This document shows positions 1-64,000 of a stretch of DNA of 64,000 nt, one piece after another. How positions within the stretch are numbered: the first letter of the stretch is position 1; the number at the start of each line of letters is the position of its first letter. Both the position numbers and the translations under genes were made by a program. This DNA is from Ignisphaera sp. (GTDB lineage: Archaea > Thermoproteota > Thermoprotei_A > Sulfolobales > Ignisphaeraceae), in the NCBI GenBank assembly GCA_038831005.1, contig JAWBKZ010000001.1, forward strand, positions 186,001 through 250,000, in the 5' to 3' direction. The notes beneath the pieces are model-generated. The model worked only from the letters and a program-made list of their open reading frames with translations, searched no databases and was not told the origin of the DNA.

Positions 1-904
1 GAGATGCAGCTTCTTTATGTCCACCAAAAACACCTTTAGATCCGCTATCTATATGGCTTACTAGCTTACCACATGTATCTAGAGCTCTCTTCTCTGTGGA
101 CCTAATGGTTATAACAAACTTATCTTCTTCTTCCCTAATGAGTATTACAGATCTCTTAGCTTTCTTCATGTACTCTGATGAAGCTATACCAAAGAGACCA
201 GCAAAAATTAGTGATTCTGGAAAAGTGAATGTAGCTATATCCCATCCACATAGACTCTTAGCCTTAATCTGTATCTTCTTTATTAGGAGACTTAAGAGCC
301 ACTTAGCCTTCCAGTAAACTTCATCGAATTGCTGTATCTTCCAGAATTCTTCACCCTTCACTATACTGTCTATTGAGTTATAGATGATGTTGTTATTTGT
401 AGGTTCAACAGCTAAAACAAGTTTAACCTTATCAGCTATACTCCTAACATATTCATCTTCTGTGGATCCACCTTCACAAACATTAGCAACGGTAACGAGC
501 ATCTGTTCATAGTTGTTCAAATTTCTTAGAACGGATTGGGCAAGTACTTGAGGTGTTGACTGAAGTGTTGACCAGTATATCTTGGTATTACCTATAGTCT
601 TCAGCTCATCTAACGCTTTTTCAGATGATTGGTGGTGATCTATAACTATAATCGATATTCTTCTCTTAACAGCTTCCAGCAATAGTGATAGGTCATCGAT
701 ATTCAATGCTAGATCAACTAGAACTATGATATCTATATCTTGCTGTGAGAGAATCTTCTTTAGATCTAGTGCTAGTCGCCATGGATGAGAGTGTCTCAGT
801 ATTACCTGTCCTGGATATAGATCCCTCAAGAATCTTCTAATGTACAGTCCAGCGGAAATAACGCCATCGCAATCTCCGTGGAAGAGAATAACACATTTTT
901 TCAT
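1..904 (-). CDS. DHH-family phosphoesterase (C-terminus beyond the window)
   Basis: The minus strand is open from an ATG at 904 to the left edge, about 301 codons with no stop. The N-terminus carries HGDCDG (residues 9-14) and IDHHQSS, with the DHH triad at residues 89-91; these are the metal-binding motifs I and III of the DHH superfamily of RecJ-like phosphoesterases. Such archaeal proteins are single-strand nucleases or nanoRNase/oligonucleotide phosphodiesterases. The C-terminal DHHA1-like substrate domain would lie mostly outside the window, so the subfamily (RecJ/GAN-like or nanoRNase) cannot be settled. It is divergent from taw1, with about 93 bases between the starts. Confidence 0.85.
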   Translation of the reverse strand, partial: MKKCVILFHGDCDGVISAGLYIRRFLRDLYPGQVILRHSHPWRLALDLKKILSQQDIDIIVLVDLALNIDDLSLLLEAVKRRISIIVIDHHQSSEKALDELKTIGNTKIYWSTLQSTPQVLAQSVLRNLNNYEQMLVTVANVCEGGSTEDEYVRSIADKVKLVLAVEPTNNNIIYNSIDSIVKGEEFWKIQQFDEVYWKAKWLLSLLIKKIQIKAKSLCGWDIATFTFPESLIFAGLFGIASSEYMKKAKRSVILIREEEDKFVITIRSTEKRALDTCGKLVSHIDSGSKGVFGGHKEAAS

Positions 905-997
905 ACTTCAGCACTCTCCTACACAACATTTATTATAGCTCTAAAATTTATGTTATTTGTAGAATTCGCAAAGTGAGAGGTAAAGGTCTGCATATTT

Positions 998-2050
998 ATG
1001 ACCTACAACGCTGTAGCTGTTCATCAGAGAGATGATCAGGTTTTAAATATTCTGCATAAACAGAAGTACCATATTGTGGGAAGTCATAGTGCTGTAAAGA
1101 AGTGTTACTGGATCCATAAGACGCTTACCGAAAAAATGTTCTGTTATAAGGCTAAATTCTATGGTATAGAATCCCATAGATGTATACAGTTTTCTCCAGC
1201 TGTATTGTGGTGTTGGAATTACTGTCTACATTGCTGGAGATATAGACCTGGTTCAGATCATGGATTCAGAACAATAGAGGCTGTTGATGATCCTAGATTC
1301 ATAGCAGAAATGGTCGTGAAAGAACATAAGAGAACTGTGAGCGGCTATAAGAAGTATCCTAACGTGGATAGGAAGATGTACGAAGAGTCTCTGAATCCGA
1401 AGCATGTAGCTATAAGCTTAACTGGTGAAGCAACGCTTTACCCAAGGCTTGGCGAGCTTATAGAGGAATTCCATAGAATGAATCTAACAACATTTCTAGT
1501 CACAAGAGGGATAAGGCCAGAGATACTTGCCAACTTGGGTACAGAACCTACACAACTCTACGTATCTCTAGAGGCATTTGATGAAGATAATTATAGATAC
1601 TTCAATAACCCTGTCTATCCAAATCTATGGAAGAGAACCCTAGAGACTTTAGAGGTTTTACCGAGCTTCTCATCTCCAACAGTTGTTAGGTTGACATTGA
1701 TTAGAAGTTTCAATATGAATCTTAGAGCAGTTAGTGAGTGGGTGAAGTTGCTGAAGATAGCTGAACCAACCTTTATAGAGATTAAAGCGTATATGCATAT
1801 AGGGACATCAATATTGAGGTTGAGTAGAGATGATATGCCTAGCCATAAAGAGGTTAGAGAGATAGCTATAGAGATAGCTAATAGATTAGGGTACAATATT
1901 GTTTCTGAAAGTGTTCCCAGTAGAGTGGTTCTTCTCTCAAGACTCGATAAACCTGTTATAAGATACGGTAATCCTCCTGTAAGCTGGTATGATAAAGATC
2001 TACTGGATGAGTATTCAGGTGAATATGGGGTTTTAGACGACTTTATTTAA
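998..2050 (+). CDS. taw1: tRNA 4-demethylwyosine synthase (TYW1 family, radical SAM)
   Basis: A 350-residue radical-SAM protein. It joins pyruvate carbons to N1-methylguanosine-37 of tRNA-Phe to make 4-demethylwyosine, the first tricyclic step of wyosine synthesis in archaea. The radical-SAM cluster motif CxxxCxxC is at C72, C76 and C79. Three further cysteines at C36, C49 and C62, each 13 residues apart, match the second iron-sulfur site known for archaeal TYW1. The N-terminal block around HIVGSHSAVKKCYW and FYGIESHRC is typical of the family and the length is normal. A GTGAGAGGT ribosome binding site lies at 974-982, ahead of the ATG. Confidence 0.93.
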   Translation: MTYNAVAVHQRDDQVLNILHKQKYHIVGSHSAVKKCYWIHKTLTEKMFCYKAKFYGIESHRCIQFSPAVLWCWNYCLHCWRYRPGSDHGFRTIEAVDDPRFIAEMVVKEHKRTVSGYKKYPNVDRKMYEESLNPKHVAISLTGEATLYPRLGELIEEFHRMNLTTFLVTRGIRPEILANLGTEPTQLYVSLEAFDEDNYRYFNNPVYPNLWKRTLETLEVLPSFSSPTVVRLTLIRSFNMNLRAVSEWVKLLKIAEPTFIEIKAYMHIGTSILRLSRDDMPSHKEVREIAIEIANRLGYNIVSESVPSRVVLLSRLDKPVIRYGNPPVSWYDKDLLDEYSGEYGVLDDFI

Positions 2051-2134
2051 CGATACAGCTATATATTGTGAAGCTGTATAGCTGTGATAGTACCTTAAAA
2101 GAATAATCTATAGAGATTTGCTGGGGCTGAAGTC

Positions 2135-3133
2135 ATGGATGTATCTATAGGTAGGAGAGGCGCTATATTGTTTCCACATAGTGTTTGTGTTGATGGTCAT
2201 GAGGATGGCTGCTTATTTCGATTTATAACACATATACATGCTGATCATATTGTGGATCTCGATAAAAGCGCTATATACTGTAAACACGTTATTGCTACAC
2301 CAATAACCCTCGATATACTGAAGGTCATGGGTTACACTATTCCTACGAACAAGGCTATAGCATTAAACTATGGACAGAGCATGAACATAGATCAGAATGG
2401 TTGGCTCAAGTTATCGGTAGCTAAAGCAGATCACATACCTGGATCAGCTCAAGTAGTTCTAGACACTAAAGATGTTTGCATTGGTTATACAGGTGACTTT
2501 AGAGCACCAGGTATAAGAACAGAGATACTTAAGGATCTCGATACACTTGTTGTTGATGCTACTTATGGAGATCCATCATATGTTAGAGAAAACGAGGACG
2601 CCATTATGAATGAGTTCGTTAAGCTACTAAAAAAGCTTTTGACAGAAGGTCCTGTAGCTATATATGCCTATCATGGTAAGATAAATGATGTTATGCTGAA
2701 GCTTCGTCAATGGGGCATAGACGCTCCATACATTCTGTCATCTAGTCAGTGGAACATATACTGTGTACTCAATAGGCATGGTTATGGAACATCAGATGTT
2801 TTTCATCAAGGATCGAGAGAAGCTGAAGAAATTATAAGGAGTGGATGGTATATAGAGTTTGCTTTAACATCTAGATACAGTTTCCTTAGGAGGAGAAAAG
2901 GTATCTCACATGTGCTTGTAACAGGCAGGTACGGTAAAACTGTTGTCAGATTGGGTGGATCATGGGTAGTGGGTTTAAGTGGTCATGCTGATTTTAATGA
3001 GCTTGTGTACTATGTTGATGAAGCTAGACCCAGACTCCTTATTGTTGATGGGTATAGGAGCCAGTATGCTCATATATTTAGTTCTTATGTTAAAAGCTCT
3101 TTAGGTATAGAGGCTGTAGTTAAACCTTTTTAG
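2135..3133 (+). CDS. metallo-beta-lactamase fold nuclease-like protein (COG1236 type)
   Basis: A 332-residue protein with the HxHxDH zinc motif (H33, H35, D37, H38). A later KADHIPGSA supplies another His, GYTGDFRAPG the bridging Asp, and LSGHADFNEL the C-terminal metal His. This order matches RNase-J/CPSF-type MBL proteins, which cut RNA or DNA with two zinc ions. The length is close to the short archaeal members of the CPSF/exonuclease-like group that lack a KH domain. It stops one base before the leader of rpl12. The assignment to an RNA-processing role comes from the family; the substrate is not known. Confidence 0.8.
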   Translation: MDVSIGRRGAILFPHSVCVDGHEDGCLFRFITHIHADHIVDLDKSAIYCKHVIATPITLDILKVMGYTIPTNKAIALNYGQSMNIDQNGWLKLSVAKADHIPGSAQVVLDTKDVCIGYTGDFRAPGIRTEILKDLDTLVVDATYGDPSYVRENEDAIMNEFVKLLKKLLTEGPVAIYAYHGKINDVMLKLRQWGIDAPYILSSSQWNIYCVLNRHGYGTSDVFHQGSREAEEIIRSGWYIEFALTSRYSFLRRRKGISHVLVTGRYGKTVVRLGGSWVVGLSGHADFNELVYYVDEARPRLLIVDGYRSQYAHIFSSYVKSSLGIEAVVKPF

Positions 3134-3177
3134 ATGGAAACACTTAATAACCCTTGCAAATGGATAGAGTTATCTAG

Positions 3178-3186
3178 ATTTATAAG
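3178..3186 (+). promoter_or_regulatory. TATA box for rpl12
   Basis: The string TTTATAAG in the 90-base gap between the MBL gene and rpl12 is a good archaeal TATA element. Transcription would start near 3208, giving a short leader that contains the AAGGTG ribosome binding site at 3210-3215. Its position supports the rpl12 start at 3224 over an in-frame ATG at 3134. Confidence 0.55.
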
Positions 3187-3223
3187 AGGGCAAGCCGTAG
3201 ATCTACCTCAAGGTGTAAAACGT

Positions 3224-3553
3224 ATGGAGTATGTATATGCAACACTATTATTACATTCCGCTAGAAAAGAGATTTCAGAAGATAGTCTAAGAAGAGTACT
3301 TGAAGCAGCAGGTATAGCTGTAGATGATATAAGGTTGAAATCTTTTGTTGCAGCTGTGAAGGAGATAAACATAGATGATGTGCTGAAAACATCTTTGGCT
3401 ATGCCTGTGACGCCAGTAGCAACAACATCTGCTACTACTGCTCCAGTAGCTCAAGCTGCACAACCTTCTGCTGAAAAGAAGGAAGAAGAGGAAAAGAAGG
3501 AGGCTGTATCAGAAGAACAGCTAGCTGAAGGATTGGCAGCGCTTTTCGGTTAA
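3224..3553 (+). CDS. rpl12: ribosomal protein P1 (L12p, stalk protein)
   Basis: A 109-residue stalk protein. The N-terminal helical dimerisation domain begins [12 protein letters not shown], followed by an Ala/Pro/Thr-rich hinge, a Glu/Lys-rich charged stretch and the conserved C-terminal tail ending in GLAALFG that contacts elongation factors. It binds P0/L10 at the GTPase centre of the 50S subunit. The open frame extends back to an ATG at 3134, but that 30-residue extension has no family counterpart, overlies the TATA box, and lacks a ribosome binding site; AAGGTG sits nine bases before 3224. The usual L1 and P0 genes are not upstream here. Confidence 0.93.
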
Positions 3554-3590
3554 GTATATAGAGTCGAAATCCGGATTAGTATAAAGTGGT

Positions 3591-3598
3591 TTTTATTA
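3591..3598 (+). promoter_or_regulatory. putative TATA box for alaS
   Basis: TTTTATTA lies 26-33 bases before the alaS ATG at 3624. The T-run may also serve as the terminator of rpl12. A transcript starting near 3617 would have almost no leader, although GTAAAGGT at 3613-3620 could act as a ribosome binding site if transcription starts further upstream. Confidence 0.35.
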
Positions 3599-3623
3599 AT
3601 TGCTATAGCTCTGTAAAGGTATA

Positions 3624-6362
3624 ATGATGAGTATAGCTGATACATCAGTTTTTAGAGTAAGGCTCTTCAGTAGTAGAGGACATCTTAGACAGGAGTGCAA
3701 TTACTGTAAATCTTATTTCTGGAGTACTATGGTAAGAGATGACTGTGGAGATTTTCCTTGTACAGACTATACATTCCTAAATATCTCAAGCAAGAAGAGG
3801 TCGAGCTATAAAGAGGTTAGGAACTTATTCCTAGAGTTCTTCAAAAAACGTGGTCATGAGGTTATTGAGCCTAAACCTGTTGTAGCTAGATGGAGAGAGG
3901 ATCTATATCTAACTATAGCAAGCATAGTTGTGTTTCAGCCGCATGTAACATCAGGTCTTGTACCTCCACCAGCCAATCCATTAGTTATTGCACAACCCTG
4001 TATAAGGTTAGAGGATATAGATTCTATAGGTCATACCTTTGGTAGACATCTAACGAATTTCATAATGGGCGGTCATCATGCATTCAATTATAAGGATAAG
4101 TTTGTTTATTGGACAGATGAAACGGTTGAGTATGCTTATGAATTCTTTGTTGAAGAACTCGGTATACCAGAAGATGAGGTAACGTTTAAGGAATCGTGGT
4201 GGGAAGGAGGAGGTAATGCAGGACCATGTTTCGAGGTATCAGTAGGAGGTCTAGAGCTTGCTACACTAGTCTTTATGATGTATAAAGCAACTGGTAATGA
4301 TTATGAAGAGCTCCCTCTAAAGATTGTTGATACTGGATACGGTATAGAGAGGATAGCTTGGTTTCTACAGAAAACACCAACAGCTTTTCATGCAGTCTAT
4401 GGAGAACTTCTATCAGAGTTCCATAAGGTTCTGTCTCTACCTGAACCAAAGAGAGATATACTCATGGCGACTCTTCTGAATCTCTCGAAAGCAAAGAGTG
4501 TATCTAGAGATACTCTATATACAATTGTTGCCCAAAGACTTGGAATATCTGCAAAAGATGTTGAGGAACAGTTAGTAAAAGTATTTGATCTCTATGCTAT
4601 TCTTGATCATACCAAAACTATAGCCCTTATGCTGTCAGATGGTATTGTTCCTTCAAATAGTGGTGAGGGTTATCTAGCGAGATTAGTGATTAGAAAAACT
4701 CTGAGGAAATTGAATAAATTGAATAAAGAGATTAAACTAGCTGAACTTATAGCTAGACAGCTAAGCTATTGGAGCGATATGTATCCAAATATGGCTAGAG
4801 CGAGAGACAGAGTTTTAGAGATGGTTGAACTAGAAGAAGAAAGATATAGAGGAGTACTATCTAGAGTATCAGCAATAGTATCAAAATTTTCATCAAGACC
4901 TCCAGGTATTGATGAATTGGTTGAGATATATGATTCGCATGGAATACCTCCAGAGATCCTTGTCGAAGAAATTGAGAAAAGATATGGAAAAGAGGTTGAG
5001 GTTCCAGAAAACTTCTATTCGATAGTTGCATCTAGACATAGTAGACCAAAGATCTTGAAGGAAGTTGAAGAAGTTAGACTCCCAAAGGATGTTGTTGAAT
5101 GGGCTTCAAGATATTCTTCAACAGAACATCTATTCCATATTGATCAGTATGTCAGAAGATTTAAGGCTAGAGTTCTAGGTGTTTATGAAAAATATGTTGT
5201 TTTAGATAGATCTGCTTTCTATCCTGAGGGAGGAGGACAGCTTGGTGATAGAGGTTATCTCTATATAGATGGAAAGGCGCTTAAGGTTCTAGATACTAAG
5301 AAGGTAAATGATGTTGTTGTTCACGTTGTTGATTCAACTGAGGGTTTGAGTGATGGTGTAGAAGTTGAAGGAGAGATAGATTGGGTTGCGAGATACAGGA
5401 GAATGAGGCACCATACAGCTACCCATATACTGTTAGGAGCCATAAGGAGGGTCTTAGGAGATCATGTATGGCAAGCAGGTGCTGAAAAAACAGAACTAAA
5501 GGCTAGATTAGATGTAACTCACTACAAAATGCTTACAGATGAAGAAATAACTAAGATCGAGGAGCTGGCTAACAATATTGTTGATAATGCTATAGATGTA
5601 AGGATACAGTTCTTACCCAGAAATGATGCCGAAAAACTCTACGGTTTTACTCTATACCAGGGAGGAGTACCTATGACACCAACAATAAGAGTTGTAGAGA
5701 TACCTGGATGGGATGCTCAGGCATGCTTTGGTACACATGTCAAGAATACGAGTGAGGTAGGAGCAATAAAGATTGTAAATGTTGAAAAGATAGCCGACGG
5801 TATTGTAAGATTTGAGTATACTGTAGCAACAGCTGTACCTCTCTATGCTCATGATCTTGAGAACAAGCTTCAGAATATAGCTAAAGCTTTAAATGTATCG
5901 TCAGCAGAAGTAGATAAAAGGATTCCAAGTTTTGTGAAAGAGTTAAATGATATAAAGAGTATGCTCAAAACATATAGATCTCTATACATAAATGAAACAC
6001 TTAACGCAATAAAGAACAGACTAGAGTCTCTCGATAAAGTAAAGCTCTACATACATCGGGTAGATGTAGAGGATAAAGAGCTACTAAAAGAGATAGCATT
6101 AAAAGCAATAGAACAGGAACCAGAGCTCCTCTTTATAGGACTTATACCTCAGAACAACAAAACATACATAGAGATATCTCTAGGAAAAGAAGCGGTACAA
6201 AAAGTAGATGCAAAACAACTAATAGAACAAATATCAAAAGAAATACCAATAAAAGCAGGAGGAAAAAGAGACCACATAACAGGCATAATAGATCTAGAAA
6301 CAAATAGAGCAGAAGAAATGCTGAGAAACAGAATAAAACAATATCTAGAGAAACAAAGCTAA
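3624..6362 (+). CDS. alaS: alanyl-tRNA synthetase, archaeal type
   Basis: A 912-residue class II synthetase of normal archaeal length; it charges tRNA-Ala and edits mischarged Ser/Gly. The N-terminal zinc ribbon typical of archaeal AlaRS has C25, C28, C41 and C46. The aminoacylation core follows, with the block around FQPHVTSGLVPPP. The editing domain has HTATH (H597 and H601) and the matching zinc ligands C701 and H705. The C-terminal part is the oligomerisation/C-Ala region with coiled coil. The gene begins ATGATG with GTAAAGGT just upstream, and its stop lies about 45 bases before tRNA-Arg. Confidence 0.97.
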   Translation: MMSIADTSVFRVRLFSSRGHLRQECNYCKSYFWSTMVRDDCGDFPCTDYTFLNISSKKRSSYKEVRNLFLEFFKKRGHEVIEPKPVVARWREDLYLTIASIVVFQPHVTSGLVPPPANPLVIAQPCIRLEDIDSIGHTFGRHLTNFIMGGHHAFNYKDKFVYWTDETVEYAYEFFVEELGIPEDEVTFKESWWEGGGNAGPCFEVSVGGLELATLVFMMYKATGNDYEELPLKIVDTGYGIERIAWFLQKTPTAFHAVYGELLSEFHKVLSLPEPKRDILMATLLNLSKAKSVSRDTLYTIVAQRLGISAKDVEEQLVKVFDLYAILDHTKTIALMLSDGIVPSNSGEGYLARLVIRKTLRKLNKLNKEIKLAELIARQLSYWSDMYPNMARARDRVLEMVELEEERYRGVLSRVSAIVSKFSSRPPGIDELVEIYDSHGIPPEILVEEIEKRYGKEVEVPENFYSIVASRHSRPKILKEVEEVRLPKDVVEWASRYSSTEHLFHIDQYVRRFKARVLGVYEKYVVLDRSAFYPEGGGQLGDRGYLYIDGKALKVLDTKKVNDVVVHVVDSTEGLSDGVEVEGEIDWVARYRRMRHHTATHILLGAIRRVLGDHVWQAGAEKTELKARLDVTHYKMLTDEEITKIEELANNIVDNAIDVRIQFLPRNDAEKLYGFTLYQGGVPMTPTIRVVEIPGWDAQACFGTHVKNTSEVGAIKIVNVEKIADGIVRFEYTVATAVPLYAHDLENKLQNIAKALNVSSAEVDKRIPSFVKELNDIKSMLKTYRSLYINETLNAIKNRLESLDKVKLYIHRVDVEDKELLKEIALKAIEQEPELLFIGLIPQNNKTYIEISLGKEAVQKVDAKQLIEQISKEIPIKAGGKRDHITGIIDLETNRAEEMLRNRIKQYLEKQS

Positions 6363-6405
6363 AAAACCCCAACCACACAAATAAAACACACAGCCGCCAC
6401 ACAAT

Positions 6406-6483
<78 letters not shown>

Positions 6484-6588
6484 CACAGTATAATGCCTTT
6501 AACTTCTCTCACAATCGTATCCTGAAAACATATTGAATGTGGTTGATATCGGCTACACAAAAATGTATGTATATTATTTTCTTTAGAT

Positions 6589-7011
6589 ATGGAGCTTAAC
6601 GTGAATTTTGTGTACAATTTATGTGATCTATATAAAAATCTTAAAATTGAGGTTCTCGAAGATGTGGTAGTAGGTGGGTGTGAAAACTGCTACGTGGCTC
6701 GGGATTTCAATATCTATCTTAATTAACGACCTCACGAAAACATTTACATTGATGTAAGAAGTTTCGATACATATGGTCCAGATGCTCTTGCATATATAGC
6801 TAACATTTATATAGTTAGAGATTGTGTTAAAGGGATCTACATACTTTCACCACTCTACCGTGAAATACGTAAACCCCTTCACATAGTTATCCATCCTGGA
6901 GTTGATGATACCACCATTAAAAGCTTAAGAATAGAATTTGAGCCACCTATCAATAGAGTTCTAGATTTGCTAAGAGAACATGTTTGTAGAAAAATAGTAT
7001 TGTGTTATTAG
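6589..7011 (+). pseudogene. hypothetical gene broken by one in-frame TAA
   Basis: A single frame runs from ATG 6589 to TAG 7009-7011, interrupted only by TAA at 6724-6726. The first part encodes 45 residues (MELNVNFVYNLC...), the second 94 residues (...YIDVRSFDTYGPDALAYI... to IVLCY). The second part has no start codon near its beginning and normal codon use, so the two halves look like one 140-codon gene with a single nonsense mutation. I do not recognise the family. The conserved-looking part has alternating beta strands and short helices. It could be a recent pseudogene or a sequencing error; programmed readthrough is less likely. Confidence 0.5.
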
Positions 7012-7037
7012 TAGGTTTGTGGTTGAGATCTATATCG

Positions 7038-9179
7038 TTATCTAGTTAGTGGTATTTTATATAGTTCTTCTAATGTTTGGTAGTCGTATATCTTTATGCT
7101 ATTTAGTGATACTGTGTAGAGCTCGTTGCCTATGTATATAGCTCTTCTAGAGCCTTGATGCATTAGTATTGTTGTTAGATATATTGAGTTGTTTTTAATC
7201 TGTATTACGGCTATGCCTTCTTGTTGCCAGAATATCATTACCGGCATGTATACTCTACCAAACTCTATATCTAGTGTAACAGCTCTGTGATTGTGCAAGA
7301 CTTCGCTATAACTATCTCTGATGTAGATCTTGGATACCTCCTTCATATTCGTAGAGTTACTGACATCGAATAGAGATATCTTAAGGCTGGAACCTTCTAT
7401 GCCTATTCCTAGCAACGTATTGTTTGGTAATGGATGTAGGTATTCACTGAATCCAGGTATCTTTAGGAAGCCTAGCACCTTTGGGTTAGTTGGGTCACTG
7501 ATATCTATAGCGAAGAGGGGGTCTATGTTTCTAAATGTTACAAGGAATAGTATGTTTTTAACAACTCTAGCTGAATATATTCTTTCACTTTTTGCGAGTC
7601 CTTCAAGTTTTCCTAAAAGTTTGTATGTATTTGCATCATATATATAGACATTGTTTTCTGATTCTGAGCTAGACTCGTACGTTAAACCTATGTAGTATGA
7701 GGGTTCTCTCTGTTTTTCTTCAACTCTAGGTCTCGTAATCGTTATCGTTTTCTGTGTACATATTGAGTTGCTACACTCATCTACCTGTATTTTAACTTCT
7801 GTTGTATTATCTGTGTATTGGTAATATATCTTATCGACATATAGTTTAGGCTTTAAATTAGAGACTGTAGTTGCTAGAATCGTTATGTTGTTTACCTCCT
7901 CTATAGCGAATTGATCCAGCAATCTCCCAGGAACCTTGAAGTAGTTCGCTAACCTAATAGAGAATTCCTGCACATTGAATACATATACTCTAGTTAATTC
8001 GACATCTATGGTTGATAACTCCTTATTTATCTCATCTACGAGCTTTCTAATCTCTTGTTCATCAAGAGCACTAATGCTTTCGATAAGTGTTTGGTATGCT
8101 CTATCTATTTCCTTAGAGACCATGTATTCGGATATCTTTTTCGTTATTTCTTCGGGAAGCAAGATCAAGGCTTTCTCCAACACTTTTTCAATTACTAAGC
8201 GGTGCGGGATTTCGTCTGATACTATGTATAGTTTTCCAGGGATCATGTATATCCTACTTCCTCTACTCACTAAGAAGGATTCAACATTATATGTTGAGTT
8301 CACTAGATCTACTACAGCTATGTTTACGTAGCTTGTTGGTGCTTGATCTATTATGTGGATATTCTCTGGGTTCAAGGGTTCACTATTTACGAAAGGCAGA
8401 ATTAGTGTGGATTTACTGATGAAATTAGGGTCTAGAGCTTGAGTTAGCACTAGGTATACGTAGTTATCTATTCTCCGTGCATCTAAGAAGTCTCCCGTAA
8501 TCTCTAAGCTTAGTTTTATCCTTGGGTTTACAGCATCAGTAAGATCTATAACGAATACACTTGTGTTTACTGTTCCTGGAGATACTAAAGCTCTGAGATT
8601 GCTTCCTACACCTACTTCTAATGGTATAAATGGCATAATCGTGTAGTGCTGTACTACAGTAGCTAGGGTATCACCATAAAGGAATAGTCCTGCTACTTCT
8701 CCTGTGAAGTTAAGTATACTTAGAACTTTCCTACCTATGGCATCAACTACATAGATACTAGAACCACTTGCAACAGCTATGAGCTTACCATTCGTTTTAA
8801 CAATATCAGGTTCATCAACACCAACAACCTGTACATTTGTTTCAGATACCCTTGTTTCAGATACCTCTGACTTTGGTATCATAAGTTTTGCTAATGCTGT
8901 ATCACGTCTTCTGAATAGCATTTGATATAGCGATTGATCAATATTGTATAAGCTTTTTGCTTGAAGTAGATGCTCTAAGATATCCTTGAATCTGTTATCT
9001 ATGTGTTCATGTTTTTCTGTAATTACTGGCGTTTTTGTTAGAGTTACAATAGTAGCGGTATGTGTTTGTGTATATGTTTTTTCTCTATATATATACAGTA
9101 GATATGGTGTTAGAGCTAGCGATATACCTAATATTAAGGCTATTGTTGCTAATACTGTAGATCTATTTTCTACACTCAA
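7038..9179 (-). CDS. secreted beta-propeller protein (COG4880 type)
   Basis: A 713-residue membrane-anchored extracellular protein. Residues about 8-31 form a signal/anchor helix. After a short linker the family signature VVGVDEPDIVKTNG opens a long beta-propeller domain with repeated strand motifs such as YVVDA, VFVIDL and LFAIDI.DPTNPKVLG. The C-terminal-propeller family with this signature (Beta_propel) is common in hyperthermophilic archaea and is secreted; its role is unproven, with binding of sugar or peptide often supposed. A helical insertion at about residues 320-395 is rich in Glu and Lys. It stands alone on the minus strand. Confidence 0.8.
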   Translation of the reverse strand: MSVENRSTVLATIALILGISLALTPYLLYIYREKTYTQTHTATIVTLTKTPVITEKHEHIDNRFKDILEHLLQAKSLYNIDQSLYQMLFRRRDTALAKLMIPKSEVSETRVSETNVQVVGVDEPDIVKTNGKLIAVASGSSIYVVDAIGRKVLSILNFTGEVAGLFLYGDTLATVVQHYTIMPFIPLEVGVGSNLRALVSPGTVNTSVFVIDLTDAVNPRIKLSLEITGDFLDARRIDNYVYLVLTQALDPNFISKSTLILPFVNSEPLNPENIHIIDQAPTSYVNIAVVDLVNSTYNVESFLVSRGSRIYMIPGKLYIVSDEIPHRLVIEKVLEKALILLPEEITKKISEYMVSKEIDRAYQTLIESISALDEQEIRKLVDEINKELSTIDVELTRVYVFNVQEFSIRLANYFKVPGRLLDQFAIEEVNNITILATTVSNLKPKLYVDKIYYQYTDNTTEVKIQVDECSNSICTQKTITITRPRVEEKQREPSYYIGLTYESSSESENNVYIYDANTYKLLGKLEGLAKSERIYSARVVKNILFLVTFRNIDPLFAIDISDPTNPKVLGFLKIPGFSEYLHPLPNNTLLGIGIEGSSLKISLFDVSNSTNMKEVSKIYIRDSYSEVLHNHRAVTLDIEFGRVYMPVMIFWQQEGIAVIQIKNNSIYLTTILMHQGSRRAIYIGNELYTVSLNSIKIYDYQTLEELYKIPLTR

Positions 9180-9234
9180 AATTCACACCCGATCTTTATC
9201 TTACTCTTGTAGTGGTTTTCAATTTAGACCTTGA

Positions 9235-9983
9235 ACTATGTTTGTTCAGATACTTGTACATGTTGTTCAGTAGATGGATATACCTATGTAGCTCTAGATA
9301 ATGTGTCCTTAGTGTTCGAGTATTTGATCAAAGAAGTTAAGCTTATGCTAAGATTATATATCTACATCTTTGATGAGGTATGAGCTATAACGTTAGAGAG
9401 ATAGCCCAAACTGAGGCTTCCGCTAAAAACAATTTACTATTAACTCAAAGGAATTAGAAGAACCTAGCTCTCTATATAGTATAGGGTTTTTGGAAGATTG
9501 TAGAAAAGAGTTGTTTATATTCATTCACTTTGAACATCATGTTGATCTGTTTCCTATTATCTATATCAATAATCTCTATCCATAGTCTGAGGATTGCTTT
9601 TCTTTTACATAGTTCTCCCCATAAACAGTTTCTAGATATTAGTAGGCATATCACGTATCTAGCTTTATCTAGAATCATCTGTTGTTAGTCTAGCTATCTT
9701 AATCTCTCCGCAATTAACCAAACTCTTCTTCATAAATATAAGAATCATGAACACCATTATCATGGCTTCTACATAAAGATGTCATTTTAATAATCAAAAC
9801 AATAGGTCTAGAATTTTGAGGAAAGTGTTGAGAAAGACTCGATACCCAGATTTTCGGAAGGTAAGACAAAGCATCTTTAAGAATAGATATGGTATGGTTC
9901 TCTATATAGTGAAGAGCTGTCACCTCCATTATTTAAATAAAACAGGCTTTGAAGAACATACCTATATCTATCGCTATAAATAT
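9235..9983. other. intergenic stretch with no supported gene
   Basis: About 750 bases between the beta-propeller gene and the ThuA-like gene. Two minus-strand frames, 9472-9678 (68 codons) and 9714-9929 (71 codons), are open but show no motif, no convincing ribosome binding site and no known family. A TGATGA at 9371 and a CTGA at 9411 are spaced like C and D boxes but lack D'/C' boxes and a terminal stem. I see nothing that can be called. Confidence 0.5.
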
Positions 9984-10700
9984 CTAGCCTCTATACGTCT
10001 GGCGATCTAAAAGCTCTTTATCTAAGACCCACACTATACCTCCTAAGATATGATTTTGAAACCACTCTTCTCTCCATCTCTTAACTTGATGACCAAAAGC
10101 TGTGTAGAATACTCTACCATCTCCATAGCTATGGCACCAAGACATGGGGTAGTCTCTAACATCTTTTGATGAAATAGACAAGTCTACGGAAGATGTATCC
10201 AGGCTTATCAAGACTCTTGCTCTATTTCTACCTATCCAGTTTCTAAAGACATATATCTCTTCGTATGCTTTAAATCTCTTGGGTAAGTGTTTCGTTGCAG
10301 GATGATTAGTGTCTTCCACGATGAATACAGCTTCTTGTTTCCATGGATGTGAATGAAAGTATCCTCCAATCATTTCACCATATCGAGGATAACTGTATAG
10401 AGTATCTGCTGCGTTATGTATACCAATAAATCCTCCACCACTTTCAACAAATTCTATCAATAGATTCTTCTGTTCTTCAGAAAAAGGTATATCGCCTGAG
10501 GTTAGGAAAAGAACTGCTTTTGAACTATTTAATGTAGTATTTGTGAATTCTTCTAAATCTTCTGTAGCATAAACCTCAAAAAGATTTGTTTTCTCTCCCA
10601 ATCTGGTTAAAACTTCTATAGCAGTAGTTATATAGCTATGTCTATAGCCAGCTGTATATGTAAAAACAAGTATCTTATCCAAGACTCTACTCCTGAACAA
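9984..10700 (-). CDS. ThuA-like domain protein
   Basis: A 238-residue protein with the class I glutamine-amidotransferase-like fold of the ThuA (trehalose utilisation) family. It starts with a strand ILVFTYTAGYRHS, continues with LTSGD and the glycine turn SGGGFIGIHNAAD, and ends with the family signature YGDGRVFYTAFGHQ followed by W...F..HILGGIVWVL. ThuA proteins are linked to sugar use in bacteria, but no reaction is firmly established. It overlaps the upstream nucleotidyltransferase gene by 14 bases, so the two are almost certainly cotranscribed; this suggests a role in sugar metabolism. Confidence 0.82.
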   Translation of the reverse strand: MFRSRVLDKILVFTYTAGYRHSYITTAIEVLTRLGEKTNLFEVYATEDLEEFTNTTLNSSKAVLFLTSGDIPFSEEQKNLLIEFVESGGGFIGIHNAADTLYSYPRYGEMIGGYFHSHPWKQEAVFIVEDTNHPATKHLPKRFKAYEEIYVFRNWIGRNRARVLISLDTSSVDLSISSKDVRDYPMSWCHSYGDGRVFYTAFGHQVKRWREEWFQNHILGGIVWVLDKELLDRQTYRG

Positions 10701-11418
10701 AGATCTTTACATCATCGAGACACAACTTCTTATACTGTTCTACACCACCTATGTCGTACCACGAACCATGGTACTCGTATGCAATAACATTGAACCCTCT
10801 ACTCACCATCCACGGTATGAGGTCCCCCATAATATCGAATGATGTTCCTAAATGGTCTTCAGCATATGTCAACAATTGTGGCGTAATGGTTAGTATAGCT
10901 AGAGATACATACAGGTTTATCCAAGGTTTTTCCTCAAACCCTATAACCTTATCTTTATCAACTTTAGCAACACCTACGGGAACTTTGTATCTATTAGCTA
11001 AAACAATAACGATATCAGCTTTTCTTTCAATATGTTTAGCAATTAGGCTAGATACATCTATGGGAGCAATTATATCTCCATACCATACCAAAACTATATC
11101 GCTATCGAAAAACCCATTCTTAAAGGCGTTCAGTAGCGCTCCACCTGTACCTCTATAATTATCGTTATCTATACTGTACCTAATGTTTACACCAAATCTA
11201 GATCCATCACCAAAATAGTTTCTTATTTGTTTCCATCTATATCCAACAAGAAGAACTATATCATCTATACCGAACTTCTTCAACCATTTAATAACATATT
11301 CAAGGACAGGTTTTTCCTCAATTCCTATAGGTATCATAGGCTTAGGGATAACCTCTGTATAAGGTCTAAGCCTAGTTCCTTCTCCACCAGCAGGGATAGC
11401 TGCAACAACCTTAGTCAT
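10687..11418 (-). CDS. sugar-phosphate nucleotidyltransferase
   Basis: A 243-residue GT-A-fold pyrophosphorylase. It opens with the nucleotide-binding signature PAGGEGTRLRPYTEVIPKPMIPI and carries GTGGAL and WYGDI (metal-binding Asp) and the later VIGFEEKP. It makes an NDP-sugar from a sugar-1-phosphate and an NTP. It lacks the left-handed beta-helix tail of the longer enzymes, as do many dTDP-glucose, UDP-glucose or GDP-mannose pyrophosphorylases. Base and sugar specificity cannot be read from the sequence; GDP-mannose is possible because mpgS elsewhere in the window needs it. The gene overlaps the ThuA-like gene downstream. Confidence 0.85.
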   Translation of the reverse strand: MTKVVAAIPAGGEGTRLRPYTEVIPKPMIPIGIEEKPVLEYVIKWLKKFGIDDIVLLVGYRWKQIRNYFGDGSRFGVNIRYSIDNDNYRGTGGALLNAFKNGFFDSDIVLVWYGDIIAPIDVSSLIAKHIERKADIVIVLANRYKVPVGVAKVDKDKVIGFEEKPWINLYVSLAILTITPQLLTYAEDHLGTSFDIMGDLIPWMVSRGFNVIAYEYHGSWYDIGGVEQYKKLCLDDVKIFVQE

Positions 11419-11501
11419 TTAGGTACCCGTGTAGTATATCCAGAGAACAAATATATATGGTTTGTAGATCAGGTAGGAGAAGAGCTACAGTTTCACGTAA
11501 T

Positions 11502-13376
11502 CTATATAGCGAGTTCCTCTACTTCTCTTGATAGATCTCTTCTTAAATTAAATTCTGCAGCTCTTCCGCTGTTCCATGCTTTAACTGGTCTATAATACCC
11601 CACTATCCTGCTCCACAAATCCATAGGTGCTCCACAATTTGAGCATCTGGTTACTCTACCTATCGATCTATGTCCGCATGAAGGACATACAGCTACCGTA
11701 GGTGTTATAGACATATAGACTATGTCTGTTTCTCTAAGAGTTCTTGTAACAAATCTAGCTACAGTCTCTAGTGAAAGTTCTTTATCCACGAACACGTGTT
11801 TAATTACGCCACCTGTAAAGAGTTTCTGGCATTGTGATTCTATCTCTAGCTGATGCCTGAGGTGTAGAGTTGTGTAGGGTGGTGTAAGCTGATTTGTATA
11901 GAAGGGGTTCTTTCTTCCATCAACTTCACCAACAGGTATATAGATAGAGAGATCTTCAGATCTGGTGAGCTCTTTAGCAAAAGATACATCTTTCCAAGCA
12001 AGTTTGACTCCTAGTGTTTCTCCCGGTACTTCTTCAACATTATATAGCACTTCATCTTCTTCTTCAAACTCTTGAAGCCTCTTGCTTATGTATCTAAGTA
12101 TATCGCTATATAGCTTAACAACCTTGGGTATATCAGAAGGCTGCATCTTTAGCCAGAGAAATGGGTTCCCCATCATTACAGATGCATATTCGGCCATACC
12201 TATAACACCGATTGTGTTGTAGTAGAATTTGAATGGATCTGTAGGATCTATGTATTCTTTAGTCATTGGATACATGCCTTCCGCAAATAGTTTTTGGTAT
12301 CTAGCTCTAAACCACATAAGTGTTTCTCTGCCAATCTCTAGCAGTTCATCAAGTTTATCGAACATTCTTCTCTCATCTGATATTCTAGCGATCATAGCTA
12401 GTCTCGGTAAATTAATTACAACAACATTTATGGATCCAACTGACGGAGGCATATCCCACATACCTTTAGCTTGATGTAGAATCTCTCTAACTCTACCCAT
12501 ATCGCTCAACAATCTACAGCAGAAACTGAATAAGTCTTCAGCTTTGTGGCGATAGCCGTTTAGGAAATACATCTGCCCGACTTTGGCAACCATACCCCAG
12601 AAGCTTTTCCCTAGATCCTCATTGCTATTAAGTATCTTCTCCATATCGTTATTCATTATCGCTGTAGGTATAGGGAATGTGAATGGCTGATGTAGGGCAT
12701 CTCCTTCAACAAACACTTCTGTAAATGCCTTCAAGACTATTTCAGCTTCATCGATATAGTTCTCATAAGTATCTAGAACGAACCTAAACTTTTGTTCCGG
12801 TAAAGGTACTGGCTGGCTTCTATAGAACTTGTTGCTTATAGCGAAAACAACATTTGAGAAAGGACTTTGTCCAGCTTTTAATGGGTAGTTCATGTTGAAG
12901 ATAAAGCGCTGAATGTTTTGTTTAACAGCTCTATAGTCGAGTTTGTCTCTTCTTATGAATGGAGCTAGAGTTACATCAATTCCATAAAGACCTATAGCAC
13001 CTGTTCTCTCCTGGCTAAAGATGTAGGCAGCATTCATAACTTGATCTACAGCAGAATCTAGGTGCCTTGGTGGTCTAGAAGCAACCGTAGGGGTTTTGAG
13101 ACCTCTTTCCACAATAGGTTTAGAGTCTATTCCACCACAATAAGGCTTAACTATAGATCCATCTCTAATCTTATATATATAGATCCATCCATCTTCATGA
13201 AGCCTAAGCGAATCCATTGGCAGAAGCCTTAGTGTCTCCTCATAGAGAGCTGAACCTAGGACATGGCTCAGCAAACCGGTTACAGCTTTAGGTACATTAG
13301 CATTATCTTTTACAGCCCATTCATAACTACTCAAATACTCTTCAATAGCGGAACTTTCAAGTTTTTGTAATACCAT
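11502..13376 (-). CDS. nrdD: anaerobic ribonucleoside-triphosphate reductase
   Basis: A glycyl-radical class III ribonucleotide reductase of about 624 residues, which makes dNTPs without oxygen. The C-terminus has the four-cysteine zinc site CPSC...CSNC (about residues 564-581), followed by RIVGYY, whose glycine carries the radical, and the WNSG.AAEF tail. There is no N-terminal ATP-cone, so allosteric activity control is probably absent or different. The start is set at the fourth codon of a longer frame (13385), because AGGATGA lies five bases before this ATG. The radical-SAM activase gene nrdG is not next to it. It fits an anaerobe. Confidence 0.92.
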   Translation of the reverse strand: MVLQKLESSAIEEYLSSYEWAVKDNANVPKAVTGLLSHVLGSALYEETLRLLPMDSLRLHEDGWIYIYKIRDGSIVKPYCGGIDSKPIVERGLKTPTVASRPPRHLDSAVDQVMNAAYIFSQERTGAIGLYGIDVTLAPFIRRDKLDYRAVKQNIQRFIFNMNYPLKAGQSPFSNVVFAISNKFYRSQPVPLPEQKFRFVLDTYENYIDEAEIVLKAFTEVFVEGDALHQPFTFPIPTAIMNNDMEKILNSNEDLGKSFWGMVAKVGQMYFLNGYRHKAEDLFSFCCRLLSDMGRVREILHQAKGMWDMPPSVGSINVVVINLPRLAMIARISDERRMFDKLDELLEIGRETLMWFRARYQKLFAEGMYPMTKEYIDPTDPFKFYYNTIGVIGMAEYASVMMGNPFLWLKMQPSDIPKVVKLYSDILRYISKRLQEFEEEDEVLYNVEEVPGETLGVKLAWKDVSFAKELTRSEDLSIYIPVGEVDGRKNPFYTNQLTPPYTTLHLRHQLEIESQCQKLFTGGVIKHVFVDKELSLETVARFVTRTLRETDIVYMSITPTVAVCPSCGHRSIGRVTRCSNCGAPMDLWSRIVGYYRPVKAWNSGRAAEFNLRRDLSREVEELAI

Positions 13377-13773
13377 GATAATCATCCTGTGGTAAATATA
13401 TCTAGTGCGAAACCTAGTTATACATCCTTACGCTGAATTATATCCAGAGAGAGTTAGCTGAAAATAATATTACACAGAAAATACTTTTGTAATACCTATG
13501 CTATTTAATTGGCTTTATCCATAAACAAAGCTTTTGTAGTGTATGTACTTAAGGTCTCGAGACTTATTCTAATTCTCCAGTAGCCTCACTACCTTAGTTA
13601 ATCTCGCTAAGAGTTTATTCAATAATTTCAATGTTTTCATCAATGTATTTACAACTTTACTACTGCTTTAACTCTAGAGCATCTGTACTGTGGAATGGTA
13701 TAGACATTAGTCTATAAAGATTTTCATATATTTTTAAAAGTTGATTATATGTAGGAAGTCTCTGGTATAGGTT
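13377..13773. promoter_or_regulatory. divergent region between nrdD and the Mrp operon, with TATA box
   Basis: About 400 bases without a gene. TTTTTAAA at 13731-13738 is a good TATA box placed 36 bases before the first Mrp start at 13774, so transcription would begin near 13758. No repeat or operator is evident. The nrdD side has no clear TATA element that I can place. Confidence 0.45.
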
Positions 13774-14046
13774 ATGAGCTTTACAGAATATGTAGTCGAG
13801 TTCATATTGATAGTCTATCTTTTTTCTGCTATAATGTTTTTAATTAGAATTGTTAGAGGACCAACTATATTTGATAGAATTGTTGCTGTAGATGCTTTAA
13901 GTTATGATCTTACTGTATTTATGGCGTTGATAGCTTTCTATGTAAATAGACCTTTAGTAGCTACACCTATGATGCTCATAGCTCTTTGGGCTTACGCTCT
14001 AGATGTATGTATATCTAGAGCTTTGAGACATAGAGATATGGGTTGA
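13774..14046 (+). CDS. mnhF: Mrp/Mnh antiporter subunit F
   Basis: A 90-residue protein with three membrane helices and the MrpF signature RIVRGPTIFDRIVAVDAL at residues about 26-43. MrpF is a small structural subunit of the multisubunit cation/proton antiporter and has a counterpart (MbhB) in membrane-bound hydrogenases. It is the first gene of a tightly packed operon; the next gene starts five bases after its stop. No hydrogenase genes accompany it. Confidence 0.9.
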   Translation: MSFTEYVVEFILIVYLFSAIMFLIRIVRGPTIFDRIVAVDALSYDLTVFMALIAFYVNRPLVATPMMLIALWAYALDVCISRALRHRDMG

Positions 14047-14051
14047 TATAG

Positions 14052-14423
14052 ATGCTACAGCTATTTGTAGAAGCAGTTGAGCTTGTAGGTATTGTTCTTT
14101 TACTTATCGGAGGATTCTTTGAGCTTACTGGAGCTATAGGTGTACTCAGATTACCTAACTTTTTTTCAAGAATTCATGCAGCTACAGCTTCAGCTATAGG
14201 TGGAACTGTAGTTCCTTTGATTGGTTTAGCTCTAGTTGCTCTAGCTCAGATCGAAATGGGTTGGGAGAGAGTGTATCTAGCATCACTATGTATTGTTTCA
14301 GCCATACTGATACTACTGGTAGCACCAGCAGGTAGTCAAGCTCTTATGAGGGCAGCATATATGTCTAGATACAGAGAGATAGAAGATGATGAGGCTGAAG
14401 CTACAGAGAGGGAGTATAGATGA
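14052..14423 (+). CDS. mnhG: Mrp/Mnh antiporter subunit G
   Basis: A 123-residue protein of three membrane helices followed by an acidic cytoplasmic tail. The segment GVLRLPNFFSRIHAATASAIGG is the MrpG/PhaG signature. It is a structural subunit next to MrpF in the antiporter (MbhC in hydrogenases). Its stop overlaps the next start as ATGA, showing translational coupling. Confidence 0.9.
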   Translation: MLQLFVEAVELVGIVLLLIGGFFELTGAIGVLRLPNFFSRIHAATASAIGGTVVPLIGLALVALAQIEMGWERVYLASLCIVSAILILLVAPAGSQALMRAAYMSRYREIEDDEAEATEREYR

Positions 14424-14668
14424 TACTGCCTCTCTTAGTTGTATTAATAGCTTCGTTTTTCTCGGTAGTCGCAGCATATCTAACTGTTGTCGAAAAAGAT
14501 CTTTTGACGGCTGTAGTTTACTTATCTCTTCTAGGTGTATGCTATACAATCATATACTATGTACTTATGGCTCCTGATATAGCTCTAGTCTACATCCCTA
14601 TATCTACAGTCATTTTACCGGTTGTATTGATAATTGTGTTGAGAAAGACCAAGAGGTATGAAGAATGA
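14420..14668 (+). CDS. MbhD-like subunit (MrpA C-terminal segment, DUF4040)
   Basis: An 82-residue protein of three helices, with EKDLLTAVVYLSLLGV and MAPDIALVYI matching the MbhD/DUF4040 domain. In bacterial Mrp this is the C-terminal part of the large MrpA subunit; in archaeal Mbh and Mrp clusters it is a separate gene, as here. The gene overlaps its neighbours on both sides by four bases (ATGA). Confidence 0.82.
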   Translation: MILPLLVVLIASFFSVVAAYLTVVEKDLLTAVVYLSLLGVCYTIIYYVLMAPDIALVYIPISTVILPVVLIIVLRKTKRYEE

Positions 14669-15489
14669 CTAAGGTTAGTAGAAGGATGAGAAATCTGGTT
14701 GTAGCGATATCGCTAGGGATTTTCGCGATATCTCTTGGAGTAGCTCTTAGTGTAGGACATTTAGGTATTCTACCAGCTAGAGAGTTGAGGAAGCTTGCTC
14801 AAAACATTTTAATCAATACCTATAATCCATGGAATCAAACACTAACTTCATATTCATTAAATGCTGTTTCAGCTATTATATGGGATTACAGAGGTATAGA
14901 TACAGTATTTGAAACAATGGTGCTTTTTGCTGCTGTTGTAGGTGTTTCACTTCTGTTTCGTGATGTTCATAAAGAAAAGGTGAAGAATCGTGTAATGCCG
15001 TTTACCATCAAAATCTCTACACAATTGATAGTACTAGTTACTATAGTAATTGCTTTATCGCTAGCTGTTCACGGTCATTTAACACCTGGAGGAGGGTTTC
15101 AAGCGGGAGCTGTTATAGCTACAGCTATAGCTTTAAGCATAATCGTTTTCTCTCTAGATGTTCTACATAGAATAGGTTTATCAACTAAATTTCTTCTAGG
15201 AATACGGTTAGTATCTTTATTGCTCATACTATTCACAGCTTTGCTACCTCTATTCACATTGTTAATAACTAATACTTGGGCATATATCATGCAGAATCAA
15301 GTAAAAACTGACTCACAATTCTCTATGCCAAATATGTTTCTAAATACTCCTTTAGCGGGATCGATATTTCTCTTCAATTTATTTGAATTTGCAGCAGTAG
15401 CTACAGCATTCTCATATGTATTGATACTCTTTGTTATGTATAGAGAAAAAAGACATGCCATAGACAAGTTGAAGGAGGATATCAATTGA
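14665..15489 (+). CDS. MbhE-MnhB fused antiporter subunit
   Basis: A 274-residue membrane protein with two parts. Residues 1-100 resemble MbhE: two helices flanking DYRGIDTVFETMVLFAAVVG. The second part is an MnhB domain with LIVLVTIVIALSLAVHGHLTPGGGFQAGA, the typical PGGGFQ signature. In bacteria these parts are the end of MrpA and the separate MrpB. It overlaps the preceding gene by ATGA and the following gene by four bases. Confidence 0.85.
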   Translation: MTKVSRRMRNLVVAISLGIFAISLGVALSVGHLGILPARELRKLAQNILINTYNPWNQTLTSYSLNAVSAIIWDYRGIDTVFETMVLFAAVVGVSLLFRDVHKEKVKNRVMPFTIKISTQLIVLVTIVIALSLAVHGHLTPGGGFQAGAVIATAIALSIIVFSLDVLHRIGLSTKFLLGIRLVSLLLILFTALLPLFTLLITNTWAYIMQNQVKTDSQFSMPNMFLNTPLAGSIFLFNLFEFAAVATAFSYVLILFVMYREKRHAIDKLKEDIN

Positions 15490-15908
15490 CGCAAGAACTT
15501 CTATCCATGATTTTCACAATCGCCGTAGTAGCATTTGTGGTCAATATAGTTGTGGCGTCTTATGGTATATTTGCTAGACATTCTGTATTGAAGAAAATTA
15601 TGTCGCTCGTTATATTCTCTGATTCTATAAATATTCTTGCTATATCGCTTGGTTATAGAGTTGTCGAAAGAGGCTATCCTTCACCTCCAATAATTAGTAT
15701 AAAGCCTCAGAATCCAGAGGATCTAGGTGTTGTAGTATCTTCTGCTGTAGATCCACTTCCTCAAGCATTTGTCTTAACAGCTATAGTTATAGGTCTCTCT
15801 ATCACGATATTTCTCCTTGGATTATCCGTGCTATACTATAGTTATTTTGGAACAGACGATATAAGGGTTTCTCTTAAGGAGAAAGAAGATGAAGAGGATA
15901 TGGAATAA
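15486..15908 (+). CDS. mnhC: Mrp/Mnh antiporter subunit C (NuoK-like)
   Basis: A 140-residue three-helix protein homologous to MrpC and complex I NuoK. It has a strand of family features: a helix start at FVVNIVVASYGIFARHS, the SINILAISLG helix, and DPLPQAFVLTAIVIGLS, where DPLPQALVLTAIVI is the hallmark. It starts with TTG at 15486, seven bases after a strong GGAGG at 15474-15478, overlapping the preceding stop. It ends with an acidic tail. Confidence 0.92.
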   Translation: MTQELLSMIFTIAVVAFVVNIVVASYGIFARHSVLKKIMSLVIFSDSINILAISLGYRVVERGYPSPPIISIKPQNPEDLGVVVSSAVDPLPQAFVLTAIVIGLSITIFLLGLSVLYYSYFGTDDIRVSLKEKEDEEDME

Positions 15909-16392
15909 GATTGTTATCTCTATCTTTGTGTTCATTCTATACATAGTATTTACAGGATTTGCTACAGAATTGACTATCATTTCAGGACTAGTACTTTCAA
16001 TTACTGTAGCTATAGCTACTGAAGCAAAGCTTATCGAAAGAGAGCTGAATATTAATGATATAGCTAGGCTACTCTATCTCTTCAAATACTTGCTAAGATT
16101 CATCGTCATAGAGCTTAAAGAACATATAGAGATAGCTAAAATAGTATTTAGCAGAAAGGTAAAACTCGAACCTAAGGTAGTAAAGATACCTATTGATCTT
16201 AGATCTAGCTATGGTATAGCTTTCTTGGCATCAACAATCACAAATACTCCAGGAACAATAGTAATACATATTGATAGTAATAGAGGGAATCTATATATAC
16301 ATTGGCTTACTCCAAAATCTGAAGATCTTAGTGAAGTGAAGAAAATTATTGTTGGAGATCTTGAGAACATTATAAAGAAAATATTTGAGTGA
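15889..16392 (+). CDS. mnhE: Mrp/Mnh antiporter subunit E
   Basis: A 167-residue protein with two N-terminal membrane helices and a soluble C-terminal domain. The segment ITNTPGTIVIHID is characteristic of MrpE (TPGT followed by strand), and YLFKYLLRFIVIELKEH matches the family's middle helix. It overlaps the end of mnhC by 20 bases, an unusually large overlap for this operon but consistent with the family N-terminus. Confidence 0.9.
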   Translation: MKRIWNKIVISIFVFILYIVFTGFATELTIISGLVLSITVAIATEAKLIERELNINDIARLLYLFKYLLRFIVIELKEHIEIAKIVFSRKVKLEPKVVKIPIDLRSSYGIAFLASTITNTPGTIVIHIDSNRGNLYIHWLTPKSEDLSEVKKIIVGDLENIIKKIFE

Positions 16393-16398
16393 AGAGCT

Positions 16399-17961
16399 AT
16401 GGCTATGGCTATTGAGGTAGGGGTTATATCGCTCCTATACCTGATTTCATCAGTAATTATTGCTCTTCTGCACACGATTTCAGTTAGAGAAAGATTAATT
16501 GATTTAATAGCAGCTACTTTAGCATTAATTGGTTTGCTACTCAATATAAAGATCTTCATGTACGTAAATTCCATAGGTTTACTAGTTTATAGATTTGGTG
16601 GATTTCCACCACCGTTGGGCGTAATCTATGTAGTAGATGGTATTAGCTGTATATTAGCTCTGCTAGCCTCTTTTGCATTACTTCTATCGCTCTTGTTTTC
16701 AATTCAATTCATAGAACCAAATGTAAAGGCTCTATACTATGTTCTAGCATTTCTACTTACTTCAGGTGTGGTTGGATCTCTCTTTACAGGAGACATATTT
16801 AATCTCTATGTATCTATAGAGCTTGTAGCTATATCGTCCTACGCTATAACTAGTATCCATAAAGATAATCCAAAAGCTATTAGAGTAGCAATAATCTATG
16901 GTATTAGTGGAACTATTGTTACATCATTTCTACTTCTAGTTACATTTATGGTTTATGGTTCTTATGGAACACTAAATATGGCTGATATAGCTCTAAAAGC
17001 TTCTAATATAGAAGCAGAGGTTGTTTTCTCTGGTAATGTTTATGGAGATATAGTTTTCATCTCCAAGATTGTATTAGCATTAGCTACATGGGTTTTTCTT
17101 TTTAAATCTGGTATAATGCCTAACCATTTCTGGCTTCCAGAAGTATATAAAGTTGCACCTCTACCAGCTATAGCCATCTTCACGGCATCAGCTGATATAA
17201 TCGGTATCTATGGTTTAATTAGATTCTATTACACGATATTCGGTATAGATACTCTTGTTAAAGATTTTAGAAATACTCTCCTAATTTTGCTCATGATTAT
17301 CGGCGGAATGTCTACAATAGTTTCAGCAGCTTTTGTATCTAGACAGAATAGTATACGTAAATTAGTGGCATATAGCTCTATATCTCAATTCAGTTTATCT
17401 TTACTTGGTGTAACGATAGGTATTGGTGAAGCAATTGGTGGAGTCATTCTACATTTGATTTCAAATGGGTTAGGAGATATGTCTATAATATTTAGTGCTG
17501 CAACTATAAAACGTGTAGCCAGAGGTAAGTGTAGTAATAGATCAATGATAATTATTCCATACGTAGCTCTAGTTATAGGTTTATTGAATCTCTTTGGAAT
17601 AATACCTCTTCTACCAGGTTTTTGGAGCAAAACATATCTAGCTATGGGGTTCGTTAAAGCAGGGTTTCCTCAGGGAGCTGCTATAGTTCTTATATCAACA
17701 GGTCTTTGTGCACTAGGATATATGAGGATGATTATCAGATACTTACCTAGAGCTTCAGATTCGTCTGTATGTATCAATAATAATGGTGTTTCTAGAGAAC
17801 TTGTGCTACCTTTGACTATATTGATTATCTTAGTAATAGTAACTATTGTTTTAGGTATTTTTCTCACGGCACATAATTATGTGAGAGATATTTTCGTATC
17901 ATATGGATATATGGTTATGGATAGCAAAAGATACATAGATATAGTGTTTTCAGATAGCTAG
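16399..17961 (+). CDS. mnhD: Mrp/Mnh antiporter subunit D (NuoM/N-like)
   Basis: A 520-residue, about 14-helix proton-conducting subunit. Diagnostic parts are FTGDIFNLYVSIELVAIS with the conserved membrane Glu, the lysine-bearing helix LVFISKIVLALATWVFLFKSGIMPNHFWLPEVYKVAPLPAIAIF, and RKLVAYSSISQFSLSLLG. These Lys and Glu residues line the half-channel in complex I and Mrp. Six bases separate it from mnhE. It is followed by a second, related subunit. Confidence 0.92.
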   Translation: MAMAIEVGVISLLYLISSVIIALLHTISVRERLIDLIAATLALIGLLLNIKIFMYVNSIGLLVYRFGGFPPPLGVIYVVDGISCILALLASFALLLSLLFSIQFIEPNVKALYYVLAFLLTSGVVGSLFTGDIFNLYVSIELVAISSYAITSIHKDNPKAIRVAIIYGISGTIVTSFLLLVTFMVYGSYGTLNMADIALKASNIEAEVVFSGNVYGDIVFISKIVLALATWVFLFKSGIMPNHFWLPEVYKVAPLPAIAIFTASADIIGIYGLIRFYYTIFGIDTLVKDFRNTLLILLMIIGGMSTIVSAAFVSRQNSIRKLVAYSSISQFSLSLLGVTIGIGEAIGGVILHLISNGLGDMSIIFSAATIKRVARGKCSNRSMIIIPYVALVIGLLNLFGIIPLLPGFWSKTYLAMGFVKAGFPQGAAIVLISTGLCALGYMRMIIRYLPRASDSSVCINNNGVSRELVLPLTILIILVIVTIVLGIFLTAHNYVRDIFVSYGYMVMDSKRYIDIVFSDS

Positions 17962-18018
17962 ACTATAGAGTTAAAAGTTATACATTAAGAGAATTGATGT
18001 AGCTAAGAGGTGCAATAA

Positions 18019-19494
18019 ATGATTGACTCAATAGTAATGAGGTTCGTAGTGCCTATGACGCTGATGCTCATAGGTAATCTATTTATGGCGAGAAGAATTA
18101 TATATGGATCTATTCTCAGAATATTGAGCTTCCTATCTCTTTCAATAAATCTATGGGGAGAAGATCTATTCAATAGCATGCTTGTAGCTACATCCATAGT
18201 TATAGGTGTTGTTCTTGCTCTCTATACAACTAGTTATTCGAGATCAAAATATGGAACACTAACACTTGTACCTATTATCGATCTACTTCTTCTATCAATA
18301 TTGTTTACCTTCATATCGAGAAATTTAATAGAACTTGTCACATTTTGGTTATTAGGTGAATTGCTGGGGTTCTTGTTGATAGCTTATGACTATATCTATA
18401 AAGGTGATACAATCTCTATGGCAGCCGCAATAAAGTATCTATTGTTCTCTATGGTTCCAACCGATATATCTCTCTTCATACTTCTAGCTATTACAGGTTT
18501 AACAGAAGCATTTACAACACCTTTGAAAAGTCTATCACTATTTATTACAGATCCTATCGTGCTTATACTAATTCTTTTTGGTTTTTTTGCAAAAGCAGCT
18601 ATATTTCCTTTACATTTCTGGCTACCAGATGCTCATTCAGTAGCTCCATCACCAGCTTCAGCAATTCTATCAGGACTCATGGTTAAGATGGGGATATACG
18701 CTCTATATATGCTGAGTTTCTACTCCATAGATAGAGCATTATTTAGTTCTATAGTCTTGTTCTCTGGACTTTTGACAACTCTTTATGGAGCTATGCAAGC
18801 ATCTTTACAACGCGATATCAAAAGACTTTTAGCCTATAGCACTACATCTGAAACATCTATAATAGCTGTTCTAATAGCTCTATATGTGATGTCTGGTGAC
18901 ATATTGTTTATAGAAGCATCAACTCTGTATACTGTTGCTCACGCAATATACAAGGTATCGATGTTTATGGATTCTGGATTCATAGAACTTGTAGCTCATG
19001 AGAGAGATATTAGAAGGCTTGGATATATATACAGGATTAGCCCTACAGAATCTCTTGCTACATTACTATCGATTATGGCTGTTCTAGGGATGCCACCTTC
19101 TATAGGATTCTTAGCTAAAGTGTTTATGTTTTCTGCGATTTCGCATAACATTACGTATTCATGGATATATGTAGTTGTTTTAGTTATAGCAGCAGTTAAG
19201 GTCTCACTATCCATCGTGTATAACATAATCTATTTCAAGGCCCACATGGATCGCAGAGAACCAATGATGACACGTTTGGGGTTAGGTGATGCTCTTCAGC
19301 TACAGAAATACACATTAATGATCTCGATATCCTCTTTCATATTCACCTTCACTATATATATATTGAACTGTATGAGATATACTGAGCTTATGTTGCTTAG
19401 AAAACTTTCCTATCTACTGATAATATCTATGACTATGTTTGTAGCACTAATCTATATGCTATATAATCTCATTAGACATAATATAAGAAGCTGA
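18019..19494 (+). CDS. second proton-conducting antiporter subunit (NuoL/N-like)
   Basis: A 491-residue paralogue of the D subunit. The key helix is FFAKAAIFPLHFWLPDAHSVAPSPASAILSGLMVK, and the Glu helix is LIELVTFWLLGELLGFLL. The DAHSVAPSPASAILSG string is closer to NuoL/MrpA and NuoN-type subunits than to MrpD. It may replace the N-terminal antiporter domain of MrpA, which is missing as a full-length gene here. It begins 57 bases after mnhD in the same operon. Confidence 0.85.
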   Translation: MIDSIVMRFVVPMTLMLIGNLFMARRIIYGSILRILSFLSLSINLWGEDLFNSMLVATSIVIGVVLALYTTSYSRSKYGTLTLVPIIDLLLLSILFTFISRNLIELVTFWLLGELLGFLLIAYDYIYKGDTISMAAAIKYLLFSMVPTDISLFILLAITGLTEAFTTPLKSLSLFITDPIVLILILFGFFAKAAIFPLHFWLPDAHSVAPSPASAILSGLMVKMGIYALYMLSFYSIDRALFSSIVLFSGLLTTLYGAMQASLQRDIKRLLAYSTTSETSIIAVLIALYVMSGDILFIEASTLYTVAHAIYKVSMFMDSGFIELVAHERDIRRLGYIYRISPTESLATLLSIMAVLGMPPSIGFLAKVFMFSAISHNITYSWIYVVVLVIAAVKVSLSIVYNIIYFKAHMDRREPMMTRLGLGDALQLQKYTLMISISSFIFTFTIYILNCMRYTELMLLRKLSYLLIISMTMFVALIYMLYNLIRHNIRS

Positions 19495-19499
19495 TATCC

Positions 19500-20405
19500 A
19501 TGTCGATAAACGAACATGATAAAGTTATGTACTCGATCATAAACTACATGAAGATGTATCTAGTTGCTGTAGCGTTATTTGCAACAACAATGGGTCTCTT
19601 AGTCAGAAGCTATGTAGCTATAGAAGCAGGGTTTAAGATATCTATTGTTGTATTGTTTACAATAGCTGTAGAACGCATGATATATACACATAGGGTTGAG
19701 ATAGTTTCTACAGTATCCATAGTCTCGATAGCGATAACAGCATTTTACTTCATTCAACACGCTAAAGATTTCATAGGCTTGGTTGCTTATGTAATGTTAT
19801 CTATAGTGTTCTTAATCATGAATGAGAAAAACGGGAGAAAGATCAACACATTGTTGGATATAGTATCACTAAACATTATGTTATACTATATCGCTACATC
19901 ATTATTTTTAGTAACTAGAGACTCGTTAACAGTTTTAGAAACACTAACAATCATTGTCATAACTACGCTATTTGTGGTTAAAACATATTGTATAAAATCT
20001 AAAGCTTTCTACAAAGTACATGAATTAAGTAGATATCTAATACGTACCCTTGGTACGAATATCGACAAAATCTTCAATACACTCTCTGAGAAACTTCTTA
20101 AGAATAAGCAGAAAACAGAAGCAATCTCAAGAAGATTATCGAATAGTGTTACAAAAGTTCTACAGAATCTAGCTCATATAGACATACCTTTTATCATTAT
20201 TGAATTAAAAACTATAGAATATATGATGACAATATCTAAAAAGTTTCTTGAATTCGAGAAATATATAGAAAATCTATTGATAAAAATATTTTCAGCTTTA
20301 GAAAGAATTCAGCATTCTATGGAGCACTCATTTCTATTCTTTGTATTCTTGATGAGCATATTAATACTCATATCAATGATATTCTATATATTGTTGCACA
20401 TCTAA
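19500..20405 (+). CDS. membrane protein of unknown family, end of Mrp operon
   Basis: A 301-residue protein with about five N-terminal membrane helices (residues 15-160), a basic, probably amphipathic helical stretch (about 170-275) and a C-terminal membrane helix (about 279-300). I do not recognise a family. It starts five bases after the preceding antiporter gene, so it is cotranscribed. Its mix of membrane helices and a long interfacial helix recalls, in outline only, the lateral helix that braces antiporter subunits in complex I and MrpA; this is an inference from layout and not from sequence similarity. Confidence 0.75.
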   Translation: MSINEHDKVMYSIINYMKMYLVAVALFATTMGLLVRSYVAIEAGFKISIVVLFTIAVERMIYTHRVEIVSTVSIVSIAITAFYFIQHAKDFIGLVAYVMLSIVFLIMNEKNGRKINTLLDIVSLNIMLYYIATSLFLVTRDSLTVLETLTIIVITTLFVVKTYCIKSKAFYKVHELSRYLIRTLGTNIDKIFNTLSEKLLKNKQKTEAISRRLSNSVTKVLQNLAHIDIPFIIIELKTIEYMMTISKKFLEFEKYIENLLIKIFSALERIQHSMEHSFLFFVFLMSILILISMIFYILLHI

Positions 20406-20472
20406 CCATCTGAATCACAAACATTATCTATTACAAAACACTTTTTATAGAATCAAGACATACATAGATACA

Positions 20473-20533
20473 ATGCTTACAGACATATATACAGTAGTGA
20501 TGTGCTTCATCACATTTAGATATATGTAAGCAT
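20473..20533 (+). ncRNA. candidate structured RNA or terminator hairpin
   Basis: ATGCTTACA (20473-20481) is complementary to TGTAAGCAT (20525-20533); inside lie ATATAT on both arms and an inner perfect stem GTGATG/CATCAC (20497-20502 and 20508-20513) with a five-base loop. The overall shape is one long hairpin with an internal loop. It begins 68 bases after the last Mrp-operon gene. It could be a 3'-end structure, an H/ACA-like guide RNA (an AGA follows the lower stem) or the remains of a small inverted-repeat element. The evidence is pairing only. Confidence 0.35.
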
Positions 20534-20703
20534 CTTCAGAAGAGTGCTAGGTTTACATCAATTTCTTTTAGATCGATAACTTGTGTCAGAAATACGTCAC
20601 ATATGTTTTTACTGAACATAATAGTATGTTTATAGGGTGTAGTAAGGTTTGTGGTATCTATCTGATTTGAGTATCTTTTTAGTCTATTCTGAAGTATCGA
20701 TAG

Positions 20704-20795
20704 AAGTATCTTTAATGAATTTAAAATACTTTAAAAGATAAATTGCTTCAAGCTTTACTTGTGCATTTAACTACACTAACTCAAAGTATCTTTAA
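20704..20795 (+). promoter_or_regulatory. putative gal operator repeats
   Basis: AAGTATCTTTAA occurs at 20704-20715 and again at 20784-20795, 80 bases apart. Weaker copies are GAGTATCTTTTT at 20669-20680 and GAAGTATCGATAG at 20691-20703. TTAAAATACTTTAA at 20721-20734 is nearly the reverse complement. Together they surround the likely promoter of galK, whose start is at 20832, and look like binding sites for a regulator. No matching regulator is known. Confidence 0.35.
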
Positions 20796-20831
20796 CCTCT
20801 GCAGCATAAAGCTAGTGGATAGGTCGTTAAA

Positions 20832-22112
20832 ATGAGTGAACAGTCACAAGTAGATCTTGTTGTAAAAGAATTCAAAGATATATTCAGATCTAAACATGAA
20901 GTTGTTGTTTCTGCACCTGGTAGATTAGATTTCCTCAATACTCATCAAGATTATAAAGGTTTACCCGTAGTTGCTGTTGGTATAGATCTTAGAACATATG
21001 TAGCAATTAGACGAAGTGGAGATAGACTTTTGATTGTAGGTTCTGGTAACATGCTTGACGAAGGCTCTAGATATCTGGATATCTTTCCAGTAGATGCTCC
21101 AAACCTTATTGATTCACCTAAATGGTTTGGAAATTATGTTCGTGCAGCAGTTTCAGTACTTAAAGAAGATGGATATAGTATAGATGGTGCAAGAATCTGG
21201 ATACGTAGCTGGATACCAATGGGTTCTGGATTAGGCAGTAGTGGCACGTTATTAGTTTCTCTTATTGGTGCTTTCAACGAGTTATTCGGGTTTGGTCTAG
21301 ATACTAAAGCTATAGCTGAATATGCCTATAGAGCTGAGCACGATATTATGGGGATACCTTGTGGAAGATTAGATCAGTATGCAGCAGCTTTTGGAAATAT
21401 TGTATATATAGAGACTAGACCTCCCTACAATATAGATATACTAAATCTCTCTGGAGGATTTTTTGCTGTTATTGATACAGGTATTAGGCATAGTACAGCA
21501 GAAATTCATCCCAAGAGGCAGAAAGAGATTGAGGAAGGTCTATCTAAACTAGTGGATATAGTTTCTAGAGATTTAAAGGAGCTTCTTGGCCTAAGGTATT
21601 GGGAGCCTAGGTGGGAGTACCTAGATCTAACTACCTTAATACCATACATAAAACTTCTTGACGAAAAACCTAGAGATAGAATACTCTATACACTAAAGTC
21701 TCATAGATCTACTATTCTTGCTCTAAAGGCCATAAAGGGAAGAGCTATTGATGTTGAAGAGATTTCAGAAACACTTGAAGTGGAGATAAACAGAGCTAGA
21801 GAATTATTGAACAAAGGCGTTCTAGATGTTGTTGGTGAAGTTATGACATATCAGCATAAGCTCCTTAGCAAACTTTATGATGTGAGTCTACCTCAAATAG
21901 ATTCTCTGGTTGAGAAACTAATAGAGTTTGGAGCCTTAGGGGCAAAACTTTCTGGAGCTGGTTTAGGAGGAGCTGTTATAGCTCTCTTTAGAGATAAAGA
22001 GACTGCTGAAAAAGCAGTTAAAAACATTATAGACTCTAGATATGGTGTACGTGGATGGATTGTTAAAATAGATAGAGGCCTTACTGTTCATGGCGATGAT
22101 TATGAGGGATAG
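20832..22112 (+). CDS. galK: galactokinase-like GHMP kinase
   Basis: A 426-residue GHMP-superfamily kinase. The phosphate loop is IPMGSGLGSSGTL near residues 130-142, and GAKLSGAGLGGAVIAL near 375 is the C-terminal GHMP motif. The N-terminal sugar-binding motif reads GRLDFLNTHQDYKG, where typical galactokinases have GRVNLIGEHTDYNGG; the Asp-Tyr is kept but the Gly-Glu is changed. The galactose assignment therefore rests on the overlapping galT (23 bases) and convergent galE. A related sugar substrate is possible. AGGT lies about ten bases before the ATG. Confidence 0.78.
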   Translation: MSEQSQVDLVVKEFKDIFRSKHEVVVSAPGRLDFLNTHQDYKGLPVVAVGIDLRTYVAIRRSGDRLLIVGSGNMLDEGSRYLDIFPVDAPNLIDSPKWFGNYVRAAVSVLKEDGYSIDGARIWIRSWIPMGSGLGSSGTLLVSLIGAFNELFGFGLDTKAIAEYAYRAEHDIMGIPCGRLDQYAAAFGNIVYIETRPPYNIDILNLSGGFFAVIDTGIRHSTAEIHPKRQKEIEEGLSKLVDIVSRDLKELLGLRYWEPRWEYLDLTTLIPYIKLLDEKPRDRILYTLKSHRSTILALKAIKGRAIDVEEISETLEVEINRARELLNKGVLDVVGEVMTYQHKLLSKLYDVSLPQIDSLVEKLIEFGALGAKLSGAGLGGAVIALFRDKETAEKAVKNIIDSRYGVRGWIVKIDRGLTVHGDDYEG

Positions 22113-23091
22113 AGAGAAAGTGTTTATGGAGCTTCGCTGGGATCCTGTTCAAGGAGAATGGATAATGGTGTCAAATCTACGTGGTTATAGACCTTGGCAA
22201 CCAGAAACCTACTGTCCTTTTTGTCCTGGAGCGCCAGAAACAGGATATGGGTGGAGAGCACTAATATTAGAGAATAGATTTCCTATGCTAATTCCAGAAC
22301 CTCCAGAACCATCTAGACATAGTTTCTATGTAACAGCTAAATCAGTAGGCAGATGTTATGTTGTTGTAGAGTCACCTATTCATTCTCTTGATGATTTAAG
22401 TGATTTGCCACTAGATGATGTTATTTATATTCTAGATCTTGTTATAGAGAAACAGAAAGAGATTGAGAAAGAGAGTTACGCTACCTATTTCATATGGTTT
22501 AGAAACAAAGGAAAGGAGATAGGCGTCTCATTAACACATCCACATAGCCAGATATATGTAACACCATTTATTCCTTCTAAAATAGAGAGAGAGTTAAAGA
22601 ATGCTGAAGAGTATTGGCGTAAAAATAATGAATGTCTTTTCTGTAGGATTCTAGAAGTTGAATCCTCTGATAAGATTAGAGTAGTATATAGTTCAGATTG
22701 CTGGATGGGTTTTATCCCATTTTATGCTCACTGGCCTTTCGAGGTACATATCTATCCTAAAAGACATGTTCAACTTATTACACAATTAACAAATAATGAG
22801 GTAAAGGATTTGGCCAAAGTTCTTAAAGTTGTTCTATGTGGACTCAAGATATTGTTTTCAAAACCATCACCATACATAATGGTATTACATCAAGCTCCTC
22901 TCAAAGGTAGCTATAGCTACTATCATCTTCATATAGAGATCTACGGTATGTTTAGAGATGAAAGCAAGATTAAGTATGCAGCAGGTATTGAAACTGGTGG
23001 AGGAAACTTTACATATGACTCTACTCCAGAAGATAATGCACTTAAACTTAAAGAGAAGATAGATAAATGTAGAGAAGAACTAATAAGTTAA
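22090..23091 (+). CDS. galT: galactose-1-phosphate uridylyltransferase
   Basis: A 333-residue HIT-superfamily enzyme that swaps UMP between UDP-glucose and galactose-1-phosphate. Zinc ligands C42 and C45 lie in CPFC, and the nucleophile motif HPHSQ has H150, H152 and Q154. The second half repeats the fold with a CLFC pair (around 193-196) and HLHIE near the end. It overlaps galK by 23 bases; an alternative ATG at 22102 would reduce this to 11. Its stop overlaps the stop of the convergent galE gene by four bases. Confidence 0.93.
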   Translation: MAMIMRDREKVFMELRWDPVQGEWIMVSNLRGYRPWQPETYCPFCPGAPETGYGWRALILENRFPMLIPEPPEPSRHSFYVTAKSVGRCYVVVESPIHSLDDLSDLPLDDVIYILDLVIEKQKEIEKESYATYFIWFRNKGKEIGVSLTHPHSQIYVTPFIPSKIERELKNAEEYWRKNNECLFCRILEVESSDKIRVVYSSDCWMGFIPFYAHWPFEVHIYPKRHVQLITQLTNNEVKDLAKVLKVVLCGLKILFSKPSPYIMVLHQAPLKGSYSYYHLHIEIYGMFRDESKIKYAAGIETGGGNFTYDSTPEDNALKLKEKIDKCREELIS

Positions 23092-24062
23092 AGTTCTTTT
23101 AAAAGCTCTCTAACAGTCCTTCTCACAGCTTCAGTAGAAGTCATAGATGGTGTCCAGCCCAATTCTCTTAACTTTGTTATATCTAGCAACATAAACTTTA
23201 CATCGCCATACCATCCACGACCATCACAAGTAGAAGGTCTAAATATGTACTCAACATTATTCAGACCCATTTCATCTACAACTATATCTGCTATTTCTTT
23301 TACGGTAATCCAGTCATGATTTCCAACATTATACACATGGTAACCTTTATTTCGTGCACAAAGCTGGAGAAGTAGTAGTGATGCATTTACAGCATCTATT
23401 ACATGTAAATAACTCTTTCTCTGTGTTCCATCACCTAGTATCTCAAGCTTCATGGGATCTCTTCTTAATTTGTTGATAAAGTCAACTATAACTCCATGTC
23501 TAGAACGTGAACCTATTATATTTGCGTATCTAGCTATAGCGATGCTGAAACCATATAGGCTGTGGTATGAATGGTAAAGAATTTCACATGCAGCTTTAGA
23601 AGCTCCATAAACAGATATAGGCGCATAGGGATGTGTTTCTGGTGTAGGTATGGTTCTAGCATCTCCATAGACTGTAGAGCTTGATGCAAAGAAATGTATA
23701 TCTACATCGTTTATACGTGAAGCCTCTAGAACATTAAATGTTGCAACAATATTCTCATTGAAATGTATCTTAGGCTCTATAGATGATATCCTAACCTCAG
23801 GGTTGGCAGCTAGATGTATAATAGCATCAGCATCTCGAAACTTGTTGACCCATGAATTATCGAAATTCTTTAGATCTGCAACAACAAGTTCAACTTTTCC
23901 TGTATCTAGCTTATCCCTGATATTGTTTATAGATCCGCTACTCAAGTTATCTATCACGATAATATGATCTGCTATACCTTTCTCAATCAGCAAATCGATA
24001 AAGTGGCTACCTATGAAACCTGCTCCACCTGTGACAACAATATTGCTAAACATATTGTTCAT
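23088..24062 (-). CDS. galE: NAD-dependent UDP-glucose 4-epimerase-like protein
   Basis: A 324-residue extended short-chain dehydrogenase. The NAD-binding GGAGFIG is at residues 12-18, the catalytic SSST around 127-130, and YGASK with Y152 and K156. The sugar-side motif IGSRSRHGVI and the DGTQRKSYLHVIDAV segment fit UDP-sugar epimerases. Its position end-to-end with galK-galT indicates UDP-galactose/UDP-glucose interconversion, but UDP-GlcNAc or nucleotide-sugar dehydratase activities cannot be excluded from sequence alone. Confidence 0.85.
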   Translation of the reverse strand: MNNMFSNIVVTGGAGFIGSHFIDLLIEKGIADHIIVIDNLSSGSINNIRDKLDTGKVELVVADLKNFDNSWVNKFRDADAIIHLAANPEVRISSIEPKIHFNENIVATFNVLEASRINDVDIHFFASSSTVYGDARTIPTPETHPYAPISVYGASKAACEILYHSYHSLYGFSIAIARYANIIGSRSRHGVIVDFINKLRRDPMKLEILGDGTQRKSYLHVIDAVNASLLLLQLCARNKGYHVYNVGNHDWITVKEIADIVVDEMGLNNVEYIFRPSTCDGRGWYGDVKFMLLDITKLRELGWTPSMTSTEAVRRTVRELLKEL

Positions 24063-24729
24063 ATTGCTATACCGATTCTAAGCTCTATTGGTGCTAGATT
24101 TAATATCTGTTTTCTGTTTATTGTGTAATAAGTTGAACTAGTTGTTTGCTAAGTGGTATTGATGTAGAGGTAATGGACATAACTAAATTGATTGAGAACA
24201 TCAGTACTTTATCGAAGTCAAAAGCTTTGATGAAGCCAATTCTTTTCAGAGTTTCTAGATAGAGAATAGTTACATCTACATTAATAATTCGTCATATAGT
24301 CTTCATGATGATCATTACTCAAAGATTCTTTATCATTCTCAAGATATGGACTGTGATCAGACAAATGCCTTATCATCATTTATTTAGATTATCAGCTCCA
24401 GGGGTATTCTTCATACAATCTAATGTCTATTCATCTTGATATTTAACTGCACCAATATATCTTTTACCTCTCATCTAATCTACACTTGTTAAAGAAGTAA
24501 ATATAGCTTATAGTTATGTAGGATCTAGGTAACAGCTCTATTATTCTATATCGAAGTAATAGATGTGTAGTTCTAGAATTCTATCTATGCCTATTCCTCA
24601 GACAAAATCATTGCACACTAAGTTTACCTATTATTCAATATTCTATCGCTATACAAAATGATAAATATATCGAGAACTCTAGCAAGTATACTCTACATTA
24701 TTTGAGCCTTGGTTATATCCATTAATGGG
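24063..24729. other. intergenic stretch, nothing identified
   Basis: About 670 AT-rich bases between galE and archease. No open frame, tandem repeat or convincing RNA. A C-box-like TGATGA on the minus strand near 24380 is followed 12 bases on by CTGA, but the second half of a C/D RNA is poor. Confidence 0.5.
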
Positions 24730-25170
24730 CTATATATCTACAACAAATGTTGCATACCACTTCTCTTTCTCTCTCCAGAGCCTCATCTCATTATATGTTA
24801 TAGCTTTCACAACTGTTCTAGGTTCATGTTTATTATGCTGAAACTCTTCACCATAGATATATCCCTCGATACATATCTGCTTCTCTTCTCCATTAATCTC
24901 ATACATTTTATTTACGATAAACTTGCTGAAGACCATGTTTTTACTATCATGATGATACAGCATTTCTTCAAGCCATCTATACAGAAGATTTTCTATATCA
25001 AATCCACAAATATTTATAGGTGTACCAACTTTTGGTTCAACTCTACTTGTATCAGTTATAATTTCAAAAACTGCTTCAGCAGCTTCTTCAAAAACTGCTT
25101 CAATACTTTCTCCCCAAACCTTTATAAGAACATCAGCTGTATGGTCCAAAAATTCAAATCCTCTATCCAT
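24730..25170 (-). CDS. archease
   Basis: A 146-residue protein matching the archease family from end to end: FLDHTADV at residues 7-14, the middle LLYRWLEEMLY, and VKAITYNEM near residue 121, ending in VVDI. Archease activates the RNA ligase RtcB, which joins tRNA halves after intron removal, and helps Trm5/Trm4-type tRNA methyltransferases. Asp residues in DHTAD and at the C-terminus form its metal site. rtcB is not adjacent. An antisense frame of 167 codons over it is a shadow. Confidence 0.93.
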   Translation of the reverse strand: MDRGFEFLDHTADVLIKVWGESIEAVFEEAAEAVFEIITDTSRVEPKVGTPINICGFDIENLLYRWLEEMLYHHDSKNMVFSKFIVNKMYEINGEEKQICIEGYIYGEEFQHNKHEPRTVVKAITYNEMRLWREKEKWYATFVVDI

Positions 25171-25399
25171 AAGTTACACCAATGCTATACCTCATATACT
25201 AAAATCTTTTAAACTGATAAAATAATTCATTAGCTAACATCTATATCTAGATAGATCATAATCATTTTATTCAAGGTAGCAACAGAAATCAATGTTAGCT
25301 TGATCAGCTTTCTAGAGTAGTGTTTCTATTCAGAATTGCTATAATACCACTAAAGATGTTCAGTAATACGTTGCTTGTGTTTGTTTAAGTTATTGATGA

Positions 25400-26032
25400 A
25401 TGTATCTAGTGTTAGAATATGTGTTGATTCAGCTTAAGAAATATATTCTTGCTAATTATGAGACTGCTATGGGCTCTACTTTGAGTATACAGGATATTGT
25501 TAATAAGGTTATAGAGTATCTGAAGTGGCATCCTAATGCAAAACCTTCTGAAATAGCTGAATACCTTGGTGTTAATCTAAGAACCGTTAGAACTATTTTA
25601 ACTAAGCTGAGGGTTAGAGGAATTGTTGTTAGGACAGATAAAGGTTATACACTAAAGGCCAGTTTTTACACAGATTCTCGAAATATGCGAAGTAGTTCTG
25701 TAGAAGGATCTAGTAAACAAAGCTCTATTGATAGAGAGTTTATGGAACATGGATTAAATGTACCAGATATCGAGAATATTTTCGAGAAAATTAGAGAACT
25801 GGATAGCAAGATTAATAATATAGAGAACATTGTTAAAGAGCTTAAAAATACAGTACTAGAGATTGGTAACAAATCTATTAAAAGAAGTAATTGTGAAGCT
25901 CTCTATGAAGCTATAGAGCTTCTAAGAATGGGTCTAGAGGCTATAAGATTGGGAGATCAACGCTCATTAGATAATGTGCTTACAGAGTTAGAGAGTGTTG
26001 TAGAAGATTTGCGTAGATGTATATTGAGTTAA
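25400..26032 (+). CDS. winged-helix DNA-binding protein with coiled coil
   Basis: A 210-residue protein. Residues about 28-87 form a winged helix-turn-helix: DIVNKVIEYLKWHP, then NAKPSEIAEYLGVNLRTVRTILTKLRVRGIV and a wing ending GYTL. Residues about 125-205 are predicted coiled coil. It resembles transcription regulators of the MarR/ArsR type in overall plan but no effector domain is seen. The start may instead be the ATG at 25469, which puts the HTH nearly at the N-terminus; neither start has a clear ribosome binding site. It precedes two small genes whose promoter carries a palindrome. Confidence 0.72.
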   Translation: MYLVLEYVLIQLKKYILANYETAMGSTLSIQDIVNKVIEYLKWHPNAKPSEIAEYLGVNLRTVRTILTKLRVRGIVVRTDKGYTLKASFYTDSRNMRSSSVEGSSKQSSIDREFMEHGLNVPDIENIFEKIRELDSKINNIENIVKELKNTVLEIGNKSIKRSNCEALYEAIELLRMGLEAIRLGDQRSLDNVLTELESVVEDLRRCILS

Positions 26033-26103
26033 TAATGTAGTGAATCATCTGTTGAATTAGATACAGATAACTAACTGTATCCATGTATGGAACTTGAGGT
26101 AAT

Positions 26104-26142
26104 GTTTATAAGCTTCTAAATTTATGCATATATGTGCATAAA
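26104..26142 (+). promoter_or_regulatory. TATA box and 8-bp palindrome before the 173-residue gene
   Basis: GTTTATAA at 26104-26111 is a TATA-like element. Downstream, TTTATGCA (26121-26128) and TGCATAAA (26135-26142) form a perfect inverted repeat with a six-base spacer, lying over the expected transcription start. A dimeric regulator bound here would block initiation. The winged-helix protein encoded just upstream is the obvious candidate, by position only. Confidence 0.45.
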
Positions 26143-26166
26143 AAATTCAGCTAGAGTGAAGCAAGG

Positions 26167-26688
26167 ATGCAGCAGGTACGTGAAGAAAATATGAAAAAAG
26201 CGGCTGTTTGGGAAGAAGCATTACTTCAAGAGTTCATATACGCTATAGGTCATATAAATCATGTAGAACAACACTTGATAGAAATCGATTCATCTACAGG
26301 TTTACCTATCTTTGGAGATATTATAGACATGTTTAGAGAGCAGAGAAAACTTGTTGGTCAGATAATGTTTCTTATAGAAAGGATTGAGGCAACTAAAAGT
26401 GATTCTGATATAAGATCCTCGTGGGAAAACATATGGTGTGCACTAAAACATGCTACTTCAGCTCTTATCCATATAGATGAATGTATAGAAAAATTGTTGA
26501 AAAAAGCTAGAGAAAGCGGTAATACTGTAATGCTGGAATGTGTTAAAACTCTTTTAAACATCAGGAGCAATATATTGAGGAACATAATTAACGTTATTAG
26601 GAGAGGGAAAGAAGCTTCATCAGCACTAGCTGAAGCAAGTGTTAGATGTAGAGAAGATTTGTGTATTGAAGAGGTTGAAAAGAGATGA
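26167..26688 (+). CDS. all-helical protein of unknown function
   Basis: A 173-residue, mostly alpha-helical protein with several acidic His-containing helices (AIGHINHVEQHLIEID; LKHATSALIHIDECIEKL). I do not recognise the family. The paired, histidine-bearing helices suggest a four-helix bundle but there is no full ferritin or PaREP1 motif. AAGG lies just before the ATG. Its end overlaps the next gene by four bases, so the two are coupled, and both probably form one transcript from the palindromic promoter upstream. Confidence 0.6.
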   Translation: MQQVREENMKKAAVWEEALLQEFIYAIGHINHVEQHLIEIDSSTGLPIFGDIIDMFREQRKLVGQIMFLIERIEATKSDSDIRSSWENIWCALKHATSALIHIDECIEKLLKKARESGNTVMLECVKTLLNIRSNILRNIINVIRRGKEASSALAEASVRCREDLCIEEVEKR

Positions 26689-26963
26689 AGTCTTCAGGAT
26701 ACGTATTGCTTAAAGTTGTTGAAGATACACCTAAAAATATTAAGACAAGGATATACAAGGTTATGAATGGAACAACAATTTCTATAAATAATAAGAGATA
26801 TAGATCTAAAGGACTCATAAAGGACATTGATGGAGTAGCTCTATCAGGATCTCTCTACTTAATACCGGTAAACAGTATTGCAACAGTAATTGATATACTT
26901 TCTCGAAAGGGTTTAGCAGATTTTATCCAGATAATCAATCTATGTAAATGCTTATGTGAATAA
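26685..26963 (+). CDS. small protein of unknown function
   Basis: A 92-residue basic protein, translationally coupled to the helical gene upstream through an ATGA overlap. The first half is beta-rich (YVLLKVVEDTP, TTISINNKRY), the rest includes GSLYLIPVNSIATVIDIL and a C-terminal Cys pair (CKCLC). No family recognised. Coupling and a good codon pattern make it likely to be real. Confidence 0.55.
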   Translation: MKSSGYVLLKVVEDTPKNIKTRIYKVMNGTTISINNKRYRSKGLIKDIDGVALSGSLYLIPVNSIATVIDILSRKGLADFIQIINLCKCLCE

Positions 26964-27002
26964 CAAGATCCTCTAGTTTGAATAGTTAAATTTTAGTAAG
27001 AA

Positions 27003-28169
27003 TTATATGTTCAGAGCTTGAGATAAATCTTCTATTATATCATCAACATCTTCTAGCCCTACAGAAAGTCTGACAAGATTCTCAGTAATCCCGAGCTTAA
27101 CTTTGTGTTCTGGCTCTATAAACATAGCCCCGGCTTTAACAGGTAGAACAGCCATACTCTCTGTTCCTCCCAAACTTGGACATCTCTTAACCAGCTTCAG
27201 CCTCTTTAAGAAGTTCACGACATCTTGATAACCACCCTTTATCTTGAAACTAACTACACCTCCAAATAGAGGTTTCTCAAACAGTTTCTTAGCAATTCCA
27301 TGGTATGGATCTTTCTGTAGACCTGGATACATAACTTCCTCGATTCTACTATGCTCAGCTAGGTATTCAGCAACAGCTTTAGCATTACTGCTGTGTTTCT
27401 CAAATCTTATCTCTAGCGTCTTGATTCCTCTTAAAATCATGTACGCTTCAAATGGCTGTAGAATTCCTCCAAACATTCTTCTCCATTCCCAGAGAACCTT
27501 TGTATCTGTTAATAATCCTGCAACAACTCCTCCTACAGCATCGTTGTGTCCCCCAAAGTACTTAGTCATACTATGTATCACAAGTTTAGCGCCATACCTA
27601 ACTGGCTTAAGTAGTATAGGTGTTGTAAACGTGTTATCAACTATAAGTACAGTCTTCTCAATATCTATGCTCTTGTAGATATAGTCGATATCTATAACCT
27701 TGTTCGTAGGATTGGTCATAACCTCTAAGAATATTATAGAAGTATCTCTATCTACTGCTTCAATAATCGATTCTGCTGAAGGCCATACCTTAGATAACTT
27801 TATATTGAGTTTAGGAGCAATATTATTGAGTAGTGCAAGAGTTGAGCTATAGAGCTCCATAGGGACAATAACTCTATCTCCAGGTTTTAGTCTCCATATG
27901 AATGTTGTAGATATTGCAGCCATACCGCTATTGAATGCAAGTGCGTCTTCAGTATTCTCTAGCTTGGCAACTATTCTCTCTAATGCTCTTGTTGTTGGGT
28001 TTTCTTCTCTTCCATACCTAAGGTAGTTACCTCTATCAGTAAATACAGCCTCCTTCAACTCATAATCTATGTATTCATATACTACACCAAGATATATAGG
28101 CGGTACATGTGATCCATAGTTATCTTTATGTTCATGTCCATGAATAGCAGTTGTAGAGGGTTTGGCCAA
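27003..28169 (-). CDS. Cys/Met-metabolism PLP-dependent enzyme (cystathionine synthase/lyase type)
   Basis: A 388-residue fold-type I PLP enzyme. The PLP lysine is K203 in IHSMTKYFGGHND, D178 lies in VDNTF and the phosphate-binding YGREENPTT is near residue 52. The C-terminal SLGGTESMAVLP is the usual substrate-side signature (SLGG.ESL). Family members are cystathionine gamma-synthase, gamma-lyase, O-acetylhomoserine sulfhydrylase and methionine gamma-lyase; which one it is cannot be decided. It begins with TTG at 28169, with GGTGA upstream and a TTTAAAAG TATA-like element further up. Confidence 0.85.
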   Translation of the reverse strand: MAKPSTTAIHGHEHKDNYGSHVPPIYLGVVYEYIDYELKEAVFTDRGNYLRYGREENPTTRALERIVAKLENTEDALAFNSGMAAISTTFIWRLKPGDRVIVPMELYSSTLALLNNIAPKLNIKLSKVWPSAESIIEAVDRDTSIIFLEVMTNPTNKVIDIDYIYKSIDIEKTVLIVDNTFTTPILLKPVRYGAKLVIHSMTKYFGGHNDAVGGVVAGLLTDTKVLWEWRRMFGGILQPFEAYMILRGIKTLEIRFEKHSSNAKAVAEYLAEHSRIEEVMYPGLQKDPYHGIAKKLFEKPLFGGVVSFKIKGGYQDVVNFLKRLKLVKRCPSLGGTESMAVLPVKAGAMFIEPEHKVKLGITENLVRLSVGLEDVDDIIEDLSQALNI

Positions 28170-28580
28170 AGCCTAGTTCACCAGTTTAAGCTAAATCATT
28201 GAAAAGCTTTTAAACTTTGTTAAAGAGAACAGTAATACAGTTAATATGTTAATATATATATCAGAATAGAGGTTTGATAGAAACTTATCATCTACTTAAT
28301 GAATCTATATATTATTTAATGAATGATTAAACTCCTATATTATTTCTTTACCATCATCTAAGATTAAATCCTTACGTAGGTGTTTTCCTCAAATAATTTA
28401 AAATATGATATCTATTATCGAGATGCGTTAAAGTCAAGAAACATGTAACGCTATCTAGAAGCGTGACATAAACAACTAATTCTACCACATTTAAAAATTA
28501 ATTATAAGTATTGAATGCTTTAATAATGATAGAGCTTCAGTTTTAAACAACCACATATTGATTATCGGCATCTACATACA
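28170..28580. other. intergenic stretch, nothing identified
   Basis: About 410 AT-rich bases. The right part of the PLP gene's promoter (CTTTTAAAC near 28206-28214 as read on the plus strand) lies here. No other structure seen. Confidence 0.5.
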
Positions 28581-29543
28581 CTACACTATTTTACCAGACA
28601 CATAATCCCAAGATGTTTTCTTAAGCGGTAGACCTCTTATTGATAATGTTTTAGTATTTATAGCTATGCCTATTACATATGGTTTAAATCCTATGCTCCT
28701 CATAAGCTCTAAGACTTCATCCATATACATTCTGTTAACCACTAAAATAGGTGTATATTCTTCGTTAGATCCCATAATGATATCTATCTTTTCTAGGTTC
28801 TCACTATATGCATAATTTAAGGCTATTGGATGTAGAAGTTCATGGGGATCAAAATCTATGTAGATACCTACGTTATTTAGTTTGGATAGAATCTCTATAG
28901 TTTCATAGAGAGTATCGCTTATATCTATTGATCCTGTTAAGCCTATTCTCGCTCTCTCTATACAGTCAACTATTTTTGGATCTATGGAAGGTCTACAAGA
29001 AAACTTCCTAACGTCCTCATCTATGGGTACCCTATTCCTTGTATACTCTATGTAGGCTATATATGATAATCCTATGGGTCTAGGGATAATAAGCATATCT
29101 CCAGATCTAGTTCTTCTCTGCAAAGGAAGATATCTACATGTAGCTAAAATGAATACATCTATCCATATGTCGTTGCCTACATTAGTATCTACATTCTCTA
29201 TGAAACCACCATAGACATTAACAGCATCATTAACCCCCTTAACCATCTCCTCGACAACATCAACATTATCCGATCTGACACCTATAGAAACAGCATACAC
29301 ATAAGGTCTACAACCTTTAGAAAAAACATCACTTACAGCTGCAGTAACGGCTTTAAATCCAAGATCGCGATAACTACACCAAGGATATCTAGCTCTTGAT
29401 TCAGCAAAACCATCAACCTTTAAAACAAAATATTCATCATTAATCTTAAAACCACCAGCATCATCTAACCACATCAATAACGAAGCTGGATGCCTCCTTA
29501 TCTCTCTAGCCAACCTCATAACATATTCGTTTAAATTAGTCAT
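28581..29543 (-). CDS. AIR synthase-like / ThiL-like protein
   Basis: A 320-residue protein of the PurM/AIR-synthase fold, which includes PurM, ThiL, SelD and HypE. The N-terminus has the metal/ATP motif DDAG (residues 27-30), VLKVDGFAES with the second Asp, and the family signature VTAAVSDVFSKGCRPYVYAVSIGV. ThiL and relatives use ATP to phosphorylate or dehydrate; the exact substrate is open. It is not next to thiamine, selenium or hydrogenase genes. Confidence 0.72.
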   Translation of the reverse strand: MTNLNEYVMRLAREIRRHPASLLMWLDDAGGFKINDEYFVLKVDGFAESRARYPWCSYRDLGFKAVTAAVSDVFSKGCRPYVYAVSIGVRSDNVDVVEEMVKGVNDAVNVYGGFIENVDTNVGNDIWIDVFILATCRYLPLQRRTRSGDMLIIPRPIGLSYIAYIEYTRNRVPIDEDVRKFSCRPSIDPKIVDCIERARIGLTGSIDISDTLYETIEILSKLNNVGIYIDFDPHELLHPIALNYAYSENLEKIDIIMGSNEEYTPILVVNRMYMDEVLELMRSIGFKPYVIGIAINTKTLSIRGLPLKKTSWDYVSGKIV

Positions 29544-31138
29544 ATATTTTTAAACCTCTAGGTATTGAGTTACTGGATAAATATTAAATGATTTACTTGT
29601 TTTAGATCCTAGATAGAATAATACTGTCAGTAAGGAACTCTCTACACACTCTTTGAATCTCCTGAAGTATGTTTCACATATTTAGTAATAGAATATTGGA
29701 ATAATATTTGGAAATTTATGTTAATGTAGATAATTCATATGGAGAATAAAACTCGAGTCTTATTTAGTAACAATTGTTGAGTTCATTGATCATGAATCAT
29801 GCAAAACTATTGTACTAGAGAGTTTCTATATACCTCTTTAAGCTATTTGGTTTTGAATTAGTTTCTATAATTGGATAGAATGGTGTATAAACATGAGAGA
29901 ACTATAAATGATTCTACCATAGTTATATATGTCATGTAATTGAATGAGAAAATAAGTTTATTACATAATCTATTGTTTATAATATCTTCATTCTTCCTCG
30001 AATCTCATCAGTTCATCATTTGGTTTATCTCATACCCATATCTTGATTTCTATGTCTAACAGCTATATGGCTTATGACTGTTGTTGTAACTAGCACTACT
30101 ACTATATGAATTCTATATAGAATGCTATTATTAAGAAACACCTACTTGTTATCAGATGTCACGAATTCTTCATGATCTACAACATAGATGTATATAATCA
30201 AATATCAAGAGACTTATTAGAAGTAGGGTAAGAGCCTGAAGTATTTGTTGAATTATGTAGATCTATCGACATTATATTTAGGTCATCTATTACATATAGC
30301 TACCTAGCGTTTAGTGTTGTTTGATCTATATCCACTTAAGTTTGGTTGCTAGTTTAGACTTCTTCACATTATCAGTATAATCTTCATCTACATGAGCTTC
30401 GTATTCATTTAGTCTACTGTCTATCTATTACTAGAACATATGCTTCATGTCCAATCCCTAATAATCTATTGATCTACTATCTAAACATATTTTGCATTCT
30501 TATGTCGTTATATGTATTACCATAGTGTTTGATCTATTTCTGGAAACTTTAACGAGAATCTTACTAATATCAAATTGATGTAAGTTATCGTCTAGAAATA
30601 TTTAAAGCAGAAGGAAATACAAAATAGAGATGGATTCTATTACTAATCATATATAGATTGTAAGTATTGATAGAGGATCATATGAGAAATGCTTATGTAT
30701 AGTATGTTGATTCCAGATAAAAGATCTTAGCCTAATTAAGCAAATTGATAGAAGAACCTCATGGTCAAATACTAATAGTTTGTTTCGATAAACAGTGTTA
30801 TACATATGTTGGAGAAACTATGTTATTGTGAAGATAAGTAAAGATGATAATGTCATAAAATGGCGATATAGAGATACATTAATACATCTTTTGTAAAACT
30901 TGTGTATAGGGGGGTATTATCTTTATGATCGATAATGTTCTGGTTGTAGGAATAAACCAAAGAAAATAGCGGTAAAAACATTAGATAAATGAGAGCTATA
31001 GATGGTAGTTTAAACAAATAAAATAGACTTTATTCACCTATTAGACACATAAAGATAGTGTATAAGATAATAACTAATACATGTAGTGTAGATCGATACA
31101 GAAGGTATGTAACTACTCTATTAATAGCTAGTGAATGA
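29544..31138. other. 1.6-kb gene-poor tract with coding relics
   Basis: No intact gene. Short stretches read as former coding sequence on the plus strand, for example 30192-30330 with DVYNQISRDLLEVG then a stop and EPEVFVELCRSIDIIF, and the better-preserved fragment near 30751 described separately. Stops and frame changes occur every few dozen codons. No insertion-sequence ends or repeats are evident. Confidence 0.5.
30733..30831 (+). pseudogene. decayed gene fragment, family unknown
   Basis: A 30-codon open stretch reading LSKLIEEPHGQILIVCFD then KQCYTYVGETMLL, ended by TGA at 30829. A further stretch in a shifted frame (KISKDDNVIKWRYRDTLIHLL) follows directly. The residue make-up is that of a folded protein, so this looks like an old gene broken by a frameshift and stops. 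No family recognised. Confidence 0.35.
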
Positions 31139-32026
31139 TTATTTTCGTCGAAGAGATAAAACTAGAATTGTTATAAATACTATCAATGGAATGATCAAGG
31201 GCTCAGGTATTGGTACTGGAAGCATTTTGTCAAACGGATAAAAATCAATATTGTTGTTATCCAATATTTTGCAGAGACCATCATCATCACCTTTGGCTCT
31301 ACAATCATCAGGATTGCTTAGTGATTGCCAGAAGTTTCCTACATTTCGATCTCCTATTTGACAACTCCAGGTAGCCACAATATAATCGAAACTAATGGAT
31401 ACATCATTTAAGTTGTTGAAGAAATTGTTTAAGCATAGTGTGACACTACTATGGTTTATTTTAATACCGATTCTGTTGTTATTAATATTGTTATTAAATA
31501 TTCGCACATTCCCAATACCTGGACCGATAGATATACCAACATCATTATTCTCTAGAGAACAATATCTAATATCAATATTACTTGCTTGATCTATGTATAT
31601 ACCAGTATTGAAATTTTTTACAGTAATATTCCCAATAACAATGTTACTTGCAGACTTAATACTTATACTATGATTTCTATAGTTATTTCCATTAATTACA
31701 TGGTTCTGTCCATCGAATATGATACCACTACCTGTTATCGATATTGCTATATTATCTAGGTTTTTAAGGAGTTTATATATCGAATAGTTTTGTCCACCAA
31801 TATTTATGCAACTACAGCTGATGTACTCTCCATTAACTGGTTCTGAAGGACACCAAACCCATCCATATTCTTTTTCACCTTCATAGAAGTGACAATTACC
31901 ACTTCCACCATCTATCCGTATAGAGATTAGCTGATTTTGAGTGTGTATAGGTATTGCTATAATTGTTACCATGAATAATAGCATTAGTGTAACTGTGTAG
32001 CCTATTACTGTTTTTCTTAAAATCAT
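31139..32026 (-). CDS. secreted beta-helix (NosD-like) surface protein
   Basis: A 295-residue exported protein. Residues about 8-29 are a signal peptide. The middle consists of parallel beta-helix turns with the periodic pattern NIVIGNITVKNFNTGIYI, NIDIRYCSLENNDVGISI, NVRIFNNNINNNRIGIKI, typical of NosD/pectate-lyase-like right-handed helices. The end is PIPEP, an 18-residue hydrophobic helix and RRK, a layout like a sortase-type surface anchor. It probably binds or cleaves a polysaccharide, or is structural. Cys residues near the N-terminus may form disulfides. Confidence 0.75.
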   Translation of the reverse strand: MILRKTVIGYTVTLMLLFMVTIIAIPIHTQNQLISIRIDGGSGNCHFYEGEKEYGWVWCPSEPVNGEYISCSCINIGGQNYSIYKLLKNLDNIAISITGSGIIFDGQNHVINGNNYRNHSISIKSASNIVIGNITVKNFNTGIYIDQASNIDIRYCSLENNDVGISIGPGIGNVRIFNNNINNNRIGIKINHSSVTLCLNNFFNNLNDVSISFDYIVATWSCQIGDRNVGNFWQSLSNPDDCRAKGDDDGLCKILDNNNIDFYPFDKMLPVPIPEPLIIPLIVFITILVLSLRRK

Positions 32027-32763
32027 TATCCCACTTCATACACAATGATTTTGTGGATAGCTTGTCGAATATTGTACAACTATAATAAATTCTGTGGAAA
32101 TATATTTATTTGTTCGTCTTCTATTTCTATTACTCTAGCCTGGTAATTTTGGAGTATTGTTGTTAATTGTTGCTAGATTTCTACTGTATTTCTTCTGTGT
32201 ATTAGTCTTTGTATGTCTTAACTATATTGGTGAAGAGATTTAGAGTTACACTCTAGACCATAGAGCTATATAGTACATTTAATATAGATGTAGATTATTC
32301 GTTTTTACTGATTTAAGACTTTGTAAGAAGAAGCTTTACCACTCTCCATTATTTGAGTAACTAAATTATGGCATAAAGTTGTTTACTGTTTGTAGTGATT
32401 TTTGATACATTATTGAGGCTTGGTAATTGATTAATGTAGATTCAATTAAACTATATAGTGTAATTCTTTCTGATGATGATTTTGGGAGTCTTCCTTATAC
32501 TATACTGTATTATGATATAGTCTAGAAGCAGAGGCATCTCTAGTATTAAAGCTTCGATAACTCTATCAATACCTTCTACAACAGCTATTGATGAATATTG
32601 ATATGTCTTAATATTATTAACCTTCAGCAAGATCTATCTCTATGAAGAGTACAATAATTCATGAGATATATTCTTCATACTATAGACCTATTGATACATA
32701 ACTTCCACATCTATGTTTTACAATCATCAGACTACGAATATATTCAGAACAATTATTCCCACA
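32027..32763. other. gene-poor gap with a 59-codon frame
   Basis: About 740 bases between the beta-helix gene and the isomerase-like gene. The only notable content is the minus-strand frame at 32451-32630, listed separately. The rest is AT-rich with frequent stops on both strands. Confidence 0.5.
32451..32630 (-). pseudogene. short frame, possible ABC-ATPase N-terminal relic
   Basis: A 59-codon minus-strand frame starting at TTG 32630. It begins MLKVNNIKTYQYSSIAVVEGID, cut here to the first 20 or so residues, which by eye resembles the first strand of oligopeptide ABC ATPases (LKVxNLKTYYYT..G.V.AVD). The ATP-binding motifs that should follow are absent; the rest (IEALILEMPLLLDYIII) does not fit that domain. 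It may be a relic of a deleted transporter gene or a small orphan gene. Confidence 0.3.
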
Positions 32764-33546
32764 CTATATGTTGGCTATGCGTAGAGACTTGATATATTTA
32801 ACAACATTCCTACATATATTAATATTATCTCTACACACAACCTCGAATACTATAAAACCATTGTATCTTGTTCTCATTATCCATGTCTCGATCTTATTCC
32901 AATCAACTGTACCAGTAGTAGGTGGTTTATGTTGATCTCTATAACCATCATTATCATGGATATGCATTACCTTAATATATCTTCCAGCAGTGTTCAGAAA
33001 TTCATCAATATTCTTGTTAATGTTTGCGTGACCAATGTCTAGACATATACCAACATCTCCATCAAGTACTGAGATAAGTTGTATAAGTTCCTTTGGTCTA
33101 GATCCAAACAAGTGCTTCTCTATTATGTTCTCTATAGCTATGGCTATACCTCTATCTCTAGCTTCTCTAACTATATATCTGAAGAACTCTAGATTAAGCT
33201 CTAATGCTCGATTTACAGCATAGAGAGGATGAATAACAGCTATTTTTCCATTGATTTTGTTGATAAAATCTATCCATTTAATAAATCTAGCTAAACCATT
33301 GGGCGAAAGAGCTACCTCAGGCTCCATCTCGTCATAAGGTATATGGACAACATCAACACTATTAGATATAGTTGAAACATTATCTAGAATTTCATGTATA
33401 TATCTATCTTCAATAGCTTTACCACCAAAAGCAACAAAGTTGTTGTATGAAACTTCTACACGAAGACCATCACTTACCAAAGCTTCTATAGCTCTCTTAG
33501 GAGTTAATGAAACATATAGCATTGTTGAATATGTATAGTAGACCAT
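32764..33546 (-). CDS. sugar phosphate isomerase/epimerase-like TIM barrel protein
   Basis: A 260-residue protein of the xylose-isomerase-like / AP-endonuclease-2 superfamily. The metal-site strands can be followed: HPLY (His), IAIENII (Glu), VGICLDIGHAN (Asp and His), IKVMHIHDNDG (His with His-Asp) and a final VFEVV (Glu). These proteins are either isomerases of free or phosphorylated sugars or endonuclease IV-type DNA repair enzymes; the strand-end residues and short length favour the sugar branch. No informative neighbours. Confidence 0.75.
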   Translation of the reverse strand: MVYYTYSTMLYVSLTPKRAIEALVSDGLRVEVSYNNFVAFGGKAIEDRYIHEILDNVSTISNSVDVVHIPYDEMEPEVALSPNGLARFIKWIDFINKINGKIAVIHPLYAVNRALELNLEFFRYIVREARDRGIAIAIENIIEKHLFGSRPKELIQLISVLDGDVGICLDIGHANINKNIDEFLNTAGRYIKVMHIHDNDGYRDQHKPPTTGTVDWNKIETWIMRTRYNGFIVFEVVCRDNINICRNVVKYIKSLRIANI

Positions 33547-33757
33547 GATCTACTACCCATATATCTCTTAACCAACTATACTAGAAATTAAAAGGTGTAG
33601 AGAAATATGGAACTAGAGATACAGATATCGATATACACAACAAGTATACCTAAATAATTAATTCCAGATATGTTCAAATGAAACCAGATGCGATATTTCC
33701 AGATCGAGAGTAGAGGTCTAGAGTCTAATTTATGGCCATGGTTTACTGCTTTTATTT

Positions 33758-34306
33758 CTAATTATTTTTAAGAAGATTCTCCCAGAATTCAGCTTCCTGT
33801 ACTTCTCCTATTACAACAGCCTTCACTTTGCTATTTACTACAATAACAGTCTGTGGTACAGCCATAGCGTAGTGCTGAGGTACACCGTTTTTTGTCTCGA
33901 TATCAACTAGCATCATGAAGAGTTCTGCTGCAGTTCTATCAGTATCTATCCAGAAAGCTCTATAGTTATCTGGATAGTGTTTTTGGAAAAACTCATACAT
34001 ATTGTGGCAATGTGGACATGTAGTTAATCCAAACATCAATATACATGGATTAGGTAGAGCTGTATCCTGGAACTGAGATAGAGAGACTTCTAGCTCATCA
34101 ACAACGATCTTTCCAAAAATTCTTGAACCTAGATATAGTGGAACACCTTCGCCATTTCTTGGAGTTTTGTTAAATGATATAGAGATGATCACTACTGAAA
34201 TACTTACCAAAATTATCAATACTATTACTACAACATACAGTAGAGAGAGCTTTGGCTTCTCTTTCTTTTTGATCAATATAGCACCCAACTTATGTCTATA
34301 ACTCAA
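33758..34306 (-). CDS. membrane-anchored thioredoxin-like protein
   Basis: A 182-residue protein. A helix at residues about 20-45 anchors it, leaving the C-terminal domain outside the cell. That domain has the redox motif CPHC at C97 and C100 after ILMFGLTT, and VPQTVIVV with the cis-proline, so it has a thioredoxin fold. It probably acts in disulfide exchange of exported proteins. The first codon is TTG at 34306; a TATA-like TTTTAA only 7-12 bases upstream suggests that the real start is a TTG about 18 bases further in. Confidence 0.75.
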   Translation of the reverse strand: MSYRHKLGAILIKKKEKPKLSLLYVVVIVLIILVSISVVIISISFNKTPRNGEGVPLYLGSRIFGKIVVDELEVSLSQFQDTALPNPCILMFGLTTCPHCHNMYEFFQKHYPDNYRAFWIDTDRTAAELFMMLVDIETKNGVPQHYAMAVPQTVIVVNSKVKAVVIGEVQEAEFWENLLKNN

Positions 34307-34473
34307 CTACTTAAAATCTTTAATTAAGATCTAGACAGACTACGATGATGTAGAATGATTGAATCTGTTATTGTGTTCTACATACGGAACACATTAGCTA
34401 TAAATTCTCGTAGCTGTTCTGTATCTTTGATATATGTTTATAACAATCTGTAAAGCTTATAGAATTCAGAGAA

Positions 34474-35658
34474 ATGTGTATGGTGTTATCGATGTATGTA
34501 GGGTATCCATCGAGATTTGAGGCATATGGTGCTGTCAAGATCTATGAGCTTAGCAAGGTTCAGGTTCTTCTTGGTGTAGGCGGTAGCTCTAAACCTGGTT
34601 TATACGGTATAGCTAATTTCGATGAATTTATTAGGACTGCTGAATCTACTGCTATAGTTGTTCCAACAAGAGATGAGGATCCTATGGTTCTTGAGGGTGT
34701 CTTAAGAGCTGTGCCTATATATTCGCCGTTAATAGTTGTTTCTGCTTCTACTCAAAAGCCTCTAAATGTTTATGGTATGGAGATGGATATAGCTAAGACT
34801 CTCTATAGAGTTACAGGAAGACCCACAATAGTTATTCATCAAAGGGATCCCGTCTTAGCTGATATACTTAAAGACAGTATACCAAATATTATCGATGAAG
34901 ATGGACTTATTCATTATGGTAAAGGTGAAGCACTATTAATAGCAACTCTAGTTGCAGATGGTATAGGTGTAGAGAATATTGGTTTTATTGATGCTGATAA
35001 CTATATACCTGGAGCTGTAACAGAATACACATTAATATACTATACCGTTCTCAGGATGGCTGAGTCTGATTACAAAATGGTTAGAGTTTCGTGGGGATAT
35101 AAGGCATATGGATCTGTGGAATTCTACCTCAGGAAAACTGGTAAAGCTTCTCAAATAGTTAATAGTGTCTTGAACAAGGTGCTGTCTTTTAGACGTAGAA
35201 TAGAGACAGAGATAATCAAGACGAGCAATAGCGGTGAACATGCTATGAGTATGAAGCTAGCTAAAGAACTTACATATGCAGGTGGATATGCTGTAGAGAC
35301 GCAAGAGCTTGTAAGTATTCTGGAGATGTGCTATATAGATGTAGATACTGGTCGCTGTCCTTCTCTACCACACAGCATTGAAATCTATCAAGTAGAGTCT
35401 AGAAATCCCCATATTCATTCAGAAAAAGGTGAAACACATGTAGTTGAAATGATAATAGATAGTCTATCGACGATATATCACTCGAAACTGGGTAGTGATA
35501 GTAAAAGTAGAAGCCATATGATCAGTATATTGAGGGAATTAGCATACGAATCAGAACCACCTCTACCGCAAGTATACAGATACCCAGATATAAATGCTAG
35601 AGCTTTTATGGATAGACTTCTTTCTGAAAGCAGATTATGTGTAGCATATGGATTATGA
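34474..35658 (+). CDS. mpgS: mannosyl-3-phosphoglycerate synthase
   Basis: A 394-residue GT55 glycosyltransferase. It moves mannose from GDP-mannose to 3-phosphoglycerate, the first step to the heat- and salt-protective solute mannosylglycerate. The N-terminal EAYGAVKIYELSKVQVL is the family start; VVPTRDEDP is at 63-71, and GFIDADNYIPGAVTEYT carries the metal-binding D173 and D175. The phosphatase gene mpgP, often next door or fused, is missing from the neighbourhood. The start may be the ATG six codons further in. Confidence 0.93.
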   Translation: MCMVLSMYVGYPSRFEAYGAVKIYELSKVQVLLGVGGSSKPGLYGIANFDEFIRTAESTAIVVPTRDEDPMVLEGVLRAVPIYSPLIVVSASTQKPLNVYGMEMDIAKTLYRVTGRPTIVIHQRDPVLADILKDSIPNIIDEDGLIHYGKGEALLIATLVADGIGVENIGFIDADNYIPGAVTEYTLIYYTVLRMAESDYKMVRVSWGYKAYGSVEFYLRKTGKASQIVNSVLNKVLSFRRRIETEIIKTSNSGEHAMSMKLAKELTYAGGYAVETQELVSILEMCYIDVDTGRCPSLPHSIEIYQVESRNPHIHSEKGETHVVEMIIDSLSTIYHSKLGSDSKSRSHMISILRELAYESEPPLPQVYRYPDINARAFMDRLLSESRLCVAYGL

Positions 35659-35742
35659 GGTGTCAAGTTCTTCTAGATCAGAGACACTTAACAGAATAAT
35701 TATTGCTGCCCTAAGTAATGATGTTATATGTAGGGAGAGGTT

Positions 35743-36240
35743 TTGGATAAGTGTAGCAACATGAGGGTACCTGGGGTATATACACTACTCATTAATGTTT
35801 CTATAGATTTCTGCACTACTGTTGGTTCTCTTGGATATATATGTATTGATAGCGGTATGTATAGCTATATAGGTTCTGCTAGAGGTTTTGGAGGTATTGA
35901 GGCTAGAGTTAAACACCATATAGATAGAGTTAAGAAGAGACTGTGGTGGCATATAGACTACATAACTAGCTTAAAGGCGGTAGAAATTGTAAGTATTGTA
36001 TATGCAGAAACTGTAAGAGATCTAGAGTATATGCTTGCCAACTTTCTAGAGAGATCTAGTTGCTGGTCTATAGCTGTACCTAGATTCGGTTCAACAGATA
36101 AGAGAAGCTCTACACATCTGTTTAGGTGTTTATGTAGCTTTAGTAAATGTCTAGATGAACTCACGGAGATGTATATATCAATAGGTCTAAGACCATGTGT
36201 ATTACAGTTCAATAATCATAGTCCTAGACTAGAGAGGTAG
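35743..36240 (+). CDS. DUF123 GIY-YIG-type nuclease domain protein
   Basis: A 165-residue protein of the DUF123/Uri-type family. The core reads GVYTLLI, then SYIGSARGFGGIEARVKHHI, and LWWHIDYIT, followed by a Cys/His-rich end. The GVY..YIGSA strands correspond to GIY-YIG nucleases, so a DNA-cutting role is likely. The start is uncertain: a TTG at 35743 with GGGAGAGG almost touching it, or ATG at 35761. Cysteines in the C-terminal half (CLCSFSKC) are unusual and might bind metal. Confidence 0.72.
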   Translation: MDKCSNMRVPGVYTLLINVSIDFCTTVGSLGYICIDSGMYSYIGSARGFGGIEARVKHHIDRVKKRLWWHIDYITSLKAVEIVSIVYAETVRDLEYMLANFLERSSCWSIAVPRFGSTDKRSSTHLFRCLCSFSKCLDELTEMYISIGLRPCVLQFNNHSPRLER

Positions 36241-36295
36241 AGGATGATTCTGAGCCTTAGGCTGTAGGGAAATGCTGTAGTCTCTAGAGATCTAG

Positions 36296-36733
36296 ATTAG
36301 GTTAGAGCTTCTGGTATCGTGGTTCCATAGACATGGTAGAAGATATGAGTGGAGAAAGTACAGAGATTGGTATAGAGTTCTTGTAGCTAAATACATGCTG
36401 ATTAGAACAAGATCAGAAGCTGTTGAAAAGGTGTATAGAGAATTTATTGAGAGTTTTCCTATACCAGAAGCCTTATGTAAAAGCCGATGTACTGATGTCT
36501 AGATGTTCTTCAAAAAGCTTGGTCTTCTCCATGGAGCTAGAAGGATTAGGGATTCTGTATATATTGTTATCGAGAGGTATGGTGGGAGAGCTCCAGGTAG
36601 ATTTAGAGAACTAGTAAAGATTCATGGTATAAGTAGGTATATAGCTAATGTTCTACTAATTAAGGTATGTAGAGTACCGACACTATTTGTAGACATAAAT
36701 GTTGCTAGATCCGTCAAGAGATTTCTAGAATAA
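36296..36733 (+). pseudogene. broken HhH-GPD DNA glycosylase (MutY/mismatch glycosylase type)
   Basis: One frame from 36296 to TAA at 36731 reads through a TAG at 36500-36502. It begins LELLVSWFHRHGRRYEWR, then WYRVLVAKYMLIRTRSEAVE, the stop, FFKKLGLLHGARRIRDS, ELVKIHGISRYIAN with the helix-hairpin-helix glycine and LFVDINVARSVKRFLE with the catalytic Asp. This matches MutY/thymine-mismatch glycosylases. There is no start codon, one internal stop, and the C-terminal iron-sulfur region is gone, so it is a pseudogene. Confidence 0.75.
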
Positions 36734-36780
36734 ATAGAACAATGTATTTAAACAAAGAATAATAGCTATGTATCACAAAA

Positions 36781-36820
36781 CTTTATAAAACATGGTTTGC
36801 CTAAAGTAGTGATAGGCAAA
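36781..36820 (+). promoter_or_regulatory. TATA box and palindrome before the KaiC-like gene
   Basis: CTTTATAAAA at 36781-36790 is a strong TATA box. TTTGCCTA (36796-36803) and TAGGCAAA (36813-36820) form a perfect 8-bp inverted repeat with a nine-base spacer, starting over the expected transcription start and ending before AGGT and the ATG at 36833. It could be an operator or, if transcribed, a leader hairpin next to the ribosome binding site. Confidence 0.5.
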
Positions 36821-36832
36821 AGGTACTAGTTT

Positions 36833-38215
36833 ATGAGTAACAGTTATGTTTTTGGTGTTAAAGAGCTTGACGATGTTCTAGCTGATACGCCTTACCCTGG
36901 CTCTATGGTTGTTGTTGCTGGTCATCCTGGTTCAGGTAAAACAACACTTGCATCAACAATATGCTACGCCAACACGTTAAAAGGTCATAAATGTCTCTAC
37001 ATTTCTTTCCAAGAACCTAGAGAAAAACTCTATAGAACTATGAAGAAACTAGGTATAGATCTAGAAGAGCAAGAGAAACAAAACATGTTGAAGTATCTCT
37101 GGTTTCCTGTAGTTAAAGGGATTGAGGAGATCGTTGAGGTCATAGATAGATCTATACATGATCTTAAACCTTCGGTAATAGTTGTAGACTCTGTTAATGT
37201 ATTGTTCACATACGTTTCTGATCCAGATAGACGTGCATGGCTACAGAATTACTTCTACCAGTTACCAAGATTTATTGAGTGTCTATCTATTCTTGTTGCA
37301 GAACTTCCTTTTGGTGAAGAAAAACTCTCTCTAGGGGGTATAGAGTTTGTAGCTGATATTATCCTTATACTTAAACATAGAATATCTGTTGATAGACTTG
37401 TTAGATATATGGAGATTAGAAAGGCTAGAGGTGCACCTATAAGGATGGCGCTATTTCCTTTTCAAATAGTTGAAGGTAGAGGGCTTCGGATATTTGTTCC
37501 ACCTGTTCTGAAGGAGATAACAGTACCTAAGAAGTGTTATCATTTCTTGAGTCCTGTGTTAACGAATGTATTTGAAGAAGTATGTTCAGGAGAGGTGATA
37601 CTCACTATAATGTCTCCCTATATTGATACTCTATATCCTTTGATACTTGTATTTGATATAGCTATAGCGAACAACCTTAAGCTTCTCTTCATGAGCTATA
37701 AGTATAGTGTTGATGAGCTACAGAACGCTATCTTGAAAAACATGACTAGATTTGGATTATCCTCTAACGTTATTGAAGAATTCTGTAGAAAGCGTATAGT
37801 TTTTGATGCTGTGAATCCATATACGTTCTCGTTAGAAGAACTGCTTATGGGTAAGCTCGATCTTGTGGATAGCTATAAACCAGATATACTCACTATCCAT
37901 GGTCTAGAGATGCTTAAACCAATTATAGACGAGAATCCCTATAGATTCTTCAGCCTTTTGGCGAATCTAATTCTCTATTTAAAGAAGATGGGTGTAGTAA
38001 CGTTCTTAATGTTATCTGATTTATCTAAAGAAACAACAAGAATGTTTGCAAAACTTTCCGACACAATTATACGCTTACTCTATATTAAAAAATCCGATGT
38101 TATTGTTCCCTACATTTACCTGTTTAAGAGAGGGTTAGATCCAAAGATCTACAGAGTTGATGTGGAGAACTATCTTAAGGAATTCTCTAAATCAATATCT
38201 TGTAACTCTAAATAA
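36833..38215 (+). CDS. KaiC-like RecA-superfamily ATPase
   Basis: A 460-residue protein. The first half is a KaiC/RadA-type ATPase with Walker A GHPGSGKTT (residues 30-38), LYISFQEP and Walker B VIVVDS near residue 117. The second half (about 245-455) keeps the alternating strand-helix plan of the same fold, but has no P-loop, so it looks like an inactive second domain, as in other archaeal KaiC-like proteins. Function in archaea is unclear, with signalling and regulation of motility or stress proposed. It has its own promoter. Confidence 0.8.
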   Translation: MSNSYVFGVKELDDVLADTPYPGSMVVVAGHPGSGKTTLASTICYANTLKGHKCLYISFQEPREKLYRTMKKLGIDLEEQEKQNMLKYLWFPVVKGIEEIVEVIDRSIHDLKPSVIVVDSVNVLFTYVSDPDRRAWLQNYFYQLPRFIECLSILVAELPFGEEKLSLGGIEFVADIILILKHRISVDRLVRYMEIRKARGAPIRMALFPFQIVEGRGLRIFVPPVLKEITVPKKCYHFLSPVLTNVFEEVCSGEVILTIMSPYIDTLYPLILVFDIAIANNLKLLFMSYKYSVDELQNAILKNMTRFGLSSNVIEEFCRKRIVFDAVNPYTFSLEELLMGKLDLVDSYKPDILTIHGLEMLKPIIDENPYRFFSLLANLILYLKKMGVVTFLMLSDLSKETTRMFAKLSDTIIRLLYIKKSDVIVPYIYLFKRGLDPKIYRVDVENYLKEFSKSISCNSK

Positions 38216-38437
38216 TAGAGAGTGAATGTAGAGATGTTTTGAAAATCATCGATATGTTGTAATCTATGGATAGATGTAACGGCTGTAATGGTGTGTACCA
38301 TCTCTATACATAGATTCTGAAATTTCTAGAACTTTGGAAACTGGTTAATAGGAAACATAACTATATTGCAAAGGTCCGTTATTATCGATATGGAATCATT
38401 AACACGTTTGCGTACTTCAATACAGAACACACCAGCT

Positions 38438-39604
38438 CTATAGTTTTGAAACTTCTTCACCAGGTTTAAGTACTCTATATGCATTAATGCGTGTACCTGC
38501 ACCTATTACTGCTCCGATTTTAACATATTCTCTTCCTCTTCTAGTGATCTTGAAGCTTCTCGCTATTTTTACTTCTTCTGGAACTATGTTTAACGTTATT
38601 ACTCCAGGCTCTATAACACTATTGAATCCTATAACTGAGAAACCTATGTATGATCTACTCCCTATAGTTGTGTTTTTCTGTATAGAGCTCCACACAATCT
38701 CTGTATAGGAGCCTATAGTTGTGTCTCCCTCTATTGAGACATAGCTTCTCACAAGGCTATGGCTACCCACATATGTTTTTCTACCTATATATACAGGTCC
38801 CTTAATGATAGCGTAATGATCTATCTCGACATCATCTTCAATGATTACGGGACCTTCAATAACTGCATTAGGTGATATCTTAGCGTTACTACTTATGGAT
38901 GATCTATCTATCTGCTGAAGTATGTATAGAGAAGCTCTCAGTAGATCCCATGGATACTCTACATCTATCCACCATCCACTCCATATACATGGTTTTAGCC
39001 TATATCTATTGTTTATAGTGTTTAGAGCTTCTGTAACATTTCCATAACTCTCTACATATTCTATGAACTCTTTCGGCAGTATATATGCACCACCAACAAC
39101 ATAGAGACTCTGGTATCCATGTATAGGTTTCTCTATAAATCTCTCTATAGATCCTGATTCGTCTAGAACTGCTGTACCATAGCTCTCTACATCTTCTTCG
39201 GGTATGAGAACAACGCTATAGCGGTTTTCGATATATGTGGAGAAGAGTTCTTGATACATATCTCTTGGCGCTATTATATCGCCGTAGAGGAGAACAAAGT
39301 CTCTATGAATAGAATCTTTTGCAGAAATTATTGCTCCCTCTATGTCAGGCTTCTTTTGCTGAATAAGCTCTATCTCTAGATATCTACCATATTTGACAGC
39401 TATATCCTCAAAATCCTTTGGGTTGTTTATAACCATATATACATGTCTAATACCAATACCAACTAAGTTGTTGAGAACATATTCAACAATATGTTTACCA
39501 ACAAGACTAAGGAGTGTCTTAGGTTTACCGCTAGTCAAGATCTTTATTCTTTCCCCAATACCACCAGCAAGAATTACAACAGGTATGTCTATAGCCATAG
39601 ACAC
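38438..39604 (-). CDS. GlmU-like sugar-1-phosphate nucleotidyltransferase/acetyltransferase
   Basis: A 388-residue two-domain enzyme. The N-terminal part has LAGGIGERIKILTSGKPKTLL, LLYGDI and the later FIEKP; the C-terminal third is a left-handed beta-helix built of hexapeptides (ISPNAVIEGPVIIEDDVEI and so on). Archaeal proteins of this plan activate GlcN/GlcNAc-1-phosphate, and may acetylate glucosamine-1-phosphate. Location six bases downstream of glmS supports UDP-GlcNAc synthesis. Confidence 0.85.
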   Translation of the reverse strand: MSMAIDIPVVILAGGIGERIKILTSGKPKTLLSLVGKHIVEYVLNNLVGIGIRHVYMVINNPKDFEDIAVKYGRYLEIELIQQKKPDIEGAIISAKDSIHRDFVLLYGDIIAPRDMYQELFSTYIENRYSVVLIPEEDVESYGTAVLDESGSIERFIEKPIHGYQSLYVVGGAYILPKEFIEYVESYGNVTEALNTINNRYRLKPCIWSGWWIDVEYPWDLLRASLYILQQIDRSSISSNAKISPNAVIEGPVIIEDDVEIDHYAIIKGPVYIGRKTYVGSHSLVRSYVSIEGDTTIGSYTEIVWSSIQKNTTIGSRSYIGFSVIGFNSVIEPGVITLNIVPEEVKIARSFKITRRGREYVKIGAVIGAGTRINAYRVLKPGEEVSKL

Positions 39605-39610
39605 ACCGTT

Positions 39611-41455
39611 TTATTCGACTGTGACAGTTTTTGCGAGATTCCTAGGTTTATCTGGGTTAAGACCTTTTCCAATAGCTGTATAGTAGGCTATAAGCTGATA
39701 CGGAATAGTATATACTATTGATGCTGTATAAATTGATAACCTGGGTAGCTCGAAAACGATATCAAGTCTCTTTTTAGCTTCTTCATATCCTTTTGGTACC
39801 AAGCCTATAGTCAATGCTTTTCTTGCCTTCATCTCTTCTATATTTCCTAGAATAAGTTCTCTATATTCATCATTAAGTACTGTAAAGAAAACAGGAAATC
39901 CTTCTTCAATAAGAGCTATGGGTCCGTGTTTGCTTTCTCCAGCAGGATATGCTTCTGCATGTATGTAGGCTATTTCTTTAAGCTTGAGTGCACCCTCCAT
40001 AGATATGGGTACACCTATACCTCTACCAAGATAAAAAGCATTTCCATGCTCTTTCAATTTCTCGCTAAACTTCTTTATTCGTGGTTCATAGATATTTATA
40101 ATGTTTCTCGATATCGATGGTAATTCAGAAAGTTCTCTCTCGATACTCTCTATTGTTGACATTATTTCAGATCCCAAAAGCTTAGCCAACTTAACAGCTA
40201 TAGTTATGAATACTAGAAGCTGGGATGTAAATGTTTTTGTTGCTGCAACACCTATTTCTGGACCAGCTCTAGTGTATATAGCGATATCAGATTCTCTAGG
40301 TATAGCACTATCAATAACATTGGATATAGCTATAACTCTAGCTCCTCTCTTCTTTGCCTCTCTTATAGCCATTAACGTATCTATTGTTTCACCAGATTGA
40401 CTAACAGCTACAAGTATATCTCCTTCCCTAAAGATCTTCTTAAACCTAATGTATTCAGAAGATATAAAGGTAGTTGTGTTAATTCCGCAAAGAATATTCA
40501 ACATATATTCTCCTGCTAAAGCAGCATGAAAAGATGTTCCACACCCAGTTAAAAATACTCTATCTGCATTAATCAATAGTCTAGAAACTTCCTCAACTTC
40601 ATCAACAATACTAAAGAGAGTGTTCTTAAGAGCTATGGGTTGCTCATGAATTTCTTTAAGCATGAAATGAGGGTACCCTTCCTTCATAGCCATATCTGGA
40701 GTCCAATCTATTACTCTCACTCTATTTCTCCAATCTATAGCACCTCTATCAATATTCTCTATATATATATTTGTAGGCGATATATAGCCGAAATCTCCAT
40801 CATTTAGCACGATAATCCTATTCGTATACCTTAGAAAAGCAGGTATATCACTCGCAATAAAGATAGCTCTATCTCCTACACCTATAACAAGTGGAGATAC
40901 ATTCTTGATGAAGTATATTTTGTGAGGATCAATAGAGGTGATAACCAGTAGTGCGTATGTCCCTTTGAGAATCTTTACCAATTGCTTAACAGCTTCAAGA
41001 ACTGTAAAACCATTTCTAACGAATTCTTCAACTAGATGGGGAACGACTTCACTATCTGTCTCACTAATAAATATGTGTCCCTTCTCAAGCAGCTTCTTTT
41101 TTAGTTCACTATAGTTGCTTATGATTCCGTTATGGACTACAGCTATAGTATTGCTACAGTCTGTATGAGGATGAGCATTAAAATCACTAGGCTCTCCATG
41201 TGTAGCCCATCGAGTATGCCCTATAGCTGTAGAACCATCATAATCTATGAAACCCAGCTTCGCCTCAACATCTAGAATCTTTCCTTTACTCTTTCTAACA
41301 ATAATCCTCCCATTATCAACTACTATGGCAAATCCAACTGAATCATAACCTCTATACTCTAGACTGAGAAGAGAATCCCTTATAACTAAACCAAGCTGTT
41401 TACCGAAAACTTCAGTGCCTCGAGAGCCACAAACTATACCGATAATACCGCACAA
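39611..41455 (-). CDS. glmS: glutamine-fructose-6-phosphate aminotransferase
   Basis: A 614-residue enzyme that makes glucosamine-6-phosphate. The N-terminal glutaminase has the catalytic Cys in CGIIGI, RGYDSVG, and GHTRWATHGEPS. Two SIS domains follow (TGCGTSFHAAL, VSQSGETIDTL). The start is the TTG at 41455, immediately before the catalytic Cys codon, because that Cys must be residue 1 after Met removal; GGTGAAGAG lies just upstream. A longer frame from 41482 would bury the Cys. It forms an operon with the glmU-like gene. Confidence 0.94.
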   Translation of the reverse strand: MCGIIGIVCGSRGTEVFGKQLGLVIRDSLLSLEYRGYDSVGFAIVVDNGRIIVRKSKGKILDVEAKLGFIDYDGSTAIGHTRWATHGEPSDFNAHPHTDCSNTIAVVHNGIISNYSELKKKLLEKGHIFISETDSEVVPHLVEEFVRNGFTVLEAVKQLVKILKGTYALLVITSIDPHKIYFIKNVSPLVIGVGDRAIFIASDIPAFLRYTNRIIVLNDGDFGYISPTNIYIENIDRGAIDWRNRVRVIDWTPDMAMKEGYPHFMLKEIHEQPIALKNTLFSIVDEVEEVSRLLINADRVFLTGCGTSFHAALAGEYMLNILCGINTTTFISSEYIRFKKIFREGDILVAVSQSGETIDTLMAIREAKKRGARVIAISNVIDSAIPRESDIAIYTRAGPEIGVAATKTFTSQLLVFITIAVKLAKLLGSEIMSTIESIERELSELPSISRNIINIYEPRIKKFSEKLKEHGNAFYLGRGIGVPISMEGALKLKEIAYIHAEAYPAGESKHGPIALIEEGFPVFFTVLNDEYRELILGNIEEMKARKALTIGLVPKGYEEAKKRLDIVFELPRLSIYTASIVYTIPYQLIAYYTAIGKGLNPDKPRNLAKTVTVE

Positions 41456-41570
41456 GCTCTTCACCAATGCATTACAACACATTAGCTATACCATAGTTAA
41501 GAATACACACAATAATATACTTACATTAACCATAGCTTAACCTATCTTAATCTACACGATATTGCTACAT

Positions 41571-41580
41571 AAAGTTTTAT
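41571..41580 (+). promoter_or_regulatory. TATA box for the metal-chelate ABC operon
   Basis: AAAGTTTTAT(A) at 41571-41581 is a good archaeal TATA box, about 41 bases before the substrate-binding protein start at 41622, with transcription expected near 41605 just before GGTG at 41611-41614. Confidence 0.5.
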
Positions 41581-41621
41581 ACCCCTCTAGTGCACCTTTC
41601 ATATGTATCTGGTGCATATTA

Positions 41622-42782
41622 ATGAAGCTCGATAAACACAATAATTTGATTAAACTCACAGTTATAGTGCTACTTATAGCAATATCACTATTGACAGTAG
41701 TGTTTATAGCTAGATATTTTGCTGTAGGTACAGCTAAAGAGAGGCTTGAAGAAAACTATATATCTATTGTAGATTTTGTTGGAAGAAACGTTACCATTAA
41801 AACAGGTATCAGTAGGATTGTAGCCATAGGCCCTGGAGTACTTAGACTTGTGGCTTATCTAGATGCTGTAGATCTTGTCGTAGGTGTTGAAGAAGCAGAG
41901 CATCAGTGGAGTAGGATTGGAAGAGATTATGCTATGGCTTATGGAGATATATTTGTTAATCTATCTGTAGTAGGTCCAGGAGGTCCTCGGAATCCCCCAG
42001 ACCCAGAGAAAATAAGAGCTGTTAAACCCGACTTGGTTCTCATGTCTAGAGCATATGTGGAGCTATATAATCCTGATAGACTTGCTGAAGAAGTTGGTGC
42101 ACCAGTTGTTGTGATAGATTATGGTGAAGCAGGTTACCTAGATATAGATGCCTTCAAATCTACCTTAAGGTTTTTGGGTAAAATACTCAATAGAGAGGAT
42201 AGAGCTAAAGAGTTGTGTAGCTATATAGATCAAATAGTTATCGACTTAAGGAACAGAGTTATCGGTATAATGCCTAAACCAACTGTTTATGTAGGTGCAG
42301 TATCCTATAAAGGTAGACAGCCATTTACATCATCCCAAATAGCATTCCCACCTCTAACACTCATAGATACACCATCTATAGTTGATTCCCTGGACAATAG
42401 ACGTGGCTTTATATCTCTAGACTTTGAGTATATACTGCAGAAGCAACCCGATGTAGTATTCATAGATCTGAATAATCTCGATGTTGTGTTAAACGATTTC
42501 AATAAAGATCGCCAGAAGTTCTGTAGCTTGAATGCATTTAAGAATGGAAGGGTGTACTCTATACTTCCATACAATTATTACCACACTAATGTAGCTACAG
42601 CATTAGCTGATGCGTACTACATTGGTAAGACTCTGTATCCCGAGAGATTTAGTGATATAGATCCTGAGCAAAAAGCTGATGAAATCTACAAAACTTTTCT
42701 AGGCAAAGAGATTTACAGAATGTTTTTAGAAGGTTTTGGGAGAGGCTTTAGCAATCTTAGTGATCTGTTTGAATGTAGTTAA
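41622..42782 (+). CDS. ABC importer substrate-binding protein (iron/cobalamin class)
   Basis: About 386 residues. A membrane anchor/signal (residues about 10-30) precedes a FepB/BtuF-type class III binding fold: RIVAIGPGVLRLVAYL, VGVEEAE, AVKPDLVLMS, and VVVIDYGEAG, then a helix-linked second lobe with FSLNAFKNGRVYSILP-like end (CSLNAFKNGRVYSILP). The start is taken at 41622 because GGTG lies seven bases upstream, although the frame opens at 41562. It probably binds an iron chelate, cobamide or metal-cofactor complex outside the cell. Confidence 0.82.
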   Translation: MKLDKHNNLIKLTVIVLLIAISLLTVVFIARYFAVGTAKERLEENYISIVDFVGRNVTIKTGISRIVAIGPGVLRLVAYLDAVDLVVGVEEAEHQWSRIGRDYAMAYGDIFVNLSVVGPGGPRNPPDPEKIRAVKPDLVLMSRAYVELYNPDRLAEEVGAPVVVIDYGEAGYLDIDAFKSTLRFLGKILNREDRAKELCSYIDQIVIDLRNRVIGIMPKPTVYVGAVSYKGRQPFTSSQIAFPPLTLIDTPSIVDSLDNRRGFISLDFEYILQKQPDVVFIDLNNLDVVLNDFNKDRQKFCSLNAFKNGRVYSILPYNYYHTNVATALADAYYIGKTLYPERFSDIDPEQKADEIYKTFLGKEIYRMFLEGFGRGFSNLSDLFECS

Positions 42783-42792
42783 AGGTGTGGAT

Positions 42793-43854
42793 ATGGCTCT
42801 AGAAATAAGTACAAAACTTTTTTCGTATAGATCTTTGATTATTTTAGTGCTTTTCATACTTCTACTCATACTCATACCCATAGCTTCTTCGATAGGTCTA
42901 TATCGTGTAACCTTTCTAGATGTTGTGAGAGTTTCTTTAGGTCATAAGCTACCAGAAGATGAATATATAGCTCTTTGGCTACGTATGCGTAGAACTTTTG
43001 TAGGTATTATCGTAGGTGCTCTTTTAGCTGGTGGAGGTGTAGTTTCGCAAGCGGTTTTCAAAAATCCTCTAGCTTCGCCATTCACATTAGGGATTTCTCA
43101 TGCAGCTGCTCTAGGTGTAGCAGTATCTCTTACGATAGGTTATGGAGGCAGATTCTATACATGGTTTACCGCTATATCGAATCCCTATATACTTCCATTT
43201 TCAGCCTTTATATTTGCTTCAATACAGAGTATCTTAGTGCTCTTTCTAGCCTATAGAGCTGGTCTATCACCTTACGCTTTAGTTCTATCGTCTATAGCCA
43301 TGTCATTTATATATCAATCTATCTTAGCCATTCTACAGTACCTAGTTCTAAATGAGCTTCAGATAGCCACAATAGTTTTCTGGATGTTTGGTGATCTAAG
43401 TAGAGTAGGAAACTTAGAGCTACTAATATTAGCTGTAGGCTTTATACCCATAACTTTATTATACATGTTTATGCATCTAGATCTAGACCTGATCTCTCTC
43501 AGTGATGAAGTTGCATATGCTTCAGGCACTAACCCTAAGAGACTAAGATTCATTGCTATGTTTATAGCTGCACTAGGTACAGCTTTCGCTATATCTTTTG
43601 TAGGCATACTAGCCTTTTTATGTCTAGTTGCTCCACATATAGCTAGATCTATTATAGGTAATTCGCATAAATACCTCATACCATCTTCAATGCTTATAGG
43701 TTCTATACTTGCTGTAGGAGCTGATATAGTTTCTAGAGTTATTCTCTTTCCACGAACTCTCCCTATAGGTATTGTGCTTTCATTCATAGGAACACCTCTA
43801 TTGATATTCTTACTGTTTAGAGGTGGTGGATATAGCTATCATAAAGGTTATTGA
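42793..43854 (+). CDS. ABC importer permease (FecCD/BtuC family)
   Basis: A 353-residue membrane protein of about 10 helices. Family signatures include LRMRRTFVGIIVGALLAGGGVVSQAVFKNPLASPFTLGIS, the region LGTAFAISFVGILAFLCLVAPHIARSIIG, and PIGIVLSFIGTPLLIFLL. It starts at 42793, with AAAGGTGTGG directly upstream; an earlier ATG in the frame lies inside the binding-protein gene. Two copies with two ATPases form the importer. Confidence 0.92.
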   Translation: MALEISTKLFSYRSLIILVLFILLLILIPIASSIGLYRVTFLDVVRVSLGHKLPEDEYIALWLRMRRTFVGIIVGALLAGGGVVSQAVFKNPLASPFTLGISHAAALGVAVSLTIGYGGRFYTWFTAISNPYILPFSAFIFASIQSILVLFLAYRAGLSPYALVLSSIAMSFIYQSILAILQYLVLNELQIATIVFWMFGDLSRVGNLELLILAVGFIPITLLYMFMHLDLDLISLSDEVAYASGTNPKRLRFIAMFIAALGTAFAISFVGILAFLCLVAPHIARSIIGNSHKYLIPSSMLIGSILAVGADIVSRVILFPRTLPIGIVLSFIGTPLLIFLLFRGGGYSYHKGY

Positions 43855-44587
43855 TGTATGCGTAAACTATGGCTCTCATAGAGCTTTAAACAATATATCG
43901 CTAGAGGTTATGCCTAGAGAGGTAGTGACTGTTGTAGGTCCTAATGGTAGTGGTAAAACAACTCTATTGAAAACAATAGATAGAATACTTAAGCCAATCA
44001 GAGGATCTATATATATAGATGGTAGAAATACCGAGAGCTATGTTCAGCGTGAATTAGCTAAAGTTGTGGCATACGTTCCTCAGAAAATAGACTTAGGAAC
44101 ATATATGACTGTGATTGATTTTGTTTTAACAGGTAGAAGACCTTATGCAGAATTCAGCTACAGCAAGATGGATGTAGATAGAGCTGTAAACGCTTTAAGA
44201 GCTGTAAATGCTGAACACCTAATGCTAAGGAAACTTAATCAACTTAGTGGAGGTGAGCTACAGAGGGTGGTTATAGCTAGAGCACTTGCATCAGAACCCA
44301 AGATACTTCTACTAGATGAACCAACAGCTAATCTAGATCCAAGATACCAGCTAGAGGTACTGAGTCTCATCAAGAAGCTCTCGCTTGAGAATGGTATCGC
44401 TGTTATTATGGCTATACATGATCTTAGCCATGCCTATAGATTTTCAGATAAAGTTATCATGATTAAAAATAGCGAGATAGTTGCTATAGGTCATCCAGAG
44501 GAGATACTCACGGAAGAAAATATAGAAAAGGTTTTTGAAGTTAGGGCCAAGGTCTTTAGAGATATCAAGGCTATAGTGATTGGCTAA
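43823..44587 (+). CDS. ABC importer ATPase (FecE/BtuD family)
   Basis: A 254-residue ATPase with Walker A GPNGSGKTT near residues 38-46, signature LSGGE near 144, Walker B KILLLDEPTANLDP and a switch His in AIHDLSHA. It starts with GTG (at 43823 or 43826) and overlaps the permease by about 30 bases. It powers the iron/cobalamin-type importer encoded directly upstream. Confidence 0.92.
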   Translation: MVDIAIIKVIDVCVNYGSHRALNNISLEVMPREVVTVVGPNGSGKTTLLKTIDRILKPIRGSIYIDGRNTESYVQRELAKVVAYVPQKIDLGTYMTVIDFVLTGRRPYAEFSYSKMDVDRAVNALRAVNAEHLMLRKLNQLSGGELQRVVIARALASEPKILLLDEPTANLDPRYQLEVLSLIKKLSLENGIAVIMAIHDLSHAYRFSDKVIMIKNSEIVAIGHPEEILTEENIEKVFEVRAKVFRDIKAIVIG

Positions 44588-44594
44588 ACATTAT

Positions 44595-45293
44595 TTACTG
44601 TGTGTATGTATCAACAATAATTCTGTATGGTACTTTCTCTATCTTCATTATACCCCTACCGATAACAGCGTTAATGGCTTCACCAGCACATACTAGACAT
44701 AGAACTTTATCACCTATTCTAATACTTCTTGGTTCAGCAACAAGTTCACCGCATTTCGAGCATCTCAAACTTCTGAATATAGGTGCTCTCTCTACTTCTT
44801 CAACTATCTCTACAGTTTGTACGAGAAATTCTTCTTCTGGTAGATCAGCCATTCTATAGCCTATCTCTTCCCATATCCTCCTCAACTCTTCTGTTTCTTC
44901 AGATGTAGCTTTTCTCTCAACAACAACTTTCTCAAACAGCTTTACTGCTTTCTCGGAAAAGTATTTAGCTCTAAGTTTTTCAGAATCTATATATACTCTA
45001 ACACCTCTCCTGTTTCCCCTCTTGAATAGAGTTAATGCATTCTTGCCCAAGTCGAGGTATATCAAGGAATTGTTCCCAAAACTACATCCCGTAGCCACTT
45101 GTACACCATCAACAAGACAGTTATTTACTTCAACAATAGCTACAACTTTTTCTTCAACTGTATCAATAGCACTAGCCTTACTAATACCAAGTTTACTCAT
45201 AGCTATTTCAGACATCCTGAGTCCCAGAATCAGGAAAGGACATATATGTCCATGTAGTTCTCTAGCCTTCTCTATAAGCTCTTTAGATACCAT
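44595..45293 (-). CDS. FmdE-family protein with C-terminal zinc ribbon
   Basis: About 232 residues. The N-terminal domain has ELHGHICPFLILGLRMSE and GCSFGNN (FmdE/molybdenum metabolism family; Cys and His bind a metal), followed by a helical linker and a zinc ribbon with CSKCGE and CLVC. FmdE was named from a formylmethanofuran dehydrogenase cluster but most members are stand-alone. The start at 45293 is preferred, with GGTG six bases upstream, over a GTG three codons earlier. It converges on the ABC importer; a link to the imported metal is an inference. Confidence 0.82.
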   Translation of the reverse strand: MVSKELIEKARELHGHICPFLILGLRMSEIAMSKLGISKASAIDTVEEKVVAIVEVNNCLVDGVQVATGCSFGNNSLIYLDLGKNALTLFKRGNRRGVRVYIDSEKLRAKYFSEKAVKLFEKVVVERKATSEETEELRRIWEEIGYRMADLPEEEFLVQTVEIVEEVERAPIFRSLRCSKCGELVAEPRSIRIGDKVLCLVCAGEAINAVIGRGIMKIEKVPYRIIVDTYTQ

Positions 45294-45302
45294 GATGAGC
45301 AC

Positions 45303-45663
45303 CAGATAACTAGATAAAGTGCACCAGTATATAAACTCTTTCTAACGTTATTCAGTACAAAATGCTCCTCTATATGAACTCAATATCTATATAATCATAT
45401 TTATATACAACATAACTTCATTGTTATATCAAGTATAGTCAATAACTAAACACTAACACATCTATTCAATATAATACTATTTAATACGATACGATGCCCA
45501 TTCTATGGAGCACGAATAATACTGTAGGTCTTCCCAACCATACATTATAGAGGAACACGGATTAAGATGCAGATGTAAGTACATAGAAAGAGGTAGAGGC
45601 TCAATATATACTCTATTATAGTGGACTATTCGTGTGATCGATATTATGTAGCATCCTTTATAC
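45303..45663. other. intergenic stretch, nothing identified
   Basis: About 360 bases, AT-rich, between the FmdE gene and the DUF3782 gene. No frame, repeat or RNA signal seen. Confidence 0.5.
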
Positions 45664-46419
45664 CTATCTTCTATAGATACTTCCTGCTCTTATCTCGATT
45701 TCAAGACTTCTAGCCAATTCTATAGCTCTTTCGGTTACAGAGGCACCTACAACCAACTTCTTCGGCTTTATTCCAACAACTTCTTCGTAGAGTTTAGCTA
45801 CTCGCTCAAATTCGCTAATATCACCTCTATCTACATGAGCTTTATATTCAACTAATACATGTTCCTTATCTCTAATTAGAACATCCACTTCTATAAGTGA
45901 TGAAACCCCATAAACAATACCCCTATTATCATAGTAAACCCATCTCTCAACACGATACCCTTTGAGAAGATCTCCAACCAGATAACTTATAGCAGACCTA
46001 AACGCTTCCTCAGTTACAACACCATATCTATTGCCAATTGCATATACTGATGCTCTGAGTCTTATCATCTCCTCTTGTAGTTCTTTTATTGCTTCGCCTT
46101 GTCTAGCTATTGCTTCTTGTAGTTCTCTTATTGCTTTGCCGTGTTCTGCTACTGTTTTTTGTAGTTCTTTTATTGCTTCGCCTTGTCTAGCTATTGCTTC
46201 TTGTAGTTCTCTTATTGCTTTGCCGTGTTCTGCTACTGTTTTTTGTAGTTCTCTAATAGCTTTAATGTGCTCAATAATGATCTCTTTTAGGCTTTTCAAC
46301 TCATCTATAACTGTACTTAAACCAATCAATCCTGCTATAGCATATCTAAATTCCTCATCCTCTTTGAGGAGTCTTAATACTTCATGCTTTAGTTCACTCA
46401 ATCTTATATCGCTAGCCAC
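45664..46419 (-). CDS. DUF3782 protein: coiled coil plus PD-(D/E)XK-type domain
   Basis: A 251-residue protein. Residues about 40-125 are a coiled coil of 14-residue units (AIRELQEAIARQGE; AIKELQKTVAEHGK). Residues 130-250 form a restriction-endonuclease-like domain: EVDVLIRDKEHVLVEYKAH supplies D179, E191 and K193, with E137 upstream. Such DUF3782 proteins are abundant and variable in thermophilic archaea and are presumed nucleases, perhaps of mobile or defence origin. The DNA encoding the coiled coil contains identical 84-base tandem repeats. Confidence 0.78.
   Translation of the reverse strand: MASDIRLSELKHEVLRLLKEDEEFRYAIAGLIGLSTVIDELKSLKEIIIEHIKAIRELQKTVAEHGKAIRELQEAIARQGEAIKELQKTVAEHGKAIRELQEAIARQGEAIKELQEEMIRLRASVYAIGNRYGVVTEEAFRSAISYLVGDLLKGYRVERWVYYDNRGIVYGVSSLIEVDVLIRDKEHVLVEYKAHVDRGDISEFERVAKLYEEVVGIKPKKLVVGASVTERAIELARSLEIEIRAGSIYRR
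46075..46260. repeat. 84-base tandem repeat within the DUF3782 gene
   Basis: Two copies (46075-46158 and 46159-46242) appear identical, followed by the start of a third (46243-46260). Each 84-base unit contains two related 42-base halves, each encoding 14 residues of coiled coil. Near-identity of the copies at DNA level suggests recent duplication by slippage or recombination, and the number of units may vary between strains. Confidence 0.85.
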
Positions 46420-46964
46420 TTACTTTCGCCTATACCAATAATACGTAAGATACTTTATAAAGTGTGTAGATCTCTCTATCCAATTTTGTTGATAATTGCA
46501 TTATAACCTGGTAACTAGACTCTATCAGATTCCATATCGAGAGTTCTAGCATTACTATTGATTAGCTGTCTACTAGCTATAACCTCTATGTAATTGTTAC
46601 TGGAAATGCTACTCTAATGTCGTGAGATCTGAGTCTTTTATATACAGTAAACACTATAGTTAATGTTATTAGGAATAGAGAGCAAGTTCTCGGACAATTA
46701 CAGAGAAGTGTGTAGCATACTTAAGGTGGTCATAAGGTCTAGGGCTTTTGTTAAAATGATAGATGTTGGTCGGAAAGATATGAATGAAAGATATCTGTCG
46801 CCTAACTACATTATCCTCAAAATTAGTATAGTAGCTTCATCAAGAGTTAACGTTATATCTACAACATTTATCCAGAGGTTAATGAGTACATACAAAATCA
46901 GTTTAACTGCAAATTGTTGAGAGATATATAGCAACAGAAACCATTATTAAATTTATCACAGTAG

Positions 46965-47081
46965 CAATACCTTACACCTGTACTTAAGAAAGATGCTGAG
47001 AATTATAACTGGATAGTGCTTCCAGTTATATTCTATAGCCTGTTTGGTTTTAGCTATTTCGGTTATAAAGTTATTCTTTAG
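46965..47081 (+). pseudogene. fragment of a membrane-protein gene
   Basis: A 38-codon stretch bounded by stops reads LTPVLKKDAENYNW followed by IVLPVIFYSLFGFSYFG, a clear polar-then-membrane-helix segment. It has no start codon and no continuation in another frame. It looks like a surviving piece of a transporter or other membrane protein. Confidence 0.35.
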
Positions 47082-47364
47082 TTCAGTACTAGTTATCTAG
47101 CCTTAGATGTATACTGATGTTTCTTAGATTCATCTATAGAACCTCTATATCAAGCTACATAGATTATTTCTAGAACTAGTACATCTAGTAATTGAAACTA
47201 GGGTTTTTATAGAACATTTGCTTTGATACATTTAACATAGAATAACAACCTACATCAAGAAATTATATGTTTCTAACCATCTTGATATTTGAATCAGTAT
47301 CTGTAAAATCTATCAACATCAATGTCATTATAGATGTGTGTTGCTGCAGAAGATGTGTATGGTT

Positions 47365-47689
47365 ATGGTATTTCTCGATAGATTTACCGAGAAACTTGAA
47401 GAACTCTTTATAGAGACAAGTTTCGGTACAATTAAGAAGAGATGATTCACCTCATGCATTAACAATATCTTGGTGTTAGAAGATGGTAAAGTATCGCTTG
47501 TTAAAGTGGCTACTCATGATTTGCTTAGTGTATGTTAGAAGATCTGTATCTTTGCTGTAAGCAACTTATGATATGTTGCTAGATGTGCTCAGTAATTAAC
47601 TAAATGATTCTCTATCTCTAGATAGAAAGATTGTAGAACACTTCAAGAATAAGGTATTAGAGATATTTGATGCTACAAGGTTTTGTTGA
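47365..47689 (+). pseudogene. decayed gene, family unknown
   Basis: From ATG 47365 one frame reads MVFLDRFTEKLEELFIETS, then TGA at 47443, then NNILVLEDGKVSLVKVATHD, TAG at 47536, and more stops. After a frame change, SLSLDRKIVEHFKNKVLEIF follows to TGA at 47687. The amphipathic, charged sequence is protein-like throughout. It is a gene lost through several stops and a frameshift. No family recognised. Confidence 0.45.
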
Positions 47690-48038
47690 ATAGATCCAGA
47701 CCTTCCTTCTCCTCTAATTTAGAGTCGCTAAATAATATTGAAACAATCTATCTATGTTCATGAAGAACAATGTATGAAGATAATAGTTGCAGAAATTTAT
47801 CGGATAATAAGTTCTTAGTGTTTAAGATGAGGTTAGTGATAATACTATCATTAGTAGAACAGCAAATATTTTATGCCTCAGGATTTACACACTATATGTG
47901 TAGTCAATAATCTATCTATTGAAAATGTGGTGGAGACTGACTGTAGAAATAGTATAACAGAAGCTATTTAGAGAGCTCAATTCTAGAGATATTTCTAGAG
48001 ACTGCTTGAAGAAAGTTAATCTAATAACCTGCTAGAAA

Positions 48039-48527
48039 ATGAGCAAACTATATAGGTGTAGAACTCTGAAGTATTGGTATGGTGTTAGTGAGTATGTTGC
48101 TACACTAACTATAGCTATAATCACATTAGCTGCTGGTGTAGGTATCTTTGCCTATAGTTACTACATCATTGACAGTTATTATAGCAGACTTGTAGCAGTT
48201 GCTGAAGGTACTAGAGGTAGAGGTGGAGATATAGCTATTCTCGCATCTCTTATAGATAGCTCTGGAAAGATAGTTGTAATTGGTTCCACAGGCTCTAAAC
48301 CTGTAATGCTCTACGCTATACATATAAACGATACCCTCTATACACAATGTACGGTACATATCGATGGATACAACAATACATACACACTAGATGGATCTAG
48401 CTATATACAGATACCGTACTACATAACATTCAAATCGATATGCATTACACCCTCAACAACTTCTCGAGCAATAATCAAGATTGTTTATGAAGGAGGTGAG
48501 AAAACAGTCTATGTTACCAAGATATAG
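48039..48527 (+). CDS. type IV pilin-like secreted protein
   Basis: A 162-residue protein. The N-terminus KYWYGVSEYVATLTIAIITLAAGVGIF has the layout of archaeal class III signal peptides: a short basic leader, Gly before the cut site, Glu five or fewer residues later and a hydrophobic stretch, as in archaeal pilins. The rest is beta-rich (IVVIGSTGSKPVMLYAIHIN...). It would be processed by a PibD/FlaK-type peptidase and built into a filament or surface array. It overlaps the adhesin-like gene downstream by 17 bases. No pilus ATPase is in the window. Confidence 0.68.
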   Translation: MSKLYRCRTLKYWYGVSEYVATLTIAIITLAAGVGIFAYSYYIIDSYYSRLVAVAEGTRGRGGDIAILASLIDSSGKIVVIGSTGSKPVMLYAIHINDTLYTQCTVHIDGYNNTYTLDGSSYIQIPYYITFKSICITPSTTSRAIIKIVYEGGEKTVYVTKI

Positions 48528-51159
48528 GAGAGGTATATCAGCTATAATAGGTGCAGCAGTACTGCTGACGATAATGATAATGTTTACAGCATTCTATATA
48601 ACCATTCTGCAGAAGTTCGTAGAAGTAGCTAACTACACTATAAACTCTATATCTTCTGCAGAAGAATCGAAAAAAGTTCTAGAGACACTCAATGCTTTAT
48701 GGGACTACAATGGAACACATGTAACTATATTCATAGAGAATAGAGCTTCTAGAGCAGTATTGGTAACAGCAATAGCTATGGTATTCAGCGACAGTAGCTA
48801 TACAACCATATCGAGAGTAAACAAAACACTAGCATCAGCAGTAGTGCAGATACTGTACATAGGTAACGAAAATGACACAGCACGTATATTAGATCTAGTT
48901 CTACCACTAGCTTTACCACCAGCTACAGAAACAATGATAACTATAAAGATGCAGAAAGAACCGATAACTGTGTCGATAGCTGTAGAAGCTTCACCAATAA
49001 AGACAGTAATAGTGTCAAGAAGAGTCAATGAAGAACAGAAAATCCATATAATTGAGTTACCGCTACAAACCTATGGAGAATGGATAGGGACAACAACATG
49101 GTTAGGTAATGTATCAATACCTGTGGAGAGAAAAGGGATAACAAACAATACATATCCAATCGTATCTAATGCAACACAACAACCACGAGTATTGATAAAC
49201 CTTGTGAGCAGAGGAGCTGTAACGTATACAGATTTCGAGACATATCCTCTAACAGGATGGGATAGCAGAGGTGGTATCTGGAGCTCCGTAGAGAATGTAG
49301 TAGGAGCAAAAGGAGGAGTGCTACAGGGAAACGATAACAACCAAGGTATTGGTGCTGCCTCACAATACTATTACACAACTAGTTTATCTGGATATACACG
49401 TCTATGGATTGTAGCAAAAACTAGATGGGTAAGTGGAACAGGATGGTATGGAGTAGCGATGATAAACAATGCGAGAAATAGACTCTATACTATAGAGATA
49501 AATACAGCAGGAAGAATCGAGATACGAAGTTTTAATGTAGAATCAAGAAATGGATGGTATACCCTGGCTAGTGCTACTATTCCAGGGTACTCTACAACAT
49601 CATGGTACATTATAGTTGTAAATTATACAGTTACTACAACAGCTGTAAACATAATGGCAAGACTCTACAATTCACAAGGAACACTCATTACTGCGGTATC
49701 AGCATCAACTAGTAGGAGAAGATTTACACTAGCATATATAGGTGTAGATGTAGATAACGTGATAGCATATTTCGATGATTTTCTGATTACGACTAGAGAT
49801 CCTAGGTACATAGTGTTCCAGAACGTTATGGTTAATTATCGTATAGAGATTTGGGATGATTTAAACAATCTAGTGAGAAGTGTTGTAGCAACATCAAGTA
49901 CAGTTAATGTAGATGTTGTTACAGATGTTGTTGTTGGTAGAGGTAGTAATGGGAAGATATATGTGTATGACTCTAGAGGCAACCAGATTGCAAGTTATAT
50001 TGCTTTCGATGCTATTATTGGTGGTGATATATATCAACTCCAATATATCTACGGCAATTATACAGCTGAATTTAGCGATGAAATAATTGTGAATAATCTT
50101 GTTAAACCATTGAATGCTAGACTATACTTCTGCATCCATACAAACACTACTGTGAATATATCTATAGTGTTTAACAATCGTGAACTTATACATAGTAGTA
50201 GTGGAGTATACTTCTGTGATAACTATGTGCTACCCATAGATTTTGTGGGTAGGAGTAATAATGTGGTAGTGTATGCTTCATCTAGAGATCCATTTAATCT
50301 CACTATAGAGTATCTGGATCTCTATATCTATGGCTTTTATACAGATATATTGTTTGAGGCACTCGTTATAGCTATTGGTGGTAGTAGTAGGGTTGCATTC
50401 TGTAGAATTGACGATATATTGATTAAGAAGAGTATCAATGTATGCTATCTATTTGATATTATTGGCAGTACGTTTAATGGAGAGACAGCGATAACCTATG
50501 ATAGTGATAGTCATGTCTTATACATAGTCAATAGATCTGGTATATATCTATGGAACTTCATATCTACTGATAAAGTGACAGAGAGCTGTAAAGCTACTGG
50601 CATAGGTGTAAGAATAGAGTTAGTTGAAGATGGCTTCATTGTTCTACCAGGCAGTGGAAACAACACAATATGTGTATATAATCCAACTGATGAGTATTTA
50701 CAACCTCTTCCCAACGATTTTGAACTCTATATGTATACATCTTCAGCTGTATACAGAAATTCAGTATACTTTACATGTATAGATAAGAATGGTGCTGTAT
50801 GGCTACTTAGATATGATGTAGATACCTGGAGATTAGATAAGCTAAAGCCTATAGCGATTAACACAATAATCGGTTTAGCTATAGATAGTTCTAGCAATAG
50901 GGTTTATATACCTATAGGAGGTTTTTGGAGAGACGCTCTCAATAATCATCAATCCTATATGTCTATCTATATATATAGTGTGGCTAGCAACAGAATTGTG
51001 CATACAGCTATACCGATTGATACTACTACGTATGTCTCAGCATCATGTTGTGATAGAGCTGAAATCTATGGAAACTATATGTTGATAGTTGAAAGAGGTA
51101 GTCTACTAGCTATAGATATCTCTAGAATTGATTATAGGAAAAATGTAGCTATATCTTGA
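48511..51159 (+). CDS. giant pilin-like adhesin with lectin-like and propeller regions
   Basis: An 882-residue protein starting MLPRYRRGISAIIGAAVLL, an archaellin/pilin-type class III signal peptide with RRG before the cut and a long hydrophobic helix. A beta-rich ectodomain follows. Residues about 240-425 resemble a LamG/concanavalin-like jelly roll (YTDFETYPLTGWDS... YFDDFLIT). Residues from about 650 on have the strand repeats HVLYIVNRSGIYLWNF and NRVYIPIGG of a beta-propeller. The start at 48511 is favoured over an earlier TTG because GGAGGTGAG lies ten bases upstream. It is likely a minor, adhesive pilus subunit. Confidence 0.7.
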   Translation: MLPRYRRGISAIIGAAVLLTIMIMFTAFYITILQKFVEVANYTINSISSAEESKKVLETLNALWDYNGTHVTIFIENRASRAVLVTAIAMVFSDSSYTTISRVNKTLASAVVQILYIGNENDTARILDLVLPLALPPATETMITIKMQKEPITVSIAVEASPIKTVIVSRRVNEEQKIHIIELPLQTYGEWIGTTTWLGNVSIPVERKGITNNTYPIVSNATQQPRVLINLVSRGAVTYTDFETYPLTGWDSRGGIWSSVENVVGAKGGVLQGNDNNQGIGAASQYYYTTSLSGYTRLWIVAKTRWVSGTGWYGVAMINNARNRLYTIEINTAGRIEIRSFNVESRNGWYTLASATIPGYSTTSWYIIVVNYTVTTTAVNIMARLYNSQGTLITAVSASTSRRRFTLAYIGVDVDNVIAYFDDFLITTRDPRYIVFQNVMVNYRIEIWDDLNNLVRSVVATSSTVNVDVVTDVVVGRGSNGKIYVYDSRGNQIASYIAFDAIIGGDIYQLQYIYGNYTAEFSDEIIVNNLVKPLNARLYFCIHTNTTVNISIVFNNRELIHSSSGVYFCDNYVLPIDFVGRSNNVVVYASSRDPFNLTIEYLDLYIYGFYTDILFEALVIAIGGSSRVAFCRIDDILIKKSINVCYLFDIIGSTFNGETAITYDSDSHVLYIVNRSGIYLWNFISTDKVTESCKATGIGVRIELVEDGFIVLPGSGNNTICVYNPTDEYLQPLPNDFELYMYTSSAVYRNSVYFTCIDKNGAVWLLRYDVDTWRLDKLKPIAINTIIGLAIDSSSNRVYIPIGGFWRDALNNHQSYMSIYIYSVASNRIVHTAIPIDTTTYVSASCCDRAEIYGNYMLIVERGSLLAIDISRIDYRKNVAIS

Positions 51160-51328
51160 ATCTCAAAACACTAAGAGTAGAATAGTAAACATCTCTATAA
51201 TCTATCTTCATTGTCTATCCTAGTTCAATAAAATGATCTACTTATCGCATCATTGGTAATGGTTAAATTACTTAAGAAATACAAAAGATTTTTATATTGT
51301 CTATACCTAGATTTGTTTGGTGTATCTA

Positions 51329-51613
51329 TTGATATGTACTGATACTGAATACAGCTACATGGGTGCAGTCATTAGAGTTGTTGTTGAGTCTCCTTCTAAA
51401 GAGATATGTAATGAAGTTGAAGAAGCTAGCAGTAAAGGTTATGAAGGTGTGGTGGATTTATTCAAAAGACATGGAGGATGTAAAATAGTTTCAGAACTAC
51501 CTCTGAAGATTCTCTCAAGCGATGAGAATATCATTGTTGTTTTAGAGCCTATTAACTTTATTGCTAAAGCTTTCTGGGGAGAAGCGGTAAAGAAAATCAA
51601 ATCGATGTGTTGA
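51329..51613 (+). CDS. small protein of unknown function
   Basis: About 94 residues: two short beta-alpha units, AVIRVVVESPSKEICNEVEEAS and IIVVLEPINFIAKAFWGEAVKKI. No family recognised. The start is set at a TTG six bases after GGTG (51319-51322); the frame opens at 51317 and an ATG lies at 51359. It is upstream of, and separate from, the SPFH group. Confidence 0.45.
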   Translation: MICTDTEYSYMGAVIRVVVESPSKEICNEVEEASSKGYEGVVDLFKRHGGCKIVSELPLKILSSDENIIVVLEPINFIAKAFWGEAVKKIKSMC

Positions 51614-51673
51614 TCAATATTAGGTAAGGTTTTTAATTCATTATAGATACACTCTATACTGTGTGGATATATT

Positions 51674-52024
51674 ATGTCGATAATAGTGAGCCGCTTCAGC
51701 ATTATCTTCAGCAGTATTCTGTTGATACTTTTAGGAGTGGATATTATAGCTATTTACTATGGGTTTATTTCTCTACCACTACTTATAGCGCTAAACTTTA
51801 TTGCTCTAGGTCTTCTGATCATATTTAGAGGAAGTAGAGAACAGGTAGCTGAGGAAAGGAAATTCTATTTCTTATGGGGATTCATTATGTTTGTTATCTC
51901 TATATCTATATCTTTAGGTAGCTTAATGGGGTTGGTGATTGGTGTAGCTACATTCTTTATAGGTTTAGGTATAGCTATTCTCTATATAGTTTCGGGCTCT
52001 TCTCTACAGATTCTACAACCATAA
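51674..52024 (+). CDS. small four-helix membrane protein
   Basis: A 116-residue protein with about four membrane helices, the middle loop RGSREQVAEERK being the only polar part. No family recognised; it is consistent with a small regulator or accessory of the membrane proteins encoded just downstream. TTTTTAAT near 51630 may be its TATA box. Confidence 0.55.
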   Translation: MSIIVSRFSIIFSSILLILLGVDIIAIYYGFISLPLLIALNFIALGLLIIFRGSREQVAEERKFYFLWGFIMFVISISISLGSLMGLVIGVATFFIGLGIAILYIVSGSSLQILQP

Positions 52025-52080
52025 ATACATATATATAGACCTAGAGATAATGTCTATAGATCTTCACCTAGGTGTTTATC

Positions 52081-52578
52081 ATGGTTAGAAGAGAAGCGAT
52101 ATTAGAGAAGCTCTTAAATGTTCTACCGGGATTTCGCGGATATAGAAAGAAGGAACATTTGAGAGAAGATGATAGACTTGTTAGAGAGTATCTAGTCAGG
52201 ATACTAAGTGAAGCTATCAGAGATTTAGAAGAAGCTATAGCCAATCTAGTGGAATATGATTTCAAAGCAGCAGAAATATACGATACTGTTCTAAGGGATC
52301 TCAGAACTATTGCAGACAAAATTAGGTGGGCTGAACATGGATATGCACCTCATTTCAATATAGTTAAGATTCAGGAAGAAGATCTAAGCAAGATTAGAGA
52401 AATAGATGGGGCACTTGTAGATGATGTCGAGAATATAAGGAATTATATAGCTCAGCTGAAGAAGGATACAATCTATAGGAATCCTGTTAGAGATAGAGCT
52501 CCAGAGCTCATGAAGCTTCTAGATGATTTAAGGGTTCAGCTTATCGAGAGAGAAAAATTGGTTAGAGGATGGATGTAA
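52081..52578 (+). CDS. helical protein upstream of the SPFH operon
   Basis: A 165-residue, almost wholly alpha-helical, charged protein (LVREYLVRILSEAIRDLEEAIANLVEYDFKAAEIYDTVLRDLRTIADKI). No family recognised. The length and helical hairpin pattern are reminiscent in outline of coiled-coil membrane-stress proteins, but I see no PspA signature. The start follows AGGTG by six bases; the frame opens nine bases earlier at a GTG. Its close position to the SPFH gene suggests a shared role. Confidence 0.6.
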   Translation: MVRREAILEKLLNVLPGFRGYRKKEHLREDDRLVREYLVRILSEAIRDLEEAIANLVEYDFKAAEIYDTVLRDLRTIADKIRWAEHGYAPHFNIVKIQEEDLSKIREIDGALVDDVENIRNYIAQLKKDTIYRNPVRDRAPELMKLLDDLRVQLIEREKLVRGWM

Positions 52579-52594
52579 AGTTGTGTGATTAAGA

Positions 52595-52616
52595 TTTATA
52601 ACATAGATAATGTTAT
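52595..52616 (+). promoter_or_regulatory. TATA box overlapped by a palindrome, SPFH operon
   Basis: TTTATAAC at 52595-52602 is a TATA box 32-39 bases before the TTG start of the SPFH gene. ATAACAT (52598-52604) and ATGTTAT (52610-52616) make a perfect 7-bp inverted repeat with a five-base spacer overlapping it. A repressor here would block TBP binding, so the operon may be induced under specific conditions. Confidence 0.5.
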
Positions 52617-52633
52617 TTTCTTAGGGTGTAAAG

Positions 52634-53683
52634 TTGGTTATAAATAAGATCGGAAAAGGATTGGGTAAGGTCGCTAGTAAAGCTAGTGGTTTTCAGCCCA
52701 AATTTATTGAATGGAAGGATGCTACATCAAATGATATAGTTTGGAGATATCCAGAAGAAGTAATTCCTTGGGGTTCTACTGTTGTTGTTAAAGAGTGGGA
52801 GAGAGTCATATTCTATAGGGATGGAAAGGTCTACGGAATGCTTGGACCAGGTAGACACGTTCTCGATACACAAAACGTTCCGTTCCTACAAGGCCTTGTT
52901 GAAGGCTTCTATGGAGAAAGTATATTCAGGGCAATCGTTATATATGTCAATATCAACAGGATGCAGGGTAAATTCGGTGGAAAAAGCCAGACAGTAGAGC
53001 TCATACCCGTGAGCTTTCACGGTGTATACTACTATAGAGTAGCTGATCCCGTTCTATTTGTAAACAAAGTTGTTGGACCTGATGAAAGGTACACTCGAGA
53101 AGAATTAGATGAATACATTAGGAGCTATTTCCTCACAAAACTAATGTCATTCATAAGTCAATCAAGCATAAGAGACTTGTACATGAAGGCTGAAGAGGCT
53201 GGTAAAAGAGCTCTAATGATCCTCAGAAAAGCATTTGATGAACTTGGCCTTATGCTAGAGGATATGCAATTCGAAGGAATAGATGTACCTCCAGAATATA
53301 GAGAGAGGATGTTCTGGATACTACAGGGAACCTCAGCAGCTTATCTTGTTCAACAAGAAACTGCTAGAAAGTTTGCTGAAGCAATAGAGAAGACACAAGC
53401 AGGTGGAGCAGCTATAGGTGCAGGTGTAGTTGCTATCCCATGGGCTCTACAGCCACCGCCACCACAAGCACAACAACCTTCTGTAGCTGCTGTAGGTGGT
53501 GTTGCTACAGCTCCTCAACAACAGGCATACGTAGCTAGATGTCCACACTGTGGACAAGGACCTCTACCTTCGGGTGCAAGGTTCTGTCCTTTCTGTGGTA
53601 AACAAATTAAATGGTGTCCTAATGGCCATGTAGCTTCTGCAGAAGCAAACTTCTGTGTCATATGTGGTAGTAAACTTGGTTAG
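52634..53683 (+). CDS. SPFH/band-7 protein with C-terminal zinc ribbons
   Basis: A 349-residue protein. Residues about 30-245 resemble the YdjI-type SPFH domain: DIVWRYPEEVIPWGSTVVVKEWERVIFYRDGKVYGMLGPGRHVLDTQNVP opens it. A Gly/Ala/Pro/Gln-rich linker follows, and residues 303-345 hold two zinc ribbons (C303, C306, C318, C321; C328, H332, C341, C344). SPFH proteins form rings at membranes. In Bacillus the similarly built YdjI works with PspA and zinc-ribbon membrane partners. It starts with TTG, five bases after GGGTG. Confidence 0.8.
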   Translation: MVINKIGKGLGKVASKASGFQPKFIEWKDATSNDIVWRYPEEVIPWGSTVVVKEWERVIFYRDGKVYGMLGPGRHVLDTQNVPFLQGLVEGFYGESIFRAIVIYVNINRMQGKFGGKSQTVELIPVSFHGVYYYRVADPVLFVNKVVGPDERYTREELDEYIRSYFLTKLMSFISQSSIRDLYMKAEEAGKRALMILRKAFDELGLMLEDMQFEGIDVPPEYRERMFWILQGTSAAYLVQQETARKFAEAIEKTQAGGAAIGAGVVAIPWALQPPPPQAQQPSVAAVGGVATAPQQQAYVARCPHCGQGPLPSGARFCPFCGKQIKWCPNGHVASAEANFCVICGSKLG

Positions 53684-53692
53684 GTGATTTAG

Positions 53693-54841
53693 TTGTCTAC
53701 TAGTGAAGTAGAATTTAGATGCAGAAATTGTGGAGGACCTTTAGAAGTTTCTCCAGAAACAATAGCTATAGTTTGTAGCTATTGTGGGTTCTTGAACTGG
53801 ATTAGAGAAGATCTTAAAGAAGAAGTTCTAGTGGTTAAGCCTTTAAAAGATAAGGATGTGTTGGATAGGTTAAGGGGCTTCGCATCTAGAGAGAGACTTG
53901 GAGAAATATTTTCGCCAAGCAATCTATCGAGAACTACTGTTGTTCTAGTACCTATCTATTTCGTTGATGTATCTGCTGGAGCTGAGTATAGCGGAACAGT
54001 TGCTGTAGATATAAGAAAGTGTAGGAGTGTAGGTAATCAAACAAGATGTTGGGTAGAGACCCGTAGAGTTCATGTTAGAGGTGTATATGGTCCTGCAAAA
54101 GATGTTGTACCAGTTCCAGGTAGAAGAGGAAGTAATGTTCTCTCCGTAAAAGCTCTGGCATATAGATACATGATGAATAGAGTTGATGCAGTACCTCTAG
54201 CTAATGCTGAACTAGATAAAAGTATATGGAGGAATGTCCTATCTATTGAAGTTGATAGAAAAATTGCTCTAGATATAGCTATAGATAGTCATCTAGATGT
54301 TTTGAGGAAGACTATAGAAGACGTTATGAGGAAAGAAGCTGAAAGAAAAGTATCAGGAGGAAGTATAATTAGATCGAGAATAATATGGAAGAAAATAACT
54401 CCTAGAAATGTGAAGGCAGCATCATCACCACCTATACTTCTACCTATGCACATCTTGATGTACAGATATAGAGGTGAGGTTTATAGAGCTGTTGTATGTG
54501 GATGGAATGGAGATGTAATAGTCTTAGAAAGACCTATGAAGAAAATTGATAGAATTATATGGAGCATTGCTGCATCATTAAGTTCAGGACTATGTGGAGG
54601 ATTAGCTATACCTATGATTATAGCTGGTGATGAGATAGGTTTGGGTATAGGTTTAATACTTATTATAGCTGGAGGATATGCATCGTGGTACTGTATGAAG
54701 AAAGTTGTTTCACCAGTTAAATCTAGCTTAATTGGTGTAAATCTTAAGGAGTTGAAGAAGTATTCAGAATCTTCTAGTGCTAATGAAGTTCACAAGATTA
54801 TAAAGTTTGTAGATTCAATGCTATCTACACCTAGATTCTAG
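53693..54841 (+). CDS. zinc-ribbon membrane protein, SPFH operon
   Basis: A 382-residue protein. An N-terminal zinc ribbon (C10, C13, C28, C31) is followed by a long alpha/beta region (residues 45-285) and a pair of membrane helices (about 288-335), then a short charged tail. It begins with TTG only nine bases after the SPFH stop, behind TAGGTG. I do not recognise a named family, but the zinc-ribbon plus membrane plan recalls the YdjG-type partners of SPFH proteins. It probably faces the cytoplasm through the ribbon. Confidence 0.68.
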   Translation: MSTSEVEFRCRNCGGPLEVSPETIAIVCSYCGFLNWIREDLKEEVLVVKPLKDKDVLDRLRGFASRERLGEIFSPSNLSRTTVVLVPIYFVDVSAGAEYSGTVAVDIRKCRSVGNQTRCWVETRRVHVRGVYGPAKDVVPVPGRRGSNVLSVKALAYRYMMNRVDAVPLANAELDKSIWRNVLSIEVDRKIALDIAIDSHLDVLRKTIEDVMRKEAERKVSGGSIIRSRIIWKKITPRNVKAASSPPILLPMHILMYRYRGEVYRAVVCGWNGDVIVLERPMKKIDRIIWSIAASLSSGLCGGLAIPMIIAGDEIGLGIGLILIIAGGYASWYCMKKVVSPVKSSLIGVNLKELKKYSESSSANEVHKIIKFVDSMLSTPRF

Positions 54842-54865
54842 ACAGATAGATTAAGGTGTTGGTAA

Positions 54866-55828
54866 ATGGTAGATGTTAAAAGAATTGTATGTTCATTCTG
54901 TAAAGCTGAGTATACAGTACCTACAACAATTGTATATGCCACATGTCCATATTGTGGAACTACATTTAGATTAGATAAACCTGATGCTACAGTAGAGCAC
55001 TACATGTTTTCAGCATTATTAGATAAAAATAGTGCCTACAGATACTTAAAAGAGTTTGCATTGATGCAGATCGGTATAGCAGAAGATTTTGAAGTTAATG
55101 CCTCTTTTGAATCATCGTATCAGTACTTGATACCGCTATATCTATATGAAATCAATGTAAAGACTCTATGCAGTAAAGGAAAAGAGAGTATCGATAAAGA
55201 TAAAGTAGAGATCGATATTCATGGAGGAGAAGAGACGGCCTACATAGTTACTCCAGCTACCAAGAACATACCTATCGCTATACCTTCAAACTATAGTTTT
55301 CCAGCCAGGGGACGTAGATACTTTAAACCAACAGTTCTAAAGGAAGGTACATATGTTCAGCCAACACTAGACCCTAACCAGATGTTTGAATACGTTAAAC
55401 AACCATATCTACATAAAGCTATTGAAGAAGCTAGAATATCCTGTGGCGAAAGTTATGAGGTTAACGATAACTCTAGGTATGTGGGTATAGCTCATTACCC
55501 CTTCTGGTTAATAAACTATAGGTATAGAGACAGAAGATATAAATCAATAGTAGATGCAGCGGATGGAACTGTTCTGTATCTGGAGTACCCTATGAGTTAC
55601 GGAAAGAGACTGCAGGGCTTGATCGGGGGACTAGGTGTATCTGGGATAGCTATAGCCATAGCCTCAGTAATCTCGTTAATAGCTTTAAGTGCACCTATAC
55701 CGGGTCTCATTGGAGGATTAATGACATCTTTACCAGGCTTAGGTGTAGCTCTACAGAAGTTCCTGAGATCAGTAGGAATATATAGGTATAAAGTGAGAGA
55801 AGAGCTAGTGTTTGCACCAGTAAGATGA
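54866..55828 (+). CDS. second zinc-ribbon membrane protein, SPFH operon
   Basis: A 320-residue protein with the same plan as its neighbour: a zinc ribbon (C9, C12, C27, C30), a beta-rich region (residues about 40-240) with YPFWLINYRYRD, and two Gly-rich membrane helices (about 245-295). It may be a distant paralogue. It starts 24 bases after the preceding gene and ends the operon. A pseudogene of an ABC exporter follows. Confidence 0.65.
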   Translation: MVDVKRIVCSFCKAEYTVPTTIVYATCPYCGTTFRLDKPDATVEHYMFSALLDKNSAYRYLKEFALMQIGIAEDFEVNASFESSYQYLIPLYLYEINVKTLCSKGKESIDKDKVEIDIHGGEETAYIVTPATKNIPIAIPSNYSFPARGRRYFKPTVLKEGTYVQPTLDPNQMFEYVKQPYLHKAIEEARISCGESYEVNDNSRYVGIAHYPFWLINYRYRDRRYKSIVDAADGTVLYLEYPMSYGKRLQGLIGGLGVSGIAIAIASVISLIALSAPIPGLIGGLMTSLPGLGVALQKFLRSVGIYRYKVREELVFAPVR

Positions 55829-55895
55829 ATATTGTTTCTTAAACCTAAGATTGCTACAGATTTATTTTCCATATAACCTAGCAATATAGCTGGCT

Positions 55896-56310
55896 ATGAC
55901 TAAACAACTAGTTTTACTAATAACAAATACTATACCTCTTATCTTCTTGGTAGTTAAGTACATAGGTACGAAAATGTGGCTTGCTCATAAGAATGTTAGA
56001 ATAGGTATAGATGATTTTCACATCTATTATTGAAGAAACGCTTCAATCAGCTTTAGCATCTTTAGAGAGAATATATGAGATTCTTATCGAAAAAAAGATT
56101 GAAGATGATGATGGTATAGAGATTAATAGATTTAGGAGAGAAACTTATTGCTAGTAGAACGGGAATCATAATAGCCCATAGACTTGCAACGGCATGAGAG
56201 TACAACAGGGTTATAGTTATAGAGGAAGGTGCAATTGAAGAGAGTGGAAGATTTGATGGACTTCTAAAGAGAAGAGAGATATTATATAGACTCGGTAAAT
56301 CTATATAGAG
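55896..56310 (+). pseudogene. relic of an ABC exporter (MdlB type)
   Basis: Three plus-strand pieces in changing frames. First MTKQLVLLITNTIPLIFLVVK, a membrane segment. After a frameshift, IIEETLQSALASLERIYEIL, which matches the end of the exporter membrane domain (usual S..RI.E.L). Then TGIIIAHRLATA, a TGA, and RVIVIEEGAIEESGRFDGLL to TAG 56310, the switch-His region and end of the ATPase domain. Walker A and B and much of the gene are deleted. Confidence 0.7.
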
Positions 56311-56437
56311 AATTGACATAAGAAGAGTATATTTAATTACATTAGATAAAGTACCTCAGTTATTATTGAATAGCGTGTCCATAAAGTGTAACTCTCATGA
56401 TAAATTCATAAACAGAATCGCTGTAGCCAGGTTTATA

Positions 56438-56506
56438 TGAAACTGTTACAAAAATTAATTAATTTTTGGTCCAAAAGTCTTTTATATCTCTAATTAAACG
56501 GTTTCA
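56438..56506 (+). promoter_or_regulatory. biotin operon promoter with nested inverted repeats
   Basis: TGAAACTGTT (56438-56447) and AACGGTTTCA (56497-56506) form a 9-of-10 inverted repeat about 50 bases apart that brackets the promoter. Between them lie an 18-bp perfect palindrome of AAAAATTAA/TTAATTTTT (56450-56467) and a TATA box TTTTATAT (56480-56487). The bioY start is at 56522. The BirA encoded in this operon has a winged helix, so it is the probable repressor. Confidence 0.5.
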
Positions 56507-56521
56507 CTGGAGACTAAAGAT

Positions 56522-57190
56522 ATGATGGCTAGCTACTTTAGGTCTATATATACCGTTAAATTAGTGTATTTGGTGTATAGTGTATGTTTAGCTGTTTTAA
56601 CAGGTATTCTTGCACAAGCAGTTTTTTATATAGGTCCCGTTCCATATACTATGCAGAATATTGGAATAATTCTATCAGGTTTATTGTTACCGCCTAGATA
56701 TGCCTTGTTTTCACAACTGCTCTATCTATTACTTATAGCTTTAGGATTGCCTCTAGGAGCAGGATTTAGAGGAGGTCTACATGTAATTTTAGGATATACT
56801 GGTGGATATCTAGCAGGGTTCCCTATATCAGCGACATTGATGAGTATTCTATGCAGAAGATATTTAGCGAAAAAGGGGTTAGATCTAGGTGGAATCGGTT
56901 TAAGGGAATACATCGTTATATTGTTGTTTTCTGCTATAGCTATAGTTCCTACATATGTTCTCGGATTTCTAGTATTTACACACTATGCTTTACGGAACGA
57001 AAGGCTATTGATGTGGGCTACAGGTGTTGCACAAGGAGTTGGCATCTCTAGTAATGTTCTAGCTATCCTCTTAGTAGCTAGTATAGCTGTATTTGTTCCA
57101 CAGGACATATTCATAGATCATGTGATAGCTATAAGTGTGGCTAAGATGATGATTCAATTTCTAAAGAGTAGAGGTATAGAGATTGAGTAA
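56522..57190 (+). CDS. bioY: biotin transporter BioY (ECF S-component)
   Basis: A 222-residue, six-helix membrane protein with the BioY signature: VPYTMQNIGIILSGLLLPPRYALFSQLLYLLLIALGLPLGAGFRGGL...LGYTGGYLAGFPISA. It binds biotin and, with an energising ECF module, imports it. The ATG at 56522 is followed directly by another (ATGATG). The next gene overlaps it by eight bases and encodes the ATPases. Confidence 0.94.
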   Translation: MMASYFRSIYTVKLVYLVYSVCLAVLTGILAQAVFYIGPVPYTMQNIGIILSGLLLPPRYALFSQLLYLLLIALGLPLGAGFRGGLHVILGYTGGYLAGFPISATLMSILCRRYLAKKGLDLGGIGLREYIVILLFSAIAIVPTYVLGFLVFTHYALRNERLLMWATGVAQGVGISSNVLAILLVASIAVFVPQDIFIDHVIAISVAKMMIQFLKSRGIEIE

Positions 57191-58457
57191 AGTTGTGTCT
57201 ATAGAGAATCTCTCTGTAGAGATCAGAGGGAGAGAAATACTTAGGGGGATTTCTCTAGAGATTAATGAAGGTGAATTAGTATGTGTTGCTGGTTCTGTAG
57301 GTTCAGGTAAATCCACATTTCTAAAAGTGTTGACAGGAATTATACCAGAGCTTTATAGAGGATTCAGAGTTTGTGGTAATATATCTATTTTTGGTTTAAA
57401 ACCTGTAGAGGTACTGCATAAAGGTTTAGTAGCTTATGTTCCTCAAGATGTATATAGTTTCTTTATAGGTTCTACCCCTAGAGAAGAGTTAGCTATACTA
57501 GGAATAGATAGTTCTTGCTGTAATGATATAGATCTCGATAATGATATAGATCATCTATCTGATGGTCAGCTCTATAGATTTCTCTTATATTCAGCTCTAT
57601 TTAGTGGTGCCAAGTTTATAGCAATCGATGAACCTTCATCACATATAGATTGGTGGAGTATAGGAGAAGTATTCAGAGGTATAGAGAGATTTGTAAATGA
57701 TGAAAAGGCTATAGTAGTTGTTGCTGATCATAAGCTCGATACTCTGAAGAAATTCTGTAGCAAGATCATAGATCTAGATGGGTCGAGAGGATCTTACTGT
57801 AGTTTTCCTTCGATAATCACTCTTCAGAGATCTAAGGTTATTGTAGAGATAGAGAATGTATGGGTATCGTATAGTGGAAAATCTATACTTAGAGACGTAT
57901 CTCTATCTATTAATCTAGGTGAAGCTATAGCTATCGTTGGGAGAAATGGTTCTGGGAAAACAACTCTTCTAAAAGTGTTGTCAAAGATAATCAAACCGGG
58001 TAGAGGTAGAGTAAGCATCGAGAGAGATACAAGAATATTTCTAGTTCCTCAGAACCCTATCTACTGGTTTCCTAATGGATCTGTAAAAAATGTTCTAGAG
58101 TCTTTAGCTAAGAGATACAGATCTAGAGAATCTATCAATAACGTTCTAGAGATGTTTAATCTAATCGATAAACAGGATAGAGACGTATATTCCCTTAGTA
58201 TTGGTGAAACAAGAATGCTTTCACTTGCATTAGCCTATGTATCTAAAGCTAACTTGATTATCATAGATGAACCTACCTTGGGAATGGACTGTAGATCCAT
58301 GAAAACATTTGTGAACATCATCAATACTCTTCTAGAGAATGGCTCCTCAATCGTTATAGCAACTCATGACCTCGATTTTGCAAGACTATTTGATTCTGTG
58401 TATCTACTAGAAGAAGGAAGGCTCATAGATATTGAGTCACATGATAAAGACGGTTGA
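57183..58457 (+). CDS. ecfA: ECF transporter ATPase, two fused domains
   Basis: A 424-residue fusion of two ABC ATPase domains. The first has Walker A GSVGSGKST (residues 37-45), LSDGQ and a VAIDEPSS-type Walker B (IAIDEPSSH). The second has GRNGSGKTT near 252, LSIGE and IIIDEPTLGMD with a switch His in ATHD. In most ECF systems these are separate EcfA1 and EcfA2 proteins. The first domain's signature is weaker. It starts with TTG at 57183, overlapping bioY, and is followed six bases later by ecfT. Confidence 0.9.
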   Translation: MSKVVSIENLSVEIRGREILRGISLEINEGELVCVAGSVGSGKSTFLKVLTGIIPELYRGFRVCGNISIFGLKPVEVLHKGLVAYVPQDVYSFFIGSTPREELAILGIDSSCCNDIDLDNDIDHLSDGQLYRFLLYSALFSGAKFIAIDEPSSHIDWWSIGEVFRGIERFVNDEKAIVVVADHKLDTLKKFCSKIIDLDGSRGSYCSFPSIITLQRSKVIVEIENVWVSYSGKSILRDVSLSINLGEAIAIVGRNGSGKTTLLKVLSKIIKPGRGRVSIERDTRIFLVPQNPIYWFPNGSVKNVLESLAKRYRSRESINNVLEMFNLIDKQDRDVYSLSIGETRMLSLALAYVSKANLIIIDEPTLGMDCRSMKTFVNIINTLLENGSSIVIATHDLDFARLFDSVYLLEEGRLIDIESHDKDG

Positions 58458-58463
58458 TATAGT

Positions 58464-59057
58464 TTGTTCAATTTGTTTAAAAATCCAGGTATAGTTCTTC
58501 TAACTACAATATCTATATCTATAGCGGTTATGTTTGTAGATGATCTCTATATAGCTTTAATGATTTTCTTGATCGTGTTATCAACATCTCTGATACTTGA
58601 TATGAGGATAGCTATAGCTTTAGCTAGATACATCATACCTATGATCACAATCTATACAGCTATAGCATGGATTATCCAATTTATTGTTACTGGTGAAATA
58701 GATTTGGTGATAGGTTTCATAAATCTTTTGAGGTTTAGCACTATAGCTGCTATATCTCTAACTATGTTGAATTCAATAGATATACCAAATCTAATAATAT
58801 TTTTCAACAGATTATCGCCTAGATTAGGTATAGCTCTAGCTCTATCGATAAAAATGATGAAGAGTTTCTCAAAGACATGGATAGATATACATACTGTCTA
58901 CAAAACTAATCTCAATATCGATAGCTATATAGATAAAATTAAGCTCTACATTATCTCCGTAAGAGTATTCGTATTTATCGTTATGTATGTAGCTCTTCAG
59001 AGCATTGAAGCTCTATTGACTAGATGCAGAATTTTTAAAGCTACTAGATCTACATAA
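58464..59057 (+). CDS. ecfT: ECF transporter transmembrane protein EcfT
   Basis: A 197-residue protein with about five membrane helices and a cytoplasmic, charged loop, as in EcfT. The coupling-helix region has the Arg motif SKTWIDIHTVYK and ALLTRCRIFKA at the C-terminus, where EcfT has its Ala-Arg-Gly-like segments; these are poorly conserved here and the protein is shorter than usual. The assignment rests on position between ecfA and birA as much as on sequence. The start is TTG. Confidence 0.75.
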   Translation: MFNLFKNPGIVLLTTISISIAVMFVDDLYIALMIFLIVLSTSLILDMRIAIALARYIIPMITIYTAIAWIIQFIVTGEIDLVIGFINLLRFSTIAAISLTMLNSIDIPNLIIFFNRLSPRLGIALALSIKMMKSFSKTWIDIHTVYKTNLNIDSYIDKIKLYIISVRVFVFIVMYVALQSIEALLTRCRIFKATRST

Positions 59058-59084
59058 TGTAGAGTATTCCTCTTAGGTGTATAT

Positions 59085-60056
59085 ATGGATATAGAAGCAG
59101 AATTGCTCAAGATCTTAGTGATGAACAAGGACTATGTTTCTGGAACTAAGCTAGCACAAGCTTTAGGTGTATCAAGAGCCACAATCAATAGAACTATAAA
59201 GAAGTTGATATTAAGAGGCTTCATAATCGATATACATCCAAAACTAGGCTATAGACTTGTAGATCTAGATAATCTATCTCAAATCAATAGATATGTAGAT
59301 TACCTAGATACACAAATGAAGTTCTACACGCACTATGTAGAGATATGCGATTCTACACAAGATATAGCATCTACATTTGCAAAAGAAGGTGCACCAGAAG
59401 GAACAGTTGTTGTAGCCGAAGAACTGAGACGTGGTAGAGGTAGAATGGGTAGACAGTGGGTAGCGTCTAGAGGAGGTCTATGGTTCTCCATAGTTCTTAG
59501 ACCTAAAACAATTAAACATATGCATCTACTTAGTCTAGCTATAGCCACAGCTATTGCAGAATCCATAAGCAATGTTCTAGGGATAGAGGCTAGAGTTAAA
59601 TGGCCTAACGATGTTCTTGTTAACGAAAAAAAGGTGGCTGGAATACTAATCGAGGGTAGTGTTGAAGCCGATATTATTCACTTCATAATTGTGGGTATAG
59701 GAGTAAATGTGAATAACAATCTTCCACAAGAACTACTCGATATAGCAATATCGCTAAAAGATGTTATGGGAACCGAGGTTCCAAGAATACCTCTGTTCCT
59801 CAACATACTCAAGAGTATAGACGATATCTACAATCTGTTTAACCAGAACCGTAGTTCAGAGGCTGTAAAGAGATGGAGACAATATTCATCAACATTAAAT
59901 AAGTATGTAAGGGTTATTACAATAGATGGGGAATTTGAAGGAGTAGCAGAAGATATAGAAGATGATGGTGCTTTGAGGATCAGAACAACAAAAGGTAATA
60001 GAGTTAAAGTTTATGCAGGTGATGTAATTCATCTACGTGAACAGAAACAGTTATAG
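59085..60056 (+). CDS. birA: bifunctional biotin ligase / biotin operon repressor
   Basis: A 323-residue protein. Residues 1-65 are a winged helix-turn-helix (GTKLAQALGVSRATINRTIKKL). The ligase domain has the biotinyl-AMP loop GRGRMGRQW at residues 117-125, the lysine region KWPNDVLV near 170-177 and GIGVNVN. A C-terminal SH3-like domain follows. It attaches biotin to carboxylases and probably represses this operon. AGGTG lies about eight bases before the ATG. Confidence 0.93.
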   Translation: MDIEAELLKILVMNKDYVSGTKLAQALGVSRATINRTIKKLILRGFIIDIHPKLGYRLVDLDNLSQINRYVDYLDTQMKFYTHYVEICDSTQDIASTFAKEGAPEGTVVVAEELRRGRGRMGRQWVASRGGLWFSIVLRPKTIKHMHLLSLAIATAIAESISNVLGIEARVKWPNDVLVNEKKVAGILIEGSVEADIIHFIIVGIGVNVNNNLPQELLDIAISLKDVMGTEVPRIPLFLNILKSIDDIYNLFNQNRSSEAVKRWRQYSSTLNKYVRVITIDGEFEGVAEDIEDDGALRIRTTKGNRVKVYAGDVIHLREQKQL

Positions 60057-60102
60057 AAGAAAATGAAGGATTTTTATCTAGAGCGTTACATAGATTTCCT
60101 GG

Positions 60103-60504
60103 GTGATATTTATTACGGTATTTAGGATCAAGATATGTACAAATACCACAGGTTGTATAGAGGCTGAACTCTTTGATAGCTATAGTCCTAAAACATTTAA
60201 GAAAATAGTTGCAGCTTTACCCATAGAGTCTACAGCCTATAGATGGGGCAACGAAGTATATTTCTCAACACCTGTTGAAGTCGAAGAGGAGAACGCTAGA
60301 GAAGTTGTAGAGAAAGGAACAATTGCCTACTGGCCTCCAGGAAGAGCTTTATGCATTTTTTGGGGACCTACACCAGCAAGTAGAACAAGAGATGAGATAA
60401 GACCTGCAAGTCCTGTAAATATTGTTGGTAGAGTGTTAAATGATCCTTCGGCATTCTCGAAGGTCAGAAGTGGTAGTAAGATAAGGATTGAAAAATCAGA
60501 ATAG
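60103..60504 (+). CDS. cyclophilin-like fold protein (TM1367 family)
   Basis: A 133-residue protein of the prokaryotic cyclophilin-like family. The conserved parts are YRWGNEVYFSTPVE at residues 46-59, AYWPPGRALCIFWGPTPAS and DEIRPASPVNIVGRV. Related structures have a cyclophilin fold but no proven isomerase activity. It starts with GTG at 60103, with TTTTTATC about 25-32 bases upstream as a possible TATA box, so it may be nearly leaderless. Confidence 0.78.
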   Translation: MIFITVFRIKICTNTTGCIEAELFDSYSPKTFKKIVAALPIESTAYRWGNEVYFSTPVEVEEENAREVVEKGTIAYWPPGRALCIFWGPTPASRTRDEIRPASPVNIVGRVLNDPSAFSKVRSGSKIRIEKSE

Positions 60505-60687
60505 GATAGATAGTTTAAAAGACTATTAACTCCATAAAGATGAGGTTCTCGACTTCAATCAATCTGTAGCCAAAAACGTACAACTCTATATATATTGCAT
60601 ATTATATACTGGTTCTTCTTTTAGTCGCTGTTATCATTTAGATTAAAATATCTATTTGTCTCGGATATGCTGAAAGGGTTGAGGTTT

Positions 60688-61206
60688 ATGGATGTATGTA
60701 GTCTAATACGTAAGAATCTCTACTGTTGCTATAGATTAGAGTTGTTGGTATCCGATCTTCTATCACTATATGCTGAAAAACTAGATGATTCAGATCCTCA
60801 AATGCGTAAAGCTAAGATCATACTTAAAGCTGTAGCTATTGAGAGTACCAAACATGCAGTATTCATAGAACTCTTAACCAGATTCTTTAGAATTCATGAA
60901 GAGAGTATTGAATGTAGAGAAGTTGTTGGTGAGCCTTGGATAGTTATAGAGAAACTTATCAATGATATTGTAAATGGTATGCATATAGATTTGAAAGAAT
61001 TTGTAGAAAAGCAGAGATGGATTGAAGAATCTGTTGGTGAAGAAAGTTACCATAAATTACTCATACCTCTTCTAAGTGAAGCTATAAAAGAGAATTGTTT
61101 AGATGAATATAGTGCTAGTGTTATTGAGTCTATACTCAATAAAATTGTTGTAGATGAAGAATGGCACGAAAAAGTAATTGCTACTATAACTAGTAAAACT
61201 ATATAA
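60688..61206 (+). CDS. helical protein, possibly ferritin-like
   Basis: A 172-residue all-helical protein. The helices carry E18, E52-xxx-H56 (ESTKH), E61 and, near the end, EEWHE, an arrangement similar to the diiron sites of ferritin-like and rubrerythrin-like four-helix bundles. The motif spacing is not standard, so this is tentative. The start is at 60688, with GAGGT four bases upstream; the frame opens at 60667. Confidence 0.6.
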   Translation: MDVCSLIRKNLYCCYRLELLVSDLLSLYAEKLDDSDPQMRKAKIILKAVAIESTKHAVFIELLTRFFRIHEESIECREVVGEPWIVIEKLINDIVNGMHIDLKEFVEKQRWIEESVGEESYHKLLIPLLSEAIKENCLDEYSASVIESILNKIVVDEEWHEKVIATITSKTI

Positions 61207-61288
61207 ACTTGGTCTAGATCTACAGTAGCTATATCTATAATATATACTATAATGAATATAATGATTAATGATTCATGGCTGAATCAAT

Positions 61289-62002
61289 ATGATGAACTAT
61301 ATTGTTACTGGTGCATCTTCTGGCATAGGATTTGAGTTATCTAGATTACTTTGCCACGAATATGGTAATGAGATTAGGGTCATTGGTGTGGGTAGGAGTA
61401 AGGAAAGATTAGAGAAACTAGAGAAAGAATTTACTAGATGTTTCAAGTACATAGTAGCAGATCTCTCTTCTTTACAAGGTATAGATAATGTTGTTAAAGA
61501 AGTTAGAAATCGTCTAGATAGAGTAGATGTGTTAATCAATAACGCTGGTTTCGGTCTCTATAAACAGATCATAGATCATAGTGATGAAGAGTTAATAACT
61601 ATGACTTTAACAAATTTTATTGCACCACTAATTCTCACCAAGAAATTATTGAACTTAATGCGTAAAGGATCTATAGTAGTCATGGTCATTACTGCAGGTA
61701 TCCATGTGCTTATGAAAAATCTTCCCATATATGGAGCTACAAAGATAGCTCTACATTATGCAACTGAAGCACTTAGATATGAATTAGAAAGATATGGAAT
61801 ACATCTTTTAGCTGTATATCCGGGTGCTGTAAAGTCGGAATTCCATAGTAGAGCAGGTAGAGACATCAAGAGAGGTATAGAGGTAGTCAATGTAGCGAAA
61901 GCTGTAGTTAAGGCCATCAAGAAAAAGAAGAAAAGATTATATATACCTAATTATCTTTCTATAGCAAGACTCTTTGGACCCTATCTTCCAGCACTATACT
62001 AG
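61289..62002 (+). CDS. short-chain dehydrogenase/reductase
   Basis: A 237-residue SDR. TGASSGIG (residues 7-14) binds the dinucleotide and NNAG is at 84-87. The catalytic Y148 and K152 lie in YGATK. At position 135, where the family has Ser, this protein has Thr in VITAGIH. The short loop after and a basic KAIKKKKKRLYIP tail suggest an enzyme related to the DltE/SDR family 12C lineage that can act on lipids or sterols. The substrate is not known. It starts ATGATG. Confidence 0.85.
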   Translation: MMNYIVTGASSGIGFELSRLLCHEYGNEIRVIGVGRSKERLEKLEKEFTRCFKYIVADLSSLQGIDNVVKEVRNRLDRVDVLINNAGFGLYKQIIDHSDEELITMTLTNFIAPLILTKKLLNLMRKGSIVVMVITAGIHVLMKNLPIYGATKIALHYATEALRYELERYGIHLLAVYPGAVKSEFHSRAGRDIKRGIEVVNVAKAVVKAIKKKKKRLYIPNYLSIARLFGPYLPALY

Positions 62003-62647
62003 TCTAGCAATCAAGTTATTGACAGAAGTAAGATCTACATGATCTAATGAGTTTTCAACTCTCAATACCAGATGTATTTTGAGTTTTGATAATATACACA
62101 AATGATTGAATAGATATGAGTAACTCTATAGCCTTATCATGGTCCTAAGTTACCATAGGAATTACCTTAAGTGTTTAAGTTTATAAAAGATATATTTCAG
62201 TATATTGTTTATGAATAATAATGGAAGGAATTTTGAATAAACAGTAGAATAGGCGTTTATAAAAATAGATCTAGATATGATGGAGTTATTGGTCCTAGAA
62301 ACTACAGCTAAGCCAACATCAAAAACACTATGCAAAACAAATCAATTCTTATCATAATGATGAAGAAAATAACATATGCTTCGTTCTATACCACACCTTA
62401 TAGCTACAATCAATGATTATGATAAAGCTTTAATGTAGTATATATCTCTAGTTAAGCAAGGAGTTGTAGTGGATATAGATACCGTTATCGATATTGAGAG
62501 ATAGAAATTTTCATGAAAAGAACTATAGGAAGGGTTTTAATTTTAAAAGATATGAAGCAAAATAGAGCATAGATTGTGATTTCAATAGAAATAGATATTC
62601 ATTAGACAAAATGGTTATATGGTTAGCTCTACACCATTTACAGATAT
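62003..62647. other. intergenic stretch, nothing firm
   Basis: About 645 AT-rich bases. A 26-codon frame from 62278 (MMELLVLETTAKPTSKT...) is too short to support. No repeats or RNAs seen. Confidence 0.5.
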
Positions 62648-63499
62648 TTATTCCCATTTATAGACCGATATAGGACCTTGAGGTTCCTTTAACCATTCCT
62701 GCCATCCACCATCATATATCTTCACGTTAGTATAGCTGAGGATCTGAGTCAATACATACCATAGAACAGATGAATATCCACCAACACCACAATATACTAT
62801 TATTTCTCTGTTTTTATCTGTACCTATAACACCTTGAACCATTCTATCAATAACATCTATAGGTCTGTACATTCCTTCTGGAGTCCATATCCATGGTGTA
62901 GGAAGATTCTTTGCTGTTGGTATATGTCCAGGTATTGGTCCCCAAGGCTCTGTAGTTATACCGAAATACACATCAGGATCTCTTGCATCAACTATAACTG
63001 ATTTTCCGATTCTTTCAAGAACGTAGTGTTTTGGTACAAAGATATGTTCTCTAACTTCGCCTACATACTGTCTAGAGATGGGTTGTGTAGTTTCTGTTGA
63101 TATTCTTCTTCCTTCTTTAATCCACTTATTGTATCCTCCATCAAGAATAGCTACGTTATCTATACCTGCATATATAAGTTCTACAGCAACTCTTGCAACA
63201 TCAGCTCTATTAAATGTTGTATCAACTTTATTCACGATAACGACAACAGATTCTTCTCTACTTATTCCAGCATCACCTATTGTCTGGAAAAGCTCTTCTG
63301 GAGATGGAATCTCTAGAAGAAGATCATCTCTAATTATCGTCCAGGCAGATTTTAATGGATCAAAAGGTAGGTTTATAGACCCAGGTATATGTCCTTCTCT
63401 ATACTCATTTCTAGACCTTATATCTATTATCACTAGATTGGGAGAATCAAGATGATCCTCAAGCCAATCTGTCGTAACTATAGGAGGTAGCTTTAGCAT
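62648..63499 (-). CDS. sulfurtransferase, tandem rhodanese domains
   Basis: A 283-residue protein with two rhodanese domains. The second is active-looking: VYCGVGGYSS holds the catalytic C237 in a six-residue loop of the thiosulfate-sulfurtransferase type. The first domain has VNKVDTT at the matching place, with no Cys, so it is structural. DARDPDVYFG and ...DGGWQEWL are family signatures. It moves sulfane sulfur, for example from thiosulfate to cyanide or thiols. Confidence 0.9.
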   Translation of the reverse strand: MLKLPPIVTTDWLEDHLDSPNLVIIDIRSRNEYREGHIPGSINLPFDPLKSAWTIIRDDLLLEIPSPEELFQTIGDAGISREESVVVIVNKVDTTFNRADVARVAVELIYAGIDNVAILDGGYNKWIKEGRRISTETTQPISRQYVGEVREHIFVPKHYVLERIGKSVIVDARDPDVYFGITTEPWGPIPGHIPTAKNLPTPWIWTPEGMYRPIDVIDRMVQGVIGTDKNREIIVYCGVGGYSSVLWYVLTQILSYTNVKIYDGGWQEWLKEPQGPISVYKWE

Positions 63500-63820
63500 G
63501 TGTCCTCAAAACACTGTAGCTATTGTTCTGTATATATGTATTAATGCGTTAGCATATATGAGTCGATTCTGATACGATATTGTGTTAACTAGCATTGATT
63601 GTTCTCATTATATTATTTTGAATATCATATTTAAGAACGTAGAGATATTTGAATCAGCTATAGATGTTTTCATATAATGTACATCTGTGGAGCGGACTAC
63701 ATATAATTAACTCGTTATTAGTAAGCCAGTTTAGAAAGAAAACATACACAGTAGCAACGAATGAAGAATCTGAAAGAAGGTGTGCGAAACTAAGATAATA
63801 AAGATGAACTCTATTAAGGG
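63500..63820. other. intergenic stretch, nothing identified
   Basis: About 320 AT-rich bases between the rhodanese gene and the truncated gene at the right edge. No frame or repeat of note. Confidence 0.5.
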
Positions 63821-64000
63821 TTAGCGATATATTATGATCTCTTCGAGAGGAATCTTAAGTGCTGTACCTTTTAAACTCCATTCACCAGATATTACAATGA
63901 TGTTCAAATAATCTTCTAAAGGTATCTCGATGTGTTTCTTTTCTTTAGCGTTTAACTCTATAGAGAAACTATACAACGATTTATTATCTCTAGTTCCAAC
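63821..64000 (-). CDS. C-terminal end of a gene cut by the window edge
   Basis: A minus-strand frame is open from the right edge to TAA at 63821-63823, giving the last 59 residues (ending ALKIPLEEIIIYR). It is beta-rich with alternating hydrophobic residues. No family can be assigned from this piece; the start lies outside the window. Confidence 0.55.
   Translation of the reverse strand, partial: VGTRDNKSLYSFSIELNAKEKKHIEIPLEDYLNIIVISGEWSLKGTALKIPLEEIIIYR

Follow-up and report, generated by a model that had tools for sequence, protein, structure and literature searches.

The main new finding of this study is P3, a helical protein whose gene adjoins that of an SPFH protein (P4) in a five-gene cluster, P2 to P6, of a genome of the genus Ignisphaera (1.70 Mb, 99.5% complete). 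Across the loci compared here P3 and SPFH form the core that stays constant; the proteins of YdjG type, the small membrane protein and the SPFH tail are accessory or variable. We suggest that the cluster probably encodes a membrane scaffold of the YdjI/YdjG type, that P3 serves the SPFH protein of this scaffold as a dedicated soluble partner, and that the complex organises or protects the membrane.

The cluster lies in a window of 64 kb, by which we mean the whole stretch of DNA that was analysed (Table 1). The first-pass annotation had placed five open reading frames here, with a small four-helix membrane protein and an all-helical protein upstream of the SPFH gene. All five are present at those positions, the AlphaFold model of P3 agrees with the description of the second protein, and the gene order is kept across the taxonomic order and beyond. 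No significant Pfam match was found for P2. The genes are closely spaced, with 9 bp between P4 and P5, 24 bp between P5 and P6, about 56 bp between P2 and P3 and about 55 bp between P3 and P4. A regulated promoter of its own had also been proposed for the cluster. The A/T-rich box before P2 is likely the operon promoter, a putative assignment from the sequence, and the aligned upstream regions of congener loci again show a TTTATTA/CTTATTA-like box ahead of the SPFH gene. The palindrome AACAT-N5-ATGTT before P4, considered as a conserved operator, is not kept in congeners, and the proposal is at most half borne out. The only structural RNA in the window is one tRNA (6406-6480). An anti-phage system was considered and rejected, PADLOC giving no match.

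Table 1. Genes and putative upstream elements of the P2-P6 cluster (positions in the window)
Feature	Position	Strand	Description
TATA-like A/T-rich box TTTTTAAT	51630..51637	+	37-44 bp before P2; from sequence only
P2	51674..52024	+	116 aa; four predicted membrane helices/hydrophobic segments; open reading frame read
P3	52081..52578	+	165 aa from ATG (168 aa if GTG at 52072); all-helical (AlphaFold)
TATA-like box TTTATAA	52595..52601	+	P3-P4 gap; from alignment of upstream regions
P4 (SPFH)	52634..53683	+	TTG start; C-terminal double zinc ribbon, no membrane helix
P5	53693..54841	+	YdjG-type; N-terminal zinc ribbon, central domain, predicted C-terminal membrane helix pair
P6	54866..55828	+	YdjG-type; N-terminal zinc ribbon, beta-rich domain, predicted C-terminal membrane hairpin

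Conservation of gene order had been put forward as a check on the cluster, and the genes do recur together. When P4 was searched against the order (147 genomes) and about 40 loci were read, the full set P2-P3-P4-P5-P6 or part of it turned up in the genus and also in other families; homologues of P2 stand upstream of P3 in congeners and in another family. A profile scan, run on one genome for each species, gave 488 P3 loci; the 80 with the best scores were kept, so this sample leans to near relatives. They belong to Thermococcus, Thermofilales, other Thermoproteota, Bathyarchaeia, Brockarchaeota, Nitrososphaeria, Jordarchaeia (Asgard) and Methanomicrobia, with one clear Chloroflexi contig (L145). 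P3 lies directly 5' of an SPFH gene on the same strand in 77 of these best 80 of 488 loci (73 counted by script, plus L101, L104, L130 and L161, where overlapping frames broke the gap rule). One of the other three has its SPFH gene about 2.4 kb away on the opposite strand, and two have none in the sequence at hand. Pairwise identities of P3 and of the SPFH protein correlate (r 0.80 over 115 loci, ignoring kinship). A single 504-aa open reading frame at one locus (L055) was considered as a P3-SPFH fusion; the true P3 C-terminus (...ERYKSKLAERDNIITSTGVRQ and stop) is in the +1 frame, and this is therefore a frameshift or an assembly indel and no Rosetta-stone fusion.

Around this core the arrangement changes. 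The small four-helix membrane protein, P3, SPFH, P5 and P6 follow one another in Ignisphaera, the order is P5-P6-P3-SPFH in Thermococcus, and Bathyarchaeia have one YdjG-type protein, then P3, SPFH and the four-helix membrane protein. Another family of the order has P3-SPFH with two other Cys-pair proteins. Since P5/P6-type genes are near the pair in only 50 of the 80 loci, a membrane anchor is not universal there. The P3 family is found in 204 of 398 Thermoproteota genomes and in 39 of 251 Chloroflexota genomes. Among the 30 Chloroflexota loci read, 17 have SPFH directly downstream of P3 and 13 have no SPFH within 1.5 kb; where such SPFH-less P3 genes were read, they adjoin a xanthine-dehydrogenase-like gene, which is probably unrelated. 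The cluster had been taken for a crenarchaeal version of a known system. It is no local peculiarity of crenarchaea (Desulfurococcales), since Thermococcus, Bathyarchaeia, Chloroflexota and an Asgard genome also have the core pair. Because the P3 gene adjoins the SPFH gene in many archaea and some bacteria, P3 is probably the real working partner of the SPFH protein.

P3 is predicted to be a soluble, compact four-helix bundle. Its AlphaFold model (pLDDT 83) has helices at residues 18-57, 61-82, 99-131 and 137-161, preceded by an N-terminal helix of low confidence. The family carries the N-terminal motif PG[FY]xGY[KR]xKE..RE.D, and P16, G17, G20, Y21, E25, R28, E29, D31, R35, G87, Y88, D109 and R157 are invariant in 54 sequences. 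P3 has no Pfam family and no credible relative in the PDB: Foldseek gave nothing at E 0.001, its top matches being miscellaneous four-helix bundles. Overall, sequence searches of solved structures returned nothing beyond short matches to zinc ribbons or coiled coils and weak one-off matches. A plasmid tblastn with P3-type queries gave no match. The nearest described family is NCBIfam NF047596 (LIMLP_15305, Leptospira), with which P3 aligns over nearly its full length (5.6e-7), yet at 29.6 bits against a curated cut-off of 210. This model matches 17 of 23 P3 members, the best at 4.9e-11 and below the cut-off, and the Chloroflexi P3 at 6e-17.

The first-pass annotation had suggested that the helical 165-residue protein might take the role of PspA, and had seen no recognisable PspA in the cluster. 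The absence is borne out and extends further. PF04012 (PspA) has no match in the source genome at E 0.001 and none above its cut-off in the 147 genomes of the order; a control found it in 9 of 14 known genomes. The low-scoring matches in the order are all under the cut-off and mostly in open reading frames much longer than PspA. Elsewhere in the source genome, a CdvB-like protein gives a single weak match to Snf7. PspA is also above cut-off in none of 27 archaeal genomes picked for having P3, and the Chloroflexi P3 genome has one PspA, on a different contig. These absences, and the PspA-like slot that P3 occupies, would suit a P3 that is a functional substitute for PspA or ESCRT-III, one that polymerises on the membrane, repairs leaks and is recruited by the SPFH protein. 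PspA is above cut-off in 8 of the 398 Thermoproteota genomes, and 1 genome has both it and P3, against about 4 expected (hypergeometric P 0.03, ignoring relatedness), but the 8 PspA genomes are confined to two families. However, we consider this role quite unlikely, and as a relative of PspA or CdvB we reject P3, because neither its profile nor its predicted fold backs such kinship. The P3 profile reaches an hhalign probability of only 0.2-12% against three PspAs and the CdvB of the genome, compared with 99% against P3 family members, a test that alone is not strong, since PspA against PspA with single sequences reaches only 38%. The model is a closed bundle with helices of 40, 22, 33 and 25 residues and no long PspA hairpin, and neither PspA nor Vipp1 is in its top 50 Foldseek matches. 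Its N-terminal helix has no more than a weak amphipathic character (moment 0.39, compared with 0.31 for shuffled sequence), with low model confidence for residues 1-20. The profile comparison, the predicted fold and the lack of a known relative thus argue that P3 is a distinct family.

P4 matches Band_7_1 (1.1e-22, 81.1 bits) and Band_7 (3.9e-18, 66.5 bits) in Pfam, against cut-offs of 24 and 23.6, and its C-terminal ribbons match Zn_ribbon_3 (4.8e-8) and DZR (6e-6). It aligns with the SPFH protein of an Enterococcus SPFH-YdjG-type-TPM operon at an hhalign E of 1.2e-23 over about 296 columns, ribbons included, and with the two stomatin-like SPFH proteins of its own genome at only 4e-8 and 5e-7. 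Its best-scoring family, Band_7_1, is also that of the Enterococcus protein. By these matches P4 is a YdjI-class SPFH protein, with Band_7_1, a C-terminal double ribbon and no membrane helix. The tail of its relatives differs, being a double ribbon, SHOCT, HTH_17 or GYF_2, and this suggests that an exchangeable adaptor sits on a ring that stays the same. Such adaptor-like swapping, together with the chaperone-like assembly in which Band-7 domains have been discussed (PMC11237479), would also fit protein quality control, where an SPFH cage and the ribbon proteins form a membrane chaperone or protease adaptor (like HflK/C-FtsH) to which P3 delivers clients. We regard this as rather unlikely, as no protease or chaperone gene was recognised travelling with the cluster among the neighbours annotated, and P4 is of the soluble YdjI class and neither of the HflK/C nor of the NfeD-linked stomatin class.

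P5 and P6 both begin with a CxxC...CxxC ribbon (CRNC/CSYC and CSFC/CPYC, respectively). P6 is predicted to end in a hairpin of two long helices (245-274 and 277-300), which the hydrophobic pair at the C-terminus of P5 resembles. The beta-rich domain of P6 carries the motif HYPxWxxxYxYxxxxYxxxxDGxxGxV; the C-terminal motif that P5 and P6 have in common with YdjG-type proteins is PxWxxxYxYxxxxYxxxxxGxxGxV. The two align with each other at an hhalign E of 2.4e-31, and each aligns with YdjG-type or "TFIIB-type zinc ribbon" proteins beside SPFH genes of Comamonas, Vibrio, Tsukamurella and Enterococcus (E 1e-9 to 2e-16). In controls, real ribbons with a shuffled remainder gave 2.7e-7 over 34 columns only and a fully shuffled sequence gave E of about 0.5, whereas the ribbon-free remainder still matched P6 at 1.1e-8 over 216 columns. 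A query taken as B. subtilis YdjG matched the same proteins in the plasmid search and serves as a lead only. From these alignments P5 and P6 are paralogues of one YdjG-like type, with a single N-terminal ribbon where YdjG has two. Foldseek found no relative of P6 among solved structures. P5 or P6 as YdjH was rejected: none of the order's 147 genomes has the TPM domain of YdjH (PF04536; PMC11237479), which a control found in 8 of 14 genomes, and neither profile matches the Enterococcus TPM protein.

The ribbon of YdjG is annotated as TF_Zn_Ribbon, for which DNA binding has been proposed (PMC9239133), and the cluster could on that ground be read as a membrane-tethered transcription regulator whose ribbon proteins bind DNA. 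One Chloroflexi SPFH protein does end in an HTH. We nevertheless hold this reading to be highly improbable: the conservation of P6 reaches across its central domain and C-terminal motif, the palindrome before P4 is not kept, and short zinc ribbons frequently bind protein.

The closest known system is pspA-ydjGHI of B. subtilis (PMC8581546, PMC11237479). Like it, the Ignisphaera cluster is tight and has a YdjI-class SPFH protein with C-terminal ribbons, a YdjG-type protein with ribbon and membrane helix, and a soluble helical protein near its head. It differs in having two YdjG-type paralogues and neither PspA nor a TPM-domain YdjH, and it adds the unrelated four-helix protein beside SPFH and the small four-helix membrane protein. 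The YdjG-YdjH-YdjI plan of the first-pass annotation therefore survives in part, P4 belonging with YdjI and P5/P6 with YdjG; there is no YdjH, both ribbon proteins being of the YdjG type. With two defining parts (PspA and TPM) absent, the cluster is not a member of PspA-YdjGHI, and it may well work like the YdjG/YdjI half of that system. Bacterial pairs in Comamonas, Paracoccus, Vibrio, Tsukamurella and Enterococcus have SPFH followed by a YdjG-type protein ("TFIIB-type zinc ribbon") with no PspA annotated adjoining. They differ from our cluster in that no P3 gene was recognised beside them and the YdjG-type proteins read have an extra N-terminal ribbon; the Enterococcus operon has an additional TPM protein. 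Stomatin/NfeD operons (SPFH1 of Hinderhofer et al., PMC2636767) have the SPFH fold in common with P4, but P4 lacks both an N-terminal membrane helix and an adjoining NfeD, and the two stomatin-like SPFH genes of the genome are elsewhere. SPFH-ribbon proteins also appear in one methanogen-linked ESCRT system in a survey of archaeal ESCRT (PMC10936438). Our literature searches did not find the P3-SPFH pair described.

Bacillus YdjI is soluble, needs YdjG/H for its membrane location and is required to bring PspA there (PMC8581546). By analogy, P5 and P6 would be held in the membrane by their C-terminal hairpins with the zinc-ribbon domains in the cytoplasm, and would recruit soluble P4 to the membrane, where it may oligomerise into a ring or cage. 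P4 would in turn hold P3, which as an adaptor, lid or effector would fill the operon slot of Bacillus PspA without being PspA; P2 would be an accessory membrane protein. The roles of P4 to P6 are thus inferred from homology and that of P3, including its contact with SPFH, from gene order. The complex as a whole would organise or protect the membrane, and may act under stress as the first-pass annotation proposed.

More than half of surveyed archaeal genomes have no recognisable phage-shock protein (PMC9239133). Roughly half of the Thermoproteota genomes sampled have the conserved P3-SPFH pair. Its SPFH protein is of the same kind as the one that takes PspA to the membrane in Bacillus, whereas the partner is another protein and an unstudied one. 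P3 is thus a candidate for what a YdjI-class SPFH protein works with where PspA is missing. More tentatively, and with less confidence than we place in the scaffold itself, the pair could be an ancient, unrecognised and PspA-free membrane-maintenance module of archaea and some bacteria. In the many archaea that lack Psp proteins it would then correspond to the phage-shock system, its four-helix effector being non-homologous. The genes can be deleted in Thermococcus or Sulfolobus, and this offers a route to testing an archaeal membrane-protection complex.

The P3-SPFH core, a gene for a soluble four-helix-bundle protein (P3) adjoining that for the SPFH protein, is found in differing company in other genomes. 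In Bathyarchaeia (loci L114, L125, L131, L136, L155 and L161), the set consists of a ribbon protein, P3, SPFH and a four-helix membrane (4TM) protein. At these six loci it regularly has a 460-aa FAD-oxidoreductase-like gene upstream and a class I lysyl-tRNA-synthetase-like gene downstream, the identities of these flanking genes being judged by eye on L125. In one family of the order to which the window's genome belongs (L055-L066, e.g., L057:6450-10863), the genes after P3-SPFH encode two unnamed proteins and a 4TM protein. One unnamed protein is ~325 aa with two CxxC pairs, and the other is ~490 aa with an N-terminal ribbon. Here, SPFH ends in SHOCT in place of the ribbons. Two genes have apparent frameshifts, P3 of L055 (8646-10160) and the zinc-ribbon membrane protein P5 of L045 (8852-10073, split over two ORFs), and these could be assembly errors of draft genomes.

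In the window, a secreted or surface-type pair lies immediately upstream of the cluster, and a weak Kelch-like match was obtained for its larger member. A decayed gene, the remnant of an ABC exporter with an in-frame stop, separates the cluster from the biotin genes. The latter have the appearance of a full ECF-type operon for biotin uptake and biotin ligase.

Features flanking the cluster in the window
Feature	Position	Strand	Remarks
162-aa and 892-aa secreted or surface-type proteins, paired	48039-51159		N-terminal hydrophobic segments
ABC-exporter ATPase C-terminus remnant	56141-56308	+	TGIIIAHRLATA*EYNRVIVIEEGAIEESGRF...
BioY, double ABC ATPase, small membrane protein, BirA	56522-60056	+	consecutive

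The C-terminal tail of SPFH is interchangeable (double ribbon, HTH_17, GYF_2 or SHOCT; L145, L057, L165), while the Band_7_1 domain is constant across these differing tails.
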